The notes under the pieces: model-generated
What the model saw: only the letters and a program-made list of their open reading frames with translations
What the model was told of the DNA's origin: nothing
Databases searched by the model: none
In this document: piece after piece, positions 1 through 64,000 of the stretch
How positions within the stretch are numbered: the stretch's first letter is position 1
Layout: each line of letters opens with the position of its first letter
Assembly: GCA_033763895.1 (NCBI GenBank)
Contig: JANRJQ010000007.1
Coordinates: 448,178 to 512,177 of the forward strand
Length of the DNA: 64,000 nucleotides
Reading direction: 5' to 3'
Origin: Chloroherpetonaceae bacterium
Lineage (GTDB): Bacteria; Bacteroidota; Chlorobiia; Chlorobiales; Thermochlorobacteraceae
Program-made: the position numbers and the translations under genes

Positions 1-18
1 GCGAAATCCCCCAATAAA

Positions 19-687
19 ATGGGAAATACAATGATTCCCGCGATGGATTGGAATTTAGTAGCAAAAGAATATGCCGAAAAATTACTCACCCAACCGGAAT
101 ATTTTGAAAGCTATGATTCATTTATTTCCCTTTTCCCTAGCTTAGATTCTGAGGTTTTGGATATTGGGTGTGGTCCAGCAAGCATCAGCAAATACATTCA
201 CGAAAAGCGGCCTCAATTTAGGATTACAGGCATCGACACTTCACACAAAATGCTTGAATACGCTCAACACAATTGCCCTGATTCCTTTTTTTATCTTCAT
301 GATGCAAGAGATCTATCGTCACTCAAAGAAAACCGGTTTCAAGAGAAACAATTTGATGGCATTACGATTGGCTTTTGTATTCCATACCTAAACAAAGATG
401 AAACAAAAAAATTGCTGCTTGATTGTACAAATCGCATTAAACCGGGTGGCGCATTCTATTTGAGTTTTATTGAAGCTATTTTACCGAATCATAAATCTGA
501 AGGAATAAAGAACCCTGAATCACTTACTCAAATCACACTGTACTCGCTTGAAGAAATGAAACAACTTTTGCTTTTATGTGGCTTTGTGCCACTCTTTCAT
601 TTCCAGTCAATTTCAAAGACATCTTTTGTTTACAAAACAGTTGCAATCGTTTCATTATTTGTTCCAAAAATGAACCCCAAACCTTAA
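19..687 (+). CDS. class I SAM-dependent methyltransferase
   Basis: The protein (222 aa from this ATG) has a Rossmann-type methyltransferase core. The SAM-binding motif I is VLDIGCGPAS near residues 46-55. An acidic residue ends the second strand (TGIDTS), and a later proline- and glycine-containing strand (IKPGGAFYLSF) matches motif post-I/IV organisation. The substrate is not apparent; small-molecule methylation is the usual role of this fold. The reading frame is open all the way to base 1 with no stop, so the true start could lie outside the window. The ATGs at 19, 31 and 43 are all possible, and the last (MDWNLVAKEY) fits the usual family start best. It is followed after 17 bp by the convergent regulator gene. 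The class is confident; the function is unknown. Confidence 0.85.
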   Translation: MGNTMIPAMDWNLVAKEYAEKLLTQPEYFESYDSFISLFPSLDSEVLDIGCGPASISKYIHEKRPQFRITGIDTSHKMLEYAQHNCPDSFFYLHDARDLSSLKENRFQEKQFDGITIGFCIPYLNKDETKKLLLDCTNRIKPGGAFYLSFIEAILPNHKSEGIKNPESLTQITLYSLEEMKQLLLLCGFVPLFHFQSISKTSFVYKTVAIVSLFVPKMNPKP

Positions 688-704
688 CTCAAATAATCAC
701 ACCA

Positions 705-2216
705 TTAGAGCTTCTTCAATTCCTCATACAATAGATTTCGACCAATTTCCCGCTCTAGGTGAATCGGCGGCGCGACACGTTCATTGCAGTCAATAATCGG
801 ACATTGCTCACACGTCGTGCTGACTTGACGCGTTTTGATCGATCGATCATTCAAAAATTTTGCCGCATTCATCAAATTTTGATTGACCAAAAGCCCAATG
901 GTTACTGATGAATAAGACTTTCTGTAATCATGCTCAGCAATAGAAAAGCAATAGTATGAAACCGGAGGTTCTTGATAAGCAGAAATTTGTTGTTCGAAGA
1001 GCAGCGGGCTCGACTTCGCCGTACGAATCCGTTTCAAGATATTTACCGAAGCCCATCGCCTGCAATAGTGTTCATCCGCAGCATTTGCATGTGGCGTGTG
1101 CTGACGCGCCAAATGCAGTTCTTTCGTCATCGTAAATGTGCTAAGTGTTTCATCCGTATGCATTCGTATGAAAAAAAACTCGTTAATTCCAAAATGTTGA
1201 GAAAGCATGTTGGTGATCCGCTGCAAAAGCATCTCTGGAGTTACCCCATATTTCGAAATTAGAGAAAGCATCAGTTCCTCATCGGCTTTCGATTGCCCAA
1301 GCCATTTCTTTAAGTCTTTCACAATTTCTTCTTCATGCATCATCAATGCCACAGAAAAATAAGATGCCTTGAAATTGTTAAGCAACATTTCAAAACTATC
1401 TGCTTTCAGAAGCCGTGTTTCAAAAGGTCGCTCCTTCAAGCCAAGAACTTGAAATCCTAACTCACGCCCCATTAAAAATTTTGATTGAGCAACTGACAAT
1501 CCATCATTTAAATAGAGAACTTTTTTTTGCGGTTGAAAAAAACTTCTTACACTCGTCAATTGTGGTATTGCGCCCAAGGAAGTACGATCCACCTTAATCC
1601 CATACTCTCCAAGCAACGCCATTTCAATTCTTGATTCATCCAGTGCTTTACCATTCGGGAGTTTCAGGGATTCTTGTAATGTTTTGGCAGCGTGTTCAAT
1701 CTCAATAAAGTAGTTGTCATTTAAATCTTGATATGATCGAAGGGCTGCCATATAAAACTCTTCTTGACTCAATTGATGGGTTCGAACCATTTTGACGATG
1801 GTCGAAATAAATGCGTTGAGTTTATCTGGGGTTTCGGCAAAGAGATCAAATGTCTTATGGATATCAAGCCCAAAGGTATCTAACGGGAATAGCTTAAAGA
1901 AATCAGAGCGAAGCAAATCCACAATAGGCTGTAAGCGCTTATTGGCTTGTAGCGTGACAAGATAATCGTATTCAACTTCTAAGGCTTTGGCTAAGATGAA
2001 GATTTTATCGGGTTTCGGATACTTCTTCCCCCGTTCAATATCATGAATGTATGAAGGAGCAAGCCCTGTCAAATCTGCAAGTTCCTGATAAGAAAGATTT
2101 CTCTCTTGCCTATGAAATTTCACTTTAATCCCAAAAACAGTTCGTACGAGTGCTTGTTGCTCCATAAAATCATGATTGAAAGAAGATTGAACTTGCCCGT
2201 ATGGGTCTAACTTCAA
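705..2216 (-). CDS. XRE-family regulator of the RamB/ScfR type
   Basis: This 503-residue protein has an N-terminal helix-turn-helix of the XRE/Cro type at about residues 33-88 (YQELADLTGLAPSYIHDIERG). A middle region resembles an ImmA/IrrE domain whose HExxH-like motif is degenerate (LMGRELGFQVL). A C-terminal region ends in a cysteine cluster C-x2-C-x4-C (CEQCPIIDC). This architecture is that of the short-chain fatty acyl-CoA regulators, which include RamB, known in Corynebacterium to control acetate and glyoxylate-shunt genes. It is divergent from aceB-aceA, so control of that operon, and probably of itself, is a strong inference. The shared spacer contains inverted repeats that could be its operators. 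Family assignment is confident; the target is inferred from position. Confidence 0.85.
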   Translation of the reverse strand: MKLDPYGQVQSSFNHDFMEQQALVRTVFGIKVKFHRQERNLSYQELADLTGLAPSYIHDIERGKKYPKPDKIFILAKALEVEYDYLVTLQANKRLQPIVDLLRSDFFKLFPLDTFGLDIHKTFDLFAETPDKLNAFISTIVKMVRTHQLSQEEFYMAALRSYQDLNDNYFIEIEHAAKTLQESLKLPNGKALDESRIEMALLGEYGIKVDRTSLGAIPQLTSVRSFFQPQKKVLYLNDGLSVAQSKFLMGRELGFQVLGLKERPFETRLLKADSFEMLLNNFKASYFSVALMMHEEEIVKDLKKWLGQSKADEELMLSLISKYGVTPEMLLQRITNMLSQHFGINEFFFIRMHTDETLSTFTMTKELHLARQHTPHANAADEHYCRRWASVNILKRIRTAKSSPLLFEQQISAYQEPPVSYYCFSIAEHDYRKSYSSVTIGLLVNQNLMNAAKFLNDRSIKTRQVSTTCEQCPIIDCNERVAPPIHLEREIGRNLLYEELKKL

Positions 2217-2269
2217 CTAACTTTTCAAAATACCCATTTTCCAAGCCAAAAACGAATAACGGAGATTTT

Positions 2270-2320
2270 GTGAAATTTCGCTAAAAAAAAGAAAAAAATA
2301 TTTTCAGCGAATATTTCGCT
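2270..2320. promoter_or_regulatory. candidate operator dyads between regulator and aceB
   Basis: Two inverted repeats lie in the divergent spacer. GTGAAATTTCGC is at 2270-2281, with one mismatched pair. AGCGAATATTTCGCT is at 2306-2320, with perfect 6-bp arms around TAT. On the minus strand both contain TTAGCGAAAT. The second ends 16 bp before the aceB -7 box, where a bound regulator could affect polymerase. Binding by the adjacent ScfR-like regulator is inferred. Confidence 0.5.
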
Positions 2321-2336
2321 AATTGAAAAGTATTCT

Positions 2337-2344
2337 TATATTTG
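2337..2344 (+). promoter_or_regulatory. candidate -7 box (TATATTTG) of aceBA promoter
   Basis: TATATTTG matches the Bacteroidota primary-sigma -7 consensus TAnnTTTG. Transcription would start near 2350 and give a leader of roughly 50 nt before the ATG at 2399. No convincing -33 TTTG is visible at the right spacing, which would fit an activated or regulated promoter. Confidence 0.45.
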
Positions 2345-2398
2345 TCCATTCATACGAGCACAAACGAAATTCAACATTTAAGAAAATCCGAAGAAACT

Positions 2399-3997
2399 AT
2401 GACAGAGTCACTCACCACCGTAAATTTTCAAATCACGGGAACTCAACCGGTACGGTATCAGCAAATCCTTACCCCTGAAGCAATACAATTTGTCATTTCG
2501 CTTCACGAGCGATTTAATGAACGCCGTTTATCTCTCCTTGAGAAAAGAATCCTTCGTCAAACCGAATTCGACAATGGCAAACTTCCCGATTTCCCTCTTA
2601 ATGCCGACGCCATTCGAAAGTCCGATTGGAAAGTAGCCCCACTACCGCCCGATTTACTTGACCGACGAGTTGAAATCACCGGCCCGGTTGACCGCAAAAT
2701 GATCATTAATGCTTTGAATTCAGGCGCAAAGGTGTTTATGGCTGATTTTGAAGACAGTAATTCTCCTTCTTGGGAAAATAATCTTGAAGGTCAACTCAAT
2801 CTTCGTGATGCCATTCGCGGTACCATTGAATTCACGAATCCCGAAAATGGAAAAATTTATCGACTGAACGAAAAAATTGCCACCCTCCTTGTTCGACCTC
2901 GCGGTTGGCATTTGGTTGAAAAGCACTTCTTGGTTGAAGAGTTACCCATCAGCGGCTCGCTCTTCGATTTTGGACTATACTTCTTCCATAATGCCCAAAC
3001 GCTGATTCAAAAAGGCAGCGGCCCATATTTCTATTTACCAAAATTGGAATCGGCAGAAGAAGCAAAACTTTGGAACGATGTTTTCCTCTTTGCGCAGTCT
3101 TCGCTTGGAATTCCATCTGGCACCATCAAAGCCACGGTTCTTGTTGAAACAATTCTTGCAACTTTTGAACTTGATGAAATTCTCTATGAACTTCGTGAAC
3201 ACTCTGCAGGGCTAAACTGCGGTCGTTGGGATTACATTTTTTCTTACATCAAAAAGTTCAGAAATAACCCGAAGTTTCTTTTGCCCGACCGCTCAAAGGT
3301 TACTATGACCACCGATTTTCTGAGAGCTTACAGCCGCCTTGTGATTAAAACTTGTCACAAACGCGGCGTTCACGCAATGGGCGGAATGGCCGCTCAAATC
3401 CCCATCAAAAATGATCCCGTTGCTAATGAAGCCGCCATCGAGCGCGTCAAAGCCGATAAGCTACGCGAAGTGCAAGATGGGCATGATGGGACTTGGGTTG
3501 CACACCCCGGTCTTGTCCCTGTGGCAATGGAAATTTTCAATACCTATATGCCTCAACCAAATCAGATTGAAAAGCAATTGCCGGATTTTGAACCAACTCG
3601 CGACTTATTGCTCCGTGCACCTGAAGGCACCATAACAGAAGCTGGGCTCCGAATGAATATCAATGTCGGCATTCTGTATATCGAAAGTTGGCTTCGGGGT
3701 GTTGGTGCCGCAGCAATTTACAACCTAATGGAAGACGCGGCAACCGCGGAAATTTCACGCACGCAAGTGTGGCAATGGATTCACCACCGAGCGGTGATGG
3801 AAAATGGAACAACGGTTACGCTAAATCTTTGCAAAAGATTGATGCAAGAAGAACTCTTGAAAATCAAAACCTATGTCGGCGAGGAAGCTTATCTCCACGG
3901 ACGATTTGTAGAGGCAACCGCCATTTTTATGGAGCTAATTGAATCATCAAAGTTTCAAGATTTTCTCACACTTTCTGCTTACGACAGGATTAATTAA
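2399..3997 (+). CDS. aceB: malate synthase A
   Basis: This enzyme condenses glyoxylate with acetyl-CoA to malate, the second step of the glyoxylate shunt. Family signatures are plain: the conserved block containing DFEDSNSPSWENN, the RPRGWH stretch, KLESAEEAKLW, the LVETILATFELDEI block and the C-terminal DGTWVAHPGLVPVA. From the ATG at 2399 it is 532 residues, almost exactly the length of Escherichia coli AceB. The frame continues 19 codons upstream to a TTG at 2342, but that codon falls inside the probable -7 promoter box, so the ATG is preferred. Isocitrate lyase follows 48 bp downstream in the same direction, forming an aceB-aceA operon. The divergent ScfR-like regulator probably controls both. 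Confidence 0.97.
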   Translation: MTESLTTVNFQITGTQPVRYQQILTPEAIQFVISLHERFNERRLSLLEKRILRQTEFDNGKLPDFPLNADAIRKSDWKVAPLPPDLLDRRVEITGPVDRKMIINALNSGAKVFMADFEDSNSPSWENNLEGQLNLRDAIRGTIEFTNPENGKIYRLNEKIATLLVRPRGWHLVEKHFLVEELPISGSLFDFGLYFFHNAQTLIQKGSGPYFYLPKLESAEEAKLWNDVFLFAQSSLGIPSGTIKATVLVETILATFELDEILYELREHSAGLNCGRWDYIFSYIKKFRNNPKFLLPDRSKVTMTTDFLRAYSRLVIKTCHKRGVHAMGGMAAQIPIKNDPVANEAAIERVKADKLREVQDGHDGTWVAHPGLVPVAMEIFNTYMPQPNQIEKQLPDFEPTRDLLLRAPEGTITEAGLRMNINVGILYIESWLRGVGAAAIYNLMEDAATAEISRTQVWQWIHHRAVMENGTTVTLNLCKRLMQEELLKIKTYVGEEAYLHGRFVEATAIFMELIESSKFQDFLTLSAYDRIN

Positions 3998-4045
3998 CAC
4001 TTTATTGAACAAAAAGAACTTTTCTAAACAAATCACATTACGCTT

Positions 4046-5323
4046 ATGAACAAAGAGCAAAAAATAACGGCTCTCAAGAATGAATGGGTCAACAACCCGC
4101 GCTGGGTTGGTGTTGAACGTACTTATAACGCAGAAGATGTTATTAAACTTCGCGGTTCGGTCGATATCGAATATTCTATTGCGAAAGCCGGCGCACAAAA
4201 ACTTTGGCACATGCTTTTGACCAAAAAATTCGTTGGTGCATTAGGGGCATTAACAGGCAATCAAGCCATTCAAGAAGTTATGGCTGGGCTTGATGCGATT
4301 TATTTAAGCGGTTGGCAAGTCGCTGCCGATGCGAACTTAGCCGGTGAGATGTATCCCGATCAATCTCTCTACCCTGCAAATTCAGTTCCAAGCGTTGTTA
4401 AGAAAATTAATAATGCATTGCTTCGTCGAGATCAAATTCAATCCGTAACCGGTGAAGGCAATATCGATTGGCTTGCACCTATTGTTGCGGATGCGGAGGC
4501 GGGTTTCGGAGGCAACTTAAATGCCTTTGAATTAATGAAAGCAATGATCGAAGCCGGCGCAGCAGGCGTTCACTTTGAAGATCAACTTTCATCCGCCAAA
4601 AAGTGCGGACACTTGGGCGGAAAGGTGTTAGTGCCAACTTCAGAAGCAATCCAAAAACTTATTGCGGCACGCCTTGCCGCCGATGTTTGCGGCGTTCCAA
4701 CAATTCTCATCGCTCGAACCGATGCCGATGCCGCAAATCTTCTTACCTCTGATGTTGATGAAATTGATCGCCCTTTTGTAACCGGCAAGCGTACTTCTGA
4801 AGGATTTTATTATGTGAAAAATGGCGTCGAACAAGCCATTTCTCGTGGAATATCTTATGCACCCTTTTCAGACTTACTTTGGATGGAAACTTCAAAGCCC
4901 GACTTAGGAGAAGCCCGCGAATTCGCTGCAGCCATTCACGCCAAGTATCCGAAGAAGCTTTTGGCCTACAATTGCTCTCCTTCATTCAATTGGGCGGCAA
5001 AACTCAGCGAAAGTGAAATGCTTTCCTTCTCCGAAAAAATTGCTGAGATGGGTTACAAATTTCAATTCATTACCCTTGCCGGCTTTCACTCGCTCAATAC
5101 CGCAATGTTTGAGCTTTCCTTGGCTTATAAAGAACAAGGCATGCTTGGGTTCAGCAGCCTTCAGCAACGGGAATTCGCTTTGCAAAGCAAAGGGTTTTCT
5201 GCCGTCAAGCATCAGGCTTTTGTAGGTACACAGTATTTCGATTACGTGCAAAACACCGTGCAACAAGGCAATTCTTCAACCGTTGCAATGGCGGGAAGTA
5301 CCGAAACGGAACAATTTCATTAA
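4046..5323 (+). CDS. aceA: isocitrate lyase
   Basis: It cleaves isocitrate to glyoxylate and succinate, the first step of the glyoxylate shunt, allowing growth on acetate or fatty acids. The 425-residue protein carries the family signature KKCGHLGGK with the catalytic cysteine near residue 187. It also has the metal-binding DADAGFGG-like stretch (here ADAEAGFGG), [10 protein letters not shown], and the C-terminal [11 protein letters not shown] and [13 protein letters not shown] blocks. Length matches the short bacterial class (E. coli 434 aa). It is the second gene after aceB and is followed by a good rho-independent terminator at 5447. Confidence 0.98.
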
Positions 5324-5446
5324 CATTTCAAGAACATTTTGTTAAGGCACGACTTATCTCAAAACAAACAACAAAGGGTAACTTTCAATGCACTTTTAAG
5401 CACATTAGGTTCTTTCTTTTTTTGAACATTGCTCCAAAGTTGTACG

Positions 5447-5472
5447 GGCTCGCTTATGCGAGCCTTTGTTTT
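5447..5472 (+). terminator. rho-independent terminator of aceBA
   Basis: A 7-bp GC-rich stem GGCTCGC/GCGAGCC closes on the tetraloop TTAT and is followed by TTTGTTTT. It lies 124 bp beyond the aceA stop on the same strand. Confidence 0.8.
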
Positions 5473-5476
5473 CAAA

Positions 5477-5508
5477 AAAAAGGCTGAACATTCATGTTCA
5501 GCCTTTTT
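5477..5508 (-). terminator. bidirectional terminator, mainly for the metal operon
   Basis: A long perfect hairpin: AAAAAGGCTGAACAT pairs with ATGTTCAGCCTTTTT around a TC centre. Read leftward it ends in a T run, placed 34 bp after the stop of the His-rich lipoprotein gene. Because A and T tracts flank both sides it can also act rightward as a second terminator for aceBA. Confidence 0.8.
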
Positions 5509-5541
5509 GATTTCACCCTTCTTTAATTGAAAAGTAAAAAA

Positions 5542-6117
5542 CTAATGTACGGCAACTGCAGGAATTACTATCAACTGATTTCCTGAAACAACCACAGGGA
5601 AGGTTACATCGAAATCGGTATCGAACTCTTCAGTTTTGTTACCTGTGTCATAATGGCGAAGCACCACGCGCAATGTTCCGGTTGTACTTCCGCCACTGGT
5701 TGCTTGAAGCGTATAGTCAATTCCGAAGTCGGCATTTTTGGAATCCTTGTTCAAATTTGAAACCACCATACGCGATGTATTTGAAGTAAATACAAACATG
5801 TGACTATCAGCTTCTTCACGAATTTCCTCCGTGAGGTCTTCATTATCGTTGTCATTGCGTAATAAAATGGTTCCGTTATAGGTTACGCCGGCTTGCAGGC
5901 GAAGCGTATCAATCGTTGGTGCATTCCCACCGTCGCCATCAAGGTCTTTTGCTTGTCCTGAAACAACATTTGAAGCGGTTGTCGAATTTGTCAATTGAAG
6001 CCTCAATGTTGTTACGGCACCGTGCTCGTGGTCGTGGTCATGACTCTTGCATGCATTGAATCCAAAGGCGACAATTGCACCTAAAACTACCGAGAAAAAG
6101 AATCGTGTGATTTTCAT
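5542..6117 (-). CDS. His-rich lipoprotein, probable metal-binding
   Basis: This 191-residue protein starts with a lipoprotein signal peptide ending in FGFNAC (lipidated Cys23). Directly after it comes SHDHDHEHG, a histidine/acidic cluster typical of zinc or other divalent metal binding. The rest is predicted to be mainly beta-strand and polar, without a recognised catalytic motif, and the middle is rich in Asp and Glu. It is the last gene of a leftward operon behind the TonB receptor, from which it is separated by 34 bp. A role as surface or periplasmic metal chaperone or receptor partner is inferred from the His cluster and context. A general solute-binding role cannot be excluded. Confidence 0.75.
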   Translation of the reverse strand: MKITRFFFSVVLGAIVAFGFNACKSHDHDHEHGAVTTLRLQLTNSTTASNVVSGQAKDLDGDGGNAPTIDTLRLQAGVTYNGTILLRNDNDNEDLTEEIREEADSHMFVFTSNTSRMVVSNLNKDSKNADFGIDYTLQATSGGSTTGTLRVVLRHYDTGNKTEEFDTDFDVTFPVVVSGNQLIVIPAVAVH

Positions 6118-6151
6118 TGTGATGAAATGATTTAGTTAAAAAAATAAATTG

Positions 6152-8680
6152 CTACGAAGAAGAACCAAAAGGAATTTGAGCTCGAAGAACAAAATTGCGT
6201 CCGGGGTTATCGATATAGTAGCGGAAGCGGCTTAAGTATTCACGATATCGTTGATTCGTTAAATTTTGAACTGAGAGCGAAAGGGTGAAAAAATTCTTAC
6301 CATCGAATTTGATTTTTGTTCCCATTTCAAAATTCAAGAGGGCATAACCTGCGGGAGATTCCGTCAGTCGAATCATTAACTCGCGGTAATCCGCTTCAGA
6401 GAGTGAACTCTGCGTGATGTTTTCTTGAGAGATAAGCGGTGCAGGAATTCGATTCTGTCGTCTTACCCCTTCAATACCCAATTGAATGAAATTCTCGCTT
6501 AGCCCCCAAACATCTGGCAAGTCAAAATGCAGAGAAACGGATGCCCTATCGGAGGGTATTAAGATGAGCGGTTCATTTCGGGTTAAATTATCGCCTCGAA
6601 CAATCGCAACCTTTGATTCTAAACTTGCCCAAGTGTTCAGCTGTGCTCGTAAAGAAAACTCAGCGCCATAAATGGCTGCGTCAGATTGGGAATACGCCGT
6701 TGCCGGAAATGCACCACGAAGAGTTAGAACAATTCCTGTGGGTTCTTGAAAGATGAAATTTGAAAACCGATTGTAATAGGTTGATATTTCGATTTTCACG
6801 TCCGATGATTCGATTTCCGCTCCAAATTCAATCGAATTCGATTGCTCTACCAAGAGCGTTGGATTTCCACGCTCGTAAATTGCAGTTCCGTGATGAACCC
6901 CATCGCTATAAAGTTCATTGATAGAAGGTGGTCTCCAAGCGGAAGCAATATTTCCTGATAAATAAAAAGACTCCCAAACTTTCTGTTTATAACCAAGGCT
7001 AAATGTCGCAGCTTGAAAATCTCTTGTGACATCGGTTGAAATTCGTGAGCTTCGATTAAAAACAGCGGCTTCTTGAATTCTATAATCGAACCTTCCCCCG
7101 AAATTGATAGTACTTGATTCAGAAAGCTGTATTTCTTCTGTCACAAAAAGACCGATGGTGAAACTGATAAAGTCTGGGATTAGCCGTTGGCGTGATTCAC
7201 CTCGAACATTCATTTGAAAAACTGTTGAAACGCCCAATCTTCCGATTGTATTTTTTAGCCAAGAGCCAAAAAAATTTTGGTCGGGTAATTGTGTCAATTT
7301 TGCGTCACTGGTCGCTGTAAAGAGTTGCATTTTCAGAGCAGGAATCGTGCCTGAGATACCGCCGAAGGTAAATGCATCAAATTCTTTTCGGATATTGAGT
7401 TGAGCGCCCGTCGAGAGTTCCCAATTTCCAATTAACGAGGGAATGGAAAATGCAATCGAAGCCCTATCGTGCGATATTTCCTGCCTTGGAGAGATGATAT
7501 CATAAGTAAATGTTGCAGAACTGTCGAAAATGGAACCGCGTTCAATGGCACGCTGTAAGTCGGTTAAGTTCCCGATATGGGCACCGCGGTATATTCCCAA
7601 TTCGGTCATGAAACGGCTGTAATGAAATCGCCAAGCAAGGGTTTGATCATTCGCAATATTTCCAAAAAATACAGCCACATCGGTTTCACGAAATCCGGAG
7701 TTTCGAATAATGTAATCGGGGGTTTCTGAATTGCCGGCTTGCCTGATGCTCGCTTGAAATCGCCAACGCAAATCATCATTTGAGAATCCAAACATCTTAA
7801 AGTCGCCGCTGATTTCTGCTGAAAGTGCGCCTTGTAAGTTATTTGAAAAGGAGTTCACACGAACTTCTCCGCTTAAACCGTGCTGTGTTTCAAATGGCTT
7901 TGGTTCAACCCGAATCACTCCCCCTATCGCGTCTGCCCCATACTCGACGCTTCTGCCTCCTTTGAGTACTTCAATTCGACCGGCAGCAAATGGATCAATT
8001 TCTGGTGCGTGTTCCGCGCCCCACTGCTGTCCCTCTTGCCGAATCCCATCATTCATAATCACAATCCGCTGACTGTGTAATCCACGAATAACGGGCTTTG
8101 AAATTGATGGACCTGTCTGTAAAATGGTTACTCCTGTAACTTCGGAAATCATTTCGCCAAAGGTCTGCCCTCGATGTCGGTCGAGTTCCTCAAGCTTCAG
8201 TACTTCTGAAGACTGAGTTGATAGGCCGGAGCCAAGAATCCGTTCACTCTGAACTTGCATCTCTTCGTACTGAATGTCGGCCGTTTGAAGCGAAACCCGC
8301 AAATCTGTTTCAGGAATTGATCCGAGGGGCATTACCAACATTTTATAGCCAATTCTTGAAAATCGAAGTTCAAATTGGTGGGGTGAAGGAGATTGAATTG
8401 ATCGAATTGAAATATTAAATCGACCCTTTTCATCAGTTACTGTGGTTGAAAGCGTTGTGGGGTTCGCTTTCTTTTCAACATCCAATAGATAAACCAATAC
8501 TCCTGCAATCGGCTCCTTCGAAATGGATTCAAATACCTGCCCACGAAGACTTCCGGTTAGAGAATCTGTTTTTACTTGCGCAACGATTCGGTTGACATAA
8601 ATACAATCGCAAATGAATTGCATTTGAAAAAAACAGAAAAAAAACAGAAGCCGAAACTTCCAAAATCTTGAAAAAATCAT
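6152..8680 (-). CDS. TonB-dependent outer-membrane receptor, probable metal uptake
   Basis: The 842-residue protein has a hydrophobic export signal and then a carboxypeptidase-regulatory-like beta-sandwich (about residues 42-135), as is common in Bacteroidota receptors. A TonB plug domain follows (about 150-265), containing GQTFGEMISEVTGV, VIRGLHSQRIVIMNDG and RIEVLKGGRSVEYGADAIGGVI. The rest is a 22-strand-type barrel ending in a typical C-terminal strand (PGRNFVLRAQIPF). The plug phrase EHAPEIDPF resembles receptors of the ZnuD type, which import zinc. Neighbours are a MerC-like membrane protein 10 bp upstream and a His-rich lipoprotein 34 bp downstream, all behind a Fur-family-like operator. 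Uptake of a transition metal, probably zinc, is inferred; iron or another ligand remains possible. Confidence 0.9.
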   Translation of the reverse strand: MIFSRFWKFRLLFFFCFFQMQFICDCIYVNRIVAQVKTDSLTGSLRGQVFESISKEPIAGVLVYLLDVEKKANPTTLSTTVTDEKGRFNISIRSIQSPSPHQFELRFSRIGYKMLVMPLGSIPETDLRVSLQTADIQYEEMQVQSERILGSGLSTQSSEVLKLEELDRHRGQTFGEMISEVTGVTILQTGPSISKPVIRGLHSQRIVIMNDGIRQEGQQWGAEHAPEIDPFAAGRIEVLKGGRSVEYGADAIGGVIRVEPKPFETQHGLSGEVRVNSFSNNLQGALSAEISGDFKMFGFSNDDLRWRFQASIRQAGNSETPDYIIRNSGFRETDVAVFFGNIANDQTLAWRFHYSRFMTELGIYRGAHIGNLTDLQRAIERGSIFDSSATFTYDIISPRQEISHDRASIAFSIPSLIGNWELSTGAQLNIRKEFDAFTFGGISGTIPALKMQLFTATSDAKLTQLPDQNFFGSWLKNTIGRLGVSTVFQMNVRGESRQRLIPDFISFTIGLFVTEEIQLSESSTINFGGRFDYRIQEAAVFNRSSRISTDVTRDFQAATFSLGYKQKVWESFYLSGNIASAWRPPSINELYSDGVHHGTAIYERGNPTLLVEQSNSIEFGAEIESSDVKIEISTYYNRFSNFIFQEPTGIVLTLRGAFPATAYSQSDAAIYGAEFSLRAQLNTWASLESKVAIVRGDNLTRNEPLILIPSDRASVSLHFDLPDVWGLSENFIQLGIEGVRRQNRIPAPLISQENITQSSLSEADYRELMIRLTESPAGYALLNFEMGTKIKFDGKNFFTLSLSVQNLTNQRYREYLSRFRYYIDNPGRNFVLRAQIPFGSSS

Positions 8681-8690
8681 ATTACTTTAA

Positions 8691-9098
8691 TCAACTCCCA
8701 ACGGGGCACGATTTTGTCAATTTAAAATTAATCATGTGCGAAGACGCAACAATAATGGCACCAATCGGGGTTACAATACTTTCAAACTCATCAAAAAAAA
8801 GATGACCGGACGCGATTATTCCAAAACCCAAAACAATCAATAAAATTGGCAAAGCATTTTTATGGTGAAATCGAAAACTATGTGATAGAGAAGAAACACC
8901 AACAATGATTCCAAAACTGATTATTGAGAACTCGATAACCGGATGGGCCAAAACTGAAAAACCTGTTGCTCCTGCAAGAAACAATGGAACAAACAAGCAA
9001 TGAATTGCACAAATCATAGAAGCAGAAAACCCGATTTTGTCAAGGTTTAATCCTAAAAATGAATTTGGATGATGCGGCCTTTCTTCGCCTTGATTCAT
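8691..9098 (-). CDS. MerC-like membrane protein
   Basis: From the ATG at 9098 this is a 135-residue protein with about four transmembrane helices. Its first helix carries SMICAIHCLFVPLFL, matching the conserved cysteine/histidine motif of the MerC family (known for mercury transport, but often linked to other metals outside mer operons). The N-terminus has the short His-containing stretch EERPHHPN. An upstream ATG at 9161 would add 21 residues, but its start codon lies in a palindromic operator and the added residues look like leader sequence. No merR, merA or merP is present, so mercury resistance is unlikely. It is the first gene of the metal operon with the TonB receptor. Confidence 0.75.
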   Translation of the reverse strand: MNQGEERPHHPNSFLGLNLDKIGFSASMICAIHCLFVPLFLAGATGFSVLAHPVIEFSIISFGIIVGVSSLSHSFRFHHKNALPILLIVLGFGIIASGHLFFDEFESIVTPIGAIIVASSHMINFKLTKSCPVGS

Positions 9099-9145
9099 AT
9101 TTATCTTCAATGTGATAAAAGTTGAATTATTCAACAAACAAAAAT

Positions 9146-9160
9146 TGCAAATAATTCGCA
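9146..9160. promoter_or_regulatory. candidate Fur-family (Zur/Fur) operator
   Basis: TGCAAATAATTCGCA is a 7-1-7 inverted repeat with the AAT-A-ATT core that characterises Fur, Zur and PerR operators. One pair per arm (A/C) is mismatched. It sits 48 nt upstream of the preferred MerC start, at the head of the MerC-TonB receptor-lipoprotein operon. Repression by a Zur- or Fur-type protein is inferred. Confidence 0.55.
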
Positions 9161-9174
9161 TTTAAATATTTTGC

Positions 9175-9204
9175 AAAAAAAAAAGACACATTTGTGTCTT
9201 TTTT
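9175..9204 (-). terminator. rho-independent terminator of the DUF4295-like gene
   Basis: Stem GACACA/TGTGTC with a TT loop is flanked by an A10 run on the left and a T6 run on the right. Read leftward, it lies just past the stop of the small gene at 9210 and ends in a long T tract. Confidence 0.8.
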
Positions 9205-9209
9205 AAGAA

Positions 9210-9407
9210 CTAAAGGATATTGATTTTCTTTGCTTCTTGTTCAAAGAACTTTGCTTCATCAGCACCGGTCGGAACCTTAACAAGTTTCTCAGCGAAACGC
9301 CACTGTCCGGTTTTCGTTGATTTGATCGATTGAATAAGTTTAACGGCCTTGAAGCCAACATCTTGCTTTTTCTTTACTGCCTTACCAGAATCTTTCTTGG
9401 CTGCCAT
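9210..9407 (-). CDS. small basic DUF4295-like protein
   Basis: A 65-residue, lysine-rich protein. The core VKLIQSIKSTKTGQWRFAEK resembles the DUF4295 family of Bacteroidota, small basic proteins usually found near rpmB and rpmG. The N-terminus is Lys/Ala-rich (MAAKKDSGKAVKKK), and the C-terminal tail DEAKFFEQEAKKINIL may be helical. Here it stands alone between two terminator or promoter elements, without ribosomal-protein neighbours. A ribosome-associated role is plausible from the family and the charge, but is inference. It has its own promoter candidate at 9469 and a strong terminator, consistent with abundant expression. Confidence 0.7.
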   Translation of the reverse strand: MAAKKDSGKAVKKKQDVGFKAVKLIQSIKSTKTGQWRFAEKLVKVPTGADEAKFFEQEAKKINIL

Positions 9408-9468
9408 ATACTCTCAGAAACGGATTATTGTCGAAAATTTCGAATTGTCAGATATTATTTTTGAGCCG

Positions 9469-9476
9469 CAAATATA
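9469..9476 (-). promoter_or_regulatory. candidate -7 box (TATATTTG) of the DUF4295-like gene
   Basis: On the minus strand these bases read TATATTTG, identical to the -7 box candidate ahead of aceB and matching TAnnTTTG. It lies about 62 nt before the start codon at 9407. Confidence 0.45.
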
Positions 9477-9508
9477 GTCATACCAAAGTCTCAAAAAAAA
9501 AGAATTCA

Positions 9509-10408
9509 TCAAAAAACTTTCAATTTTACTTTTATACCATCATCCTGACCCAGTTTCAAAACTGAATCGAGTTGAACAATTGCACTTTCAAGCCTTGATG
9601 CAAAAAGCGTATCATACATTAATTTTCCAATGACGGATTTCCGATTCGATTTGATTTCTTCAACGACCGGTTTGATGACTAAAATCGCTTCATTAATGTT
9701 GCGTGCGGTAGTTCGAAATTCCTCCAAAGAAGATTTAACTTCGGGTTTTAATTCTCGCATAAAGCTATCGGCTGAATTAACGGTGCTTTCCAAGCGACCC
9801 ATTAATTCAGAGACTTTAACACTTCGCATATCGCGGCTGACATAGGCAAGATCAGTCGTTATTTGCCTCATATTTCTTAAGGTTAAGCGAAGATCATTGG
9901 CCATATCATCATCACCTAAAATTCGATTAGCATTGGAGAGCGTTCGTTGCATATCAGAAAGAAGTAAACGAAGGGTATCGACAGTTGTGCCGGCAAAACC
10001 GACGAGTTCAGGAATATCCGAAACAAAATAGCCCGGAATCATTTTCCCTTCTTCCAAGAATCCCCATTCTCTTGTTCCGGGAATGAGTTCAAGTTTCTTT
10101 CCCGTCATGAGCTCATACATCATTAATTTCACTTCAGCGTCTTTGAATAGCTCAAGTTCGGGAGGAAGAGAGGCGGAAACAATAACGAGAGATTCGCTAA
10201 AGCTAATCGATTCCACTTTACCGACTCTTAAGCCACTGACCATCACGGGGTCACCGATTTGCAACCCTGAAACATTTCTAAAACTAAATTGAACTTGTCT
10301 AGTTCCGACCTTGACATCTTTTCCCCACCAAATCACATAAATCAAGATGACGGCCGCACTTAGCACAGTCAACCCAACTTTTAATTCCTTTGATAAAGAA
10401 AAATCCAT
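9509..10408 (-). CDS. MCE/MlaD-family lipid-transport substrate-binding protein
   Basis: From the ATG at 10408 the protein is 299 residues. An N-terminal membrane anchor (LKVGLTVLSAAVILIYVIWWG) is followed by an MCE domain at about residues 32-110 with the typical FRNVSGLQIGDPVMVSGLRVGKVESI. A long C-terminal region, rich in helix and likely coiled-coil, follows. MCE proteins carry lipids between membranes and normally work with an MlaE permease and MlaF ATPase, neither of which is in the window. An ATG ten codons upstream (10438) overlaps the preceding gene by 16 bp. The later start is preferred because MlaD proteins usually begin right before the anchor. The gene is 14 bp behind the sugar nucleotidyltransferase gene, so the two are probably co-transcribed. 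Confidence 0.9.
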   Translation of the reverse strand: MDFSLSKELKVGLTVLSAAVILIYVIWWGKDVKVGTRQVQFSFRNVSGLQIGDPVMVSGLRVGKVESISFSESLVIVSASLPPELELFKDAEVKLMMYELMTGKKLELIPGTREWGFLEEGKMIPGYFVSDIPELVGFAGTTVDTLRLLLSDMQRTLSNANRILGDDDMANDLRLTLRNMRQITTDLAYVSRDMRSVKVSELMGRLESTVNSADSFMRELKPEVKSSLEEFRTTARNINEAILVIKPVVEEIKSNRKSVIGKLMYDTLFASRLESAIVQLDSVLKLGQDDGIKVKLKVF

Positions 10409-10422
10409 TTCAATTTGATCGT

Positions 10423-13008
10423 TTATTCTAAAACCCATCCGCTTAATTTTCTTTCGTATTCAGAAACAAGCCTAACAGCGCGGCTTTTGGAGCGAGACTC
10501 GGCGTTAATATGAAAAATATCCCGCTCTTTATCCGGTAATAGAAGAAGGGAGGTTTCATTATCAAAAATGATCTTTACACCATCAATCAAAATTCGGTAA
10601 TTGCTTGCAGTGTCTTCCATAATTTTACGCATTACCTTTCCCTTTGCATCTTTTGGGCACGAAATGTTTCGCTTTATCATAAAATATTTTTCAGGGTAAC
10701 GCACTGATAAATCACCGATTCTGACCTTTGATTTCGCCATCATTTCCATAATCTTCACGCAAGAAAACATTCCATCAACAGCGAATAAAAACTTCGGAAA
10801 TACAAATCCGCCCTTTGTACCGCCTACAAATGAAATTTCTGGGTCAGACGCAATGGTACGCATTAAATCAAGATGGCTGTCTCCGGTGCGAACTACGGCA
10901 ATACCTCTTTCAGAACAAATGTCATCGATTTCTTGTGAGGCAGTGATAGGTACCGCGATTTTTCTAGTTTCAGGGTTTACATCGATAAATAATCTTGTAA
11001 TGAGGGTTAGTAATCTTTGATGATCTAGAAAATTTCCGCGTTCATCAGCAATATAGACGCGCTCTGCGCCTCCATCAAGCATAAACCCAATATCATAGCC
11101 TAATGACACTACAATTTCAGAAAGTTTATCAGCTGCTTGCAAAAATTCATCGGCGGTACGAGTAAATTTTTTTGGATCTAAAAATGCGTTCATCGAAATA
11201 AGGTCAATCCCTAGCCCCCCGATAATGCTGGGGAAAATCGTTGATGCTGCCCCGTGAGAGTAATCAATCGCCACGCGTAATCTGGCTTTTCGAATCACAT
11301 CCGACTCCACAGAGTTTAAAAAGCTATCGGTGTAACTTTCGATGGCACGCTCAGGGAAATTAAGATTACCGACATTTTCATAGCTTGAGCGTTTGTAATC
11401 TTCCCCAAAGAAATGACGCTCAATTTTCTGTGTTTTGCCGGTAGGAAGATCACGCCCGTCTTTATCAAAGAAGATGATATCGCAAAGGTTTTTATCATAA
11501 GGGGATTTTCGAGTATGAACGCCGCCTAATTCGGTACTGTTTTTAAGGCGATGTCGCGTGATTGGAATCGGTGTCGCTTGAAGGTCATTAACCGTTATTC
11601 CTGATGAAAGCAACCCTGCAATGAGTGCGCGGCTGATCATTCGTGAAACTTTATCGACATCTCGGCTTACGGCAACAGTGCCACCTTCTCCGATAATCGT
11701 GCCAAACGAAGCACCTAACTTTGCTGCAAATTCGGGATTGATTTCAATATTGGCAATGCCAGTTATTCTTGCACCGGTAAAAAGTTCACGAGACCATTTG
11801 GATTCCCACACCAAACTTTGCGTTAAAATTGCTCCGTCTTCAATTTCCTTTTCGGGCCAAATTTTAATGTTTGGTCGTATCACCGCATGATTACCGATTT
11901 TGCATCGCTCGGCGATAAATGTTTGCTCCTCAATTTTTACATCATTGCCGATTTTAACATGATTACAAATCACCGATAAATGGGCATCGACATTTTTCCC
12001 AAATTGGACTTCACTCCACGCAACGACTTTATTGAGGTGCGAGCCATCGCCAATCGTCACGGAATCTCCAACAACAGAATTATGAAGGGTTACACCTTTT
12101 CCGATTTTAGACCCTTTTCCAACATAAACACTTCCCGAAAACTTAACTGTATCGGGGTCATACTTTGCAGTTTTATGAACAAAAATCCCCGCAGCGATTT
12201 TCTCGTAACCCTCGCCGAAATCAAGCCCAACCCGACCGTGCAAACAATCTAAATGCGCTTCTTGATATTCGGGAAGAGTTCCGATATCGCGCCAATACCC
12301 TTCGGCGATGTACCCATAAAGACCCATATTTTCACGAAGCATTCTCGGAAATAAGTCTTTTGAAAAATCATAATCTTCATGAAACGGAATTAAATCGAGA
12401 ACTTCTCTTTCGAGGATATAAATACCGGTATTGATGGTATCGCTGAACACTTCTCCCCAAGTTGGCTTTTCAAGAAATCGTGAAACTTTTCCATCAGGCT
12501 CTGTAATAACCACACCAAATTGAACCGGATTTTTAACACGGGTTAAAATCATTGTGGCTTTTGCGCCGCGTTTTTGATGGAATTCCATCGCTTTTGCAAG
12601 ATTAAAGTCAGTCAGCACATCTCCTGATATCACTATAAACCGTTCATCGATCAGGTCTGCAGCATTGCGTACACTTCCTGCAGTTCCATAATCCGCATCA
12701 GATTGAATGTAATGCATCTTAACCCCAACCTTTTTTCCATCTCCGAAGTAATCGCGAATTGCATCAGGCTGATAAAAAAGCATTGAAGTAATTTCCTTTA
12801 TTCCATACTGCTTTAAGAGATTGACAATGTGATGCATCATTGGTTTCTGCATCATTGGAACAAGAGGCTTGGGAATATTCATCGTAAGCGGTCGAAGCCT
12901 TGTACCAAAACCGCCGGCCATTATCACAGCTTTTTTGATACTGATATCGCTTTTTGTTACATCGGTTTTGGGTTCAGTTTTTAGTGGTTCCGCTTTTAGA
13001 TCTGACAT
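10423..13008 (-). CDS. sugar-1-phosphate nucleotidyltransferase fused to a degenerate phosphomannomutase domain
   Basis: The 861-residue protein has three parts. Residues about 26-260 form a nucleotidyltransferase of the mannose-1-phosphate guanylyltransferase type, with AGGFGTRLRPLT (31-42) and IPKPLVP. Residues about 275-410 form a left-handed beta-helix of hexapeptide repeats. From about 420 to the end runs a phosphohexomutase-like region. In that region the usual phosphoserine loop (TASHNP) reads GGVHTRKSP near residue 498. The metal loop (DGDxDR) reads LDGGAERV near 645. The phosphate-binding RPSNTEP loop is replaced by LLPDKERD. The first part should make an NDP-sugar for glycan synthesis; the mutase part is probably catalytically inactive and regulatory. 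Similar fusions are known in several phyla. It is followed by an MlaD gene. Confidence 0.88.
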   Translation of the reverse strand: MSDLKAEPLKTEPKTDVTKSDISIKKAVIMAGGFGTRLRPLTMNIPKPLVPMMQKPMMHHIVNLLKQYGIKEITSMLFYQPDAIRDYFGDGKKVGVKMHYIQSDADYGTAGSVRNAADLIDERFIVISGDVLTDFNLAKAMEFHQKRGAKATMILTRVKNPVQFGVVITEPDGKVSRFLEKPTWGEVFSDTINTGIYILEREVLDLIPFHEDYDFSKDLFPRMLRENMGLYGYIAEGYWRDIGTLPEYQEAHLDCLHGRVGLDFGEGYEKIAAGIFVHKTAKYDPDTVKFSGSVYVGKGSKIGKGVTLHNSVVGDSVTIGDGSHLNKVVAWSEVQFGKNVDAHLSVICNHVKIGNDVKIEEQTFIAERCKIGNHAVIRPNIKIWPEKEIEDGAILTQSLVWESKWSRELFTGARITGIANIEINPEFAAKLGASFGTIIGEGGTVAVSRDVDKVSRMISRALIAGLLSSGITVNDLQATPIPITRHRLKNSTELGGVHTRKSPYDKNLCDIIFFDKDGRDLPTGKTQKIERHFFGEDYKRSSYENVGNLNFPERAIESYTDSFLNSVESDVIRKARLRVAIDYSHGAASTIFPSIIGGLGIDLISMNAFLDPKKFTRTADEFLQAADKLSEIVVSLGYDIGFMLDGGAERVYIADERGNFLDHQRLLTLITRLFIDVNPETRKIAVPITASQEIDDICSERGIAVVRTGDSHLDLMRTIASDPEISFVGGTKGGFVFPKFLFAVDGMFSCVKIMEMMAKSKVRIGDLSVRYPEKYFMIKRNISCPKDAKGKVMRKIMEDTASNYRILIDGVKIIFDNETSLLLLPDKERDIFHINAESRSKSRAVRLVSEYERKLSGWVLE

Positions 13009-13145
13009 AAGATATGTTTGTTATTTTCGGGTTAAGTGCAACAGAATCTACAAAAAAAATGATGAGATTCTTGAAAATTTCAATAAAATCTGCATAACCA
13101 TTTTGTTAGGTCATTTAACGAATCGCCATTGAAATCGCATACCAA

Positions 13146-14129
13146 TTAAGGCAGAATTTTTGATGCTTTATCATTTCGAATCTCTTTCTGAAATACGAGT
13201 GGAAGTTTACTCTCAATAAAATTTTGTAAAAACTCGGTTTGGTCTTTAAAGAAAGATTGTGCGTATGGGGCACTCCATATCGTGAACACAAAGAATATTA
13301 CGCCGGCAATTAAATCTACAGCGTAATGATAGCGAAGATAGATCGTTGAAATAATAATGGACACACCGATAGGGAAAACCATTAAAAAAATGGATTTACG
13401 GTATTTCCAAGCCATAAATAATGTAACGAGGGTAATATCTGTGTGGCCTGAGGGAAAACAATCAAGTGCAACGTATCCTTCTAATTGATGAAGTAAATTT
13501 CTTACCGACTCTGCGATCCAAACACCGGGTAATTCTTGATCAATTTGCGAAATATCATGTAAGGTAAATCTTGGTCCTCGTGCCGGCATAAAAAAATAGC
13601 CGACATAAGAAACAAAAAATGCATAAACAATTGAAAATACCGTGTTTTCAGCTTCTTGTCGTTTTTCTTTTGACACCAAATAAATCACAATTGGAAAAGG
13701 CAAGAAGAAGAATGTCACATAAAGAATTTGGAGATATTCGGTGACAAAAGGATTTTCAAATTGATAAGCCCAGTGGGTTGCATGTTGCCCAAAAAGTTCG
13801 AAATCCCAATGAATAAGAAGATCATCAACCGTATAAGGGATAATGGTTGGTATAATCCCTAAAGTTTCGGTAAATAAAATTGGAACAAAGAACATCGGAG
13901 CAAAGTAACGGGCTTTTTCACTGAAATATTTACTGAATAAAGGAAGAAGAAGAACGGCTGCACCTAAAACAGCAAAAAGAAGCAGTCTGCTTGGCCTTGT
14001 CGCGCCGATGACTTCCAACATAAACAGCAATAATATGTAAAATATGATCAGGGACTCGAAAGAAAAGTACTGCGATTTGAGTGTTTTAATACCGCAACAA
14101 AAAAAATTGAATGTTTTATTTTTAATCAT
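13146..14129 (-). CDS. PAP2-family membrane phosphatase/phosphotransferase
   Basis: A 327-residue membrane protein with at least six hydrophobic helices. It carries the second and third PAP2 signature motifs, CFPSGHTDITL and LRYHYAVDLIAG, with their catalytic histidines. The arrangement (long N-terminal membrane region, then PSGHT and HYxxD) resembles the Aur1/inositolphosphotransferase-like branch of PAP2 proteins, which act on lipid phosphates or transfer phosphorylated head groups. The exact lipid substrate cannot be read from the sequence. It lies 29 bp behind rsmA and is probably transcribed with it. Confidence 0.85.
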   Translation of the reverse strand: MIKNKTFNFFCCGIKTLKSQYFSFESLIIFYILLLFMLEVIGATRPSRLLLFAVLGAAVLLLPLFSKYFSEKARYFAPMFFVPILFTETLGIIPTIIPYTVDDLLIHWDFELFGQHATHWAYQFENPFVTEYLQILYVTFFFLPFPIVIYLVSKEKRQEAENTVFSIVYAFFVSYVGYFFMPARGPRFTLHDISQIDQELPGVWIAESVRNLLHQLEGYVALDCFPSGHTDITLVTLFMAWKYRKSIFLMVFPIGVSIIISTIYLRYHYAVDLIAGVIFFVFTIWSAPYAQSFFKDQTEFLQNFIESKLPLVFQKEIRNDKASKILP

Positions 14130-14158
14130 GTAGTCAATAGAATACGAAGTATAGTTTT

Positions 14159-14986
14159 TTACTTTTTTGCCAAGTTTATGGAAAGCAAAATAAACTCTTC
14201 ACGAGTCAGCGTTTCCGCTCTGCGACTAAGGTCTATTTTGTTATCAATCATCCTTGATTCATTAAAAAAATCAATATCGTATTTCCCTTTTAAGTTGTTT
14301 AACAATGTTTTTCTTCTCATTGAAAAAGCATTTCTAATCAAATTTCGATAAAATTTTTCATCCACCTCGCCTTTTTTTATAGCGGGATGCGGGTTAAATT
14401 TTAATTCGATAACGGCACTATCGACATTTGGCGCGGGAAAAAATGCTTTTCTTCCCACTTGAAATAGATATGACACCTCCGAAAAGGATTGGAGTTGCAC
14501 CGCTAAAATCCCATAGTCTTTTGTTTCTGGTTCGGCTTTCAACCGTTTCGCAACTTCATCTTGAATCATAAGCACGGCTCGATCGATAAAACGCCAATTT
14601 TCTAATAACTTAAAGATGATTGGTGTCGTGATGTAATATGGAATATTCCCTACCACAACAAGTTTTTCTCCTTTGTAGAAGGATTCCAATTCTATTTCCA
14701 AAAAGTCACCCAAGATGAACTCTGCATTCAAAAATTTTTTCTGTAAACCTTCGAAAAGGGAGTTATCGACCTCAATCGCTTTTAATCGATTGGTTCTTTG
14801 AATTAGAAATTCCGTTAACGCACCTTTCCCCGGACCAATTTCAATCACCGATTCAGAACTATGAAGGTTAACGGAATCAGCAATTTTTTTTAGGATATTC
14901 TTATCCTCCAAAAAATTTTGACCCAAATGCTTTTTTGGTCGGTGAATTTTTCCTTCAAACTCAAGAAATCGACCTTGTTTATTCAA
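14159..14986 (-). CDS. rsmA: 16S rRNA (adenine1518-N6/adenine1519-N6)-dimethyltransferase
   Basis: RsmA (KsgA) dimethylates two adjacent adenosines near the 3' end of 16S rRNA during late 30S assembly. Diagnostic motifs are KKHLGQNFL near the N-terminus, the SAM motif VIEIGPGKGALT, the catalytic NIPYY, and RKAFFPAPNVDSAV. At 275 residues the length is normal. The C-terminal small helical domain (RKTLLNNLKG) is present. It leads a two-gene leftward unit with the PAP2 protein. Confidence 0.97.
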   Translation of the reverse strand: MNKQGRFLEFEGKIHRPKKHLGQNFLEDKNILKKIADSVNLHSSESVIEIGPGKGALTEFLIQRTNRLKAIEVDNSLFEGLQKKFLNAEFILGDFLEIELESFYKGEKLVVVGNIPYYITTPIIFKLLENWRFIDRAVLMIQDEVAKRLKAEPETKDYGILAVQLQSFSEVSYLFQVGRKAFFPAPNVDSAVIELKFNPHPAIKKGEVDEKFYRNLIRNAFSMRRKTLLNNLKGKYDIDFFNESRMIDNKIDLSRRAETLTREEFILLSINLAKK

Positions 14987-15164
14987 TGTTTACCACCATT
15001 TTTCTCCTATACCAAGGAAACTTTTACAAATTCGAATGAAATCTGATTGAAACAAATCTCTTCTTCTTTATATTTTACTCAGATAATTAAAGAGATCTTG
15101 CAAAAGACTTGCAACATAATTTATTTCACGATATCCACAAATATCGTTTTAGAATTCATAAAAC

Positions 15165-16127
15165 ATGATGACACGCATTAGCTCACGAGGAGAAAAAGCA
15201 ACGCGCGCAGGTTTTGGAGAAGCTTTTCTAGAGATAGGAAAAACAGATTCTAAAGTTGTTGCGCTCTGTGCGGACTTAACAGAATCTGTGGGGATGAAAA
15301 AATTTGCGGAGCACTTCCCTAATCGATTCTTTAATGTGGGAATCGCAGAAGCTCACATGACGTCGATGGCTGCCGGTTTCGCAACCGCTGGGTATATTCC
15401 GTTTACTGGAACTTTTGCAAATTTTGCAACAGGAAGAAGTTTCGACCAAGTTCGACAATCCGTTTGTTATTCTGAGAAAAATGTCAAAATCTGCGCCTCA
15501 CACGCCGGTTTAACGCTTGGCGAAGACGGAGCAACCCATCAAATTTTAGAAGACATCGGTTTGATGCGTTCATTACCACACATGACGGTTGTTGTTCCGG
15601 CAGATTTTTCTGAAACGAAACGTGCTACAGCAGCAATTCATAAATTTCACGGACCAGTATATTTTCGGTTCGGACGTCCTTCTATACCTGACTTTACGCC
15701 TGATTCCATTCCATTCGAAATTGGGAAGTCAATCACCCTTAAAGAAGGGAATGATGTCACGATTATCGCTTGTGGGGTTATGGTTTGGAGAGCCCTTCAA
15801 GCTGCTTATTTGCTTGAAGATAAAGGCGTCTCTGCGCGAGTCATCAATATGCACACCATAAAGCCGCTTGATACAAACGCTGTTTTAGCCGCTGCAAGCG
15901 AAACAGGAGCGATTGTAACCGCAGAAGAGCACCAAATCAATACTGGTCTTGGAGACCTCATCGCAAATTTCTGCAGCCGCTATAAACCCATTCCAATTGA
16001 AATGATTGCTGTTGAAGATAAATTCGGCGAATCCGGAACAGCCAATCAACTTCTTGAAAAATATGGTTTAACTGCCGAGCGAATCGTTGAAAAGGCACTT
16101 AAAGCCCTTCAAAGGAAAAGAAATTAA
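15165..16127 (+). CDS. transketolase, C-terminal subunit of a split enzyme
   Basis: The 320-residue protein matches the pyrimidine-binding (Pyr) and C-terminal domains of transketolase. It has the region [23 protein letters not shown], the catalytic cofactor-contacting glutamate in [16 protein letters not shown], and [18 protein letters not shown]. The DGATHQ segment and a C-terminal domain with the [12 protein letters not shown] signature follow. Split transketolases normally have an N-terminal TPP-binding subunit encoded next to them; here no such gene lies adjacent or elsewhere in the window. It transfers two-carbon ketol units in the non-oxidative pentose phosphate pathway once paired. 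Two ATGs (15165, 15168) are equivalent. A MarR regulator follows 40 bp downstream. Confidence 0.92.
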
Positions 16128-16167
16128 CACAACAAGTTATCAATCAATTTAGGTCGATTTAAGTGGA

Positions 16168-16662
16168 ATGGGACAAATACTTCGCGATCGATTAAAGCAA
16201 TCTCACTTCAAATCTGCTTTTCAAGAAGCAACCCTAAATGTGCTTGTAACTGCTGATTATCTCAAGGAAAAAATTGAAAAACTTTGCAGTGAAAATGGTA
16301 TAACCGCGCAGCAGTATAATGTCTTAAGAATTCTTAAAGGTGCCCACCCAAATGGTCATCCTAGAAGAGAGATTTTGAGCCGTATGATCGAACGCTCTCC
16401 GGATGCAACACGCTTAATCGACCGCTTGGAAGAAAGAGAACTTGTGGAAAGAACGGTCTCAGAAACTGATAAAAGACTTTCAATTACAAAAATAACTGCC
16501 AAAGGGCTTGAGATTGTCAATAGAATGGCTGCACCAATTGAAGCTTTGGATCATCACCTTTTCAGTCAAATTTCGCCCGAAGAAGCGGAAACACTTTCAT
16601 CACTATGCGAGAAGATTTACGGTCAACAAAACAACATCAAAACTTTCGATAACCAATCATAA
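16168..16662 (+). CDS. MarR-family transcriptional regulator
   Basis: At 164 residues this is a typical MarR-type winged helix protein. It has an N-terminal dimerisation helix, the DNA-reading part ITAQQYNVLRILKGAH followed by LSRMIERSPDATRLIDRLEERELVER, and the wing with the conserved DKRLSITKITAKG. It sits between a transketolase subunit gene and a secreted M1 peptidase gene, with only 4 bp to the latter, so it may be co-transcribed. Its ligand and targets are unknown. No obvious palindromic operator was identified in the short flanking spacers. Confidence 0.92.
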   Translation: MGQILRDRLKQSHFKSAFQEATLNVLVTADYLKEKIEKLCSENGITAQQYNVLRILKGAHPNGHPRREILSRMIERSPDATRLIDRLEERELVERTVSETDKRLSITKITAKGLEIVNRMAAPIEALDHHLFSQISPEEAETLSSLCEKIYGQQNNIKTFDNQS

Positions 16663-16666
16663 ATCA

Positions 16667-18736
16667 ATGAAAAAAATACTTCTATTCATTTTTCTTGCGC
16701 TACCCATTGTGGCTTCGGCACAAAAATGGAAAAACACAACTTTTGATAACCGCTTTAACCGCTCAATGTTTCGCGAATTGGAAGAATTCCCAACGCCCAA
16801 TGAATTCCGAAACGCCAATGGTGCTCCCGGTAAATCCTATTGGCAACAAAAGGTAAATTACAAAATTGATGCTTCACTCGATACCGCAACTCACACGGTG
16901 ACAGGTTCGGAGAAAATTACCTATTTCAATAATTCTCCCGATGAATTAACCTACTTGTGGTTACAGGTTGATCAAAACCTGAATTCGCTCGAGCACAGCA
17001 GAACTTACAAAGTGCAACGCTCTCCTGATCCGGCAAACCCATTACCTAAAAACCCAAATGCTTTGCGATTTCTTTTCAATGAGCCTTTTGATGGTGGGCA
17101 TAAAATCAGCCGTGTACAGCTTATCAACAAAGGCAAGAAGGTTAATGCAAAAACGTATGTCGCCGGAACGGTGATGAAAGTAAGCCTTCTCGAACCATTG
17201 AAATCGGGTGGAAGCGTTGAACTTGAAATCGATTGGTCATATAAAGTACCAGACCAAGGGCGCGGAGCAAAAGAAAAAGTAAAAGATGGTTGGCTTTATG
17301 AAATTGCTCAGTGGTTTCCACGCCTTTGTGTTTATGATGATGTCAGCGGTTGGCAAACGAATCAATATATGGGGCAAGGTGAATTTCACTTGGAATTTGG
17401 AGATTATGACGTCAAATTAACTGTTCCATATAATCATATTGTTGCTGCTACGGGCGTTCTTCAAAACCCCAAAGATGTGCTAACCAAAGAGCAGCAAACA
17501 CGGCTGAAAGATGCCTTAAGTTCAGAAGGGCCTCAGTATATCATTCGACCAAACGAGGTAATGACACCCGGCTCTCGGCCAAAATCTAGTGGGACATTAA
17601 CTTGGCACTACAAAGCGGAAAATGTTCGCGATTTCGCTTGGGTTTCATCGAAAACTTATGTGTGGGATGCCGCCGGCTATAAATACGATTGGAAAAATCC
17701 TAAAGAAAAAGTGATCGAATGCCACTCCCTATATCCACGCGACGCAAGCCCACTATGGGATTCGGTTTCAACCAAAGCCATTATTCAAACAATGAAAACC
17801 TATGGCAGAATGGCTTTTGAATATCCATACCCCGTCGCGATTAATGTTCACGGGCCTGTATTTGGAATGGAATATCCGATGATTTGCTTCTGCGGTGCTC
17901 GTCCACGTCCCGACGGCACCTATCCAACTGCTTTAGCTCACGCTCTCATTTCAGTCACGATTCATGAGGTGGGGCATAATTGGTTTCCAATGATCGTTTC
18001 TTCTGATGAACGCCGTTGGACTTGGCTCGATGAAGGTGTGAATACATTCCTCCAATACTATGCCGAACTAGATTGGGATCCCGCCTATCCTGTCCGCCGT
18101 GGACCTGCAAAAATGATTGTTCCTTATATGAAAGATTCGGATCAAGTGCCATTGATGACAAACTCCGATCAAATTCACAAAGATTTTGGTAATAACGGGT
18201 ATTCAAAACCTGCCGCAGGACTTGTCATGCTCCGCGAGCATATCCTAAAACCGGATGTCTTTGACGAAGCATTTCGTGAATATTGCAGACTTTGGAAGTT
18301 TAAACATCCTGAACCAGCCGACTTCTTCCGCTCTCTTGAAAAAGGTAGTGGCGAAAATTTAGCGTGGTTTTGGAGAGGTTGGTTTTATTCGACTTATAAC
18401 AATGACCAAGCAATTGCCGATGTCAACCTGACACCCAGTGATTCTCTTGGGATTAAAATGAATCGAGGCAAATACTTCTATCGCATCAAAGTTGTCAATA
18501 ATGGCGGATTAGTGCTACCTCTAGAAATGAAAATCACATATGGCGATGGAAGCAACGAATTGATGCGCTTCCCTGCTGAAGTCTGGATGCAAAATGAATT
18601 GGACTTTGTGAAGGGTTTATTCACTGATAAAGAAATTACCAGTGTTGCGCTTGACCCTGAGGAAAATTTCGCTGATGTTAATCGTGAAAACAATACTTGG
18701 AAAAAGCCGGAACAAAAGCCTCAACAAAATCCTTAA
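16667..18736 (+). CDS. secreted M1-family metallopeptidase
   Basis: From the ATG at 16667 this is a 689-residue exported protein with a clear signal peptide (MKKILLFIFLALPIVASAQ). The zinc site is HEVGH at residues 433-437 with the third ligand Glu456, exactly 18 residues later (HExxH-x18-E). The exopeptidase motif appears as GMEYP, in place of the canonical GAMEN. An N-terminal beta-domain precedes the thermolysin-like domain. M1 enzymes remove N-terminal residues from peptides; this one probably acts in the periplasm or outside the cell. The frame is open further upstream, but the signal peptide fixes the start. It follows the MarR gene after 4 bp and ends at a strong terminator. Confidence 0.93.
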   Translation: MKKILLFIFLALPIVASAQKWKNTTFDNRFNRSMFRELEEFPTPNEFRNANGAPGKSYWQQKVNYKIDASLDTATHTVTGSEKITYFNNSPDELTYLWLQVDQNLNSLEHSRTYKVQRSPDPANPLPKNPNALRFLFNEPFDGGHKISRVQLINKGKKVNAKTYVAGTVMKVSLLEPLKSGGSVELEIDWSYKVPDQGRGAKEKVKDGWLYEIAQWFPRLCVYDDVSGWQTNQYMGQGEFHLEFGDYDVKLTVPYNHIVAATGVLQNPKDVLTKEQQTRLKDALSSEGPQYIIRPNEVMTPGSRPKSSGTLTWHYKAENVRDFAWVSSKTYVWDAAGYKYDWKNPKEKVIECHSLYPRDASPLWDSVSTKAIIQTMKTYGRMAFEYPYPVAINVHGPVFGMEYPMICFCGARPRPDGTYPTALAHALISVTIHEVGHNWFPMIVSSDERRWTWLDEGVNTFLQYYAELDWDPAYPVRRGPAKMIVPYMKDSDQVPLMTNSDQIHKDFGNNGYSKPAAGLVMLREHILKPDVFDEAFREYCRLWKFKHPEPADFFRSLEKGSGENLAWFWRGWFYSTYNNDQAIADVNLTPSDSLGIKMNRGKYFYRIKVVNNGGLVLPLEMKITYGDGSNELMRFPAEVWMQNELDFVKGLFTDKEITSVALDPEENFADVNRENNTWKKPEQKPQQNP

Positions 18737-18758
18737 TTTCGTTGTCAGGAATAAAAAG

Positions 18759-18784
18759 GAGGGCAGAAATGCCCTCTTTTTTTT
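18759..18784 (+). terminator. rho-independent terminator after the M1 peptidase gene
   Basis: Stem GAGGGCA/TGCCCTC closes on a GAAA tetraloop and runs into eight T residues, 22 bp past the stop. Confidence 0.9.
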
Positions 18785-18826
18785 GGTCATCTTTCCCTTT
18801 TTGTTTGTCTGAGGTTTTAATTCTAA

Positions 18827-19573
18827 CTAAAGTTTTTTGCTCAATATCCTCTGACGAACCACTTCATAGAGCATGATTCCGGCAGAGACGCTTGCATTAA
18901 GCGATTGAATTTTTCCCCGAATCGGGATTTTCACAAGCTCATCGCAAGTTTCACGTACAAGATGCCTCATGCCTTTGCCTTCAGACCCAATTACCAACGC
19001 AATGTTCATTGAATAATCAAAATCGGTGTATGATTTCGTTGCTTGTAAATCGGTACCAACAACCCAGATTTGATGCTTTTTTAATTTGATCATTGTTTGT
19101 GAAAGATTTCCCACCCTACAGATTCTGACATAAGCCGTAGCGCCGGCAGAAGTTTTATGTACGGTTGAATTTATGGGCGCTCCGAAATCTTTTGGAATTA
19201 ACACGGCGTCGACTCCCGCTGCCTCAGCTGAACGAAGAATCGCACCGAGATTTTGTGGGTCTTCAATGCTATCTAAAATCAAGAAAAATCGGGGTTGCAC
19301 GGGGTTTTCAGCAAGAATATCATCAAGGTCATATATCTTTGTTTCGTCTGTAAGAGCGACAACCCCTTGGTGCTTATCCGTTTTAGCAAAATCACCTAAT
19401 TTTTGATTGCTTGCTTTACCGATTGACACTTGATTTTGCTTGGCAATTATCAGCATTTCATTCAAACGCTTGTCATTGGCCATATTAATCGGAAAGTAAA
19501 TTTTTGAAATTGTATCGGGTTTCGTTCGGAGGAGTTCATAGACGGCATTACGGCCGTAGATAACTTGTGGCAT
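18827..19573 (-). CDS. rlmB: 23S rRNA 2'-O-methyltransferase of the TrmH/RlmB family
   Basis: The 248-residue protein is a SPOUT-class (trefoil-knot) RNA methyltransferase. It has an N-terminal substrate-binding domain starting VIYGRNAVYELL. All three SPOUT motifs follow: LDSIEDPQNLGAILRSAEAAG, LVIGSEGKGM and IPIRGKIQSLNASVSAGIMLYE. RlmB methylates G2251 in the peptidyl-transferase P loop of 23S rRNA; the YGRNAV start and length support RlmB over other TrmH relatives. It is divergent from the GWxTD gene with only 39 bp between start codons. Confidence 0.92.
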   Translation of the reverse strand: MPQVIYGRNAVYELLRTKPDTISKIYFPINMANDKRLNEMLIIAKQNQVSIGKASNQKLGDFAKTDKHQGVVALTDETKIYDLDDILAENPVQPRFFLILDSIEDPQNLGAILRSAEAAGVDAVLIPKDFGAPINSTVHKTSAGATAYVRICRVGNLSQTMIKLKKHQIWVVGTDLQATKSYTDFDYSMNIALVIGSEGKGMRHLVRETCDELVKIPIRGKIQSLNASVSAGIMLYEVVRQRILSKKL

Positions 19574-19612
19574 TTGTAAATTAGTGAATTAATCGAGTTA
19601 ACTTGTTTTTGA

Positions 19613-21028
19613 ATGATCAATTTAATTGTAAAAGTTGGTAGAGCAGTCTGCCGAAAGTACGGAATCTTCATTTTTTTATTCACAAATCCTTTCCTTCTTT
19701 ATTCTCAGCAAACCGTGCAAACGCTGAACGGTGTCGATTTCGGAGTCTTTGAATCTGACTCCACATTCTATAAAGTTGAGGTGTATTTCAACTTTCCCAA
19801 ATGGAAAATTCCTTATAAAGCCGTTAAACCTAATCTCTTCACAACCTCACTCAAATTATCATTAAAAGCAGAAGCGTCAACTGGGAAAGTATTTGAAACG
19901 CAATCTCAACTTGACTCCAATGATGATTCTAGCCGAATTCTTACTTCCACACTTTTAGGCTCAATGCGACTAAAGGTCATTGATGGCGAGTATAAATTTA
20001 CCTTAACAGCAGAAAATCAAGACGGACGGTATAAAGCAAAAACCGAAAGAGTAATTAAAGTAGGAAACCCACGTTCAAAACTTAGATTGAGCTCATTGAT
20101 TTCGGCATTTTCAATTGAATCATCCAAAAACATCAACTCGCCTTTCTATAAAAATAATCTTGAAGTTATTCCCAATCCTGAATCCGCCTATGGGAATGGG
20201 TTAGATACCGCTTTCTTTTATGCCGAACTATATGGCATTAAATCTGCGAATATTGTTGGAGAAAAAATATACCAATCAATTTTTCTCACAAGAGCCGGAA
20301 AAAAACTTGAAGAAACAGAAGTAAAGAAAGTTCGAAGCAGACTGTATGATGCTGTGGTATTTAAGGAATCAATGTTTGTCGGCGATTTACTCAGTGGTAG
20401 TTACGACTTTGTCGTAACTTTAGAAGATAGTAGTAAGCAAAAAATCGCTGAATCCAAGAAGCGAATCTTTGTCACCAATCCCGTTACAACCATAAAACGA
20501 AAGCGAATCAGTGACTCATTTCTTGAGCCCGAATTTGCCCGTTTAAGTGAAGAAGAACTTGATGAAATGCGCTCTCAAGTAAAGGCTATCATTACTGAAG
20601 ATGAAGCGAAAGCCTACGAAACACTTACCACTTTAGACTCCAAAAAATTCTTTTTTCAACGTTTTTGGGAAGCTCGAGGTGGGGTAACAAAAGTACGCGA
20701 ATTCGTTACTTTGATTGGTGAAACAAAATGGTGGGGCAGTTCATTTAGAAAAGGGTATGAAACAGACCGTGGGAAAATACTTCTCAAATATGGAAGGCCA
20801 ACCAATGTTGAAGTTTTCTCCCAAGAATCGAATACCCGCGCACATGAAATTTGGACTTATGAAAATTTCCCGGGAAGAGGACGCGTCTCATTCGTTTTTG
20901 GAGATGTACGAGGTACAGGCGAATTTGAACTTCTTCATTCCGATGTTCCAACGGAAGCATTTAATCAAAACTGGAGATTGCGCTTGCAAAGTACCCAATC
21001 CGGCGCAGGAAGCAATTTTATGAGGTAG
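19613..21028 (+). CDS. GWxTD domain-containing secreted protein
   Basis: A 471-residue protein with a signal peptide (hydrophobic core IFIFLFTNPFLLYS). Beta-rich repeats form the middle. The C-terminal GWxTD-type domain contains FFQRFWEARGG and the signature variant GYETDRGKILLKYGRP, where the second residue is Tyr instead of Trp. GWxTD proteins are common secreted or envelope proteins in Bacteroidota, Ignavibacteriota and Acidobacteriota, and have no assigned biochemical role. It opens a rightward cluster with three glycosyltransferase-like genes and an outer-membrane protein; the next gene starts 6 bp downstream. Confidence 0.85.
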   Translation: MINLIVKVGRAVCRKYGIFIFLFTNPFLLYSQQTVQTLNGVDFGVFESDSTFYKVEVYFNFPKWKIPYKAVKPNLFTTSLKLSLKAEASTGKVFETQSQLDSNDDSSRILTSTLLGSMRLKVIDGEYKFTLTAENQDGRYKAKTERVIKVGNPRSKLRLSSLISAFSIESSKNINSPFYKNNLEVIPNPESAYGNGLDTAFFYAELYGIKSANIVGEKIYQSIFLTRAGKKLEETEVKKVRSRLYDAVVFKESMFVGDLLSGSYDFVVTLEDSSKQKIAESKKRIFVTNPVTTIKRKRISDSFLEPEFARLSEEELDEMRSQVKAIITEDEAKAYETLTTLDSKKFFFQRFWEARGGVTKVREFVTLIGETKWWGSSFRKGYETDRGKILLKYGRPTNVEVFSQESNTRAHEIWTYENFPGRGRVSFVFGDVRGTGEFELLHSDVPTEAFNQNWRLRLQSTQSGAGSNFMR

Positions 21029-21034
21029 TTAACC

Positions 21035-22234
21035 GTGAAACTAAACCACTTTATAAGTGATGTCAAGGAAGCAGTTTTTCGCCTAAAACTTGCCTTAATC
21101 GCTAGTTTTAATCGCAAAGCAGGGCGTACTTCCAATTCCCTCCTTATCGCCTTGTTATTAAAATTTTTGGAATTAAAATTTAATAAAGCATCAATTTCAA
21201 TTCCGCTTGAATTATCACAGATTAAGAAAATCCTGATTTTCCGCGGAGATCAAATTGGTGATATGATAGTCTTCACCTCAGCTCTAAGCGCGTTGAAATC
21301 AATTTTGCCCAAATCATCCATCCATATCTGGGCTTCGGCTTCAAACGAAATCATTCTCCGCTACAACCCCAATGTTGAAAAGATTTTCTCTGTTTCTCTT
21401 ACCGAGGAATCAATAAATAAAAACATCGCTCAATGCCAAATGGAATCATACGATTTATTGATTGATGTTTCGTTTTGGGAACATTATCTCACGGCTTCAA
21501 TTGCCCAAAAAATCAATCCAAAGGCTATTACTGTAGTGCTTGATAATAAAGAAGGAAAGCGGGAGTTGTATCTCAAGAAAATGTATCATGCTGTTCTTCT
21601 CCCCAAAGGTTTGAATTGGGCGGAAGAGTATCACTTAGCTATGCTTGAATTGTTTGGAGTAAATGAACCTAAGTCGGTAAAGACATCAATTTTTATCTCA
21701 GATATTGAAGCCAATGCTGTTTCAAAATTTCTTAACACTCATAAAATCAATGATTCATTTATCATCTTAAACCTAAGTGCAAGAGAATCATGCAAAAAAT
21801 GGGGAGCAAAAAATTCTATAGAATTTTTGATCCGATATTGCCAAGACTTGCTTCCTCATAGCCAACTTCCAATCATCATAACAGCCGCTCCAAACGATTC
21901 ATCGGATGTTCTTGAATTGCAAAGAACCATCTCAAATCCAAACATCTATTACTATCCTTTCACATCAAATTTTTTAGAAATCGTTGAACTCATCAATCGA
22001 TCAATAGGTTGCCTTTCACCCGATACGGCTTTCGTTCATGCCTGTGCAGCAATGAACACGCCCATTTTGGTTTTGTGTACCACAAAATCAACAACCGCTC
22101 AATGGCTTCCTTTAACTGAGAAAAAGATTGTATTGTGGGCACCTCACAATCATGATACCTCAGCAATCCCTGTAGAAACTGTTTATCTCGCTTTTCAGCA
22201 GCTGTTGAATCAATTTATTATCAAGAAAGTTTAA
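21035..22234 (+). CDS. glycosyltransferase family 9 (heptosyltransferase-like)
   Basis: This 399-residue protein starts at GTG 21035; no nearby ATG exists in frame. It shows the GT9 pattern: ILIFRGDQIGDMIVFTSALSALK (positions about 68-90) as the N-terminal Rossmann start with the catalytic-region Asp, and the C-terminal donor-binding part ending CLSPDTAFVHACAAMNTPILVLC. GT9 enzymes add heptose or related sugars from ADP-heptose to lipid A-core in the cytoplasm. It lies 6 bp after the GWxTD gene and 1 bp before the next glycosyltransferase, so all are translated from one message. The precise sugar is unknown. Confidence 0.88.
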   Translation: MKLNHFISDVKEAVFRLKLALIASFNRKAGRTSNSLLIALLLKFLELKFNKASISIPLELSQIKKILIFRGDQIGDMIVFTSALSALKSILPKSSIHIWASASNEIILRYNPNVEKIFSVSLTEESINKNIAQCQMESYDLLIDVSFWEHYLTASIAQKINPKAITVVLDNKEGKRELYLKKMYHAVLLPKGLNWAEEYHLAMLELFGVNEPKSVKTSIFISDIEANAVSKFLNTHKINDSFIILNLSARESCKKWGAKNSIEFLIRYCQDLLPHSQLPIIITAAPNDSSDVLELQRTISNPNIYYYPFTSNFLEIVELINRSIGCLSPDTAFVHACAAMNTPILVLCTTKSTTAQWLPLTEKKIVLWAPHNHDTSAIPVETVYLAFQQLLNQFIIKKV

Positions 22235-22235
22235 A

Positions 22236-23300
22236 ATGAAGATTGCAATAATCGGCAATGAGTATGAACAACAATTTCCTCTTATAGGCTATGGTGGAAT
22301 TGAATCTTGTGTGGAAAATCTTGCGTTGGGTTTGTCAAAAACCGCCCAACAATTTTGTTGTATTGTCCCTAAACGAGTTGAAAATGAACCAAAAAAAAAC
22401 CTTTATCCTTTTGAAATTATCGAGGCGGATTTCATTCCTTCAAAAAAATCGCGTCGAACCGTGTGGGATTTTATGGCAAAAGTTAAACCGATCCTTGAAT
22501 CTTATCGACCAGATATCATTTGGTCTCAAAATGCGTGGTCTGTTGATGTCCCAATTTCATTAGGGATTCCTGTATTAACCACAATGCACGATAGTCATGA
22601 GCGAGAAGCCTCTTGGCTTAATAACTCTCCCTTAGTTTATTATCGCTACATTTCAAAATTCCAATTCAAGAATTGGGTAACTGAGGCGTGGCAACTTCCA
22701 AAAAGCACGCAAATTTACACCGGTCTTGATGAAAGCGAGTATGACTTTTCAGAAGTCACCGGTACATATTTCTTGTGGGTTGCCGGCCTTGGTTGGGGAT
22801 GGGAAAATAAAGGTCTTCATCTTTTTGCGAAGCTGGCGAAGAGAAATCCTCATTTACACTTTATTGCCTATGGTAGCCGCCGATTTTCGGTCGAATTCAA
22901 ACTTTTCTGTGCTACTTGGAATTTGAAGAACTTTGAGTTTAGAGGGATTTTAAGAAGGGGTGAAATGCACCGTGAAGTTTTCAAAAATGCTCGTGCATTT
23001 ATCTTCCCAACGCAAATCCCGGAAACCTTAGGGAGAACCGTTCTTGAGAGTTTCTCTAAAGGCACACCTGTATTAGGCTCTGCCAATGGTGCTTTACCTG
23101 AACTAATCCAAGATTGTGGAGTTTCAACCAATTCGTTTGATGATTTAGAACAATCTCTTTACATGACCTTCAACCGAAAAAAATGTTTTGAGAATAGTTT
23201 GCGCTTTTCAGTTACTGAAGAGGTTCGTCGTATGGTAATGACAAGTCAATTGATTCTTTCAGGAAATCGCATTTCCAGTTTAAATGATGACAATGAATAA
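22236..23300 (+). CDS. glycosyltransferase family 4-type protein
   Basis: The 354-residue protein has the GT-B fold signs of family 4. The N-terminal glycine-rich start is IGYGGIESCVENLALGLSK. The middle contains PDIIWSQNAWSVDVP. A C-terminal nucleotide-sugar-binding region has RAFIFPTQIPETLGRTVLESFSKGTPVLGS, with the conserved glutamates of the E-x7-E motif. It likely adds a sugar to a growing surface glycan or lipid on the cytoplasmic side. It starts 1 bp after the GT9 gene and overlaps the next gene by 17 bp. Confidence 0.88.
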   Translation: MKIAIIGNEYEQQFPLIGYGGIESCVENLALGLSKTAQQFCCIVPKRVENEPKKNLYPFEIIEADFIPSKKSRRTVWDFMAKVKPILESYRPDIIWSQNAWSVDVPISLGIPVLTTMHDSHEREASWLNNSPLVYYRYISKFQFKNWVTEAWQLPKSTQIYTGLDESEYDFSEVTGTYFLWVAGLGWGWENKGLHLFAKLAKRNPHLHFIAYGSRRFSVEFKLFCATWNLKNFEFRGILRRGEMHREVFKNARAFIFPTQIPETLGRTVLESFSKGTPVLGSANGALPELIQDCGVSTNSFDDLEQSLYMTFNRKKCFENSLRFSVTEEVRRMVMTSQLILSGNRISSLNDDNE

Positions 23301-24120
23301 CAAGCCTAAGTTTTTTGTCGTATTTAGGGCATGCGATGCCATAACATCATTCAACGGGTCTCCGCGTCCTTTTGGACTTAGCAAAACAGAGCTGGTTAAA
23401 ATTTGTTTTCTTTCGCTTTATGAATCACTACTCCCTTATGAACATGAAATTGTTGTTTTAGGTGATAAACTTTCCAAAGATCTTGAAGATTTTTTTCTTA
23501 AATCGAAAGTCACGCTGATTCAAGGAAATTGGGGAAATGAAGCCTCTCTCCAAAAGGCATTTGATTTGGGATACAGCCAACCTAGTGCAGATTGGGTTTA
23601 TTTTTGTGAGGATGATTACCTTCACTCAAAAGACGCTTTCCACCACATCACTGATCTGATAAGCAATAAAAAGGAAATCCTTTACCACAAACCGCGAGGC
23701 TTTTTTCAACGCCCATTTTCAACCGATTTTTCAACCCTACCCTTGGTCATCCATCCAACAGATTACCCCGATCGATACTTGTATTTTAGAAGAAAAAAAT
23801 CCTTTGTTTTTTTAGGGAATACTTGTCATTGGCGGCAAATCAGCAACACTACATTTACATTTCTTCTCGAAAAAGAAACACTAAAACGATACTTTGACAC
23901 ATTCAATAGGTCAATTAAAGGAGCAAACGATGGTTATTTGAGCAGTAAGCTCTATGGCCAATCATTTTTTTATGGGAAATCACTTTGCTTATCACCGATT
24001 CCCGGAATTGCTTCACACATGCACATCGATACAATTTCTCCTTTAGTAAAGTGGAAAAAAAGGATCGATGAAATTGAAAAAGTGCAATTATTAGGTAACC
24101 TTTCTATAGAAAAGTCGTAA
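23284..24120 (+). CDS. putative GT-A-like glycosyltransferase of unknown family
   Basis: A 278-residue cytoplasmic protein. It has features of a GT-A fold: an N-terminal strand (KFFVVFRACDA), a helix, then ADWVYFCEDDYLH near residue 115-125, whose EDD can serve as the metal-binding DxD-type motif. The C-terminal part has NDGYLSSKLYG and two histidines (IASHMHID). I do not recognise a named family with certainty. Its position directly after two glycosyltransferases, overlapping the previous gene by 17 bp, supports a role in the same glycan pathway. Starts at 23284, 23287 and 23293 are all possible; the later ones reduce the overlap. Confidence 0.65.
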   Translation: MMTMNNKPKFFVVFRACDAITSFNGSPRPFGLSKTELVKICFLSLYESLLPYEHEIVVLGDKLSKDLEDFFLKSKVTLIQGNWGNEASLQKAFDLGYSQPSADWVYFCEDDYLHSKDAFHHITDLISNKKEILYHKPRGFFQRPFSTDFSTLPLVIHPTDYPDRYLYFRRKKSFVFLGNTCHWRQISNTTFTFLLEKETLKRYFDTFNRSIKGANDGYLSSKLYGQSFFYGKSLCLSPIPGIASHMHIDTISPLVKWKKRIDEIEKVQLLGNLSIEKS

Positions 24121-24155
24121 AAAATGCAGTTTATTTCGTTGCACTTAATCACTTC

Positions 24156-26654
24156 ATGAATCTCAATTTTGTTTTTTTTCGCCCCTCCAATTGCAGTCGT
24201 AAAAGACTCTTTCAATCGGTTTATACAATTTTTCTTCTTTTCGTTGCTGGTGTTTGGATAAACTCTCACTCTTTATCAGCACAAACAGCTGTTGATAGTC
24301 TTATCATTTATGGTGTTGTCAGAGATGCTGAAACCACCTTACCGCTTCGTGGAGCGAGAATTGTGATTGAATCAACGAAACAAACGGCACGAACAAACTC
24401 TTCCGGAATTTTCAAGCTTGTCATACCGAAGGGAACTCAAAAAGCCATTATTTCAAAAGCGGGATACGAGGAACTTAGAGCAGAAGTTGAAATCGAAATG
24501 TCTGATGTCTGTGAATATTTACTTGAGCCCGTCAATTTCAATAAAGATGAATTCGTTGTAGAGGTTGACCCCGAAGATCCCATCACCAAGCTGATCCGTA
24601 AAACACTGGAAAGAAAAGCCAAACAAGTTGATTCAATCAAAACCTATTCATACACCCTCTATACAAAGTTTATCACCTCAGCTGATACCGTAACTGCCAA
24701 TAGATCAAGCGGATATGGGGATACCACTATTGTATTTTTATTTGAATCCTATTCTCGCGGGTACTATGAAAAACCCGAGCGTTACTTTAATGAAATTTTC
24801 CAACGAAGGCAATCAGCCAATGTTCCTCCAAGAGCAAACTTCGTGGCATTTGGAACAAATATTAATGCCTACGACGATATCGTTATTTTACTTGATCAAG
24901 AAATTGCAACACCTTTTCACCCCAATGCATTGGAATACTATTCCTTCCAACCCATCGATACCATCGATGCTCGTGTTGCGCCTCATGCAATCCGTTTTGA
25001 CATAAAACCGAAAACATCTTACCGACCTCTTTTTACCGGCATCGTTGTTATTGATACCCTGCACTTTACACCAATTCGAGTTGCACTTCAACCCTCTAAA
25101 ACAGTAAGGCTTCCGTTTGACGCAGCCTTACTCTATGAACAAGAGTTTTCTCTCTTTGAAAAAAAATATATCATGCCCACTCAAATGAGAATTGAAGGTT
25201 CAGCGGAAACTTCTTTTTTATGGGTCATTAATCCCCGTGTAGATGCATCCATTTATACTCTTGCGTATAATTATTCATTCAATCAACCGATTAGCAACGA
25301 CCTCTTTTCTCAGCGGCGTGTTGAGGCAACAGAGAATTCAGATAAACTCGATAGTGCTTATTGGAATCCTCCTGTTTTACCACTTTCGCCCACTGAAGCA
25401 CAAGCCTATCAATCGATTGAGATGTTGATCGATAATCCCGACTCTGCCATCGGAACCAATGTTGTTGCACAAATCTCCAATGCCATCAATCGCTCATTAG
25501 GCGTGTTTAATCGTCGCCCTTTTAGTGGCATAGAAGATTTATTTCGATATAACCGTGTTCACGGGGCTTACTTTGGCGTGGGTTTCAAAGAGTTATTACT
25601 GGATGAGCGGCTTAGACCTGAAGCAAAAATAGGTTATGGTACTTCAGATAACCGTTTCTATTACGAAACAGGGCTCACCTATAGTTCCGATAAATCCGAT
25701 TTTTTTTCGATTACGGCAAAGTATTACGACTATTTAGCTAGAAGAGATTTTGACTATACTGTCTCTTCACCACTGATTACTTTAGGTTCTGCAATCTTTA
25801 AATCAGATTATGGGGATTACTTTTATGGAAAAGGTCTATCTCTTTCATCAACATTCGGTTTTGGACAACTTCAACAAGTTACACGATTAATCTTCCAACA
25901 CCCGATTCAAATGACCTTTTTCCTTAAATCAGAAACTCAACGTTCTGCAGGAGTCAATACCGATTTTTCACTTTTTGGCGGCGGACGCCCTTTCCGCGAT
26001 AACCCCTCCATTATTGACGGCACAATGCGCTCTTTTGGCGGTGAATTACTCTTCAACTATAGCCCTTATCGGAGAATAAAAAATTTCGGATTTCAACTTA
26101 GAGCTGAAATATCAAAGCCATCTTTCCTTTCAAGCGACTTCGATTTTGAGCAATACTTTGCGGCCTTTTTATGGCGAACGGTAACACTCCCATTATGGCG
26201 ATTAGATGTTCGTGTTCAAGGGGGATATTCTCGTGGAAATGTTCCTCCACAACGATTTTTTAGTTTAGAATCTGCCCTAAATGGAACTGGAAACACAGGT
26301 CTTTATCGGGCAATGAACATTAAAGAGTTTTATGGAGACCGATTCATGATGATGACGGTAGAGCATAATTTTGGTGAGGTTGTTCCGGGTCTTTTAAGAA
26401 TTCCGAATGTCGCGTCCTTTGGCTTGGAATTTATTTTAACAGGAGGGCTCGGCTGGTCGGAGTTTTCATCGAATACGAGAAATTTTACGCAAACTTCCCT
26501 GCCTGCTACGGTTAGTACAGATGATCGTTGGTATTATGAAGTAGGGTTCGGGATTTCACGAATCCTCCTTTTTCTTCGATTTGATGTCTCTGCAAGAATA
26601 TCACAAAGACAAACCCCTGAGTTTTTCTTTGTCTTATCTACCCTTGGACTTTAA
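24156..26654 (+). CDS. DUF5686-like outer-membrane protein with carboxypeptidase-regulatory domain
   Basis: The 832-residue protein begins with an export signal (hydrophobic segment TIFLLFVAGVWINSHSLSAQ). A carboxypeptidase-regulatory-like domain follows at about residues 50-125 (IIYGVVRDAETTLPLRGARIVI). Next comes the region typical of DUF5686 proteins (ITKLIRKTLERKAKQVDSIKTYSYTLYTKF). The second half is a predicted outer-membrane barrel with many alternating aromatic strands, ending in FFFVLSTLGL. Function is unknown for this family; members are widespread in Bacteroidota envelopes. It is the last gene of the glycosyltransferase cluster and follows the putative GT-A gene by 35 bp. About 250 bp of AT-rich DNA with no evident gene or clear terminator follow it. 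Confidence 0.82.
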   Translation: MNLNFVFFRPSNCSRKRLFQSVYTIFLLFVAGVWINSHSLSAQTAVDSLIIYGVVRDAETTLPLRGARIVIESTKQTARTNSSGIFKLVIPKGTQKAIISKAGYEELRAEVEIEMSDVCEYLLEPVNFNKDEFVVEVDPEDPITKLIRKTLERKAKQVDSIKTYSYTLYTKFITSADTVTANRSSGYGDTTIVFLFESYSRGYYEKPERYFNEIFQRRQSANVPPRANFVAFGTNINAYDDIVILLDQEIATPFHPNALEYYSFQPIDTIDARVAPHAIRFDIKPKTSYRPLFTGIVVIDTLHFTPIRVALQPSKTVRLPFDAALLYEQEFSLFEKKYIMPTQMRIEGSAETSFLWVINPRVDASIYTLAYNYSFNQPISNDLFSQRRVEATENSDKLDSAYWNPPVLPLSPTEAQAYQSIEMLIDNPDSAIGTNVVAQISNAINRSLGVFNRRPFSGIEDLFRYNRVHGAYFGVGFKELLLDERLRPEAKIGYGTSDNRFYYETGLTYSSDKSDFFSITAKYYDYLARRDFDYTVSSPLITLGSAIFKSDYGDYFYGKGLSLSSTFGFGQLQQVTRLIFQHPIQMTFFLKSETQRSAGVNTDFSLFGGGRPFRDNPSIIDGTMRSFGGELLFNYSPYRRIKNFGFQLRAEISKPSFLSSDFDFEQYFAAFLWRTVTLPLWRLDVRVQGGYSRGNVPPQRFFSLESALNGTGNTGLYRAMNIKEFYGDRFMMMTVEHNFGEVVPGLLRIPNVASFGLEFILTGGLGWSEFSSNTRNFTQTSLPATVSTDDRWYYEVGFGISRILLFLRFDVSARISQRQTPEFFFVLSTLGL

Positions 26655-26901
26655 TTCTATTTTTTTCAACTTTTTTCCCATTCCTCTTTGACCTGATTAA
26701 TCTCCCTTTTCTAATTCTCTTTCTTCTTAAAATCCATTGTCAAGCCCAACCAGTTAAATAATGCTTAACAATTCGCTTTTCTTTTAACATTTCTTTACAA
26801 CACCAAGTGTAACAATGCTCTTTAGGCGCTCGTTAGATATGCTCGTATTCACTTTTACATTAAAGACATCAGATTAAAATCAATCAAGAGATATCACCAT
26901 T

Positions 26902-27294
26902 ATGAATAATAAATTTTCAATGAAGCATTTTGCAATTTTTGCATTGTTGCTCACCGTTTCTTTCAGTGCTGTAAATGCTAATGTTAGACTTTCTCTCGCA
27001 GAAAAATCTCAAGCATTTATTGAGTCGCTTTTCAACAACAATCTTAGAAAAGCCAACAGCATGCTCTCCACAAAATCCGTTTTCCGTGACGGGACTAATC
27101 TAGAAGAATACCGAGATGCGATTGCTGCAACTTTCGGTGATTTCCAAGAGGTTCGTGATGTAGAAGCCAAAGAAACCGAACAAGGCATCGTTTACACAGC
27201 CAAATGTGTATTTAACGGTGGAAATGCGAAAGCAGAAATTCATTTCGATAGAAACGGCCTAATCGAACGCTTTACCTTCAAATCGGCTAATTAA
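26902..27294 (+). CDS. small secreted DUF3887/NTF2-like protein
   Basis: A 130-residue protein with a signal peptide cleaved near NAN (MKHFAIFALLLTVSFSAVNA). The mature part, about 100 residues, has an N-terminal helix (AEKSQAFIESLFNNNLRKANSML), then LEEYRDAIAATFGDFQEVRD. Two or three beta strands end in GNAKAEIHFDRNGLIERFTF. This helix-then-sheet pattern resembles DUF3887 and other NTF2-like small domains, which often sit in front of secreted hydrolases; here the domain is alone. No catalytic residues are recognisable. It is monocistronic, ahead of a strong hairpin terminator at 27323. Confidence 0.7.
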   Translation: MNNKFSMKHFAIFALLLTVSFSAVNANVRLSLAEKSQAFIESLFNNNLRKANSMLSTKSVFRDGTNLEEYRDAIAATFGDFQEVRDVEAKETEQGIVYTAKCVFNGGNAKAEIHFDRNGLIERFTFKSAN

Positions 27295-27322
27295 ATAATC
27301 CGGGCTTCTTAGGTAGAAATAG

Positions 27323-27360
27323 AAAATAGAGAAGCAGCTATAAAGCCGCTTCTCTATTTT
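27323..27360. terminator. bidirectional terminator between the secreted protein and SET genes
   Basis: A perfect 13-bp stem (AAAATAGAGAAGC with GCTTCTCTATTTT) has a 12-nt loop and A/T tracts on both ends. It serves the rightward gene ending at 27294 and overlaps the last codons and TAG stop of the leftward SET gene. Confidence 0.85.
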
Positions 27361-27821
27361 TCTTTATGGTGGTTTAGAAAAGCTTCACAATTTTCATTTA
27401 AGCAATGTGGGTTATGAATACGGCAACTCTCGAAAATTTCTTCATAATCATAATTGATGGTTATTTCCTCGCCTATCGCAATCTCCCTTTGTGCTTCTAA
27501 AATCAATGTTGATTCACTTCGGTCTAGCACTTTGCAATTCGGTTTACAAGAATGGTTGATAAATCTGATTTTTCCAGAGTTTGCGGTATCGATAAAGCAA
27601 TCATCTCCGTTATAGAAGATATAAACATTATCTTCTTCATTTTCTCTCCTCATACATTCATCAGCATTAATCATTTCGCCACTGATAATCATGACCATTT
27701 CACCAGTATTAAATGTTCTTAAAGAAAAAATCCCTTTTCCGTGAATGGGAGACTCCTTTACTTCGATGTAATCAGGGTTTACAAGCTTTGGGTCAGTATA
27801 TAAATTGCTTTCGAGAGACAT
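27354..27821 (-). CDS. bacterial SET-domain protein lysine methyltransferase
   Basis: The 155 residues are almost entirely a SET domain. The N-terminal part has IHGKGIFSLRTFNTGEMV. The SAM/lysine channel motif is RFINHSCKPNC. The catalytic-Tyr motif is GEEITINYDY. A short cysteine-rich post-SET-like tail follows, with three cysteines spaced C-x7-C-x4-C. SET enzymes methylate lysine side chains using SAM. In bacteria their targets are mostly unknown and may include ribosomal, DNA-binding or host proteins. The gene stands alone, divergent from surE with 66 bp between start codons. No secretion signal is present, so the substrate is probably intracellular. Confidence 0.9.
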   Translation of the reverse strand: MSLESNLYTDPKLVNPDYIEVKESPIHGKGIFSLRTFNTGEMVMIISGEMINADECMRRENEEDNVYIFYNGDDCFIDTANSGKIRFINHSCKPNCKVLDRSESTLILEAQREIAIGEEITINYDYEEIFESCRIHNPHCLNENCEAFLNHHKEK

Positions 27822-27887
27822 TTGAAAAATTTTTTATTGCGAGAAATGATTATCTTTTAAAGCTAATATAGGAGTCAATACAATTAA

Positions 27888-28715
27888 ATGAACACTGTGT
27901 CCCAATCAATTAAGAAAAAAAAGTCTTTGCCTTCCCAAACGCCTCAACTCAAAAAGCCTTATATCTTAGTTTGCAACGACGACGGCATTGATGCCGAAGG
28001 AATTGAAGCACTTGCAAATGCTATGAAAAAAATTGGGGATGTTATTATTGTTGCTCCGTCATCTCCTCAAAGCGGAATGAGTCATGCAATGACCCTTGGA
28101 AAGCCCCATCGAATTACCCCTTGGCAGAAACAAAAAAAGCTATTTGGTTATTCCGTGGCTGGAACGCCAGTAGATTGCGTAAAAGTTGCGCTTACGAAAA
28201 TTGTTCAACGCAAACCCGATTTAATGGTCAGCGGAATAAATTATGGCAGTAATACAGCAATTAACATACTGTATTCTGGAACTGTTGGTGCGGCCATTGA
28301 AGCATCAATTTTTGGTGTCCCTTCTATTGCTTTTTCACTAACGACCTACCAAAACGCAAATTTTTCTTATGCTGCAAAATTCGCACAATCTCTTGCAAAA
28401 AAAGTACTCCGTGAAGGATTGCCTAACGAAACTATTCTAACGGTAAATATTCCAAACCTTCCTGAAAATGAAATTAAAGGGGTGGTTGTTACTCGTCAAG
28501 GGAAATCAAAATGGAAAGAAGAATTGTTAGAACGACAAGATGCTTATGGGCTTCCTTATTACTGGTTGAAAGGAACGATGAACCTCTATGATGACTCAAT
28601 TGAAGATGATGAGTTTGCCATTCGAATGGGTTATGTTTCAGTAACCCCGATTAACTATGACTTAACACACGATAAATTTATGGAAACTGTAAAAGCTTGG
28701 AAACTCAAGAAATAA
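27888..28715 (+). CDS. surE: 5'/3'-nucleotidase SurE
   Basis: SurE is a metal-dependent phosphatase acting on nucleoside monophosphates. The 275-residue protein carries the metal-binding start LVCNDDGIDAEG, the loop APSSPQSGMSHAMT, the third ligand motif VSGINYGSNTA and the TVGAAIEA segment. An N-terminal extension of about 25 residues, basic and polar, precedes the core. The gene overlaps bshC by 19 bp, so translation of the two is probably coupled. Confidence 0.95.
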   Translation: MNTVSQSIKKKKSLPSQTPQLKKPYILVCNDDGIDAEGIEALANAMKKIGDVIIVAPSSPQSGMSHAMTLGKPHRITPWQKQKKLFGYSVAGTPVDCVKVALTKIVQRKPDLMVSGINYGSNTAINILYSGTVGAAIEASIFGVPSIAFSLTTYQNANFSYAAKFAQSLAKKVLREGLPNETILTVNIPNLPENEIKGVVVTRQGKSKWKEELLERQDAYGLPYYWLKGTMNLYDDSIEDDEFAIRMGYVSVTPINYDLTHDKFMETVKAWKLKK

Positions 28716-30394
28716 ACTCAAGAAATCCCGCAATCCCACTTGACACGGATTATCTCAGCAATTACACCTCTCGTATCTTTGTTGACCTTCATTCTATGGA
28801 CTTGTCTCGCCGTAGAAAAGCAACCCAATTCTTTTCAGGCGATTCTTTCTCAGAAATCGATCAAAGAAAAAAAATTGAAACCTTAAAAAACATATCGTTT
28901 CAACGAGAAAAGATTTATGCAATTCTGACCCGCCAAAATCAGTTGTATCAAGCCTCTAAAGCGACAATCTCTAACATTGAAAAAGTGAAAAGCCCCAACA
29001 CCTTCTTTATCGTAACTGGTCAACAGGTCGGTTTGTTTTCAGGGAGTCTTTACACGATTTACAAAACAATAACCACAATTGCCTTATCGAAATTTCTAAC
29101 GAAGAAATGGCGGTCGAATTATCCCGAAATTTCATTCATCCCACTTTTTTGGCTTGAAGGCGAGGATCATGATTATGAAGAGATTTCAAAAGTAACCACT
29201 TTTCATCAAGGAAAACCTGAAACCTTTCAATTTCAATCCTCTAATTTTCAAAAGCGCAAAATGACAGGCCGTACCGTCTTAGGTAAGGATATTGAACTAT
29301 TCATTGATACATTTATTGCCCTTCTGCAACCATCAGACTATAAATCGAAAATCGAATCGTTATTGAAGGAAACATACACACCGGAAAAAACTTTCACCGA
29401 AGCGTTTGCAACGCTTATGATGAAGTTATTTTCCGAAGACGGATTAGTTTTTCTCAATAGCGATGATCAAGAATTCAAACGCCTTTGCGCTCCTGTTTTC
29501 TCGCGTGAAATAATGAATGATACTGAGAGTAGCCAACAGGTTATCGCGCAAAGTGCTTTGTTAGAAGAAGAGGGGTTTCAAGCGCAAGCAAAATCACAGC
29601 CAATTAATGCCTATTTGATTGAAGATTCTCGACGATTACGCCTTGAACGGCTTAATGCAAAGGAGTTCAGCTTGTTACCCGATAAGTCAAAAGTGTCTGA
29701 AAGTAACATTTTAGATTTCATTTACAACGAACCCGAAAGATTTAGTGCAAATGTAATCTTAAGACCATTAATTCAAGATTACGCATTTCCAAATGCGGTG
29801 TATGTTGGAGGACCGGGCGAGGCAGGATATTGGGCACAACTCAAGTCTCTTTACTCACACTTTAATATTGAAGAACCGTTATTTTATCCAAGAGCATCAC
29901 TTTCTTTGCTTGAAAACAAATACTTAAAAGCCTTTCATACCCCATCTCTTTTAAGCGAAGAATTGGGCATATTTTTTTCCGATAAAAATAAGTTTATTCA
30001 GACTCGACTACCTGAAGCGGGGTCGGCTTTTGATAAAGCACTTTTTGAGGAGTCTGAAGAAAAGCTACGGATAATTCTGGAATCACTTAGGCATTATTTT
30101 AATACCCATCAACCCGCAATGATTCAGCACTTGAATGCATCTGCCGAAAAAATGATTTACCATTTGAAAACACTTCAAGAGAAATCTCAAAAACTTGAAT
30201 TAGACAAGCATCAGGTTGCTCTCAATCAAATTGAAAAAGCTTATACAAACTTAATTCCCTCGAACATTCTTCAAGAAAGGGTAATCAATTTCTTTTTTTA
30301 TGCTAATAAATACGGGTTTGAACTTTTGGAGAATATGAAATTTGCAGTCGAATCTAATCTTGAAGAGCCAAAACACCTCGTATTAACCCTCTGA
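28697..30394 (+). CDS. bshC: putative cysteine ligase BshC of bacillithiol biosynthesis
   Basis: BshC adds cysteine to GlcN-malate in the last step of bacillithiol synthesis. The 565-residue protein has the family's conserved N-terminal region TFFIVTGQQVGLFSGSLYTIYK, the FIPLFWLEGEDHDYEEI stretch, AVYVGGPGEAGYWAQLK, and LFYPRASLSLLE. It ends in a long coiled-coil region rich in Lys, Glu and Gln (about residues 460-530), typical of the family. The start is a TTG at 28697, 19 bp inside surE. The first ATG (34 codons later) would cut into the conserved N-terminal part. No bshA or bshB is in the window. Confidence 0.92.
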   Translation: METQEINSRNPAIPLDTDYLSNYTSRIFVDLHSMDLSRRRKATQFFSGDSFSEIDQRKKIETLKNISFQREKIYAILTRQNQLYQASKATISNIEKVKSPNTFFIVTGQQVGLFSGSLYTIYKTITTIALSKFLTKKWRSNYPEISFIPLFWLEGEDHDYEEISKVTTFHQGKPETFQFQSSNFQKRKMTGRTVLGKDIELFIDTFIALLQPSDYKSKIESLLKETYTPEKTFTEAFATLMMKLFSEDGLVFLNSDDQEFKRLCAPVFSREIMNDTESSQQVIAQSALLEEEGFQAQAKSQPINAYLIEDSRRLRLERLNAKEFSLLPDKSKVSESNILDFIYNEPERFSANVILRPLIQDYAFPNAVYVGGPGEAGYWAQLKSLYSHFNIEEPLFYPRASLSLLENKYLKAFHTPSLLSEELGIFFSDKNKFIQTRLPEAGSAFDKALFEESEEKLRIILESLRHYFNTHQPAMIQHLNASAEKMIYHLKTLQEKSQKLELDKHQVALNQIEKAYTNLIPSNILQERVINFFFYANKYGFELLENMKFAVESNLEEPKHLVLTL

Positions 30395-31330
30395 TTACCG
30401 TATTGCGATTCCGCCTCTGATAAACTCCCCTGAAAAGGTTTGTTGCCCTAAAAACCTAAAGGAATAGTCGAAGTAGAACTCAACATTATTCGAAGCAAAT
30501 GCCGTTAACCCAAGATTGAAGTGATAAAAGGTTTCATCACCAACAAGATTAATTCTTCTTTCAAGTGATTGAGCACTGATATATCGAATTCCGACAGGGG
30601 TTTGAAACGTCCCTAAGCTTTGAATTCCGCTAAGGCTTAATCGAATCAAAATTTCGGGAGAAGCAGTTAAACCAAATTCAAATTTGAAGGGTATTTGATT
30701 TACAAAATTTCCACTACGAAGCCGATAACCTGCATCAAATGCAAGGTATAAGGGCACTTTTTCAGCCAAGAGATTAATAATTCCCATAAGTCTGGATTCA
30801 TAGTCCAAAAGCCCCGTACCGGTTGGGATTCGAGCACTGATATCGCCGGTTGGTGGTTTAATGCCAAGTTGTAATGAAAGCCCACCGGCTGCATTATTGA
30901 TAATTCCCCATCTTCCCCAAACCCAAGTTTCAGAAAATCCTGCCGAGGAATATCGAATATCTTGTCTTTCAACCAAAACATCTGCATAATCCGTGACATT
31001 ATATAAATAAGAGAGTTTTGCACCAACCGTAATCACATCCGATAACCCGTATTCGTATTGAAAATCGAAGGATGGTTGCCGAAAAAAAGCATTAACAATT
31101 CCAAAGTCATCTTGTTCAGGTCGATCCTTTGTAAAAAGAGGTTGTCTGGTTTGTTGATCCGTAAACTCTTCTTGCGCAGAAAAGTATCCGAAGCCTAAAA
31201 TAATTGAAAAGCCCTTTTCAGGAATAGGTCTTACCAAACTTGCCGGAACTCGCTGTGCGAGAAGTCCAGAACCGGAGATGAATAAGAGTGGGAGAAAAGC
31301 AAAGCAGAAAAATCGCGTTCGGTTTGACAT
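30395..31330 (-). CDS. outer-membrane beta-barrel protein
   Basis: The 311-residue protein has a signal peptide (FFCFAFLPLLFISGSGLLAQ). A series of alternating amphipathic strands follows, such as FDFQYEYGLSDVITVGAKLSYLYNV and FYFDYSFRFLGQQTFSG, characteristic of an outer-membrane barrel of about 12 strands. No ligand or enzyme motif is recognisable; it resembles small transporter-like barrels. It follows the ABC ATPase by 29 bp, but a functional link is uncertain. Its stop codon abuts the bshC stop with zero spacing (convergent genes). Confidence 0.75.
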   Translation of the reverse strand: MSNRTRFFCFAFLPLLFISGSGLLAQRVPASLVRPIPEKGFSIILGFGYFSAQEEFTDQQTRQPLFTKDRPEQDDFGIVNAFFRQPSFDFQYEYGLSDVITVGAKLSYLYNVTDYADVLVERQDIRYSSAGFSETWVWGRWGIINNAAGGLSLQLGIKPPTGDISARIPTGTGLLDYESRLMGIINLLAEKVPLYLAFDAGYRLRSGNFVNQIPFKFEFGLTASPEILIRLSLSGIQSLGTFQTPVGIRYISAQSLERRINLVGDETFYHFNLGLTAFASNNVEFYFDYSFRFLGQQTFSGEFIRGGIAIR

Positions 31331-31359
31331 TGAGAGTTAAAAACTTTTGCAGAACTTAA

Positions 31360-32289
31360 TTAAGCAGCAGTCTCTGCAAGTGCATTCGATTCCCCAACTT
31401 TGAGAATGAATATTTCCTTGAGTGATGGTTCTGCCAATTCAAATTTAGTAATATCGGTATTTGGATGATTTAATACTTTTTGCAGAAATTCTTTGTGTTT
31501 TGTGTCAGTAGGCAACTTAAACTCAACAAACTTAGGTTGACGATCTGCAATTTCAACAAGCCCAGTTTTTTGAAACTCATCAATAAATGTATCATCCCCT
31601 TCAAACTCAATCAAAAGGTGATTTTTACCGTAAGATTTTTTTATATCACGCACCTTACCGTCTAAAACCTTTTCTCCATTATTGATCAAAGCAATAGAAT
31701 CGCAAATCTTTTCAACTTGTTCCATTCGATGAGTTGAAAAAATAATTGTTTTTCCACTCTTTTTCAGATCTAAAATGACCTCCATAATCAACTCAGCGTT
31801 TATTGGGTCTAAACCTGAGAAAGGTTCGTCCAGTATCAACAGCTCTGGATCGTGAAGCACCACAGAGATAAACTGAACTTTTTGTTGCATTCCTTTTGAT
31901 AGCTCTTCAACTTTTTTTGGTGCCCAACTTTCAATTTCAAATTTTTTCAACCAGAAATCGATTTTAGATTGCGCTTCCTTTTTTTCGAGTCCTTTTAACT
32001 CTGCCAAATAAAGAAGCAAATCACCAACTTTCATTTTTTTGTATAGCCCCCGCTCTTCGGGCAAGTAACCGATTTTATTTTGAAGATTCTCATTCATCGA
32101 TTCCCCCAAAAACTCAACCGAACCCTTATCGGGAATCGTGATACCGCAGATCATTCGAATTGTTGAGGTTTTACCGGCACCGTTAGGCCCAAGGATACCA
32201 AAGATTTCACCTTTTTGAACTTGAAGTGATAAATCTTTAACGGCAACTTTTTTATCGTAGTACTTATAAATCTGTTTTAATTCAAGCAT
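31360..32289 (-). CDS. ABC transporter ATP-binding protein (DUF4162 type)
   Basis: A 309-residue ABC ATPase. Walker A is GPNGAGKT at residues 34-41. The Q-loop region follows (IGYLPEERGLYKKM). The ABC signature is LSKGMQQKVQ, and Walker B is LLILDEPFSGLDP. The switch histidine is in IIFSTHRMEQ. The C-terminal 80 residues correspond to the DUF4162 region seen in ATPases that pair with ABC-2/NatB-type exporters. No permease gene is adjacent or elsewhere in the window, which is unusual. The gene is 4 bp behind moeB. The substrate is unknown; export is the family norm. Confidence 0.93.
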   Translation of the reverse strand: MLELKQIYKYYDKKVAVKDLSLQVQKGEIFGILGPNGAGKTSTIRMICGITIPDKGSVEFLGESMNENLQNKIGYLPEERGLYKKMKVGDLLLYLAELKGLEKKEAQSKIDFWLKKFEIESWAPKKVEELSKGMQQKVQFISVVLHDPELLILDEPFSGLDPINAELIMEVILDLKKSGKTIIFSTHRMEQVEKICDSIALINNGEKVLDGKVRDIKKSYGKNHLLIEFEGDDTFIDEFQKTGLVEIADRQPKFVEFKLPTDTKHKEFLQKVLNHPNTDITKFELAEPSLKEIFILKVGESNALAETAA

Positions 32290-32293
32290 TTGA

Positions 32294-33493
32294 TTAATAG
32301 GTTAACATCGTTTTATCAATTTCATTAGCCCAAGCATTAATTCCACCAACAAGGTTTTTAACATCCTTAAATCCGTTTTGCTTCAGATACTCGGAAGCTT
32401 GAGCAGATCTTCCCCCCATTTTACAATGAACGATAATTTCTTGATCCGGATTCAATTCCTTCAATCGATTCGGAAGTTCTGGAAGTGGTATAAGCTTTGC
32501 GCCCTCAATCTTACAAATCTGCCACTCATCCAAATTTCGTACATCCAAGATAAATGGTGCTTCACCTCCGTCTAAACGCTTTTTTAACTCATGAACGGTT
32601 AATTCGGATTGACTTTTCATATCATTTAAGGTTAGTTTGTTGTCGTTTTTTTCCTCTGAATACCCACAAAACGATTCGTAATCGATCAGGTCAACAATGC
32701 TTGGATGATCCCCGCAAAGTGCACAGTCGTTTTGTTTTGAAAAGCGAATTTCATTGAATTTCATTTTTAATGCATCAAAACGCAGCACACGATTAATTAA
32801 AAGCTCACCGATACCCGTGATTAACTTAATTGCTTCAATCGCTTGGAGTGACCCAATAATTCCGGGTAAAACACCCAAAACGCCGCTTTCCGAACAATTC
32901 GGAACTTCTCCCGGCGAAGGTGGTTCAGGGTACAAGCAACGGTAACAGGCATAAGGTGTTTCATTCTCCCAATCGCCTGTACAAAATACAGAAACTTGAC
33001 CCTCAAAGCGGAAAATACTCCCAAATACCAATGGCTTTTTCAAAAAAAAACAAATATCATTAATCAGATATCGGGTAGGAAAATTGTCTGAACCATCAAC
33101 AATTAAGTCGTATAGACGAACGATATCTTTAGCGTTCTTTGCAGTTAGACGAGTATCATGCCCTTTCACTTCGACAAAGGGGTTGATTGAATGAATCGTA
33201 TTTTTTGCGGATTCTAGTTTACTCTTCCCGATTTGCTCGGTGCGATGTATCACTTGTCTCTGAAGATTGGATAGCTCCACAACATCATTATCCACGATTC
33301 CGATTTTTCCAACGCCAGCTGCTGCAAGGTACATAGCAGCAGGAGAACTTAAACCTCCAGCTCCAATAAGCAATACGGAGGCTTGTTTAAGCTTCGATTG
33401 ACCGAGAAAACCAACTTCAGGTAGCAATAAATGGCGACTGTACCGGCCGATTTCATCATTTGAAAATAGCTTTGATTCATCTGCAATGCTCAT
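32294..33493 (-). CDS. moeB: MoeB/ThiF-type adenylyltransferase fused to a rhodanese domain
   Basis: The 399-residue protein activates the C-terminus of a small ubiquitin-like sulfur carrier (MoaD or ThiS type) by adenylation, and its rhodanese domain can deliver sulfur. The E1-like part (residues about 1-255) has VLLIGAGGLSSPAAMYLAAAG for ATP, RQVIHR, DGSDNFPTRY, and zinc-binding CYRC and CALC pairs. The rhodanese domain (about 290-395) contains the active Cys in IVHCKMGGRS. The fused type occurs in many bacteria and can serve molybdopterin, thiamin or cysteine routes. No carrier gene is seen beside it. A JAMM peptidase, which can process such carriers, lies 3.8 kb upstream on the same strand. 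Confidence 0.9.
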   Translation of the reverse strand: MSIADESKLFSNDEIGRYSRHLLLPEVGFLGQSKLKQASVLLIGAGGLSSPAAMYLAAAGVGKIGIVDNDVVELSNLQRQVIHRTEQIGKSKLESAKNTIHSINPFVEVKGHDTRLTAKNAKDIVRLYDLIVDGSDNFPTRYLINDICFFLKKPLVFGSIFRFEGQVSVFCTGDWENETPYACYRCLYPEPPSPGEVPNCSESGVLGVLPGIIGSLQAIEAIKLITGIGELLINRVLRFDALKMKFNEIRFSKQNDCALCGDHPSIVDLIDYESFCGYSEEKNDNKLTLNDMKSQSELTVHELKKRLDGGEAPFILDVRNLDEWQICKIEGAKLIPLPELPNRLKELNPDQEIIVHCKMGGRSAQASEYLKQNGFKDVKNLVGGINAWANEIDKTMLTY

Positions 33494-33570
33494 TTCTCTT
33501 ATCTAACCCGTTGTTTCCTGATTGAGGCGTTTTCAGAATCTTCAATCAATTGCCATAAAAGGAAATCCAA

Positions 33571-35736
33571 TCAATCTTTTCGTTTCTTAATTTCTACATA
33601 ACTAGGCGTCATTCCGGTATGATACATTAAAAACGAGTATTCATCTGCTCGCTCTTCAATTAGCTTTTCAGTACTGCTTGCGCCGTGCCCTGAGTTTACC
33701 CCGATCCGAATTAATGTAGGGGCTTTGCCAAGTTGCTGTTCTTGAAGCCTTGCCATAAACTTGAAACTATGAGCAGGAACCACCCGATCGTCGTGGTCTG
33801 CAGTGACCACCAAAGTCGCCGGGTATGATTGCTTTTTTAGATTATGATAAGGGGAATACTTGTAAAGATTTCGGAAGTGAATACTGTCTTTTACTGAACC
33901 GTATTCAGCAGCCCAATTCCAGCCAATGGTAAATTTTTCATAGCGTAACATATCCATCACGCCAACACCCGGGAGAGCAACTGCGAACAAGTCCGGCCGT
34001 TGAACCATAGCGGCTCCTACAAGCAACCCACCATTTGAACGGCCTTGAATTCCAAGCTTTTCCTTCTTTGTATATTTTTCCTTTATAAGCCACTCGGCCG
34101 CTGCAATAAAATCATCAAACACATTTTGTTTATTCAATTTCATTCCTGCTTGATGCCATTTTTCTCCATATTCACCACCGCCTCTTAAGTTTGCCATTGC
34201 ATACACGCCACCTTGCTCCAACCAACCTATCCTTAAAGGATCGAAGTTTGGATTAAGGTTGATATTGAAACCGCCGTATCCGTATAAAAGTGTGGGGTTG
34301 TTTCCATCCAGTTGAATCCCCTTCTTATAGACTAAGAACATCGGTACTTTTGTTCCATCCTTACTTGTGTAAAAAACTTGCTTGGTTTCAAAGTCTTCGG
34401 GGTTAAAATCAATCTCAGCTTTTCGGAAAAGCGTCGCATTTTTTGACTCAATATCATATTCATAGATCGCCGGCGGATAAGTAAATGAGGTAAATGTGTA
34501 AAACACTTTTTTATCACTTCTCTCTCCACCAAAACCGCCAACGGTTCCAAGTGAAGGTAAAGTGATTTCATTTTCAAAGTTTCCCTTAAGGTCATGAACA
34601 TAGACACGGTGTGTCACATCTTTCATGTACCCTAAAATTATTTTACCGCCAACACTCTGCGCAAAAACCAATGGCTCGGGTTTCTCCGCGACAATAGTTT
34701 CCCAATTGGCTTCCTCTGAATTGTTGAGATCTATTTTTATTAGTTTACCATTATCAGCCCCTTTATTGGTTTGAACAATCAAACTTCCTTCAATATGATC
34801 AACAACATTAAAATCATAATCAAATTGATTCACAATCGCCTTAAAGCCATCATCTTTTGCCTTCAGGTTTTTGACCTTAAATGCAGTTCCATCGAAACCT
34901 TTACTCCGATCAGAAATACTTAAAATGAGGTATTCTTCATCATCGGTTACGGAAGCTAAATGAAACCTCAGCGGGTGTTCACGATCTTCGAAAACCAATT
35001 CATCTTGATTTTGATTGGTATTCAGCTTGTGATAATACACCAAATGATTTTCGTTTTTAGCCGAGTACTGTTTCCCTGATTCTTTGGGTTCGGGGTAACG
35101 GCTATAAAAGAAGCCTTGGCCCGCCCAAGAAATGCCGGATACCTTCACCCAATCAATTGAATCTGAAAGATTTTTTTTCGAATCGATTTCTTTAATGAAA
35201 ATTCGTTGCCAATCTGAACCTCCGGCAGAAATGCTATACGCAACATATTTCGCATCTTTTGATACGGAAACGTTTGTCAACCGAGAAGTGCCTTCACTTG
35301 AAATAGCATTTGGATCTATTAAAACTTCGGGCGAACCTCCTTCTTTCTGGATATAAAGTATCGATTGATTTTGAAGGCCATTATTCTTATAAAAGAAGGT
35401 ATAGTTACCTTTTTTAAAAGGGGCTGAGTATTTAGGATAGTTATAGATTTGCATGAAGCGCTCTTTCACTGCATCCCGAAATGGAATTGCTTCTAAATGG
35501 GCAAATGTGACCTTATTTTGCTCTTTAACCCAACCTTCAACTTTTGGTGCACGATCATCTTCAAGCCAATGAAAAGGGTCTTTAATTTGTACCCCGTGAA
35601 GAGAATCAGTATGTGATACTTTATCAGTTTTTGGGTAACGATAAGTTTCATTTGTAGGATTACAACCAGACATGTAGGTGCAAAAAGATACGAGTATGAA
35701 AAATAGTGTTGTGATTCGATATGATGTTGGTGTCAT
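33571..35736 (-). CDS. prolyl oligopeptidase family lipoprotein (S9A)
   Basis: The 721-residue protein is exported as a lipoprotein (lipobox YMSGC, Cys25). It has the S9A layout: a short start (DPFHWLEDD), a seven-bladed propeller (about residues 90-440), and a C-terminal alpha/beta hydrolase. The nucleophile Ser is near residue 567 in GRSNGG, the Asp is in TADHDDRVVP, and the His is in NSGHGAS. These enzymes cut short peptides after proline. The lipid anchor suggests it works in the periplasm or at the cell surface on imported peptides. It is 23 bp behind the EamA transporter gene. Confidence 0.93.
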   Translation of the reverse strand: MTPTSYRITTLFFILVSFCTYMSGCNPTNETYRYPKTDKVSHTDSLHGVQIKDPFHWLEDDRAPKVEGWVKEQNKVTFAHLEAIPFRDAVKERFMQIYNYPKYSAPFKKGNYTFFYKNNGLQNQSILYIQKEGGSPEVLIDPNAISSEGTSRLTNVSVSKDAKYVAYSISAGGSDWQRIFIKEIDSKKNLSDSIDWVKVSGISWAGQGFFYSRYPEPKESGKQYSAKNENHLVYYHKLNTNQNQDELVFEDREHPLRFHLASVTDDEEYLILSISDRSKGFDGTAFKVKNLKAKDDGFKAIVNQFDYDFNVVDHIEGSLIVQTNKGADNGKLIKIDLNNSEEANWETIVAEKPEPLVFAQSVGGKIILGYMKDVTHRVYVHDLKGNFENEITLPSLGTVGGFGGERSDKKVFYTFTSFTYPPAIYEYDIESKNATLFRKAEIDFNPEDFETKQVFYTSKDGTKVPMFLVYKKGIQLDGNNPTLLYGYGGFNINLNPNFDPLRIGWLEQGGVYAMANLRGGGEYGEKWHQAGMKLNKQNVFDDFIAAAEWLIKEKYTKKEKLGIQGRSNGGLLVGAAMVQRPDLFAVALPGVGVMDMLRYEKFTIGWNWAAEYGSVKDSIHFRNLYKYSPYHNLKKQSYPATLVVTADHDDRVVPAHSFKFMARLQEQQLGKAPTLIRIGVNSGHGASSTEKLIEERADEYSFLMYHTGMTPSYVEIKKRKD

Positions 35737-35759
35737 GTTACTAAGTTTTTTAATTTTCT

Positions 35760-36713
35760 TTAAACATCTTGAACCTTTCTTAAAGAAGCAAGAAGACTTT
35801 GTAAAAAAACTGCTATTAAAATTATCGCACCACCAATTATGGCATTAATTGATGGCTTCTCACCTACAAACAAAATTACAAGAATCGGATTGAGTACAGG
35901 TTCTAACATACCGATAAGCGATGCATCCAAAGCTTTCACTGTTTTTATTCCCTTAGAAAACAAGAGATACGGAATCCCGATTTGAAAGACGCCTAAAGCT
36001 AATACCATTATACTATCGGCAGTGCTAATCGCAAACCCCATATAAACATCTTCGTGTAGAAGTCCTTTCGGATTAAAAGATGCCTGCCACATAACCACTG
36101 AAGAACAAATAATAACAATCCAACCTGAACCCAATAAAATGACATCAATCGGTCTTTCATCTTTCTTTTTTCTTAAGAGTATCGTCATCAAGGCAAATGA
36201 AATACCGGATAACAAAGCAAAAACATTCCCATAAAAGCCCTCTTTCGAAATTCCCTCAAAGAAAAATATACCCATCCCAATAAAACATATTGTAATGGTA
36301 AGCATTTGCCATACTGTTGGCTTTTCATGCAATAAAAATGGTGATAGAATCAGTATATAAATAGGAGCGGTGTATTGTAATAAAATAGCGTTTGCCGCAG
36401 TGGTGAACTTTGTTGCCAATACGAACAGTATTAATGTGGAGGCAAAAGCAAGCGACCCGAATATTGTTACTTTATCTGAAGAAATTGAATTTGGTTTATA
36501 AATTATAAGTATTGTTGCAATCGCAAAAAAAGATCGCCAAAACGAAATTTGAAACGCATCAAGCGAAACCGATTTAATTAATACTCCTCCGGTGCTCCAC
36601 AAAATTGCAGCGATAACGACAAGAATTGCACCGCTTCCAAAAAAGTAGGATGAACCAAAACTATCATCTTGATTTGTACCTTCATTTTTTGGAAATGGAT
36701 TCATAAATGACAT
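35760..36713 (-). CDS. EamA/DMT-superfamily transporter
   Basis: A 317-residue membrane protein with ten hydrophobic helices arranged as two five-helix EamA repeats. The first holds ILWSTGGVLIKSVSLDAFQISFWRS and the second LLSGISFALMTILLRK. The conserved C-terminal pattern is GMLEPVLNPILVILFVGEKPS. EamA proteins export or import amino acids, nucleotides or other small metabolites; the substrate cannot be told. It is 23 bp upstream of the prolyl oligopeptidase gene, with which it may be co-transcribed. Confidence 0.9.
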   Translation of the reverse strand: MSFMNPFPKNEGTNQDDSFGSSYFFGSGAILVVIAAILWSTGGVLIKSVSLDAFQISFWRSFFAIATILIIYKPNSISSDKVTIFGSLAFASTLILFVLATKFTTAANAILLQYTAPIYILILSPFLLHEKPTVWQMLTITICFIGMGIFFFEGISKEGFYGNVFALLSGISFALMTILLRKKKDERPIDVILLGSGWIVIICSSVVMWQASFNPKGLLHEDVYMGFAISTADSIMVLALGVFQIGIPYLLFSKGIKTVKALDASLIGMLEPVLNPILVILFVGEKPSINAIIGGAIILIAVFLQSLLASLRKVQDV

Positions 36714-36792
36714 TTTATTATTCGCAATTCTGAATTCGCATCAATAAGTCTAATCAACACTAATACTTCATCACAACCGAATCAATCATTTT

Positions 36793-37146
36793 TTACTCAA
36801 CTCTTACTATCATTCCGTATCCTAAATGTATCAATTCTTGCTCCATAATCAATCCGCCGATTCTCTCTCTCGTGCCAAATGGAACCAGAAAAATATCTGC
36901 CCAAGCCGATTTTCCTTGTAGGGCTTTTTGAACAGATTCCCTCGAATTCAGTTGTAAAAAAAGCTGTTGTGTTTTAATAACAGACACTTGTACAGGCATA
37001 ACGAGATCAATTAAAATTCCCAACTCGATAGCTCCGGAAACCTTATACTTGATTTCAGCAGGCTTAAATATCTCACCCTCTACCTCATTTGTGCCATTTT
37101 CAAATTGAAATGTTTTTGGTTTAGTAACTTTGATATTCACCTTCAT
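36793..37146 (-). CDS. protein of unknown function, 117 aa
   Basis: I do not recognise this protein. It is 117 residues, soluble, and predicted to alternate strands and short helices, with no signal peptide or cysteines. The C-terminal half ADIFLVPFGTRERIGGLIMEQELIHLGYGMIVRVE looks like a compact alpha/beta end. A possible similarity to nuclease-like small domains was considered and not supported. It lies between the EamA transporter and the JAMM peptidase on the same strand, with 137 bp to the latter and 79 bp to the former. The reading frame uses codons like its neighbours, which supports a real gene. Confidence 0.6.
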   Translation of the reverse strand: MKVNIKVTKPKTFQFENGTNEVEGEIFKPAEIKYKVSGAIELGILIDLVMPVQVSVIKTQQLFLQLNSRESVQKALQGKSAWADIFLVPFGTRERIGGLIMEQELIHLGYGMIVRVE

Positions 37147-37283
37147 AATGTCTATTGCTCGCGTCGTACCTTTTCTTAAAGAACTTGGGGTAAGAGAAAA
37201 TGATTTTGATCGATTGATAATCCGGGTTTAATGAAAATTTAAAATGCTTTTATCAATTTAGTCTTCATCATACCTCAGATGAT

Positions 37284-37718
37284 TTATATGAATGTAATCG
37301 TTTCTTCAAAAACAGTTTTATTTATACCAACCGTCCAAGATTTTGTTTCTTCAATAATTCCTTGACCTAGGCTAATGATTAACATCGAGGTATAAAGCTT
37401 GCAGTGCTTTTCATCATCGCCAGAAGGATAAGCACCAGCATCTGTATGAGAGTGATAATTTCCTACGATTTCTAATCCAACTTCACGGGCTTTTACCTCT
37501 GCTTTCCAAACTTCAGACAAGGAGATTTCAAAACCTGTTTTTTTATCTCCATCAAGCACATTTTCGCAGGGTAACACCGCATAAACCGTGTTTTCTACTT
37601 TACCATTCGGTTCAAAACCAGCTTTTCCGATTAATAACCCGCAACATTCTTCAGGGAAAACTTGCTTTGCATGCTCCTTGATCTTTTTAATTTTTGAGAG
37701 CGAGATTCTCATAGCCAA
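37284..37718 (-). CDS. JAMM/M67-family metallopeptidase
   Basis: The 144-residue protein has the complete JAMM zinc motif: Glu in FPEECCGLLIG (residues 23-24), then HSH at 89-91, Ser99 and Asp102 (H-x-H-x7-S-x2-D). Stand-alone bacterial members such as Mec remove residues from the C-terminus of ubiquitin-like sulfur-carrier proteins. It starts 6 bp after galE. The MoeB-rhodanese gene further along the same strand makes a sulfur-carrier role plausible, but the two are 3.8 kb apart, so the link is inference. Confidence 0.88.
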   Translation of the reverse strand: MAMRISLSKIKKIKEHAKQVFPEECCGLLIGKAGFEPNGKVENTVYAVLPCENVLDGDKKTGFEISLSEVWKAEVKAREVGLEIVGNYHSHTDAGAYPSGDDEKHCKLYTSMLIISLGQGIIEETKSWTVGINKTVFEETITFI

Positions 37719-37724
37719 GAAAAA

Positions 37725-38705
37725 TTAACTTGAAAAGCGAGCTTGATGCCATTTCCACGCAGTTGAGACAATTGATTCTATTTCTTTATATCGAGGCTCC
37801 CAACCTAACTCTTTCCTAGCCTTTTCAAAACTGCCAATTAGCTTTGCGGGATCGCCGGGTCGTCTTGGCCCAAATTCAACTGTTATGTTTTTTCCAGTAA
37901 CTTTTTGGATAGCCTCTATAACTTCTAAAACACTAAAACCATTGCCATTTCCAAGATTAAATGCGGCTGATCGATTTTCGTGATTAATAAAATCAAGTGC
38001 TCGAATATGGGCATCAGCTAAATCATTCACATGAATATAATCTCTAATACAAGTTCCATCTTTTGTAGGGTAATCTTTTCCAAACACAGTGATATGTTTT
38101 CTTTTCCCTAAGGCAACATCCAAGACCAAAGGAATCAAATGGGTTTCAGGTGTGTGGTCTTCACCGATTAGGCCGCTTTCATCTGCTCCTGAAGCATTGA
38201 AATAACGAAGTGCCACATACTTTAATCCATAAGCTTGATCAAATTCTTTTAGGGTTTGCTCTACAAAAAATTTTGAACGCCCGTATGGGTTAAGTGGATT
38301 TTGAGGATGACTTTCAGAGATTGGAACTTCCGAAGGTTCACCATAAGTGGCGCAAGTTGAAGAGAAAATGAAATTTTTTACACCAAACTTCAACATGACC
38401 TCTAGAAGATTAAGTGTTGAGGCGTAATTATTCCTATAGTATTTAAGTGGATTTTCAACCGATTCACCTACGTATGCATAAGCCGCAAAATGCATCACGG
38501 CACTGATTTTATGCCGATTAAAAACTTCTTCAATAAAAGATTGGTCTTGTAAATCTCCATATTCAAAAGGAGTTGTTCCAACAAAATCTTGATGACCATA
38601 AACTAAATTATCGAGAATTACTGGATTGTATCCTCTTTTTATCAGTGCCTTAACCGTATGAGAACCGATATAGCCTGCGCCTCCGGTGACTAAAATTTCC
38701 ATCAT
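37725..38705 (-). CDS. galE: UDP-glucose 4-epimerase
   Basis: The 326-residue short-chain dehydrogenase-type epimerase interconverts UDP-glucose and UDP-galactose with bound NAD. It shows the NAD motif TGGAGYIGSH at the N-terminus. The catalytic Ser-Thr-Cys stretch is FSSTCATYGEP and the catalytic pair is YGRSK. The GalE-type sugar-binding blocks follow: LRYFNASGAD, HLIPLVLDVALGKR and DGTCIRDYIHVNDLA. Length and motifs identify GalE well. It lies 13 bp after trxB and 6 bp before the JAMM gene. Confidence 0.95.
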   Translation of the reverse strand: MMEILVTGGAGYIGSHTVKALIKRGYNPVILDNLVYGHQDFVGTTPFEYGDLQDQSFIEEVFNRHKISAVMHFAAYAYVGESVENPLKYYRNNYASTLNLLEVMLKFGVKNFIFSSTCATYGEPSEVPISESHPQNPLNPYGRSKFFVEQTLKEFDQAYGLKYVALRYFNASGADESGLIGEDHTPETHLIPLVLDVALGKRKHITVFGKDYPTKDGTCIRDYIHVNDLADAHIRALDFINHENRSAAFNLGNGNGFSVLEVIEAIQKVTGKNITVEFGPRRPGDPAKLIGSFEKARKELGWEPRYKEIESIVSTAWKWHQARFSS

Positions 38706-38718
38706 TCATGTACTAATT

Positions 38719-39657
38719 TTATTGGACATGCAAGTTTTCAATATAACGTTCAGCATCAATCGCTGCCATACATCCTGTTCCAGCTGCTGTTACTGCTTGC
38801 CTATAAACCTTATCTTGAACATCTCCACATGCAAACACACCCGGCAAATTGGTTTCTGTACTTGATTTTTTGGTAATCAAATAGCCCTGCTCATCCATTT
38901 CTAACTGTCCCTGAAATAAATGAGTATTCGGTTGATGTCCTATTGCTACAAATACACCGTCACACGCCAAAACCTCAATTGAATTCGTTTTGAAATTTTT
39001 CAACTTGACACCATTGACTACTTTCCCATCTCCTAAAATTTCCTCGATACCCACACTCGTTTTAAATTCAATTTTAGGATTTTTCTTGGCACGATCAACC
39101 ATAATTTTAGAGGCTCGAAAATCATCTCTTCGATGTAATAAAATGACTTTAGATGCATATTTAGTGAGAAAACTAGCCTCTTCCATTGCTGTATCTCCCC
39201 CTCCCACAACAACAACCACTCGATTTTTATAAAAAAAGCCATCGCAGGTGGCACACGCCGAAACACCATAACCCATATACTTTCTTTCACTTTCCAACCC
39301 TAAAAGCTTGGCCGAAGCCCCTGAAGCAATAATCAAAGACTGAGTTTTGACAACTTGTGTTTCATTGAGGGTTAATTCAATTGGGTTGTTTTTTAAATTT
39401 ACGTGTGTTATTGCTCCATAATGAAATTCAGTCCCAAACCTTCGGGCTTGTTCCCTCATATCATCCATCAACTTCGGACCCATAATTCCGTGTGGAAATC
39501 CCGGAAAATTTTCAACTTCGGTAGTAATCGTGAGTTGACCGCCCGGTTGCATTCCTTCGATGACCAATGGGTTTAAATTTGCTCGACTTGCGTAAATCGC
39601 GGCCGTAAGCCCTGCTGGGCCTGATCCAATAATTGTAACTTGATTTTCAGACTTCAT
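38719..39657 (-). CDS. trxB: thioredoxin reductase
   Basis: This 312-residue flavoprotein reduces thioredoxin with NADPH. It has the FAD motif GSGPAGLTAAIYASRA, the redox-active CATC pair in GVSACATCDGFFY, the second nucleotide motif VGGGDTAMEEASFL with the NADPH-recognising HRRDDFRAS, and the C-terminal FAD motif GVFACGDVQD. It follows the glutaredoxin-like gene. A hairpin in the 53-bp spacer could cut or reduce read-through. Confidence 0.96.
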   Translation of the reverse strand: MKSENQVTIIGSGPAGLTAAIYASRANLNPLVIEGMQPGGQLTITTEVENFPGFPHGIMGPKLMDDMREQARRFGTEFHYGAITHVNLKNNPIELTLNETQVVKTQSLIIASGASAKLLGLESERKYMGYGVSACATCDGFFYKNRVVVVVGGGDTAMEEASFLTKYASKVILLHRRDDFRASKIMVDRAKKNPKIEFKTSVGIEEILGDGKVVNGVKLKNFKTNSIEVLACDGVFVAIGHQPNTHLFQGQLEMDEQGYLITKKSSTETNLPGVFACGDVQDKVYRQAVTAAGTGCMAAIDAERYIENLHVQ

Positions 39658-39667
39658 ATTTATGATA

Positions 39668-39694
39668 AAAGCCTGAGTTGGGGTCTCAGGCTTT
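39668..39694 (-). terminator. hairpin between the glutaredoxin-like gene and trxB
   Basis: A perfect 10-bp stem AAAGCCTGAG/CTCAGGCTTT with a 7-nt loop. Read leftward it is followed by only four T residues and lies 10 bp before the trxB start. It may be a weak terminator or attenuator that lowers trxB relative to trxA. Confidence 0.5.
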
Positions 39695-39710
39695 GTAATT
39701 GTTATCGAGG

Positions 39711-39968
39711 TTATAGCTCAAATTGTAATTCCTTTGAAAGGATATTTGGATTGGGATTAACAAGCGCCTTTTTCCCGGTGGAATCTTCTATCACTAAAGT
39801 AGGTACACTTCTTTTCCCCCCTGTTATGGACATCACGATTTCAGCGGCTTCAGGCAACTTTTCGATGTCAATTTTTTCAAAATGAATTGACTTATCTTTT
39901 AGTATCCGCTCAGTTCGATGACAATCAGGACACCAACTTGTCGTGTACATTGTTACTTTCCTATCCAT
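39711..39968 (-). CDS. glutaredoxin-like thiol-disulfide protein
   Basis: An 85-residue thioredoxin-fold protein with a CPDC active site (Cys13, Cys16) in [15 protein letters not shown] and the cis-proline in [10 protein letters not shown]. The size and motif place it among glutaredoxin/NrdH/mycoredoxin-like proteins. It overlaps trxA by 8 bp, so the two are translated together. Because the window also encodes a bacillithiol enzyme, it may work with thioredoxin reductase or with bacillithiol; this is inference. Confidence 0.9.
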
Positions 39969-40296
39969 TCAACTGGGCGTTTAATTTTGATGCGAGTACA
40001 CCTTTTGGAACGGCACCGACAACTTGATCAACGACTTTTCCTCCGCGAAACAAAAGAAGCGTTGGAATAGACCGTATCCCAAACTTCATAGAAATTTGAG
40101 GATTTTCATCCACATTTACTTTGGCAACAGTCGCTTTACCTTCATATTCATTGGCTAATTCCTCAACAACCGGAGCAATCATTCTACAAGGACCACACCA
40201 AGGTGCCCAAAAATCAACTAAGACTGGTTTATCTGAGTTTAAAACTTCTGATTCGAAATTTGAATCGGTTGCGATTAAATATTTTGAGTTTGACAT
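39961..40296 (-). CDS. trxA: thioredoxin
   Basis: The 111-residue protein is a standard thioredoxin with the active site WCGPC (Cys34, Cys37), the preceding VDFWAPW, and the cis-proline loop [15 protein letters not shown]. It donates electrons to ribonucleotide reductase and protein disulfides in the cytoplasm. It leads a thiol-redox group (trxA, glutaredoxin-like, trxB). A perfect Fur/PerR-type palindrome and a TTGACA promoter element lie upstream. Confidence 0.97.
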
Positions 40297-40324
40297 AATT
40301 CAGTGTTTAAGTTATAGGCCCTTA

Positions 40325-40356
40325 TATATACTCGTTCATCCATTTATAGTTGTCAA
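40325..40356 (-). promoter_or_regulatory. candidate promoter of trxA
   Basis: On the minus strand TTGACA (40356-40351) is followed by TATATA (40330-40325) with 20 bp between them, longer than the 17-18 bp ideal. It lies 29-60 bp ahead of the trxA start codon. Confidence 0.35.
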
Positions 40357-40383
40357 TGATAGCATAGAATTTTCTCTTCCTTA

Positions 40384-40398
40384 ATAGAATAATTCTAT
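40384..40398. promoter_or_regulatory. candidate PerR/Fur-family operator upstream of trxA
   Basis: ATAGAATAATTCTAT is a perfect 7-1-7 palindrome with the AAT-A-ATT core of Fur-superfamily boxes, close to the PerR type. A further half-site ATAGAAT occurs at 40364-40370. It is 88 bp ahead of the trxA start, between that gene and the terminator of the giant gene. Confidence 0.5.
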
Positions 40399-40430
40399 AA
40401 AAAAAAAGGCGCCTCTAATCGAAGCGCCTT
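40399..40430 (-). terminator. rho-independent terminator of the giant surface protein gene
   Basis: Stem AAGGCGC/GCGCCTT is followed, read leftward, by a run of nine T residues. It lies 19 bp past the gene's stop codon, a tight arrangement for a very long transcript. Confidence 0.85.
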
Positions 40431-40449
40431 ACTTTTGCAATCAAAAAAC

Positions 40450-43400
40450 TTATTTGATTAACATCATTTTCTTTACTGCATTGAAATCTCCACTTCTCAA
40501 GCGATAGAAGTAAACACCCGATGAAAGATTCAACCCATTAAATGAGTAACGATGTGCGCCTGCCTGCAGGTTTCCATCCACTAAAATTCCAACTTTTTGA
40601 CCCAGAACATTATAAACTTCAAGCGTTGTTCTCCCTGCTTGTTTCAATGAAAATTCTATGGTTGTCGCTGGATTAAATGGATTTGGATAATTTTGCGAAA
40701 GCGTGTATTCATCCGGCATTCTTACTGACACCACTTGGTGTTCAGTTACAACACCACCAAATGAAACATCAATTAACTTGTAGTAATAAGTTCTGCCTGC
40801 TTGCAATCTTGAATTGTCAATAAAACTGTATTCTTTACCTGTAGAATTTGTCCCTAATCCCTTGAGCGATTCAATGGTTCTGTAAGAAGCGATTTCTTCA
40901 AACCCGTCATTTTGATTTTCGGAACGCTTAACTATGAAACCTAAATTTTCAAATTCAGATCTTGTTCTCCATTGTATTGTAGTTGTTCTACCTTCAGTTG
41001 GTACCACCTTAAATTCTGCTAGTTCAACCGGCAATGGGTTATCCGCAGGATTAACAGTGCCTAATGCAAATGCATCTGTCTGTGTGAAAGTCACTGAACT
41101 TGTAATGGTTCCAGATGACTCATCACCTGTTTGTCCGCCGTCACCAAGGTTTTCCCAAGCTGAACTGGCAATATCTAAACTTGCCGCTCTTAAACTGTTT
41201 CTTTCGGTAGCAAATATTCCCCCAGCCGAAACAAAGTCATCAGCGTTCCAACTTAGCGTTACAGAACCGTTATTGTAGGTTCCTCCACCACTATTTGATA
41301 CAGCAAAATATCTCATAGACGAAACTTTGGATAAAGTTCCTAATGAGTAGGCAGGTGAACCCGCAGGAGCATTTGTATTCACTTGTCGTAGAGTGAATGA
41401 ATTTGAACCAGATACATGAGAAACGGTTAATTCAACCGGCAAATAGGATACGGCGAAGTTAAACCCATTCCAAGTATTTGCACGATGACCTGAAGGAAAT
41501 CTTCTTGTAACGCTCGGATTATTTGGATAATCAATTCGAACATTCCCTTCGACAAATGATGTTGTACTTCCGCCTATAATTGGTGTTCCGCTCGCGCCGT
41601 CACCATTGTCAGTATCGGTTAATCGAAGTGTCGCAGATGGTATGACAATAACGCCATTTGTAAGGTTCAAAGAGTTTGAAACAATCTGGTTGCTGTTTAT
41701 TGTCAAGTCTCCTGTAGTTTTATCCACAGTTAAATCATAGAAAGAGGTGACTTGGGAACCACTTATGGCTTGATTTACAGATGTACCAGAGAAAGTAACA
41801 TTAGAAGATCCTGAAGTAAAAGTGCCATTATTTACCCAACTTTCTGAAAGGGTAATTGAAGATATGTTCGAAGCATCGAAAGTACCGCTTGCACCTATTG
41901 TAACTGAATCCAAGTCAACTAAAGTCGCTGATTCACCTGCAAATAAAGTACCACTTGCAACATTGAGATCACCAACAATATTAGCATTTGAAGTGAACTC
42001 AACGGAATTTGTTGAACCTTGAATTGTCAAATTATTGAAGTTAAAATCAGGGGAAATTGCTGATCCAGAAATGACCTGTGAACCATTACCGTTAAATGTA
42101 TAGGTCCCTGTACCGGCATTGATATTACCATCATTAGTCAAGTTACCAGAAATTGCGATTCCATAAACCCCAGAATTTAATGTTCCAGCCGTAATAGTTA
42201 AATCATCAGTAACAGAAATTGAATCATTCAGAGTTAAGCTTTGACCTGCTTTATCAACATTTAATGCTCTAAATTGAGTGACACCCGTAATCGTTTGTTC
42301 ACCTGAAGTGCTGGTAAAAGTTACTGAGTGACCTGATGTAGAAGTTAAAACATTCGCTGCTGCATCATTTCTCCAATTTCCTCCCGATAAAGTTATTGTA
42401 TTTGCCCCAATATTAACAGGACCGGATGCACTTTGGATTCTAAAGTTACCACTAAGTGTAAGTGGTGCATTTATATTCTTTGTTGTTCCACCGTCTAAAG
42501 TCAAATTGTGGAAGTTTAAGGTGCCCCCTAAATTTTGTGTACCAACAGTTGCAGAAAACTCAACCAAACCAGCACGAGGTTCAAATGTGCCGTTATTTGT
42601 GTAATCGTCAAATATTTGAATCGAATAATTACCTGAATTGTTCGCATCAAGTGTTGTTAAACTTGCGATTTCAAAATCCGTCACAACAATATTCGAAGAC
42701 AATGTTTTAGTTCCGCCACCAGAGATAGTAACATCATTGTATGTGGTAGGTGTTGCGGGCAAATTATAGCTTGCCGTTGATGAGTAGTCCACTAAACCAC
42801 CGTTCGTAATATCAAAGAAAGTTGTTCCTGAAATTGTATAATTCGGGAAAGTACCTCTTAGTCTTAAAGTTCCATCGCCTGTGAGAGTCCCAAATGTATG
42901 ACCTGTTGTGTTATTGGTGGAAATATCAACAACTCCACTTCCAACAATTGAAAGTGACGCTGCACTTTGACCATTTGAATTCGTCGTTATTGTATGACCA
43001 GTCAAAACAGTCACATCAGTTACGCTTGTCGGAAATGTTCCCGCAGGTCCACCAGTTCCATCAAATGAAACCGTCCAAGAATTGACATCATCCCAATTTC
43101 CTCCTAAAGTTGCATTTCTGCTGTAAAGTGGTGGGGAGAATGCAGCCAATTCTCCGACAATCCACTCATAATTGATTCCAGTTGAAAATGCTACATTCGC
43201 TGTGTGACCTGCAATATCGCTTGCTGTATTGATTGTTGGTGAAGTTGGAGTTTGCCAGATTGCTCCATCGTAATAACGAACAACATAGTTTACTTCAGTA
43301 CCGTTAACTAAGCTATTACTATAAGTAAAGGTGTTTGTTGAATTAATGCTACCTGTACCTAAAACTTCGGTTTCAAAACTTTGTCCTAGTGCGCGCGATG

Positions 43401-46400
43401 TTATAAAGGCATTTGTGTATGAATTGTTTGGAGAAACAATTCTCACTGCAAATCCAGTAGGTGCGCCACTTGCAATTGACGCAGTTGTAACCGTATATGG
43501 ATTGTAATCTCCGCTAATACCAATTGGAAAGGTAAATGATAACTGGGCAGGAGTTGTACCGGTTCTTACAACTCTTGAGCCTGTTTCAGTTCCATCCATT
43601 AATATTTTTCTTGAAGAAGAAAATGGACCAGATGTCAATGCTGACGGTCCAAATGTGAAATTATTAGTTGTTCCGTTTAAGCGAACAAGACCGTTTGCAT
43701 TCATTGTAAAAGTATTGTTCACCGTTACAGGTGTTAAAATATCTAAGTTAAGTCCGGTTGCTTTTGTTATTGTTAGATTTGAGAATGTTACAGGATTATT
43801 TCCTCTTATTGTTTGATCAAGAGTAGAAGAAACAAAAGCTGTTGTCCCTGTAGCTGATGTAAATGTTCCGTTATTGACAAGATTTCCTTGCAAACGAAGT
43901 GTTCTTCCATTTACATCAAATGTTGAACCTAAAGCGATATTCAATGTATCTACATTGAGTATCATACTTGCTGTATTCAGTCGAACAATTCCAGTTCCTG
44001 TTAGATTTACATTTCGTAGTCTTAATTCATTAGTAACATTTGCTTTTGAGATCAACTGAATCCCTAATCCATTAAAGGTTACTGTTGAAGTACCAATTTG
44101 AACAAAACTTGTATCTCCAGCTGCTGTTCCATTTAAGGTTAAATTTCCGCCAATTGTAAGATTGTTGTTTTGAGTAAGCAATCTCGTATCAGCTTCTAAA
44201 GTGAGATTTCCTCGAACAACTGTTTCACCAATCATTCTCTTATTAATTGGTTGGGTATTCGTTGCTTGTCTAGATAAAACCAAGTTGCTGTAACCTCCAC
44301 CATTAGAAGAGTTTAGAGGTGCAATGTCTTGATTGGTTGTAGCGGTCGGGAAATTATACGTAACTGTTGAACCATCTTGAATGGAATAGGTTGCAAAGTT
44401 TCTTGGATAATTTCCGCTACCAGAAATGACAAGATTACCTGTTGAACCAAGGGTAAATGTTCCCCCCGAACCAGAGCGGTCAAATGCACTTGAAGTTTGC
44501 GCAATAGTAAGGGTTCCTGAAGCTACTGTTAAATTTCCAATTACACTTAAAATAGATCCATTAACAGTTTTATTTGATGTTCCTGAAATTTGAACATTAT
44601 TATAGGTTAAAGGTGAAGACGGAAGTGTATAATCTGTAGAACCACTGAATTCGACTGTTCCTCCTCCGCTTGCCAAAAATGAAGATTGGAGTTGTGGAAG
44701 AACATTGCTTTCAATTCTTAGTGTTCCAGTTCCAGAAATGCCTAGTCCAAAAGTTTGGGCTGATGCTGATGTAATGTTTAGTACACTACCTATTCTGATT
44801 TCAACAGAGGCAGCGGTTTTTACACCAGTAGAGATGTTCATTGTATGACCATCTCTAATAACAACAGGATTGGTTGATGTCGGTTCTGTATCAGATCCTA
44901 CATAGACAAATGATGTTGAGTCTGCTGACCAAGGACTTGTCGCCGGATCGTTCGTAGCAGCATCCCAAGATACAGAACCTCCAGACAAACCATTTCTCCA
45001 AGAGTAGAATATCACAGGATCAACAAATCCAGTACCTGCTGTAAAGAAATAATTTGTAAAGTTTCCTGTAGTGTTAAGTGTAAAGAAATTTGATCCTGAG
45101 TTTATTGTTCCTGTTGATGTTGTCCAAGTAAATCCATTGAAGATTCCTGTTTCATAAGATCCATCACCACCAACAGTAGGAACGTCTGTTTCCACCGCTA
45201 CATCAACATAATTGTAAGTATGTGATAAAATCACCCCGGCACCAAAACCTTCAACGGTAGTCTTCCAATTGTAATTTAATGAGGTTGAAGAAGCTGATGG
45301 ATATCTAGAGTTTGTAGGAGCAATTTGAACAGTACCTGCACCGTCCGCGGTTGTAACCGAGATACTAACTGGACGATAATAAGTGGCATCTGTAGAAAAT
45401 GGAAAAATGAAAGGAACAGTAACTGAATTCGGGAAAGCCCATCTTACTCCGGCAGAAGATGAACTTCCTGATGTTCGGACTGAACGTGATGCTGAAAAAA
45501 CTCCTCCTGTAATTGCAGTTGCTGAAGGATTATTAATTGACAGAAGGTTATCACCAATATTTAATAAACCATTCGTTAAGACCAATTGGTTATTTACAGC
45601 TAAATTACCTGTTGTAGAAACACTGGTAAATGTTGGTGATAATCTATTAATCGTTAAGTTATGGAAAGTCGCATTACCTAGTATTGATTGAGCAAAATCA
45701 TCTAAAACCCCAGCATCTGAATAAAACGTAACGTTAGCGTTTGAGAAATTGGCGTTGAAAGACCCTGAAGCAACATTTAATGTCCTTGTTACTGTTAAAC
45801 CACTGTTTGCTGCCAATTGAACACCTCCAGAGGTATTGAAAATTCTTAACCGTCTAACTACTAGGTTAGAGGCCGTAATTACTTGAGGATTAGTTTGTCC
45901 GGAAAGACCACTACCATTCATTTGAATTTGAGATCCACCAGTTGCGTCTGGCGCAAAACCTGACCGTATATAGCCGTTAAGAACAGTTAAGTTTCCACCA
46001 ACGACAAGTTCTGATAGAATATTTGTTGTTGAATCCGTTGCAAAATCTACCCGATTTAATCGAAATTGACCAGATAAATTTACGGTTAGATCATTAAGAA
46101 CAGTAAGTGTACCAGCGCCGTTGACATTTCCAATATTTCCAGTAAAATCTGTTCCATATCCAATAAAAAGATTCCAAAAAGGGACTGTTGAAGTTATTGC
46201 TACGTTGTCATTTCTTCCATTTACATTCATTGCAGAAGTTCCAATTCGTACATTTCCTCCCGTAACATTAAAAGTTGGTGAGGCACTAATACGAATAGCA
46301 GTATATGGAGAAGTCGCAGAGACTGTATGACTTCCTACAACTTCAAGATCTCCGCCACTCATATTAAATTGACTTGCTGAGCTATTCATTGTAAATGCAG

Positions 46401-49400
46401 CAACCGTACCCACAGAAGTATTATCCGTTGATTGTCTTCCTCTTTGAACCCTTACGATACCTCCGGATTGAGTATAGTTCAATGCTGCTCCAGTACCGGG
46501 TTGTATATTAGAAACAACATTTAAAGTACCATTAATCACAGTAAGAGAACTTCCTGTTCCCTCGTATGTTATTGAATTTTCTGATATACCGCTAAAATCA
46601 GTACCGACGTTTACCGTTCCAGATTCGATTCTTAAAGCTCCTCTTAAAATAAGCCCAGTACTAAATCCTGTTGCCCCAACATTCACGGTAGCATTAGCAT
46701 TTTCTACAGTTAATTGACCAGTTGTCGGTATCGTATAGTTCTCGTTGTCCGTGGATAAGTTAAGTGTGATACTTCCAGTTCCTCCGATTCTTAGATTTCC
46801 ATTAACAATTTCAATTGCCTTAACTGGCCCTGTGGTTGGACCATCGATTGAAAAATTTGTCGCGGTAACAAGAATTGACGGGGACTGAGATGTTCCTTTA
46901 TTAACAATAAAACGATTGAAACTATAGGAACCAGAACCAGAGATAACACCATTGCTCGTGCTTGTAAATGTTACATTACAAACTTGACTTCCATTAATGA
47001 AGTCTAAAGTACCTGAATTTTGAATGCTTCCTGAAATTGATAAAGTATTTGATAATACCGAAACTCCAGCCAAATTAAATGTTCCGTTGTTATTAATCGA
47101 GGCGGCAGTAATTGCTCGAGGTGTAGAACCACCATTAAAACTTAAAGTAGATCCTACACCTGTTGAAATTTCTCCACCAACTGTAATATTCCCAGAAGTA
47201 GCATTGCTGAAGAGCAATGTTGTTGTTCCGCTGACTTCAAGATTTCCTGAGAGAGTTAGGTTTGCGTCTGGTAAAGTTTTGGTACCACCTCCACTTGCTG
47301 CTAAAGTGTTATAAGTTGTCGGTGTTGAAGGGATAGTATATATTCCAGTACCACCGTATTCAATTCTGCCACCACTCGAACTTAAAAATGTGGTATAAGT
47401 TCCACCCGGGAATGCTGGTGGTGTTGAAGTGTTAGATTGTAACCTTAAGGTTCCTGTACCTGAAACGACACCAAAAGAATGACCTGTTGTGGCATTTGCA
47501 AGGGCGAGTGTTCCGCCTGATTGAATTTCTAAAGATGCAGATCTTAAGTTGCTAATGTTTGCCGTGACTACATTTGTACCACCGATAAAGACTGGCCTCC
47601 TAGAATTTGGCGTCGTACCGGCAACAGGTCCTCCGATACCAGTCGTAGACCAAGTGTTAGGATCAGTCCAATTTCCTGAAGCACGGCTGTAGTAAGTTAG
47701 AACCGCGCCGAAAGATGATGGCTCACCTGCAGTAAAATCGCCCGTGAGGTAATTAACTGAATTAAATACGATGGTTGAGTCTGATTCGTTAACCTGAGAA
47801 ACATCATTTATTCTTGACCAAACTACTGGAGAATATCTTGCCGGAATAAACGCTGTTTCAGCACCATTAATGATATCTGTTTTTCTGTATTGAAATGAAA
47901 GAGTAGAAACTGGTGAAGATAGTCCTGAATCTGATAAAGACCAATAATAAGAAAGTGCCAAAGAATCCGATGTCAGTGGATTTATTTCATTAACTCCCTT
48001 TACAGTCAAGGCTCCAAGCGTTGCACTAGCGGTAATGTTAACGGTTACAGGTGTATATTTATTGCTTACACCGATAGGATAGGTAAAGGATGCTGGAACA
48101 GACGCCCAAATTTTTCTTACTCCAACCGCCGACGGCGTTCCGTCAGTTTGAATCATTCTTAAGAAAGTTGAAGTTGCTGTTGCATTGGATACAGTAGCGG
48201 TACCGCCTAAAGTAAGTCTGGCAGTTCCAACTAAATTAAGAATTCGATTTTGTGATGTATTTTCAAATGTCAAGACCCCGTTGATGGTAAAATCTTGATT
48301 TGCATTTACAGTTACGGACGATGCTGGCCCATTGATTGACAGATTTGTAAAAGAACCCGTTCCGGTTAATTCGTGAGTTGTACTATTGACTAATTGAACA
48401 ACCCCAGTTCCGATTTGCGAGCCGTTGTTTACAGCATTTCCAGAAATTAGGAGAGAAAATGCACTTAAATCTAAAGTAGAACCCGAGGAAACAATTAAAC
48501 TATCAATTGTATAACTTGAAGCTAATGACAAGCTTTGACCACTTGACATTTCAACAATTAAATCTTTAGTTCCAACACCAGACCATTCAGTGGCTGTTGT
48601 TGTTTTAGAATTACCGGTATATCTGATTCTATAGTTCGTAATATTATCAATACTCCCTGTTAAAGAACCTGCAGAGCGGGACAAAGTCGAACCGTTAGAA
48701 AGTCTCAAATTCGACCCTGCCGAAAGGGTACTTGAATTAAGGAAAAGGGTATCGGTGACTTCATTAAGTGCGCTTAAGGTTTTTGTGCCGGTAGTTCCAC
48801 TTATAACCAAATTTGAAAAACTAGGGGGGGTAGTTGCATTTCTTGACCCTACAAGTTGATTTCCGTTTCCAGCATATTCAAAGTAACTTCCGGGAGAAAG
48901 TGTATAAGAGGCAAATGATAACGAGTCGCCGGGGAAATAATTGAAATTATTTGTATTTGTAACTATAAATCGTGAAGAAGACCCTAATGTAAAATTAAAA
49001 GTACCTGCACTTGACGGATTAAACCGATTTGAATTTGCTCTAAATTCACCCGCCGTTACTAACAAGTTTCCAACAACATATGATCTATTATTTGATAAAA
49101 TCGGCGCATTGGTTCTGTTTCCTCTGCTTATCCAATCTACAAAGCGATTAACCCCGGATGGATTGTTTACAACAACATTGCCTAAAACATTTGAAGCATC
49201 AACAAAGACTTGATAACCTTCTGAAGACCCTGAAGCAGAAGCGACGCCATTCCCAAATCTTAACTCTGTTCCGCTCAATACTGTCGGTTGAGCCCAACGA
49301 AAGCCAATGCTGTCGAGTGGAGGACCACTGAGTGCGGCATTTGTTGAGTCAAGAGGAGAATTTGCAAAAATTGAAACCGCGTATCCTGAACCCGAAAAAG

Positions 49401-52320
49401 CTGGTGGATTAATCAATGTTATCGTACCGCCTGTAAGATTGACTATACCTCGCTGTAATTGCAATACACTAAAAGAACCGGGGATATTTTGGTCAGTGTT
49501 GGGATTAATATTAAAACTTCCACCACTCATTTCAAAGGTTGCCTTTGCATCATTCAAAACGAACCTTCCATTAAGGTTGAATGTCCCCTGAAGCAATTGA
49601 AACAATTGACGCTGATCTGAAGATGTGCTTTTAAATTCCGGATCATTATTTCCATTACCTAAAGTAATTGTTGAGTTACCATCGCCTACATTGACAACAG
49701 CAGTTGCTCCATTTAGAATAAAATTGCTTCCCCCAACACCCGGATTAGCAGGAAAAGTAATATTATTTGTTCCATTGCTTAGCGCATTACCAATGTTTAG
49801 TGTCCCACCTGTAATATTAACGGTTGCGCCGATTCCGCCAAAAATATTCAATGATGCCCTAACATTGACGGTTCCTGATGCTAAAGAGAATTGCGCTCCA
49901 CCTTGTAAGCTAAGATTTCCTCGGTTTCCTCCTCCGATATTAAGCGTTCCTCCGTCAACATTAAGTGAACCCAGCGTTTCAATTTCTAAGAAGCTTCGCG
50001 ATGTTGGCGCAGGAAGTTCAGAAAGCGTATTCACACCGATGTTAAGGAAAGACCCTGAATTAAAATTCGCGACACCTGAAACGGTCGCCGCTGAAACCCC
50101 ACCCCCAAATAGGACATTTGCCATATTTGAATTTCCGAGAATTTCAAGGGTAGAGTTTGTTACATCTATCCCCCCAACCCCATTTATCCCAAAAACGACA
50201 AGATTGACGCTATTTACAGATGTCACGTTTTCATACATTCTCAAAGTAGAATTGGCAGATAAATTCACTTGAGAATTTCCCAAATTAGAATTTTGGGCAC
50301 CAGCAGAAATAAAAGAAGGATTTTGGGATACAACGATTAGTGAATTTGATACATTATAAGTCGTAGTGGCCGCTAGATCAGACGCTATTCCCAACCATCT
50401 ACCGTAAATACGGACAGTTGAATTGGTAACATTCATCGTTCTCGTAAAGGCGTTGTTTTGGTCAGCCGTTAAATTCCCTGTACTATCAGACGCATTTCCT
50501 ACCAATAGGGTACTGTTGGTAACATTAACTGTAGTATTTCCTCTAAAGAAAAAAGCTGATCCTGCAACAGTCAAATTACGACCAGTTCTAAAAGTAGCAC
50601 CTGATAAAACATTTAATGTGCAACCTCCACCAGCTGTTGTTCCGCTTAGAAAATATTCAGAGATATTAATTTCTGACCCTGAACCAGTGACTGTTATAAC
50701 TCCCGATCCCGGTGTATCTTGATCACAAACAAATCTTCCAAACCCGAGCGTAGGATGACCAATATTTAAAACTCCTCCACCTGAGACTGTGAGGGTTGAG
50801 GTACCTCTTAAATAAAAAGCAGAAAAAACTGCACTAAGATTCTGTGCGATATTAACAACTGCACCATTTGTAATGTTAATGTTTGTACCATTGCCGGCAG
50901 CAGTTCCTGATATAAGATATTCCGAAATGGTTAGAGTTGACCCTGCGCCGTCAACATTTAGTGTTGCTGTAATCGGAGTATCGGCATCAGCGACCAAACG
51001 CCCAAAAACACCTGTAGAACTCCCAACTTCAACATCTCCGCCAGTATTAATATTCAGCGCGGAACCGCCTCTTAAATAAAGTAAATCAGCAACAGCTGTT
51101 CTCGAAGGCCCCACTCTTAATAAACCTGAGTTGGTCACGTTTGTCGTCGCAGCGATACTTCCTCCTGTTCCGGAAACATATCTACCAGATTGAATAAGGG
51201 AAGAAGTTCCATTGACTGTAACCGTACCTCCTGCATCCAATCGAATATCTCCAAAAACACCATTTCCAACTAACAATTGACCACCATTTTGAACTGTAAT
51301 CACTGAACTTGTGACGCCGGTAAGAAGCTTCGACTGATTTGCGGTTGTATTATTTTGCCCAACTCGCACAATCGCCGAAGAACCATCAATAGTAAGTGAT
51401 GCACCATTAAGAGTTAAGTTAATGGCATTATCACCGGGCGCAAAATTCATTTCACCTTGAAGAACCACAATTGACCGGTTAACCCCTAAAGTAATTGAAC
51501 CTGCGCTATTGTAATTATAAACAGCACTATTATTGTGGCGATACTCACCAAGTGTAAAAGTTGTTCGATCGAAAGGAATTGCTGTGGTAAACGCGGTCGA
51601 ATTATTGATGATTCTATTATTGGGCGATGTTCCCGTGTTATTAAAAGTAATAGTCCCGGCTGTTGTTCCCCCAATAGTAACAGTCCCACCAAGTGAAATG
51701 GTTTGGTTTAGAGCTCCATTAAAAGTTATGTTATTAAAACTTGAAATGCCGCTTCCAGCTAAATCTCCTCTTAAAACTAAATTAACGACATCAAAATTAA
51801 CTCCGTCAGCATTTCTTAGGGTTAAAGTACCGTTATTTGTCAAGTTTCCAGAAGTCAAAGTATGAGTGTCAGCCCCACCATCAGGGGTTGTATTGCTTGA
51901 AAAAATAGTACCTCCGATAGAAACAGTGGTTGCACCTGTAACGGTAATTGCCCTTCCGCTTGTATTATCAAAGCGCAATTCCCCTGAAACTCCTTCACCG
52001 ACTTGAAAAGATCCTAATGGTTGAGCTGGAGAAACATTTAGTGTTACAATATGACCATCACGAATCGTCACTAAACCCGTACCAGCATTTTGACCCGGGT
52101 AACCTTCTGCCGGATTTGACACCCAAATCGTTCCGTTGTAGCGTTCCCAACTTGCCGTTGTTGTCCAAGTAAAAGAAGCCGCATTGGTGCGATAATCCCC
52201 TATTGCCTGTGCCAAAAGATCACCTATCATTACTGTATTTGCAAGTACCAGCAAAGAGAAGGTTAAGAAAAATGAAAAAATACTCCCAGCAGTAAAGAAA
52301 CGAGGAAAGCGAGAATTCAT
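40450..52320 (-). CDS. giant modular T9SS-exported surface protein
   Basis: From the ATG at 52320 the protein is 3956 residues. It starts with a signal peptide (FPRFFTAGSIFSFFLTFSLL, ending near LLAQA); an ATG 31 codons earlier would bury that signal. It ends in a T9SS type A sorting domain of about 85 residues (QNYPNPFNPATTIEF, VYNVLGQKV, SSGVYFYRLRSGD). Between lie Gly/Ser/Thr/Asn-rich beta-solenoid-like repeats in four modules, opening near residues 40, 1540, 2440 and 3060. Each opens with a W-rich GNW/sW segment and GHT-type motif, and each ends with an FP(I/S)G or FPF domain. A fibronectin-like segment (SEFENLGFIVKRS) precedes the sorting domain. Few cysteines are present. Adhesion or surface-layer function is inferred. 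The gene is monocistronic, with its own terminator. Confidence 0.9.
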   Translation of the reverse strand: MNSRFPRFFTAGSIFSFFLTFSLLVLANTVMIGDLLAQAIGDYRTNAASFTWTTTASWERYNGTIWVSNPAEGYPGQNAGTGLVTIRDGHIVTLNVSPAQPLGSFQVGEGVSGELRFDNTSGRAITVTGATTVSIGGTIFSSNTTPDGGADTHTLTSGNLTNNGTLTLRNADGVNFDVVNLVLRGDLAGSGISSFNNITFNGALNQTISLGGTVTIGGTTAGTITFNNTGTSPNNRIINNSTAFTTAIPFDRTTFTLGEYRHNNSAVYNYNSAGSITLGVNRSIVVLQGEMNFAPGDNAINLTLNGASLTIDGSSAIVRVGQNNTTANQSKLLTGVTSSVITVQNGGQLLVGNGVFGDIRLDAGGTVTVNGTSSLIQSGRYVSGTGGSIAATTNVTNSGLLRVGPSRTAVADLLYLRGGSALNINTGGDVEVGSSTGVFGRLVADADTPITATLNVDGAGSTLTISEYLISGTAAGNGTNINITNGAVVNIAQNLSAVFSAFYLRGTSTLTVSGGGVLNIGHPTLGFGRFVCDQDTPGSGVITVTGSGSEINISEYFLSGTTAGGGCTLNVLSGATFRTGRNLTVAGSAFFFRGNTTVNVTNSTLLVGNASDSTGNLTADQNNAFTRTMNVTNSTVRIYGRWLGIASDLAATTTYNVSNSLIVVSQNPSFISAGAQNSNLGNSQVNLSANSTLRMYENVTSVNSVNLVVFGINGVGGIDVTNSTLEILGNSNMANVLFGGGVSAATVSGVANFNSGSFLNIGVNTLSELPAPTSRSFLEIETLGSLNVDGGTLNIGGGNRGNLSLQGGAQFSLASGTVNVRASLNIFGGIGATVNITGGTLNIGNALSNGTNNITFPANPGVGGSNFILNGATAVVNVGDGNSTITLGNGNNDPEFKSTSSDQRQLFQLLQGTFNLNGRFVLNDAKATFEMSGGSFNINPNTDQNIPGSFSVLQLQRGIVNLTGGTITLINPPAFSGSGYAVSIFANSPLDSTNAALSGPPLDSIGFRWAQPTVLSGTELRFGNGVASASGSSEGYQVFVDASNVLGNVVVNNPSGVNRFVDWISRGNRTNAPILSNNRSYVVGNLLVTAGEFRANSNRFNPSSAGTFNFTLGSSSRFIVTNTNNFNYFPGDSLSFASYTLSPGSYFEYAGNGNQLVGSRNATTPPSFSNLVISGTTGTKTLSALNEVTDTLFLNSSTLSAGSNLRLSNGSTLSRSAGSLTGSIDNITNYRIRYTGNSKTTTATEWSGVGTKDLIVEMSSGQSLSLASSYTIDSLIVSSGSTLDLSAFSLLISGNAVNNGSQIGTGVVQLVNSTTHELTGTGSFTNLSINGPASSVTVNANQDFTINGVLTFENTSQNRILNLVGTARLTLGGTATVSNATATSTFLRMIQTDGTPSAVGVRKIWASVPASFTYPIGVSNKYTPVTVNITASATLGALTVKGVNEINPLTSDSLALSYYWSLSDSGLSSPVSTLSFQYRKTDIINGAETAFIPARYSPVVWSRINDVSQVNESDSTIVFNSVNYLTGDFTAGEPSSFGAVLTYYSRASGNWTDPNTWSTTGIGGPVAGTTPNSRRPVFIGGTNVVTANISNLRSASLEIQSGGTLALANATTGHSFGVVSGTGTLRLQSNTSTPPAFPGGTYTTFLSSSGGRIEYGGTGIYTIPSTPTTYNTLAASGGGTKTLPDANLTLSGNLEVSGTTTLLFSNATSGNITVGGEISTGVGSTLSFNGGSTPRAITAASINNNGTFNLAGVSVLSNTLSISGSIQNSGTLDFINGSQVCNVTFTSTSNGVISGSGSYSFNRFIVNKGTSQSPSILVTATNFSIDGPTTGPVKAIEIVNGNLRIGGTGSITLNLSTDNENYTIPTTGQLTVENANATVNVGATGFSTGLILRGALRIESGTVNVGTDFSGISENSITYEGTGSSLTVINGTLNVVSNIQPGTGAALNYTQSGGIVRVQRGRQSTDNTSVGTVAAFTMNSSASQFNMSGGDLEVVGSHTVSATSPYTAIRISASPTFNVTGGNVRIGTSAMNVNGRNDNVAITSTVPFWNLFIGYGTDFTGNIGNVNGAGTLTVLNDLTVNLSGQFRLNRVDFATDSTTNILSELVVGGNLTVLNGYIRSGFAPDATGGSQIQMNGSGLSGQTNPQVITASNLVVRRLRIFNTSGGVQLAANSGLTVTRTLNVASGSFNANFSNANVTFYSDAGVLDDFAQSILGNATFHNLTINRLSPTFTSVSTTGNLAVNNQLVLTNGLLNIGDNLLSINNPSATAITGGVFSASRSVRTSGSSSSAGVRWAFPNSVTVPFIFPFSTDATYYRPVSISVTTADGAGTVQIAPTNSRYPSASSTSLNYNWKTTVEGFGAGVILSHTYNYVDVAVETDVPTVGGDGSYETGIFNGFTWTTSTGTINSGSNFFTLNTTGNFTNYFFTAGTGFVDPVIFYSWRNGLSGGSVSWDAATNDPATSPWSADSTSFVYVGSDTEPTSTNPVVIRDGHTMNISTGVKTAASVEIRIGSVLNITSASAQTFGLGISGTGTLRIESNVLPQLQSSFLASGGGTVEFSGSTDYTLPSSPLTYNNVQISGTSNKTVNGSILSVIGNLTVASGTLTIAQTSSAFDRSGSGGTFTLGSTGNLVISGSGNYPRNFATYSIQDGSTVTYNFPTATTNQDIAPLNSSNGGGYSNLVLSRQATNTQPINKRMIGETVVRGNLTLEADTRLLTQNNNLTIGGNLTLNGTAAGDTSFVQIGTSTVTFNGLGIQLISKANVTNELRLRNVNLTGTGIVRLNTASMILNVDTLNIALGSTFDVNGRTLRLQGNLVNNGTFTSATGTTAFVSSTLDQTIRGNNPVTFSNLTITKATGLNLDILTPVTVNNTFTMNANGLVRLNGTTNNFTFGPSALTSGPFSSSRKILMDGTETGSRVVRTGTTPAQLSFTFPIGISGDYNPYTVTTASIASGAPTGFAVRIVSPNNSYTNAFITSRALGQSFETEVLGTGSINSTNTFTYSNSLVNGTEVNYVVRYYDGAIWQTPTSPTINTASDIAGHTANVAFSTGINYEWIVGELAAFSPPLYSRNATLGGNWDDVNSWTVSFDGTGGPAGTFPTSVTDVTVLTGHTITTNSNGQSAASLSIVGSGVVDISTNNTTGHTFGTLTGDGTLRLRGTFPNYTISGTTFFDITNGGLVDYSSTASYNLPATPTTYNDVTISGGGTKTLSSNIVVTDFEIASLTTLDANNSGNYSIQIFDDYTNNGTFEPRAGLVEFSATVGTQNLGGTLNFHNLTLDGGTTKNINAPLTLSGNFRIQSASGPVNIGANTITLSGGNWRNDAAANVLTSTSGHSVTFTSTSGEQTITGVTQFRALNVDKAGQSLTLNDSISVTDDLTITAGTLNSGVYGIAISGNLTNDGNINAGTGTYTFNGNGSQVISGSAISPDFNFNNLTIQGSTNSVEFTSNANIVGDLNVASGTLFAGESATLVDLDSVTIGASGTFDASNISSITLSESWVNNGTFTSGSSNVTFSGTSVNQAISGSQVTSFYDLTVDKTTGDLTINSNQIVSNSLNLTNGVIVIPSATLRLTDTDNGDGASGTPIIGGSTTSFVEGNVRIDYPNNPSVTRRFPSGHRANTWNGFNFAVSYLPVELTVSHVSGSNSFTLRQVNTNAPAGSPAYSLGTLSKVSSMRYFAVSNSGGGTYNNGSVTLSWNADDFVSAGGIFATERNSLRAASLDIASSAWENLGDGGQTGDESSGTITSSVTFTQTDAFALGTVNPADNPLPVELAEFKVVPTEGRTTTIQWRTRSEFENLGFIVKRSENQNDGFEEIASYRTIESLKGLGTNSTGKEYSFIDNSRLQAGRTYYYKLIDVSFGGVVTEHQVVSVRMPDEYTLSQNYPNPFNPATTIEFSLKQAGRTTLEVYNVLGQKVGILVDGNLQAGAHRYSFNGLNLSSGVYFYRLRSGDFNAVKKMMLIK
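50395..51085 (-). repeat. tandem repeats of about 87 codons inside the giant gene
   Basis: Three successive copies can be aligned by eye. They begin LRGGSALNINTGG, LRGTSTLTVSGGG and FRGNTTVNVTNST. The first two also share FGR, DTP, ISEY and SGTTAG/SGTAAG. Copies 1 and 2 are about 260 bp each and copy 3 is partial and diverged. They are coding repeats, not a CRISPR array. Confidence 0.7.
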
Positions 52321-52738
52321 ATCGGAATGATTAGTATTGAAAATAGAAACTTGTTCGACTTGAGCAGCAGAGAAAGGCGTATTTATTTGAGGAACTTGAT
52401 AGCGCTGAACCATATTTTAATTCTAGAATTAAAGGCAAAAAAATTATGTTAAGTGGCTTCTTAGGTGGCTCAGGCGATGAATGATTCATTAACTGAGCAA
52501 ATTTAAGAACTTTCTTAATCAAAAGTGAACCCAAAATCACAAACTGTGACTTGCTATACAACTTTAAGACCTGAACTGAAATGAGATAAATATCCTTAAC
52601 GTGCAGGCTGTTTCAAAGTTATTGACAAATGTGTAAAAAATTGGGTTTGACCTAACTCACTAAAAATACAAAAAAAATAAGGAAAAAAGAAGTTGAGAGA
52701 TAAATTTTCAACTACAGCCTCAGAAACTTAATCCCGAT
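52321..52738. promoter_or_regulatory. leader/intergenic region of the giant gene with an 18-bp palindrome
   Basis: These 418 bp between nnr and the preferred start of the giant gene hold no convincing gene. TTTAATTCTAGAATTAAA at 52416-52433 is a perfect palindrome 96 bp upstream of the start and could be an operator. No clear -7 TAnnTTTG box was identified. If the ATG at 52413 were used instead, the palindrome would touch the start codon. Confidence 0.45.
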
Positions 52739-54397
52739 TCAACTTGAGATGATGAAACCTATCGATTGAGCGATTTGAGAGGCAGAAGGATACCGCGACT
52801 TCAAGGATACCAGAGAAACTGCTTTGCCCATAATGAATGATGATATCGCCGCCGCATGAATGATCTGACAACCTTGAGCTGCAAAAGAGGCAATCATTCC
52901 TGAAAGCACATCGCCTGTACCTGCTGTTGCCAAATTTTCATTACCGTTTGTTACAAAATAGGATTCCTCATTTGACAAAATGACGGTCGTTGGTCCTTTC
53001 AGCAACAAATTGGCCTTAAAGCGGTTTACAAAAGTGCGTGAGAGGGTTAATTTTTCAATTTCAATATAATTCGAATTGAGACCAAGCAGTTTAGCAAATT
53101 CACCGTGATGAGGGGTAAGGATTACATTCTCGAAATTCAATTGATTCAGTAAACCCATTTCAGAAATAGTATAAAGTGCATCTCCATCAATCACCAAGGG
53201 TTTACGAATTGAGACGTTGTTCAAAAGTTGCTTGAGTATATCCGCCATTAAATTTACTTTTTCTGAACTTCTTCCAAATCCGGGGCCAATGACGATTGCA
53301 TTTGCCCATTTCGCTTTATCAAGGATAGACGAGGGATTTTGATCGATTAGTATCGCTTCAGGAACTTGAGTATGAAAAATATTAAATGAAGACGAGGGTG
53401 CAGATACACAGATATAACTGGCCCCCGAATTTATTGCACCAAGTGCCGTTAATACGGCCGCTCCTATTTGAGATTGTGACACCTCTTGAGAACCTGCGAT
53501 TACCAAAACCTTTCCGCCTGTTGTTTTATTGGCTTCCCGATTTCGTGAAGGAAGATTTTCTGAAACGAAATTACTATCGACCCATTTTATTTTATTTTTT
53601 GGAAGAAGGCGGTCAGTAATTCCAATATCGGCGCAAACGATTTCACCTGAAAGTTTAACGCCATCTGCAAAAAAATAGCCTGTTTTAGGATACCCTAACG
53701 CAATGGTCAGAGTCGCTTGAACCGTTTCCATTTGGGCTATCCCGCTTTTTGCATCTAAGCCGCTTGGTAAATCGAGTGAAATGACAATGCTACGATTCAA
53801 ATTTTGAAGAATATTTACCGTTTGAATTGCTTCATTAACCAACTTTTCTTTTGGGCTCGATTGATTGGTTTTGATTGATGTGCCTTGTTTCTCAAGTTCT
53901 TTTTCGCTTAAAAAAGGGAGAAAAGGATTATTGAGTTCTGTTCTTTTTATACCGTCGGGGTGATCTGATTTCCGATAGCCTGTTCCTAGGATAGCATCAA
54001 TGATAAAATCGTACTTTCCTTTTTTGATGATTTCAGGGATGCCTTCATCTGCCTCAAAGATTCTAAGACTTGTGCCAAGGGAGATAAACTGACGCAATGA
54101 TTTTAAGTTTTGGATATTATCCTGTTTCAATTCACTTTCATTTCCAAGATAAACGAGGTCGAGCGAGACATCTTGAGAAGCAAGAAATCTGCTAAGAACA
54201 ATTCCATCTCCACCGTTATTTCCTTTACCACACACCACAAGAAACTTTTTTGATTTGAAATCGGGATATCTTGATTGGATGATATTAAAACACTCTTTAC
54301 CAGCAACTTCCATCAATTGCCGTTCTGACACCCTTAGTTTAATGATGGTATCGTAGTCGGCTTGACGCATTTCTTCAGGGGTGACAATGTATTTCAT
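52739..54397 (-). CDS. nnr: bifunctional NAD(P)HX epimerase/dehydratase
   Basis: This 552-residue protein repairs hydrated NAD(P)H. The N-terminal epimerase (residues about 1-250, YjeF_N) has LMEVAGKECFN and the loop CGKGNNGGDGIVLSR. The C-terminal ADP- or ATP-dependent dehydratase (about 285-550) has VLVIAGSQEVSQSQIGAAVL, VIGPGFGRSSEK, VIDGDAL, ILTPHHGEF and NLATAGTGDVLSG. The epimerase part has an insertion of about 40 polar residues between DAILGTGYRK and IVISLDLPSGLDA. It is divergent from the NHL gene with 94 bp between them. Confidence 0.94.
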   Translation of the reverse strand: MKYIVTPEEMRQADYDTIIKLRVSERQLMEVAGKECFNIIQSRYPDFKSKKFLVVCGKGNNGGDGIVLSRFLASQDVSLDLVYLGNESELKQDNIQNLKSLRQFISLGTSLRIFEADEGIPEIIKKGKYDFIIDAILGTGYRKSDHPDGIKRTELNNPFLPFLSEKELEKQGTSIKTNQSSPKEKLVNEAIQTVNILQNLNRSIVISLDLPSGLDAKSGIAQMETVQATLTIALGYPKTGYFFADGVKLSGEIVCADIGITDRLLPKNKIKWVDSNFVSENLPSRNREANKTTGGKVLVIAGSQEVSQSQIGAAVLTALGAINSGASYICVSAPSSSFNIFHTQVPEAILIDQNPSSILDKAKWANAIVIGPGFGRSSEKVNLMADILKQLLNNVSIRKPLVIDGDALYTISEMGLLNQLNFENVILTPHHGEFAKLLGLNSNYIEIEKLTLSRTFVNRFKANLLLKGPTTVILSNEESYFVTNGNENLATAGTGDVLSGMIASFAAQGCQIIHAAAISSFIMGKAVSLVSLKSRYPSASQIAQSIGFIISS

Positions 54398-54491
54398 TTT
54401 ATCTTTGACTTTGTTTTAAGTTGCCTCAACGGTAAACTGCTTAACGGTTTGAAATCATTAATTTATCAACGCAAAATACACCTTCTTCCTT

Positions 54492-56045
54492 TTGAGTACG
54501 AAATCATCGCCATTTTTAGGATTAGTGAATGCCCCTGATATTCCGGCAAGTCTCCCTTGGTACAACACAGAACAGCCACTATCGCTGAAGAATCTCCAAG
54601 GAAGATTTGTCCTTTTGAAGTTTTGGACATCTGGCTGTATCAATTGCCTTCATACTTTTGATGAAGTTGATCAATTACGAAAAAAATTTCATCAGGATTT
54701 GGTTGTTATAGGGGTACACACCGGAAAATTTACTTATGAACGAAGCGGGTTTCTTCTAAGAAATGCGATTCAAAAAATTGGAATCGACTTTCCTGTTGTT
54801 GATGATTTCAAATATCAGATTTGGGAATCCTATACGATTCAAGCGTGGCCAAGTTTTATACTTATTGCACCAAATGGAAAAATTATTGGTCAGTGTTCCG
54901 GAGAAGGAAGTTACAAACTGCTCAATCAAATTCTTTCTCGTGCAATTAGTTATTGGGTAGAAAATAAAAAGTATAGTCCATTTGATTCACAAAATGAGAT
55001 TCAATACGGGTTTCATACAAACCCTTTTTTTTCAGTTCAAAAGAAAAGTGGTGAAGTAATCTCCGGCCTAAATTATCCGACGGGGCTAGCAACAGATCAT
55101 CTCAAGAAGCGACTATTTATATCTGATACCGGAAATCATCGAATTTTAATGATAGAAGAGAGCGGGGTTGTCTTGAATGCTATTGGAGGGTTGGACGCCG
55201 GTTTTAAAGACGGTGAATTTTCTGAAGTAAAATTTCGTAAGCCAAGAGGTATTTTTTTTGATGAAGCTCATGACTGTTTGTTTATTGCTGATGAAGGAAA
55301 TCATGCGATTCGAAGGGTGAGTTTAGCTCATCGTAAAGTGGATACAATTGCTGGAAATGGATTTCAGAGCGTTGTGAAACCAGTACAGGGCCGTGCTGAG
55401 GAAATTGGGTTAAATAGCCCGTGGGATATTGTAAAAAAAGGCGGCTCGCTAATTATGGCTATGGCTGGTTCGCACCAACTATGGGAGTTTAATTTGGATT
55501 CAAATTCACTTCAGTTATTGGCAGGCTCGGGAAGAGAGGAATTGTATGACACTCGTGCAGAGCATGCCGCATTGGCTCAGCCTTCGTCCCTACTGTTCCA
55601 CAAAGACCGTTTGCTTTTTTTAGATACTGAAAGCAGTGCTTTAAGAAGTCTTGAATTAAATGACTCCGCAGATTTTGAGTTTAAAGGTGTGAAACATGTA
55701 AAAACTTTAATTGGGAAAGGGCTTTTTCACTTTGGGGATAAAGATGGGGAATTTGATGATGCATTGCTACAACATCCGAGAGGACTCGCTCAGCATCACG
55801 AATTCGTTTACCTCTCAGATACATATAATCATAAAATCAAACGGCTTGATTTGAGATTAAGGAAAATTGAAACCCTTATCGATAATACCGAATATGATTT
55901 ATTGATGAGTGAGCCGGAAGGAATTGCGATTTCCTTTCCTCATTTATTCATTGCCGATTCGAATCATCATCGAATTTTATGTTACAATCTTGAAACAAAA
56001 ACATTTCGCAAAGTGGAACTTATCATGCAAGAACTTAATACTTAG
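54492..56045 (+). CDS. thioredoxin-like/NHL-repeat protein (NHLRC2-like)
   Basis: The 517-residue protein joins an N-terminal thioredoxin-fold domain (residues about 20-160) to a C-terminal beta-propeller of NHL repeats (about 190-510). The thioredoxin part has FWTSGCINCLHT with the pair Cys49/Cys52 and the cis-Pro region QAWPSFILIAPNG. The repeats include LFISDTGNHRILMIE, LFIADEGNHAIRRVS and YLSDTYNHKIKRLD. The same layout occurs in NHLRC2, conserved from bacteria to animals, whose biochemical role is unclear. The start is TTG; no ATG lies near the N-terminus, and no signal peptide is seen, so it is probably cytoplasmic. A DUF3098-like gene follows. Confidence 0.85.
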   Translation: MSTKSSPFLGLVNAPDIPASLPWYNTEQPLSLKNLQGRFVLLKFWTSGCINCLHTFDEVDQLRKKFHQDLVVIGVHTGKFTYERSGFLLRNAIQKIGIDFPVVDDFKYQIWESYTIQAWPSFILIAPNGKIIGQCSGEGSYKLLNQILSRAISYWVENKKYSPFDSQNEIQYGFHTNPFFSVQKKSGEVISGLNYPTGLATDHLKKRLFISDTGNHRILMIEESGVVLNAIGGLDAGFKDGEFSEVKFRKPRGIFFDEAHDCLFIADEGNHAIRRVSLAHRKVDTIAGNGFQSVVKPVQGRAEEIGLNSPWDIVKKGGSLIMAMAGSHQLWEFNLDSNSLQLLAGSGREELYDTRAEHAALAQPSSLLFHKDRLLFLDTESSALRSLELNDSADFEFKGVKHVKTLIGKGLFHFGDKDGEFDDALLQHPRGLAQHHEFVYLSDTYNHKIKRLDLRLRKIETLIDNTEYDLLMSEPEGIAISFPHLFIADSNHHRILCYNLETKTFRKVELIMQELNT

Positions 56046-56126
56046 GGGGTAAACTAAATTTTACTATCACAGAAGAGAAGGTTAACTTTCAAGTTCCTAT
56101 TGAAAAATAAAAAACTTAAAATATCA

Positions 56127-56417
56127 ATGCCGACAGAGACAAGTACAATTAAGAGCAAACGAGATAAAGAAAAAACTCGAAAAAAAGCAGACTCCGACAA
56201 GCAAAAAAAACTTGACTCATTAAGCTTGCCTTTGGAACCAGAAAACTATGTTCTTATCGGAATCGGATGTTTTGGTTTATTGGTTGGGTATTTGTTAATG
56301 GCTTATGACAACAATGTTGACGGTTTTTTTTCAAGAACCTTTTCTCCGGTTATCATTATTGCTTCGTTTGTATGGATGTTTTATGCGATTTTGCATAAAC
56401 CGAAACCTAAACCCTAA
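56127..56417 (+). CDS. DUF3098-like small membrane protein
   Basis: From the ATG at 56127 this is a 96-residue protein. It has a highly charged N-terminus (Lys/Glu/Asp/Arg, residues 1-40) and two transmembrane helices, YVLIGIGCFGLLVGYLLMA and VIIIASFVWMFYAIL. The order matches the DUF3098 family of Bacteroidota. A TTG at 56100 gives nine more residues. In Bacteroidota these proteins often lie near cell-division or undecaprenyl-phosphatase genes, which is not the case here. Function is unknown. It converges with the next gene with 1 bp between stops. Confidence 0.75.
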   Translation: MPTETSTIKSKRDKEKTRKKADSDKQKKLDSLSLPLEPENYVLIGIGCFGLLVGYLLMAYDNNVDGFFSRTFSPVIIIASFVWMFYAILHKPKPKP

Positions 56418-56418
56418 A

Positions 56419-57432
56419 CTATTTCTTTTCGCTAAATAGTGAACTTGTGAGGGTATCAATGAGAACTTCATGAAGCCACAAAATTGGGTTCGCGGTATTG
56501 TATTTTTTTTGAGAAGAGATAATGTTACTCATCTGTTCGGGAAACGAGGCGATGGCCTTTTTTATTTTTTTATCGATGTCAATCGAATCTCGCTTAATCC
56601 AACGGCTTACTAACAATACCCCAATCGGTGAAATCACGAATTTCCATATTAACAAGATTGAAATAGCTCTGATTACAATAAACAGTGCACTTTCATTATC
56701 ACCGAGAATCAATACCGGAATCACGGTAAGTGTTAAAGCAGAAAGTAGAAATAAACCCTTTAAGCCCTTTTTTTTCTTTGGTAAAATCTCACTCAAATGA
56801 TGGTGACTATCGTTCACCGATTTTACAGGCTGAGGACTTCCCTTTTTCACCCGTTTCAAAATTAGTAAGGGCAAGCGAGCAGCATAGATTGCGACTAAAA
56901 TTGCGCTCATTGAATAAATTGAAAAGTAGATTGAGATCATGAGCTTTGAAAATTGGGTGTTAAATATCCCAAATTGTTTTAGAATATTTTCCGCAAAAAG
57001 ATCTACTGCATTCCAAAAGGGTTCTCCGAAAAGTATTGTCAGAGTAATCAGTCTTTGTAAGGCAGAAAACCAATGTGCGAGGAGTGACAAAACAAAAGTT
57101 CTGATTGCATGATTTTTACCTATTGCTTTCAGGATATAAGCAGATACCGATTGAAACCCCAAAGCAAGGTACGCCCCAAGCGAAGCGTGTGGGTTCACTG
57201 CCAACTTAACTCCAAAAACGACCATACTGGGAGAGATCAGTTCACTTTTTAATTTTGAGAAATAGCTGATTAGCGATAAAACCAGCACACTTGTAGCACT
57301 TAACCAAAGGCCGGTGAATGGAATTTTAAACGCATGCAATACACCTCCTAAACCTGCTTCATTAAACGCCCACAACCCTGTGATTCCTTCAAAATTTCTT
57401 ATTCCGACATTTTCTTCTTTAAACTCTTTCAC
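56419..57432 (-). CDS. multi-pass membrane protein of unknown function
   Basis: A 337-residue protein starting at GTG 57432, with roughly six to eight hydrophobic helices. The N-terminal stretch has GIRNFEGITGLWAFNEAGLGGVLH. Membrane helices include LWLSATSVLVLSLISYF and LMISIYFSIYSMSAILVAIYAA. A charged loop contains a His/Lys-rich stretch (NDSHHHLSEILPKKKKG) in the middle. I do not recognise the family; a transporter or ECF-type membrane component is only one of several possibilities. It is divergent from the amidohydrolase gene (49 bp). Confidence 0.65.
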   Translation of the reverse strand: MKEFKEENVGIRNFEGITGLWAFNEAGLGGVLHAFKIPFTGLWLSATSVLVLSLISYFSKLKSELISPSMVVFGVKLAVNPHASLGAYLALGFQSVSAYILKAIGKNHAIRTFVLSLLAHWFSALQRLITLTILFGEPFWNAVDLFAENILKQFGIFNTQFSKLMISIYFSIYSMSAILVAIYAARLPLLILKRVKKGSPQPVKSVNDSHHHLSEILPKKKKGLKGLFLLSALTLTVIPVLILGDNESALFIVIRAISILLIWKFVISPIGVLLVSRWIKRDSIDIDKKIKKAIASFPEQMSNIISSQKKYNTANPILWLHEVLIDTLTSSLFSEKK

Positions 57433-57481
57433 AAATCCTTAATTTGATATTGATTTTTGAAATTAATCACAAAGCGTATTC

Positions 57482-59188
57482 ATGAACCATAAATTTGTTT
57501 CTCTATTTTTTTTCGTCAACCTCCTCCTTACTTCATGTAATAAAATTGAATCTCCAAAAGCCGACTTAATATTAATCAACGGTGATTTCATCACTCTTGA
57601 AGATTCCCTTCAAAACGCGAGAGCATTAGCAATCAAAGCCGATACAATTTTAGCGATTGGTTCCTTAGAAGAACTAAAGTCTTTTATTGGCCCTAACACG
57701 GACACCCTTGATTTGCAAGGAAATATTGCATATCCCGGCTTTATTGATGCTCATTCACACTTTTTAGGAATAGGTGAAACGAAGAAGATTCTTTGGCTCG
57801 GTAAAGCCAAAAGTTGGAATGAAATCGTTTTAATGGTTGGAGAAGCGGTAAAAAACACCCCAAAAGGGACTTGGATTTTAGGTCGGGGATGGCATCAGGA
57901 AAAATGGCAATTCCAAACCGGTAAAACGGTTGAGGGATTTCCGGTTCATGATTCACTCAGTGCTCTTTCTCCAGAACACCCCGTGTTACTCGAACATGCA
58001 AGTGGACATGCTTCTTTTGCGAATTTGGAGGCAATGAGAAGAGCCGGCATTCAAAGGGAAACGCCAAACCCTGAAGGGGGGATGATTTTAAGAGATGAAA
58101 AGGGATTGCCGACAGGTTTTTTTCAAGAGACAGCCGCTGAACTTTTGGAATCAGCTTACCGTGCTACTCGATTACAAATGACTGAAGAAGAAAAGGAAAA
58201 AGAGTTTGAGGAACTAGTTCAACTTGCTACTGAAGAATGTCTATCAAAAGGTGTAACGAGCTTTCACGATGCGGGTGTCGGTGAAAGTGTTCTGAAAGGA
58301 TACCGAAAGCTCTCAAAAGAAAATCGATTGGATGTTCGGCTTTGGGTTATGATTAGTGGAAGAGAAAACAATCTTGAAGAAAAACTCAAACAATATAAAA
58401 CGATAGATCCCACACAAAAATTTCTTACTATTCGTGGAATTAAAGAATATATGGATGGTGCGTTAGGCTCCCGCGGGGCTTGGTTACTTTCTCCCTACTC
58501 AGATTTACCCGATGCAATTGGGCAAAATGTTCGAAGTTTAGATAGCATTAAGTATTCGGCTCAACTTGCAAAGAAATATGGATTTCAATTGTGTACTCAT
58601 GCCATTGGCGATCGGGCAAATCGAGAAGCACTTAATATTTATGAAGAGGTATTGAATGGGGATCGAAGTTCTCGGTGGAGAATTGAGCATGCTCAACACC
58701 TTTCAAATGAAGATATTCCTCGCTTTGCAAAACTTGGCGTTATTGCTTCGATGCAAGGGATTCATTGCACTTCAGACGCCCCTTTTGTTTTGAAGAGACT
58801 CGCCATTGCAAGGGCTACAGAGGGTGCTTACGCTTGGAAAAAATTAATCAAGAGCGGTGCAGTTGTAACAAATGGGACGGATGCTCCGGTAGAAGATGTC
58901 AGCCCACTTGCATGCTTTTATTCAAGTGTTACGAGAAAGATGAGTGATGGAACGCCTTTTTTTGCAGAAGAATCGATGTCGAGAATTGAGGCGCTACAGT
59001 CTTACACAATACTTGCCGCATATTCTGGTCATGAAGAACATGTGAAGGGCAGTCTGAAAGTCGGTAAGTATGCAGACATCACAATTTTGGATACTAACCT
59101 TCTTACGGCTTCTGAAGAAGCATTGAAATCGGCTAAGGTTTTGTACACGATTGTTGGCGGAAAAATTAAATATCAGCGAAAAAATTAA
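57482..59188 (+). CDS. amidohydrolase family lipoprotein (YtcJ-like)
   Basis: The 568-residue protein begins with a lipoprotein signal (LLLTSC, Cys19), then the composite beta-domain and TIM-barrel of the amidohydrolase superfamily. Metal ligands are seen in GFIDAHSHFLG (HxH), CTHAIGDRAN, and EHAQHL; the catalytic Asp is in TNGTDAPVEDVSP. This matches the YtcJ/NfdA-like group that hydrolyses N-substituted formamides or other amides. The natural substrate is unknown. The lipid anchor places it on the periplasmic or outer surface. It is 9 bp upstream of the M14 peptidase gene, suggesting a two-gene operon for handling extracellular amides or peptides. Confidence 0.9.
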   Translation: MNHKFVSLFFFVNLLLTSCNKIESPKADLILINGDFITLEDSLQNARALAIKADTILAIGSLEELKSFIGPNTDTLDLQGNIAYPGFIDAHSHFLGIGETKKILWLGKAKSWNEIVLMVGEAVKNTPKGTWILGRGWHQEKWQFQTGKTVEGFPVHDSLSALSPEHPVLLEHASGHASFANLEAMRRAGIQRETPNPEGGMILRDEKGLPTGFFQETAAELLESAYRATRLQMTEEEKEKEFEELVQLATEECLSKGVTSFHDAGVGESVLKGYRKLSKENRLDVRLWVMISGRENNLEEKLKQYKTIDPTQKFLTIRGIKEYMDGALGSRGAWLLSPYSDLPDAIGQNVRSLDSIKYSAQLAKKYGFQLCTHAIGDRANREALNIYEEVLNGDRSSRWRIEHAQHLSNEDIPRFAKLGVIASMQGIHCTSDAPFVLKRLAIARATEGAYAWKKLIKSGAVVTNGTDAPVEDVSPLACFYSSVTRKMSDGTPFFAEESMSRIEALQSYTILAAYSGHEEHVKGSLKVGKYADITILDTNLLTASEEALKSAKVLYTIVGGKIKYQRKN

Positions 59189-59197
59189 GTTTCATTT

Positions 59198-61975
59198 ATG
59201 AATTGGAAGATTTATCAATTATTGCGTTTTGTACTTATCGTTTATACAGTGCAAAGTAGCCCATTATTGGCTCAAAGTGAGATTCCTTTCGCTCCAAATT
59301 CAGTGTATGACTTAAAGGTGCCGACTCCTAAATCTATTTTAGGGTTTGAGCTTGGGTCGAGACCGGTTCGCCATAGTGATGTGTTAAAATTTTTTCAAGT
59401 TTTAGCCAACCATTCAAATCGAATTCAACTTCGTACTCACGGTTATTCACATGAAGGGAAAGAACTGATTTATGCTATTGTGACGAAACCGGAGAACCTT
59501 GAAAAATTCAATGAGTTGCAAGCTCAACGCACAAGACTTTCAGACCCAAGATTTATCACTCAAGCAGAAGCAAATTCGATTGCTGAAAAAATTCCAGCAC
59601 TTGCTTGGATGGCATATACGGTTCACGGGGATGAACTTTCAGGGACGGATGCTTCTCTACTACTTGCTTATCATCTTACGGCTTCTCATGATAGCTTAAC
59701 ATTACAATTGCTTTCTGAATTGATTATTTGTATCGAACCTATTGAAAACCCTGATGGTCGGGATCGATTTGTGAATATGGTTTATCAATGGGAAGGACAA
59801 GTTCCCAATTGGGACACGCAGAGTTTAAATCATACGGGGACTTGGCCAAGGGGCAGGCATAATCATTATCTCTTTGATTTGAATCGTGATTGGCTTGTTG
59901 CGGTTAATCCCGAAACACAAGCACGTATTCGTGCGATTCAGGAGCTAAAACCTCAACTTATAATTGATGCTCACGAAATGGGGTCGGATAAAACTTATTT
60001 CTTCAATCCGCCGGATGAGCCGATTAATCATGCTGTGGGTGATTTAACAAGAAAATGGTGGAAAATTTTTGGTTCGGAGCAAGCCAAGTCATTTGATGCT
60101 TACGGTTGGAGTTACTTTACTCGTGATACCTACGATGAGTGGTACCCTGCCTATGGGTCATCATACCCGTTATACTTTGGTGCCGTTGGAATTCTTTATG
60201 AACAAGGTTCAACCCAAGGCTCTGTGGTCAAACGATCCGATGGAACGATACACACCTTTCGTGAGTCGGTTCACCATCAATTCGTCAGTTCGATTTCGAA
60301 CTTAAAGACCGCTGCAAATAACCGAAAATCTCTCTTGTTGGATTTTTATACGCTTCGGAAGCAAGGTGGTGTTTCGGGGCGAAAGGACGACCCTTTGGTT
60401 TTTTATTTAATACCAGATACAACGAGCACAAGGTTTCAACGCTTTATGGAACTTCTCAAATTGCACCAAATCGAAGTAAGAAGTGCTGAGAAAGAATTCA
60501 ATTTTGATGCTTATGACTATTGGAGCGGGAAAAAGGGATCACGCCGATTTCCAAAGGGGACAAGAATCATTCCGCTCGATCAGCCAATGGGAAGACTTGC
60601 AAAAGTTATGATGGAATTTGACCCGAGGATGACAACCTCATTTTTAACTGAAGAGCGAAAATCATTGGAGAAAAAAAGTGATTCTAAGATTTATGATGTT
60701 ACAGGTTGGTCAGTTCCCATTGCATATGGGCTTGAAACTTATTGGAGTTCTCAAAAACCAGCGATTTCAACTCAACCCGCTTCGCTTGTTGAGGAGAAGC
60801 AACGGAGGGTAATTTCACCCGAAAACCCACCTTTTAACTCGAGTTACGGGTATTTGATTCGATACAATGATGAACGCTCGATTCGTGCATTGAGCACCCT
60901 TTTCGAAAAGGGGTTTAAAGTACGCACTTCAGAAAAGCCGTTTAGCATTGGCGGTTCCTTTTATGGGAGCGGTACGCTTCTCATTAGAAAACACGAAAAC
61001 GCTCCTGAATTGTTATCATCTTTGAAAAATATTGCAGAGGCTAATGGAATTGAAATAATCCCAACTTCGACGGCTTTGGTTGAATCCGGTTCTGATTTGG
61101 GGGGAGACGCTTTTCCTATTCTACTCTTACCAAGAATCGCTATTCTTACCGGTCCCGGTATTGACCCGACTTCTTTTGCACCATTGTGGCATCTTTTAGA
61201 CGTTCGATTTAAGCAAAGGGTCACTCTACTTTCGACGACCGACTTCAACCGATTTGATTTGGCTCGATACAATGTTTTATTGCTTCCTTCAGGAAATCTT
61301 TCTCTTGCATTAAACGGATCCGGACAAAAAAAATTAAAGGAGTGGACGGAAAATGGCGGAACAGTTATTGCAATGGAAGCCTCTGCTTCATATTTGGCAG
61401 ATTCCAGTGTTGGTTTTACTCGAACTGCGCTACGCTCTCAAGTATCAAAACGGCTTTCGGAGTATGAGAAAGCCATCCTGAATGAAGAATCAACAGTTAC
61501 AGTGGATAGTCTTTCACTTTGGAGCGGAAAAATTGAATTATCATCTCAAAAGCAATCCAATAAGGGCGATGAACTTCCACCGGATTTTGAGAATCGCGCA
61601 AAACTCTTTATGCCACGCGGAACAATAATGGCGGTTCAAGTTCATTCTGAACATTGGCTCGGGTTTGGAGCCGATCGAAAGGTTGGTGCAACCATCTTTA
61701 CTTCCGATATCTTAGTTGCGAAGCCGCCGGTGGAAGTTGCAGCACGATTCGAAAATGCTGAGAATCTTCGTCTTTCCGGGCTTCTTTGGCCTGAAGCCCG
61801 CCAAGCGTGGGCACGCACTGCTTATTTGACAAGGGAATCAAAGGGTAAAGGACAAGTAATTTTATTCGCTGGTGAACCTGCCTTTCGAGCATACTATCAT
61901 GCCACAGAACAACTCCTGCTAAATGCGATTTACTTAGGACCGGGCTTAGGCACTCGGTTCAACTTAGGATGGTAA
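59198..61975 (+). CDS. secreted M14-family zinc carboxypeptidase
   Basis: The 925-residue protein has a signal peptide (LLRFVLIVYTVQSSPLLAQ) and an M14 metallopeptidase domain at about residues 45-390. The zinc ligands are in TVHGDELSG (HxxE) and the later IIDAHEMG, with NPDGRDR and DLNRDW between them. The C-terminal part includes a glutamine-amidotransferase-like fold (about residues 640-760: RIAILTGPG, YNVLLLPSG), common in this large M14 subgroup. It likely trims peptides or cell-wall fragments outside the cytoplasm. It is co-transcribed with the amidohydrolase and converges with the histidine kinase gene (12 bp). Confidence 0.92.
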   Translation: MNWKIYQLLRFVLIVYTVQSSPLLAQSEIPFAPNSVYDLKVPTPKSILGFELGSRPVRHSDVLKFFQVLANHSNRIQLRTHGYSHEGKELIYAIVTKPENLEKFNELQAQRTRLSDPRFITQAEANSIAEKIPALAWMAYTVHGDELSGTDASLLLAYHLTASHDSLTLQLLSELIICIEPIENPDGRDRFVNMVYQWEGQVPNWDTQSLNHTGTWPRGRHNHYLFDLNRDWLVAVNPETQARIRAIQELKPQLIIDAHEMGSDKTYFFNPPDEPINHAVGDLTRKWWKIFGSEQAKSFDAYGWSYFTRDTYDEWYPAYGSSYPLYFGAVGILYEQGSTQGSVVKRSDGTIHTFRESVHHQFVSSISNLKTAANNRKSLLLDFYTLRKQGGVSGRKDDPLVFYLIPDTTSTRFQRFMELLKLHQIEVRSAEKEFNFDAYDYWSGKKGSRRFPKGTRIIPLDQPMGRLAKVMMEFDPRMTTSFLTEERKSLEKKSDSKIYDVTGWSVPIAYGLETYWSSQKPAISTQPASLVEEKQRRVISPENPPFNSSYGYLIRYNDERSIRALSTLFEKGFKVRTSEKPFSIGGSFYGSGTLLIRKHENAPELLSSLKNIAEANGIEIIPTSTALVESGSDLGGDAFPILLLPRIAILTGPGIDPTSFAPLWHLLDVRFKQRVTLLSTTDFNRFDLARYNVLLLPSGNLSLALNGSGQKKLKEWTENGGTVIAMEASASYLADSSVGFTRTALRSQVSKRLSEYEKAILNEESTVTVDSLSLWSGKIELSSQKQSNKGDELPPDFENRAKLFMPRGTIMAVQVHSEHWLGFGADRKVGATIFTSDILVAKPPVEVAARFENAENLRLSGLLWPEARQAWARTAYLTRESKGKGQVILFAGEPAFRAYYHATEQLLLNAIYLGPGLGTRFNLGW

Positions 61976-61987
61976 GTAACTTTTCAT

Positions 61988-64000
61988 TTATCCAAATGGA
62001 ACTTTGAGTTTTGCTTCGACACCTTTAGTTGGGGCGGTATTCAATTCGAATGTAGCCCCAATTTCTTTTGCTCGAGCATTCATATTGAACAACCCATTTC
62101 CACCTCCTTGAGGTTTTGACTCAAGGTTAAAACCATTTCCATTTTCGAGATAATGAATAAACAGGATATTTGAAGCGAACTCACCAACGATTTCGATTTT
62201 TGTGGGTTCACCATACTTGACAGAGTTATTCAATAGTTCTTTAAGAATGAGATAAATGTTTCGCCGAAAAGTATCCTCCAAGGAGAGGTTGGGATTAATT
62301 GAAGAAAAATCAAATTTCAACTCGATTTTTTTGGTTTCAATGATATCGTTCCCAAATCTCTGTAAGCGCGAAATAAGATCTGAAAAATGATCATTCTTTG
62401 GAGCAACTTCCCATACAATGTCATCAATAGCAATTTCTGCGTCTCGAAGCAAACCTTCAATTTTGTTAATGAGCTTATTAATTGAAGTTTTAAGAGAGTC
62501 TTCAACCTCGGTTATTGCTCCTATTTCATGAAATTCATTGCTGGAGTCTATTGCTGCTTCGAGTTGGGCTAACGAGTGTTTCAGAGACTCCGTGTAAAGC
62601 CCTATGCTGCCTATAGTAGAACCAACATCATCGTGAAGATCTCGAGCGATTTTCTCTCTCGTTTTGTTTTGTGCGAATTCAATGTTCCTTTGGTTTTCAA
62701 TTTGACGGATGTATTCTTTGATTTTCCTTTGAGAATAAAGGTATGATATAGATACTACCGAGCCAATAAAGAAAAGAGCCGTTGAGAGAATAAACCACCA
62801 CATACGCCAAAATGGGGGCATGATTCTAATTCGAAGTGTTTTGCCATTGGTATTCCAAACGCCACTGTTATTGCAGGCACGGACATGAAAGGAATATGTT
62901 CCGGGTGCTAAATTGGTATAGCGCACTTCTCTATTCACCCCACTGTAAACCCAATCGCGATCAACCCCGTCCATTTTGTAGGCGTAACGGTTTTGAGCAG
63001 TATTTGTGAATTCGAGAGCGGCAAATTCGATAGAGAATACGCTTTCGTCAAAGTTTAGCACGATATCTTGTTTTTCGCCAATGGCTGAATCAAGTTCTAT
63101 GCTTCGGTCAAACTTTTTGAAATCTGTAAAAGCAATTTTGGGAGGAACCGGATTATCGAGCAAGGAATCTGGGAAGAAGGAAGTGATCCCGTTTGTGCCC
63201 CCAAAGAATATTTCACCTGATGCACTTTGATAGTAAGCACCTGTATTAAATTCGTTTCCTTGAAGACCATCGCTTTGGTCATAGTTCTTAAAGGTGCCTA
63301 AACGAGGATTAAAGTTGCTGATTCCATAATTCGTACTTAGCCAAAGGTTTTTTCGACCATCCTCAACAATGGCATAAATGAAATTATTCGGTAAACCATC
63401 TTTGGTTGAAAATCTACCAAATGTTTTTGTTTCACGGTCAAAATGATTTAATCCTTCGGATGTTGCAATCCAAATTTGATTATTTGAATCTTTGAAAATC
63501 ATGTTGACCAAATTGGTCGAGATCGATTGAGGATTTCTTGGGTCATGAGAATATTTGATGCTTTTCATCGTCTTTAAATCATAAACATAACATCCTTCAT
63601 AAGTCCCTAACCAAAGCGTGGTGTCGTTCTCCAAAGCCATTGCTCGAATCGAACCTGTGGCGATTGACCAAATTTCTTTTTTGGTTTCAATGTTGATTGC
63701 GTGAACACCTCGATACTCTTGTCCAATAATGACAAAATTTTGTGGAAGACACTCGATAAGATGAGTAACGCTGTTGTATTTCAATTTTTCTTTAACACGA
63801 ATTAGATCATTATTCTTTTCTAATGTAAATAATCCACTATTTGACCCTACCCAAACTTCTCCATTTTGAAGCTGCTTGATACAATGAACCGTTTTAATTG
63901 ATTTTATTTGCGGGTCAAATTTCACACTTGTACTGGCTGAAGAATTATGCAAATACTTCTTCACATAACTCAATCCATCCAATAAAGAACCAACCCAGAG
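61988..64000 (-). CDS. sensor histidine kinase with propeller sensor (5' end outside the window)
   Basis: The frame is open to the right edge: bases 64000-63983 translate as LWVGSL, part of a propeller repeat, so the gene is truncated and continues outside. About 670 residues are present. First come several two-component-regulator propeller repeats (VWVGSNSGLFTL, LWLGTYEGCYVY, IWIATSEGLNHF, LWLSTNYGISNF). A Y_Y_Y beta domain follows, with AYKMDGVDRDWVYSG and APGTYSFHVRA, then one transmembrane helix (WFILSTALFFIGSVVSISYLY). The HisKA_3 dimerisation domain has the phosphorylated His in ARDLHDDVGS. The protein ends in a HATPase_c domain (KELLNNSVKYG, GNGLFNMNARAKE). This is a periplasmic-sensing kinase of the NarX/DesK type. 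The stimulus and response regulator are not visible. Confidence 0.93.
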   Translation of the reverse strand, partial: LWVGSLLDGLSYVKKYLHNSSASTSVKFDPQIKSIKTVHCIKQLQNGEVWVGSNSGLFTLEKNNDLIRVKEKLKYNSVTHLIECLPQNFVIIGQEYRGVHAINIETKKEIWSIATGSIRAMALENDTTLWLGTYEGCYVYDLKTMKSIKYSHDPRNPQSISTNLVNMIFKDSNNQIWIATSEGLNHFDRETKTFGRFSTKDGLPNNFIYAIVEDGRKNLWLSTNYGISNFNPRLGTFKNYDQSDGLQGNEFNTGAYYQSASGEIFFGGTNGITSFFPDSLLDNPVPPKIAFTDFKKFDRSIELDSAIGEKQDIVLNFDESVFSIEFAALEFTNTAQNRYAYKMDGVDRDWVYSGVNREVRYTNLAPGTYSFHVRACNNSGVWNTNGKTLRIRIMPPFWRMWWFILSTALFFIGSVVSISYLYSQRKIKEYIRQIENQRNIEFAQNKTREKIARDLHDDVGSTIGSIGLYTESLKHSLAQLEAAIDSSNEFHEIGAITEVEDSLKTSINKLINKIEGLLRDAEIAIDDIVWEVAPKNDHFSDLISRLQRFGNDIIETKKIELKFDFSSINPNLSLEDTFRRNIYLILKELLNNSVKYGEPTKIEIVGEFASNILFIHYLENGNGFNLESKPQGGGNGLFNMNARAKEIGATFELNTAPTKGVEAKLKVPFG

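Follow-up and report, generated by a model that had tools for sequence, protein, structure and literature searches.

The mutase domain of a three-part fusion, in which a nucleotidyltransferase, a left-handed beta-helix (LbH) and a phosphoglucomutase (PGM) half follow one another in one chain, is presumably exactly what the CDD model cd05805 (MPG1_transferase) stands for. This subfamily has been placed among those "known to catalyze distinct reactions" (PMC9426568). The fusion architecture itself is already known from SCO1388 of Streptomyces coelicolor, which was called apparently bifunctional on the basis of its domains and whose disruption mutant stayed phage-sensitive; from double mutants, the authors concluded that it probably contributes little to the GDP-mannose pyrophosphorylase activity of S. 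coelicolor (as described in PMC5982138). Catalytically inactive relatives have been described as well. Human GMPPA and plant KONJAC are inactive relatives that assemble with or upregulate GDP-mannose pyrophosphorylase (PMC9168903), and PGM5 (6y8x), an inactive member of the phosphohexomutase fold, keeps substrate binding and its active site according to the account in PMC7761743. In a literature survey conducted mostly outside full texts, we recognised no description of a pseudo-mutase fused to a nucleotidyltransferase, nor of a link between such a protein and EIIA. The database records consulted for the fusion call it just "sugar phosphate nucleotidyltransferase".

We analysed a window of 64,000 nucleotides, the whole stretch of DNA presented above, in which an intact open reading frame on the minus strand (10423..13008) encodes such a fusion of 861 amino acids (aa). 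Residues 26-255 (12244..12933, minus strand) match the nucleotidyltransferase family PF00483 (NTP_transferase, 1.5e-54), residues 288-380 (11869..12147, minus strand) form the hexapeptide LbH domain (PF25084, PF00132 and model), and residues 409-861 (10426..11784, minus strand) form the mutase half, in which Pfam recognises PGM_PMM domains I, II and III (PF02878, PF02879 and PF02880; residues 409-771). An AlphaFold model of the whole protein (64-row alignment, mean pLDDT 87.0, pTM 0.69) adds the fourth mutase domain, so that the predicted four-domain phosphohexomutase fold is complete (residues 404-861); with a pTM of 0.69, how the domains are arranged relative to one another is predicted less reliably than each domain itself. 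In structural comparisons of the model, the mutase half matched the archaeal phosphoglucomutase 9du5 of Thermococcus (Z 46.0, rmsd 2.4 over 443 residues). For the first half, the matches were VTC1 (7x8k), a GDP-mannose pyrophosphorylase (Z 40.0; rmsd 2.3 across 347 residues), and, with Z scores of 39.0-40.0 for the group, human GMPPB (7d72) and Leishmania GMP (7whs); these enzymes share the nucleotidyltransferase and LbH fold and the catalytic residues, but have no mutase half. The domain order is that of SCO1388 and the cd05805-type fusions. A sequence-only reading of this DNA had proposed a nucleotidyltransferase fused to a phosphomannomutase-like domain of overall mutase-like length, and both points are confirmed by the Pfam domains and the model.

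The loops of the mutase half were compared with those of the archaeal PMM/PGM proteins 1wqa and 9du5 and of three intact mutases encoded elsewhere in the same genome (L005, L006 and L007). The same reading had held that the phosphoserine, metal-binding and phosphate-binding loops are lacking. For the phosphoserine loop (residues 495-503, GGVHTRKSP; 11500..11526, minus strand), this is true of the motif, as the protein reads RKSPYD where active phosphohexomutases have TASHNP. However, G-G-V-H-T-R-K-S pairs without gaps with G-G-x-x-x-T-A-S, which places S502 at the catalytic serine of TASHNP; only the flanking T-A and H-N-P are gone. The metal loop DGD(G/A)D is likewise altered rather than absent, since DGGAER replaces DGDADR (residues 645-650; 11059..11076, minus strand): the first metal aspartate is retained as D645, and G647 and E649 occupy the positions of the second and third. 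The claim about the phosphate loop needs no correction, as LLPDKERDI (residues 823-831; 10516..10542, minus strand) lies where active enzymes have xRxSGTEPx, with LPDKERD at the position of RxSGTEP. In addition, the sugar-binding loop GGE(E/x)SG is altered (residues 729-736, GGTKGGFV; 10801..10824, minus strand), with GGTKGGF facing GGEESGG and being one residue shorter. In the alignment with 1wqa and 9du5, the arginine of domain I corresponds to T416 and the lysine of NG-x-K to I512. The intact mutase L007 also carries variant motifs (SASHNP, DPDVDR, GGEGNGG and RKSNTEP), and its key residues are unchanged.

A search of species genomes yielded 534 candidate loci, the best 80 of which (L027-L106; 44-77% identical to the window protein) were aligned with it to give a set of 81. 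One member, L091, ends near its C-terminus before the phosphate loop, which leaves 80 sequences in those columns. According to their record titles, the 80 loci come from Chlorobi, Ignavibacteria, Kapabacteria, Kryptonia, Zixibacteria, KSB1, Endomicrobia, Caldisericota and others. The motifs [ST]ASHN, DxDxD(R/K) and RxSxTEP occurred in none of the 81 mutase halves (L091 having no letters at the phosphate loop), nor in any of four more distant fusions, namely three from actinobacteria (33-36% identical to the window protein) and a fourth carried on a plasmid of Sulfuricurvum (37%). A looser sugar-loop pattern matched in 2 of 81; the match in L084 is the former serine loop, outside the sugar loop, and that in L046 was not located. 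Because the replacement motifs recur in relatives, the altered loops are neither a matter of chance nor local. According to the alignments and the model, the predicted phosphohexomutase fold is complete, and its metal, sugar and phosphate loops have been replaced family-wide by other residues that are themselves largely conserved. R500, D582 and E649 are present in all 81, G496 in 80 of 81 and P825 in 80 of 80, and position 650 is K in 60 and R in 21. Judged by its sequence, the mutase half is not a canonical mutase.

The actinobacterial fusions (Nonomuraea, L108; Streptomyces, L109 and L110) resemble the window protein in domain order, length, full-length identity and absence of canonical mutase motifs. 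They differ in that the serine is replaced by T or V and that a guanine-contact residue of the nucleotidyltransferase half is acidic, which it is in none of the 81. SCO1388 is counted with them on the basis of its description in PMC5982138. The Sulfuricurvum fusion (S. kujiense plasmid pSULKU01, L107) is very divergent; R500, invariant in the 81, is N in this protein, and its gene lies between genes for a phospholipase A and a patatin-like phospholipase.

Of 198 genomes sampled in the phylum, 31, belonging to 27 of 102 genera, had a single match with an E value of 1e-150 or lower. Among near relatives, the fusion was found in all 12 genomes of families f1-f3, in one of them (G008) split over two contigs; G006, a bin of 13% contamination, contains an additional, broken copy. 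No full-length match was found in the 49 genomes of family f4 (best E 1.1e-38). Two loci labelled Bradyrhizobiaceae (L063) and Desulfobulbaceae (L071) carry Kapabacteria/Ignavibacteria-like fusions with an EIIA neighbour, and these bins may be mislabelled.

The mutase and nucleotidyltransferase halves are under equally strong selection. In six usable sequence pairs out of seven (the seventh gave no value), dN/dS was 0.013-0.048 for the mutase half, 0.015-0.063 for the nucleotidyltransferase half and 0.028-0.114 for the LbH domain, with synonymous distances of at least 1.6 in four of the six. When the six former active-site loops were pooled, their conservation exceeded that of the rest of the mutase half, and none of 2000 random placements within that half, matched in loop lengths, reached it. 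Taken singly, the sugar (0.002) and serine (0.02) loops passed a threshold of 0.05, the arginine (0.077) and metal (0.091) loops stood out less, and conservation did not exceed the mutase average in the lysine loop (0.318) or the phosphate loop (0.562). This conservation indicates that the rebuilt cleft is maintained, and it does not tell which ligand it holds.

The reading we favour, with some reservation, is that the protein is a nucleotide-sugar pyrophosphorylase whose own chain includes a pseudo-mutase with a regulatory role. The altered mutase half would then probably be a sensor or regulator, not the mutase that it resembles. The suggestion made from the sequence, that it may sense sugar phosphates or serve as a scaffold for the nucleotidyltransferase, is plausible in either form. 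In the pure form of the second idea, the mutase fold would set the shape of an oligomer or tether the nucleotidyltransferase to partners, and the old cleft would be without a ligand. The fold is indeed retained over its full length in the model, and the LbH domain of related enzymes mediates oligomers according to PMC9168903. A scaffold, however, does not need the raised conservation of the pooled former active-site loops, and R500 and E649, which stand where the active site used to be, do not vary among the 81. The conserved, rebuilt cleft fits a binding role better, and we regard a pure scaffold as unlikely.

The individual alignment columns bear on whether the fusion might still be a bifunctional phosphomannomutase/pyrophosphorylase with a divergent mutase site, as was published for SCO1388, which "appears to be a bifunctional enzyme" from its domains (PMC5982138). 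S502 is serine in 71 of 81 members (N in 7, A in 2, T in 1), and position 645 is D in 60 (N in 9, E in 9, Q in 2, G in 1). Since S502 and D645 remain, some phosphoryl chemistry is possible. Yet no member whose sequence covers these positions has the second or third metal aspartate, RxSGTEP or the arginine of domain I: position 647 is G in 70 and Asp in none, position 649 is E in all 81, and position 416 is never Arg. The lysine of NG-x-K (position 512) is present in 6 and replaced in 75. Position 731 is T in 57 and Glu in none, and at position 730, one column before the sugar-loop gap, E occurs in 3 and D in 10. Moreover, the serine is replaced in 10 of 81, and the more distant fusions have T, V and V (actinobacteria) and K (Sulfuricurvum) in its place. 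Of the residues whose preservation would speak for an active mutase, the serine is therefore mostly kept, whereas two of three metal aspartates are not. The loss of the loops argues against a bifunctional reading of the SCO1388 type.

Intact mutases are also encoded in the same cells. Besides the three in the genome of the window, an intact phosphohexomutase gene with all four canonical motifs lies 97-237 bp downstream of the fusion in 4 of the 80 loci (L083, L084, L099 and L104; three Endomicrobia and one labelled Deltaproteobacteria), so that a canonical and an altered mutase are encoded side by side. Together with the loops lost throughout the 81 aligned sequences, these intact genes support the pseudo-mutase first proposed from the sequence, and we consider retained bifunctionality improbable.

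The same columns could point to new chemistry on the mutase fold, with a rebuilt site (H498, R500, S502, E649 and R/K650) acting, for example, as a phosphatase or isomerase. R500 and E649 are invariant, the loops together are well conserved, and dN/dS of the mutase half is as low as that of the nucleotidyltransferase half. However, H498 (68 of 81), S502 and D645 vary, which makes an active site of this kind rather improbable, too. A local accident or decay of the mutase half is ruled out, because the loops are altered across 81 sequences and dN/dS is low. In a phylogenetic tree, the fused mutases formed one clade, with 29 of them on one side of a branch and 7 intact ones on the other (support 100/100), although the tree program warned of long branches for L107 and L007. 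An origin of the family by fusion of adjacent archaeal genes was considered as well; it is unsupported, because in the one case examined (L122) glmM precedes glmU, in the reverse order.

The nucleotidyltransferase half retains what is expected of a working enzyme, both the GGxGTR...KP signature of PF00483 and the catalytic Asp pair. G33, G35, T36, R37, D130, E180, K181, N193 and D241 are kept in 81 of 81 members and K47 in 64 of 64; by alignment, D130, D241, K217 and N193 correspond to D111, D219, K196 and N173 of VTC1, as these residues are given in PMC9168903. The N-terminal domain is thus probably a working sugar-activating enzyme. Its best curated model was mannose-1-phosphate guanylyltransferase (NF052502) in all 8 members scanned, including the window protein, but all 8 scored below the cut-off (253 bits against 440 for the window protein). 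Of the chains with solved structures, tlr0611 (8x7s), annotated as UTP-glucose-1-phosphate uridylyltransferase, scored highest by sequence, ahead of the GDP-mannose enzymes. In VTC1, position 80 contacts guanine N1; the residue is Asp80 in PMC9168903 and Glu in the chain sequence used for the alignment. The corresponding residue is S103 in the window protein and A in 61, P in 15, S in 4 and N in 1 of the 81 members; it is acidic in the three actinobacterial fusions. As this position is never acidic in the 81, the use of GTP is unsure. Given the scores below the NF052502 cut-off, the UDP-glucose-type top match, S103 and the SCO1388 mutants, a GDP-mannose-type product is a first guess by similarity, with neither base nor sugar settled.

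The genomic context of the product was assessed by profile scores. The genome of the window encodes gmd above its cut-off and a separate, stand-alone ManC-like protein that falls below its own cut-off (314 bits against 373). Among 12 genomes with the fusion, gmd exceeded its cut-off in 4 (G000, G009, G010 and G012) and not in the others (G001-G008), so that the case for a connection with the GDP-fucose branch is weaker. GalU was above its cut-off in none of 31 genomes, that of the window included. PF01704 gave no match in the genomes scanned, but as it was silent in the controls as well, its absence carries no information.

The gene neighbourhood points to a possible partner. In 44 of the 80 loci, a PTS_EIIA_2-like gene lies downstream of the fusion on the same strand (e.g., L100:7637-8104 and L051:7572-8039); it starts within 250 bp of the end of the fusion or overlaps it in 40 of these and lies about 2.3 kb further on in 4. 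Five of the 36 loci without this gene end within 600 bp. The PH motif of EIIA is kept in 44 of 44, and the one EIIA member scanned with Pfam matched PF00359. A hisS-like gene is found near the fusion in 24 of 80 loci, often after EIIA. The EIIA gene is not adjacent to the fusion in the window, nor in five Chlorobi loci (L027-L031); the lineage of the window has its own copy elsewhere in the genome, and EIIA is also present in genomes without the fusion.

In the window, the neighbours of the fusion are PAP2, MlaD (16 bp overlap) and MerC genes. This neighbourhood (KsgA, PAP2, MlaD, MerC and a TonB receptor) was found beside the fusion in none of the 80 loci within five ORFs (phmmer, E 1e-3; the ORF list could miss genes masked by long opposite-strand ORFs). 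The MerC-family membrane protein (8691-9161, minus strand) and the TonB-dependent receptor (6152-8680, minus strand) lie side by side and are possibly a metal uptake or resistance pair. Further along the window (40450-52413, minus strand), an ORF of 3987 aa has a C-terminal Por_Secre_tail sorting domain as its sole Pfam match at E 1e-5, and probably encodes a giant, secreted surface protein. In Zixibacteria, ORFs after the fusion resemble, as judged by eye, polysaccharide export and chain-length genes, and several loci have a HAD-type phosphatase-like gene just upstream (L103:4310-4972, L072:3196-3861 and L078:3812-4984; Pfam on L103 only).

From conservation and neighbourhood, regulation through ligand binding is the best-supported role of the mutase half, and we hold this with moderate confidence. 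In such a regulated pyrophosphorylase, the first half would make an NDP-sugar (GDP-mannose-type by similarity), the LbH domain would assemble oligomers, and the true mutases encoded elsewhere in the genome would supply the sugar-1-phosphate. The rebuilt mutase cleft would bind a ligand, be it a sugar phosphate, a nucleotide sugar or another phosphometabolite, and the bound ligand would set the activity of the first half. GMPPA and KONJAC would be analogous in how they work, although their partner is another nucleotidyltransferase-type subunit, and that of the window protein a fused mutase. PGM5 is likewise an inactive mutase fold, but it has no nucleotidyltransferase fusion and keeps the active site that is rebuilt here. 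In Ignavibacteria, Kapabacteria and Kryptonia-type lineages, the adjacently encoded PTS EIIA may be a regulatory partner. A more specific and doubtful version casts the mutase half as a metabolite receptor gating NDP-sugar synthesis; in these lineages, a dedicated EIIA phosphoprotein would read or drive it, and the PEP state of the cell would thereby have direct control over the supply of an envelope sugar nucleotide.

The EIIA neighbour makes the regulatory link directly testable. Should the mutase half prove to be a conserved domain without mutase function, any pathway reconstruction in which the fusion counts as a phosphomannomutase is wrong, and bacteria may have in this family their counterpart of the GMPPA-type control of nucleotide-sugar synthesis.

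Follow-up and report, generated by a model that had tools for sequence, protein, structure and literature searches.

What does an exported chain of nearly four thousand residues do for a bacterium, and how did so long a chain come to be built? Both questions are raised by one gene in the window, the 64,000-nucleotide stretch of Chloroherpetonaceae DNA analysed here. The first-pass annotation had read its product as a T9SS surface protein of four duplicated modules, possibly a giant adhesin, an S-layer-like filament or a gliding-related fibre.

An intact gene that appears to stand alone

The giant gene was found as a single uninterrupted open reading frame on the minus strand (window 40450–52413), 3987 aa long when counted from the first ATG. 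Met32 (window 52320) is a likelier start than this ATG and opens a plausible signal peptide; counted from there, the protein has the 3956 residues that had been annotated, in one intact frame. The putative signal peptide covers residues 32–70 (52204–52320, minus strand; ...SFFLTFSLLVLANTVMIGDLLAQA) and shows, as read by eye, a hydrophobic core and an AQA site. In the G003 homologue, ...SANAQA precedes a mature start, (I/V)GDYR, that is shared with the window protein. T/S/G/N make up 47% of the giant protein and Cys 0.1%.

The gene has housekeeping neighbours: upstream lies that for a YjeF-type NAD(P)H-hydrate repair enzyme, and downstream lie those for thioredoxin and a thioredoxin-reductase-like protein. 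About 20 bases 3′ of the stop codon lies an intrinsic-terminator-like hairpin of 10 pairs plus a T run (40406–40430, minus strand), the strongest such site in a consensus scan in which terminator-like sites overall occurred at the shuffled rate. Given this strong hairpin and these neighbours, the giant gene appears to stand alone. A conserved neighbourhood was also sought, and none of the nine window neighbour genes was present in the loci of five relatives; a tblastn search against plasmids gave no match for the giant protein. An assembly artefact is unlikely, because three relatives hold long open frames of the same protein (3014, 3132 and 3140 aa).

Four homologous modules of unequal length

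In each of the four modules a beta-solenoid stands between an opening and a closing domain; C-terminal to the array come an Fn3-like segment and the T9SS sorting domain, which is of type A. A single self-BLAST run of the whole protein listed no off-diagonal match, and the modules were therefore compared pairwise. BLASTP then aligned modules 2 and 4 at E 3e-23 (92 bits), 3 and 4 at 8e-23, 2 and 3 at 9e-17, and 1 and 3 at 5e-16, while the top score among 50 shuffled pairs was 24.6 bits. The off-diagonal similarity expected of homologous modules was thus recovered, and the annotated four modules were confirmed, with solenoid strands supported.

Iterated HMMs built from the modules defined opening and closing domains, of about 200 and about 175 aa respectively, which alternate along the protein (O-C-O-C-O-C-O-C) with solenoid sequence in between. 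All modules lie on the minus strand and were delimited by BLASTP and HMM, with a structural model in addition for modules 1 and 3 and trees for module 4. Module 1 (residues 72–1563; 47725–52200) holds opening domain 78–278 and closing domain 1393–1563, and module 2 (residues 1575–2460; 45034–47691) holds opening domain 1575–1771 and closing domain 2284–2460. Module 3 (residues 2470–3087; 43153–45006) runs from opening domain 2470–2676 to closing domain 2912–3087, and module 4 (residues 3097–3791; 41041–43125) from opening domain 3097–3278 to closing domain 3589–3791, the latter of the type that stands last in relatives. The opening domain of module 1 is the most diverged of the four and was matched weakly (29 bits); it is considered real because its G003 counterpart is 59% identical. 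The unequal module lengths that had been annotated were upheld, with the figures corrected from 1500, 900, 620 and 560 to about 1490, 890, 620 and 695 aa, and the reported motif strings (W-rich, GHT, SGGGTKTL) are not all literally present in every module.

Many sites along the solenoids were also matched by the latter half of the opening-domain HMM, indicating that the opening domain and the solenoid share a repeat. Autocorrelation of hydrophobic and of Gly/Asn residues gave only weak periods; many were near the 2-sd noise level, and the strongest (25 aa) came from the latter half of module 1. We therefore assign no coil length. Among named domains, the W-rich opening domain resembles G8 (PF10162), which gave weak matches in 4 of 10 opening-domain sequences (best 1.8e-4) and 5.8e-7 in one longer module, and no match in the whole window protein, opening domain 2 or module 3. 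The solenoid repeat of module 1 resembles TIGR04393 (T5SS/PEP-CTERM-associated repeat) at residues 482–521, with 20.7–22.5 bits, just below the cut-off of 23; this repeat was not found in module 1 of four relatives. The fibronectin-like segment was retained as a sequence pattern at residues 3792–3905 (40699–41040, minus strand; LPVELAEF...IQWRTRSEFENLGFIVKRS), and had no match in the Pfam scan.

Secretion route, distribution and the gliding question

The C-terminal sorting domain (residues 3909–3984; 40462–40689, minus strand) scored 40.2 bits with TIGR04183 (cut-off 23) and 38 bits with PF18962 (cut-off 27). In the bacterium's own genome (G000; 3.55 Mb, 14 contigs), SprA (1302 bits), PorV (281 bits) and PorU (924 bits) were all matched above curated cut-offs. 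The annotation as a T9SS surface protein is therefore supported, with the surface location predicted. The giant gene is the longest open frame among the 62 type-A sorting-domain matches of this genome. It resembles other T9SS type-A cargo in its putative signal peptide, its sorting domain and the presence of the machinery, and differs in its great length and in having four repeats of a module that belongs to no named family. The giant protein adds a very large member to a known class, the T9SS-exported beta-solenoid surface proteins. Apart from the one full PorV, the same genome gave several weak PorV-like matches that stayed below cut-off.

The FMO antenna protein is encoded in this genome, as in 7 of 7 relatives tested, which places it among the phototrophic Chlorobiales. 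Sixty relatives were searched, 11 in families f1, f2 and f3 and 49 in family f4, which we infer to be the Chlorobiaceae. The giant protein was matched in all 11 of the former, although in several of them the match was confined to the shared C-terminal region, and in 1 of the 49 f4 genomes, by a single marginal match. All f1–f3 relatives tested for SprA carry it, whereas the SprA, PorV and PorU profiles gave no match in the two f4 genomes tested. The distribution of the giant protein thus agrees with that of the secretion system: one section of the phototrophic Chlorobiales has T9SS together with many surface proteins, and the two tested f4 members are without them. This split bears on the divide between gliding and non-motile green sulfur bacteria. 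According to PMC9318685, the Chlorobiaceae are non-motile, gliding occurs in Chloroherpeton, and both gliding and flexing are attributed to Candidatus Thermochlorobacter.

On a rival reading the giant protein would be a gliding adhesin, a fibre that the T9SS motor moves over the cell surface and that thereby pulls the cell, as SprB does in Flavobacterium. T9SS and the giant protein do fall on one side of the apparent divide. Moreover, the protein shares large size, repetitiveness and T9SS export with the SprB-like adhesins of Bacteroidota, a likeness of general character. However, GldL and GldM profiles gave nothing above cut-off in G000, G001, G003, G009, G010 and G012 (one marginal GldL match of 20.6 bits was seen in G003), yet matched in the Bacteroidales control G061; SprA, PorV and PorU are present in all of these Chlorobi genomes. 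The silence may reflect divergence rather than absence of GldL/GldM, and the T9SS motor of these Chlorobi would be either strongly diverged or replaced. No gliding gene was found among the scanned neighbours of the giant gene. Furthermore, G009, which we take to be Chloroherpeton thalassium, a glider, is without the module array and has a different giant of 3968 aa. The annotated gliding role therefore fits the distribution of T9SS but not this presumed glider, and it is considered unlikely. It is very improbable that the protein serves as the long surface fibre of T9SS gliding or flexing in phototrophic Chlorobi without recognisable GldL/GldM, with module number tuning its reach.

Predicted fold and a proposed adhesive fibre

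Structures were predicted for modules 1 and 3, and both models were all-beta. The module 3 model (11-row alignment) reached a mean pLDDT of 77 and a pTM of 0.80, its opening domain and solenoid being more confident than its closing domain. The module 1 model (residues 72–1252) was solenoid-like, with a mean pLDDT of 60 and a pTM of 0.50. A sequence search of the PDB gave no match for the giant protein, and a fold search of the PDB with module 3 gave none at E≤0.001. With module 1, the sole fold match below 0.001 was the TibA passenger (6.5e-4, probability 0.99), and Ag43 entries came next. The TM-scores of this weak model to TibA and Ag43 were low (0.11–0.29), so these matches indicate a fold class, the autotransporter-type beta-helix, not homology.

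Ag43 is presented in PMC6668479 as a self-associating autotransporter adhesin that works by a Velcro-like handshake. The giant protein would share a beta-solenoid passenger with the self-associating autotransporters Ag43 and TibA (SAATs), which are the best solved-structure matches of module 1. Each of the two carries its own type-V barrel, whereas the giant protein uses T9SS; no such barrel was found in Pfam/NCBIfam scans, and the C-terminus is the T9SS domain. The giant protein is also several times longer, with closing domains interleaved, and the likeness extends to the fold class only.

Of the three roles that had been suggested, adhesion fits best. We assign a probability of roughly 0.6 to the reading that the giant protein is a secreted, surface-anchored, rod-like adhesin, forming a rigid fibre for cell-cell or surface adhesion. 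This reading draws on the intact frame, the signal peptide and sorting domain, the T9SS of the same genome and the distribution that matches it. It draws likewise on the all-beta models, the TibA/Ag43 fold matches, the composition rich in T/S/G/N and poor in Cys, and the finding of no enzyme domain in domain-family scans of the whole protein and the modules. The signal peptide seen in the sequence would direct Sec export; the sorting domain would then be recognised by T9SS, with passage via SprA and cleavage and anchoring by PorU/PorV, whose genes are present. Outside the cell, the chain is predicted to fold into four beta-solenoid segments, each with a cap-like domain opening it and a beta-rich domain closing it, giving a stiff fibre that is probably tens of nanometres long. 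The long N-terminal module 1 would lie farthest from the anchored C-terminus and could touch neighbouring cells, matrix or sheath through lateral beta-helix contacts, holding cells together or to surfaces. How far the fibre reaches would depend on the number of modules, which would change by insertion of whole closing-plus-opening units.

Two other readings were weighed. Beta-helices are carried also by polysaccharide lyases and tailspikes, and right-handed beta-helix lyases (PL6, PL3) and tailspikes were indeed among the fold matches; module 1 may hold an enzymatic segment. For the protein as a whole, however, a role on mat polysaccharide, either as a beta-helix enzyme or as a scaffold that binds carbohydrate, is quite unlikely, because the lyase fold matches were weak and ranked after the autotransporter adhesins, and no lyase or CBM family match was obtained in any module. 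The annotated S-layer-like filament, a structural coat sheathing the cell, would suit a large, low-Cys, T/S/G/N-rich beta protein, and an RsaA entry appeared far down the fold list of module 3. On the other hand, this match had an E of 0.3, no S-layer anchor domain was found in Pfam/NCBIfam scans, and the gene is one of the 62 with T9SS sorting domains, so that the filament found no support and is regarded as very unlikely.

Old modules and an additional closing-plus-opening unit

Module numbers were compared between the window protein and its homologues. Three closing domains are present in G003 (3132 aa), in G012 (3140 aa) and in G001 (3014 aa plus an upstream fragment), and likewise in G006 and G004, which are on broken contigs; the relatives thus have three modules and the window protein four. 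Residues 72–1252 of module 1 are 33–45% identical to four relatives. In trees, closing domain 4 of the window protein grouped with the last closing domains of relatives (100/100) and closing domain 1 with the first of G012 (97/96). An AU test rejected closing domain 3 as the counterpart of the last one in relatives (p 0.0007). Support in the opening-domain tree was weak: opening domain 3 grouped with the third opening domain of relatives in a wider tree (100/97), a grouping that a smaller tree does not resolve. Opening domain 3 as the relatives' last was allowed (p 0.43), and opening domain 4 in that place was marginally disfavoured (p 0.07).

Recent duplication of the modules received no support from the trees. 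Because the modules match those of relatives by position, the duplication is old; the annotated origin by duplication followed by growth or shrinkage thus holds for homology and unequal lengths and is refined in its age. On the simplest reading of these trees of short, diverged domains, a three-module form would already have existed before families f1 and f2 diverged. The window protein has an extra unit made up of closing domain 3 and opening domain 4 (42580–43680, minus strand, limits approximate), delimited by trees and AU tests, that is absent from the three-module relatives and is the only lineage-specific change seen; it was probably inserted in the window's lineage. The locus offers a clear example of how a giant secreted beta-solenoid may grow, with old, positionally stable modules and an occasional insertion of a whole closing-plus-opening unit.

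Ignavibacteria and one Bacteroidales genome were also found to carry module arrays, of more distant relationship, whose open reading frames hold three to seven closing domains each. The Ignavibacteria arrays (L034:5180-15604, L034:15679-17874 and L036:9014-21238) have no T9SS sorting domain at their end; they close with a common short motif, NN..I.N.G.I.I.[Q/E], followed by the stop, and adjoin further unnamed genes. A second giant family (L044:5069-16972 and L040:3-6872; 3968 aa in G009 and about 3956 aa in G012) has opening-type repeats without a closing domain, and its G012 member adjoins the three-module homologue of that genome. The 3132-aa homologue of G003 is directly followed by a paralogue of 1495 aa (L038:11557-16041) that has a T9SS tail.
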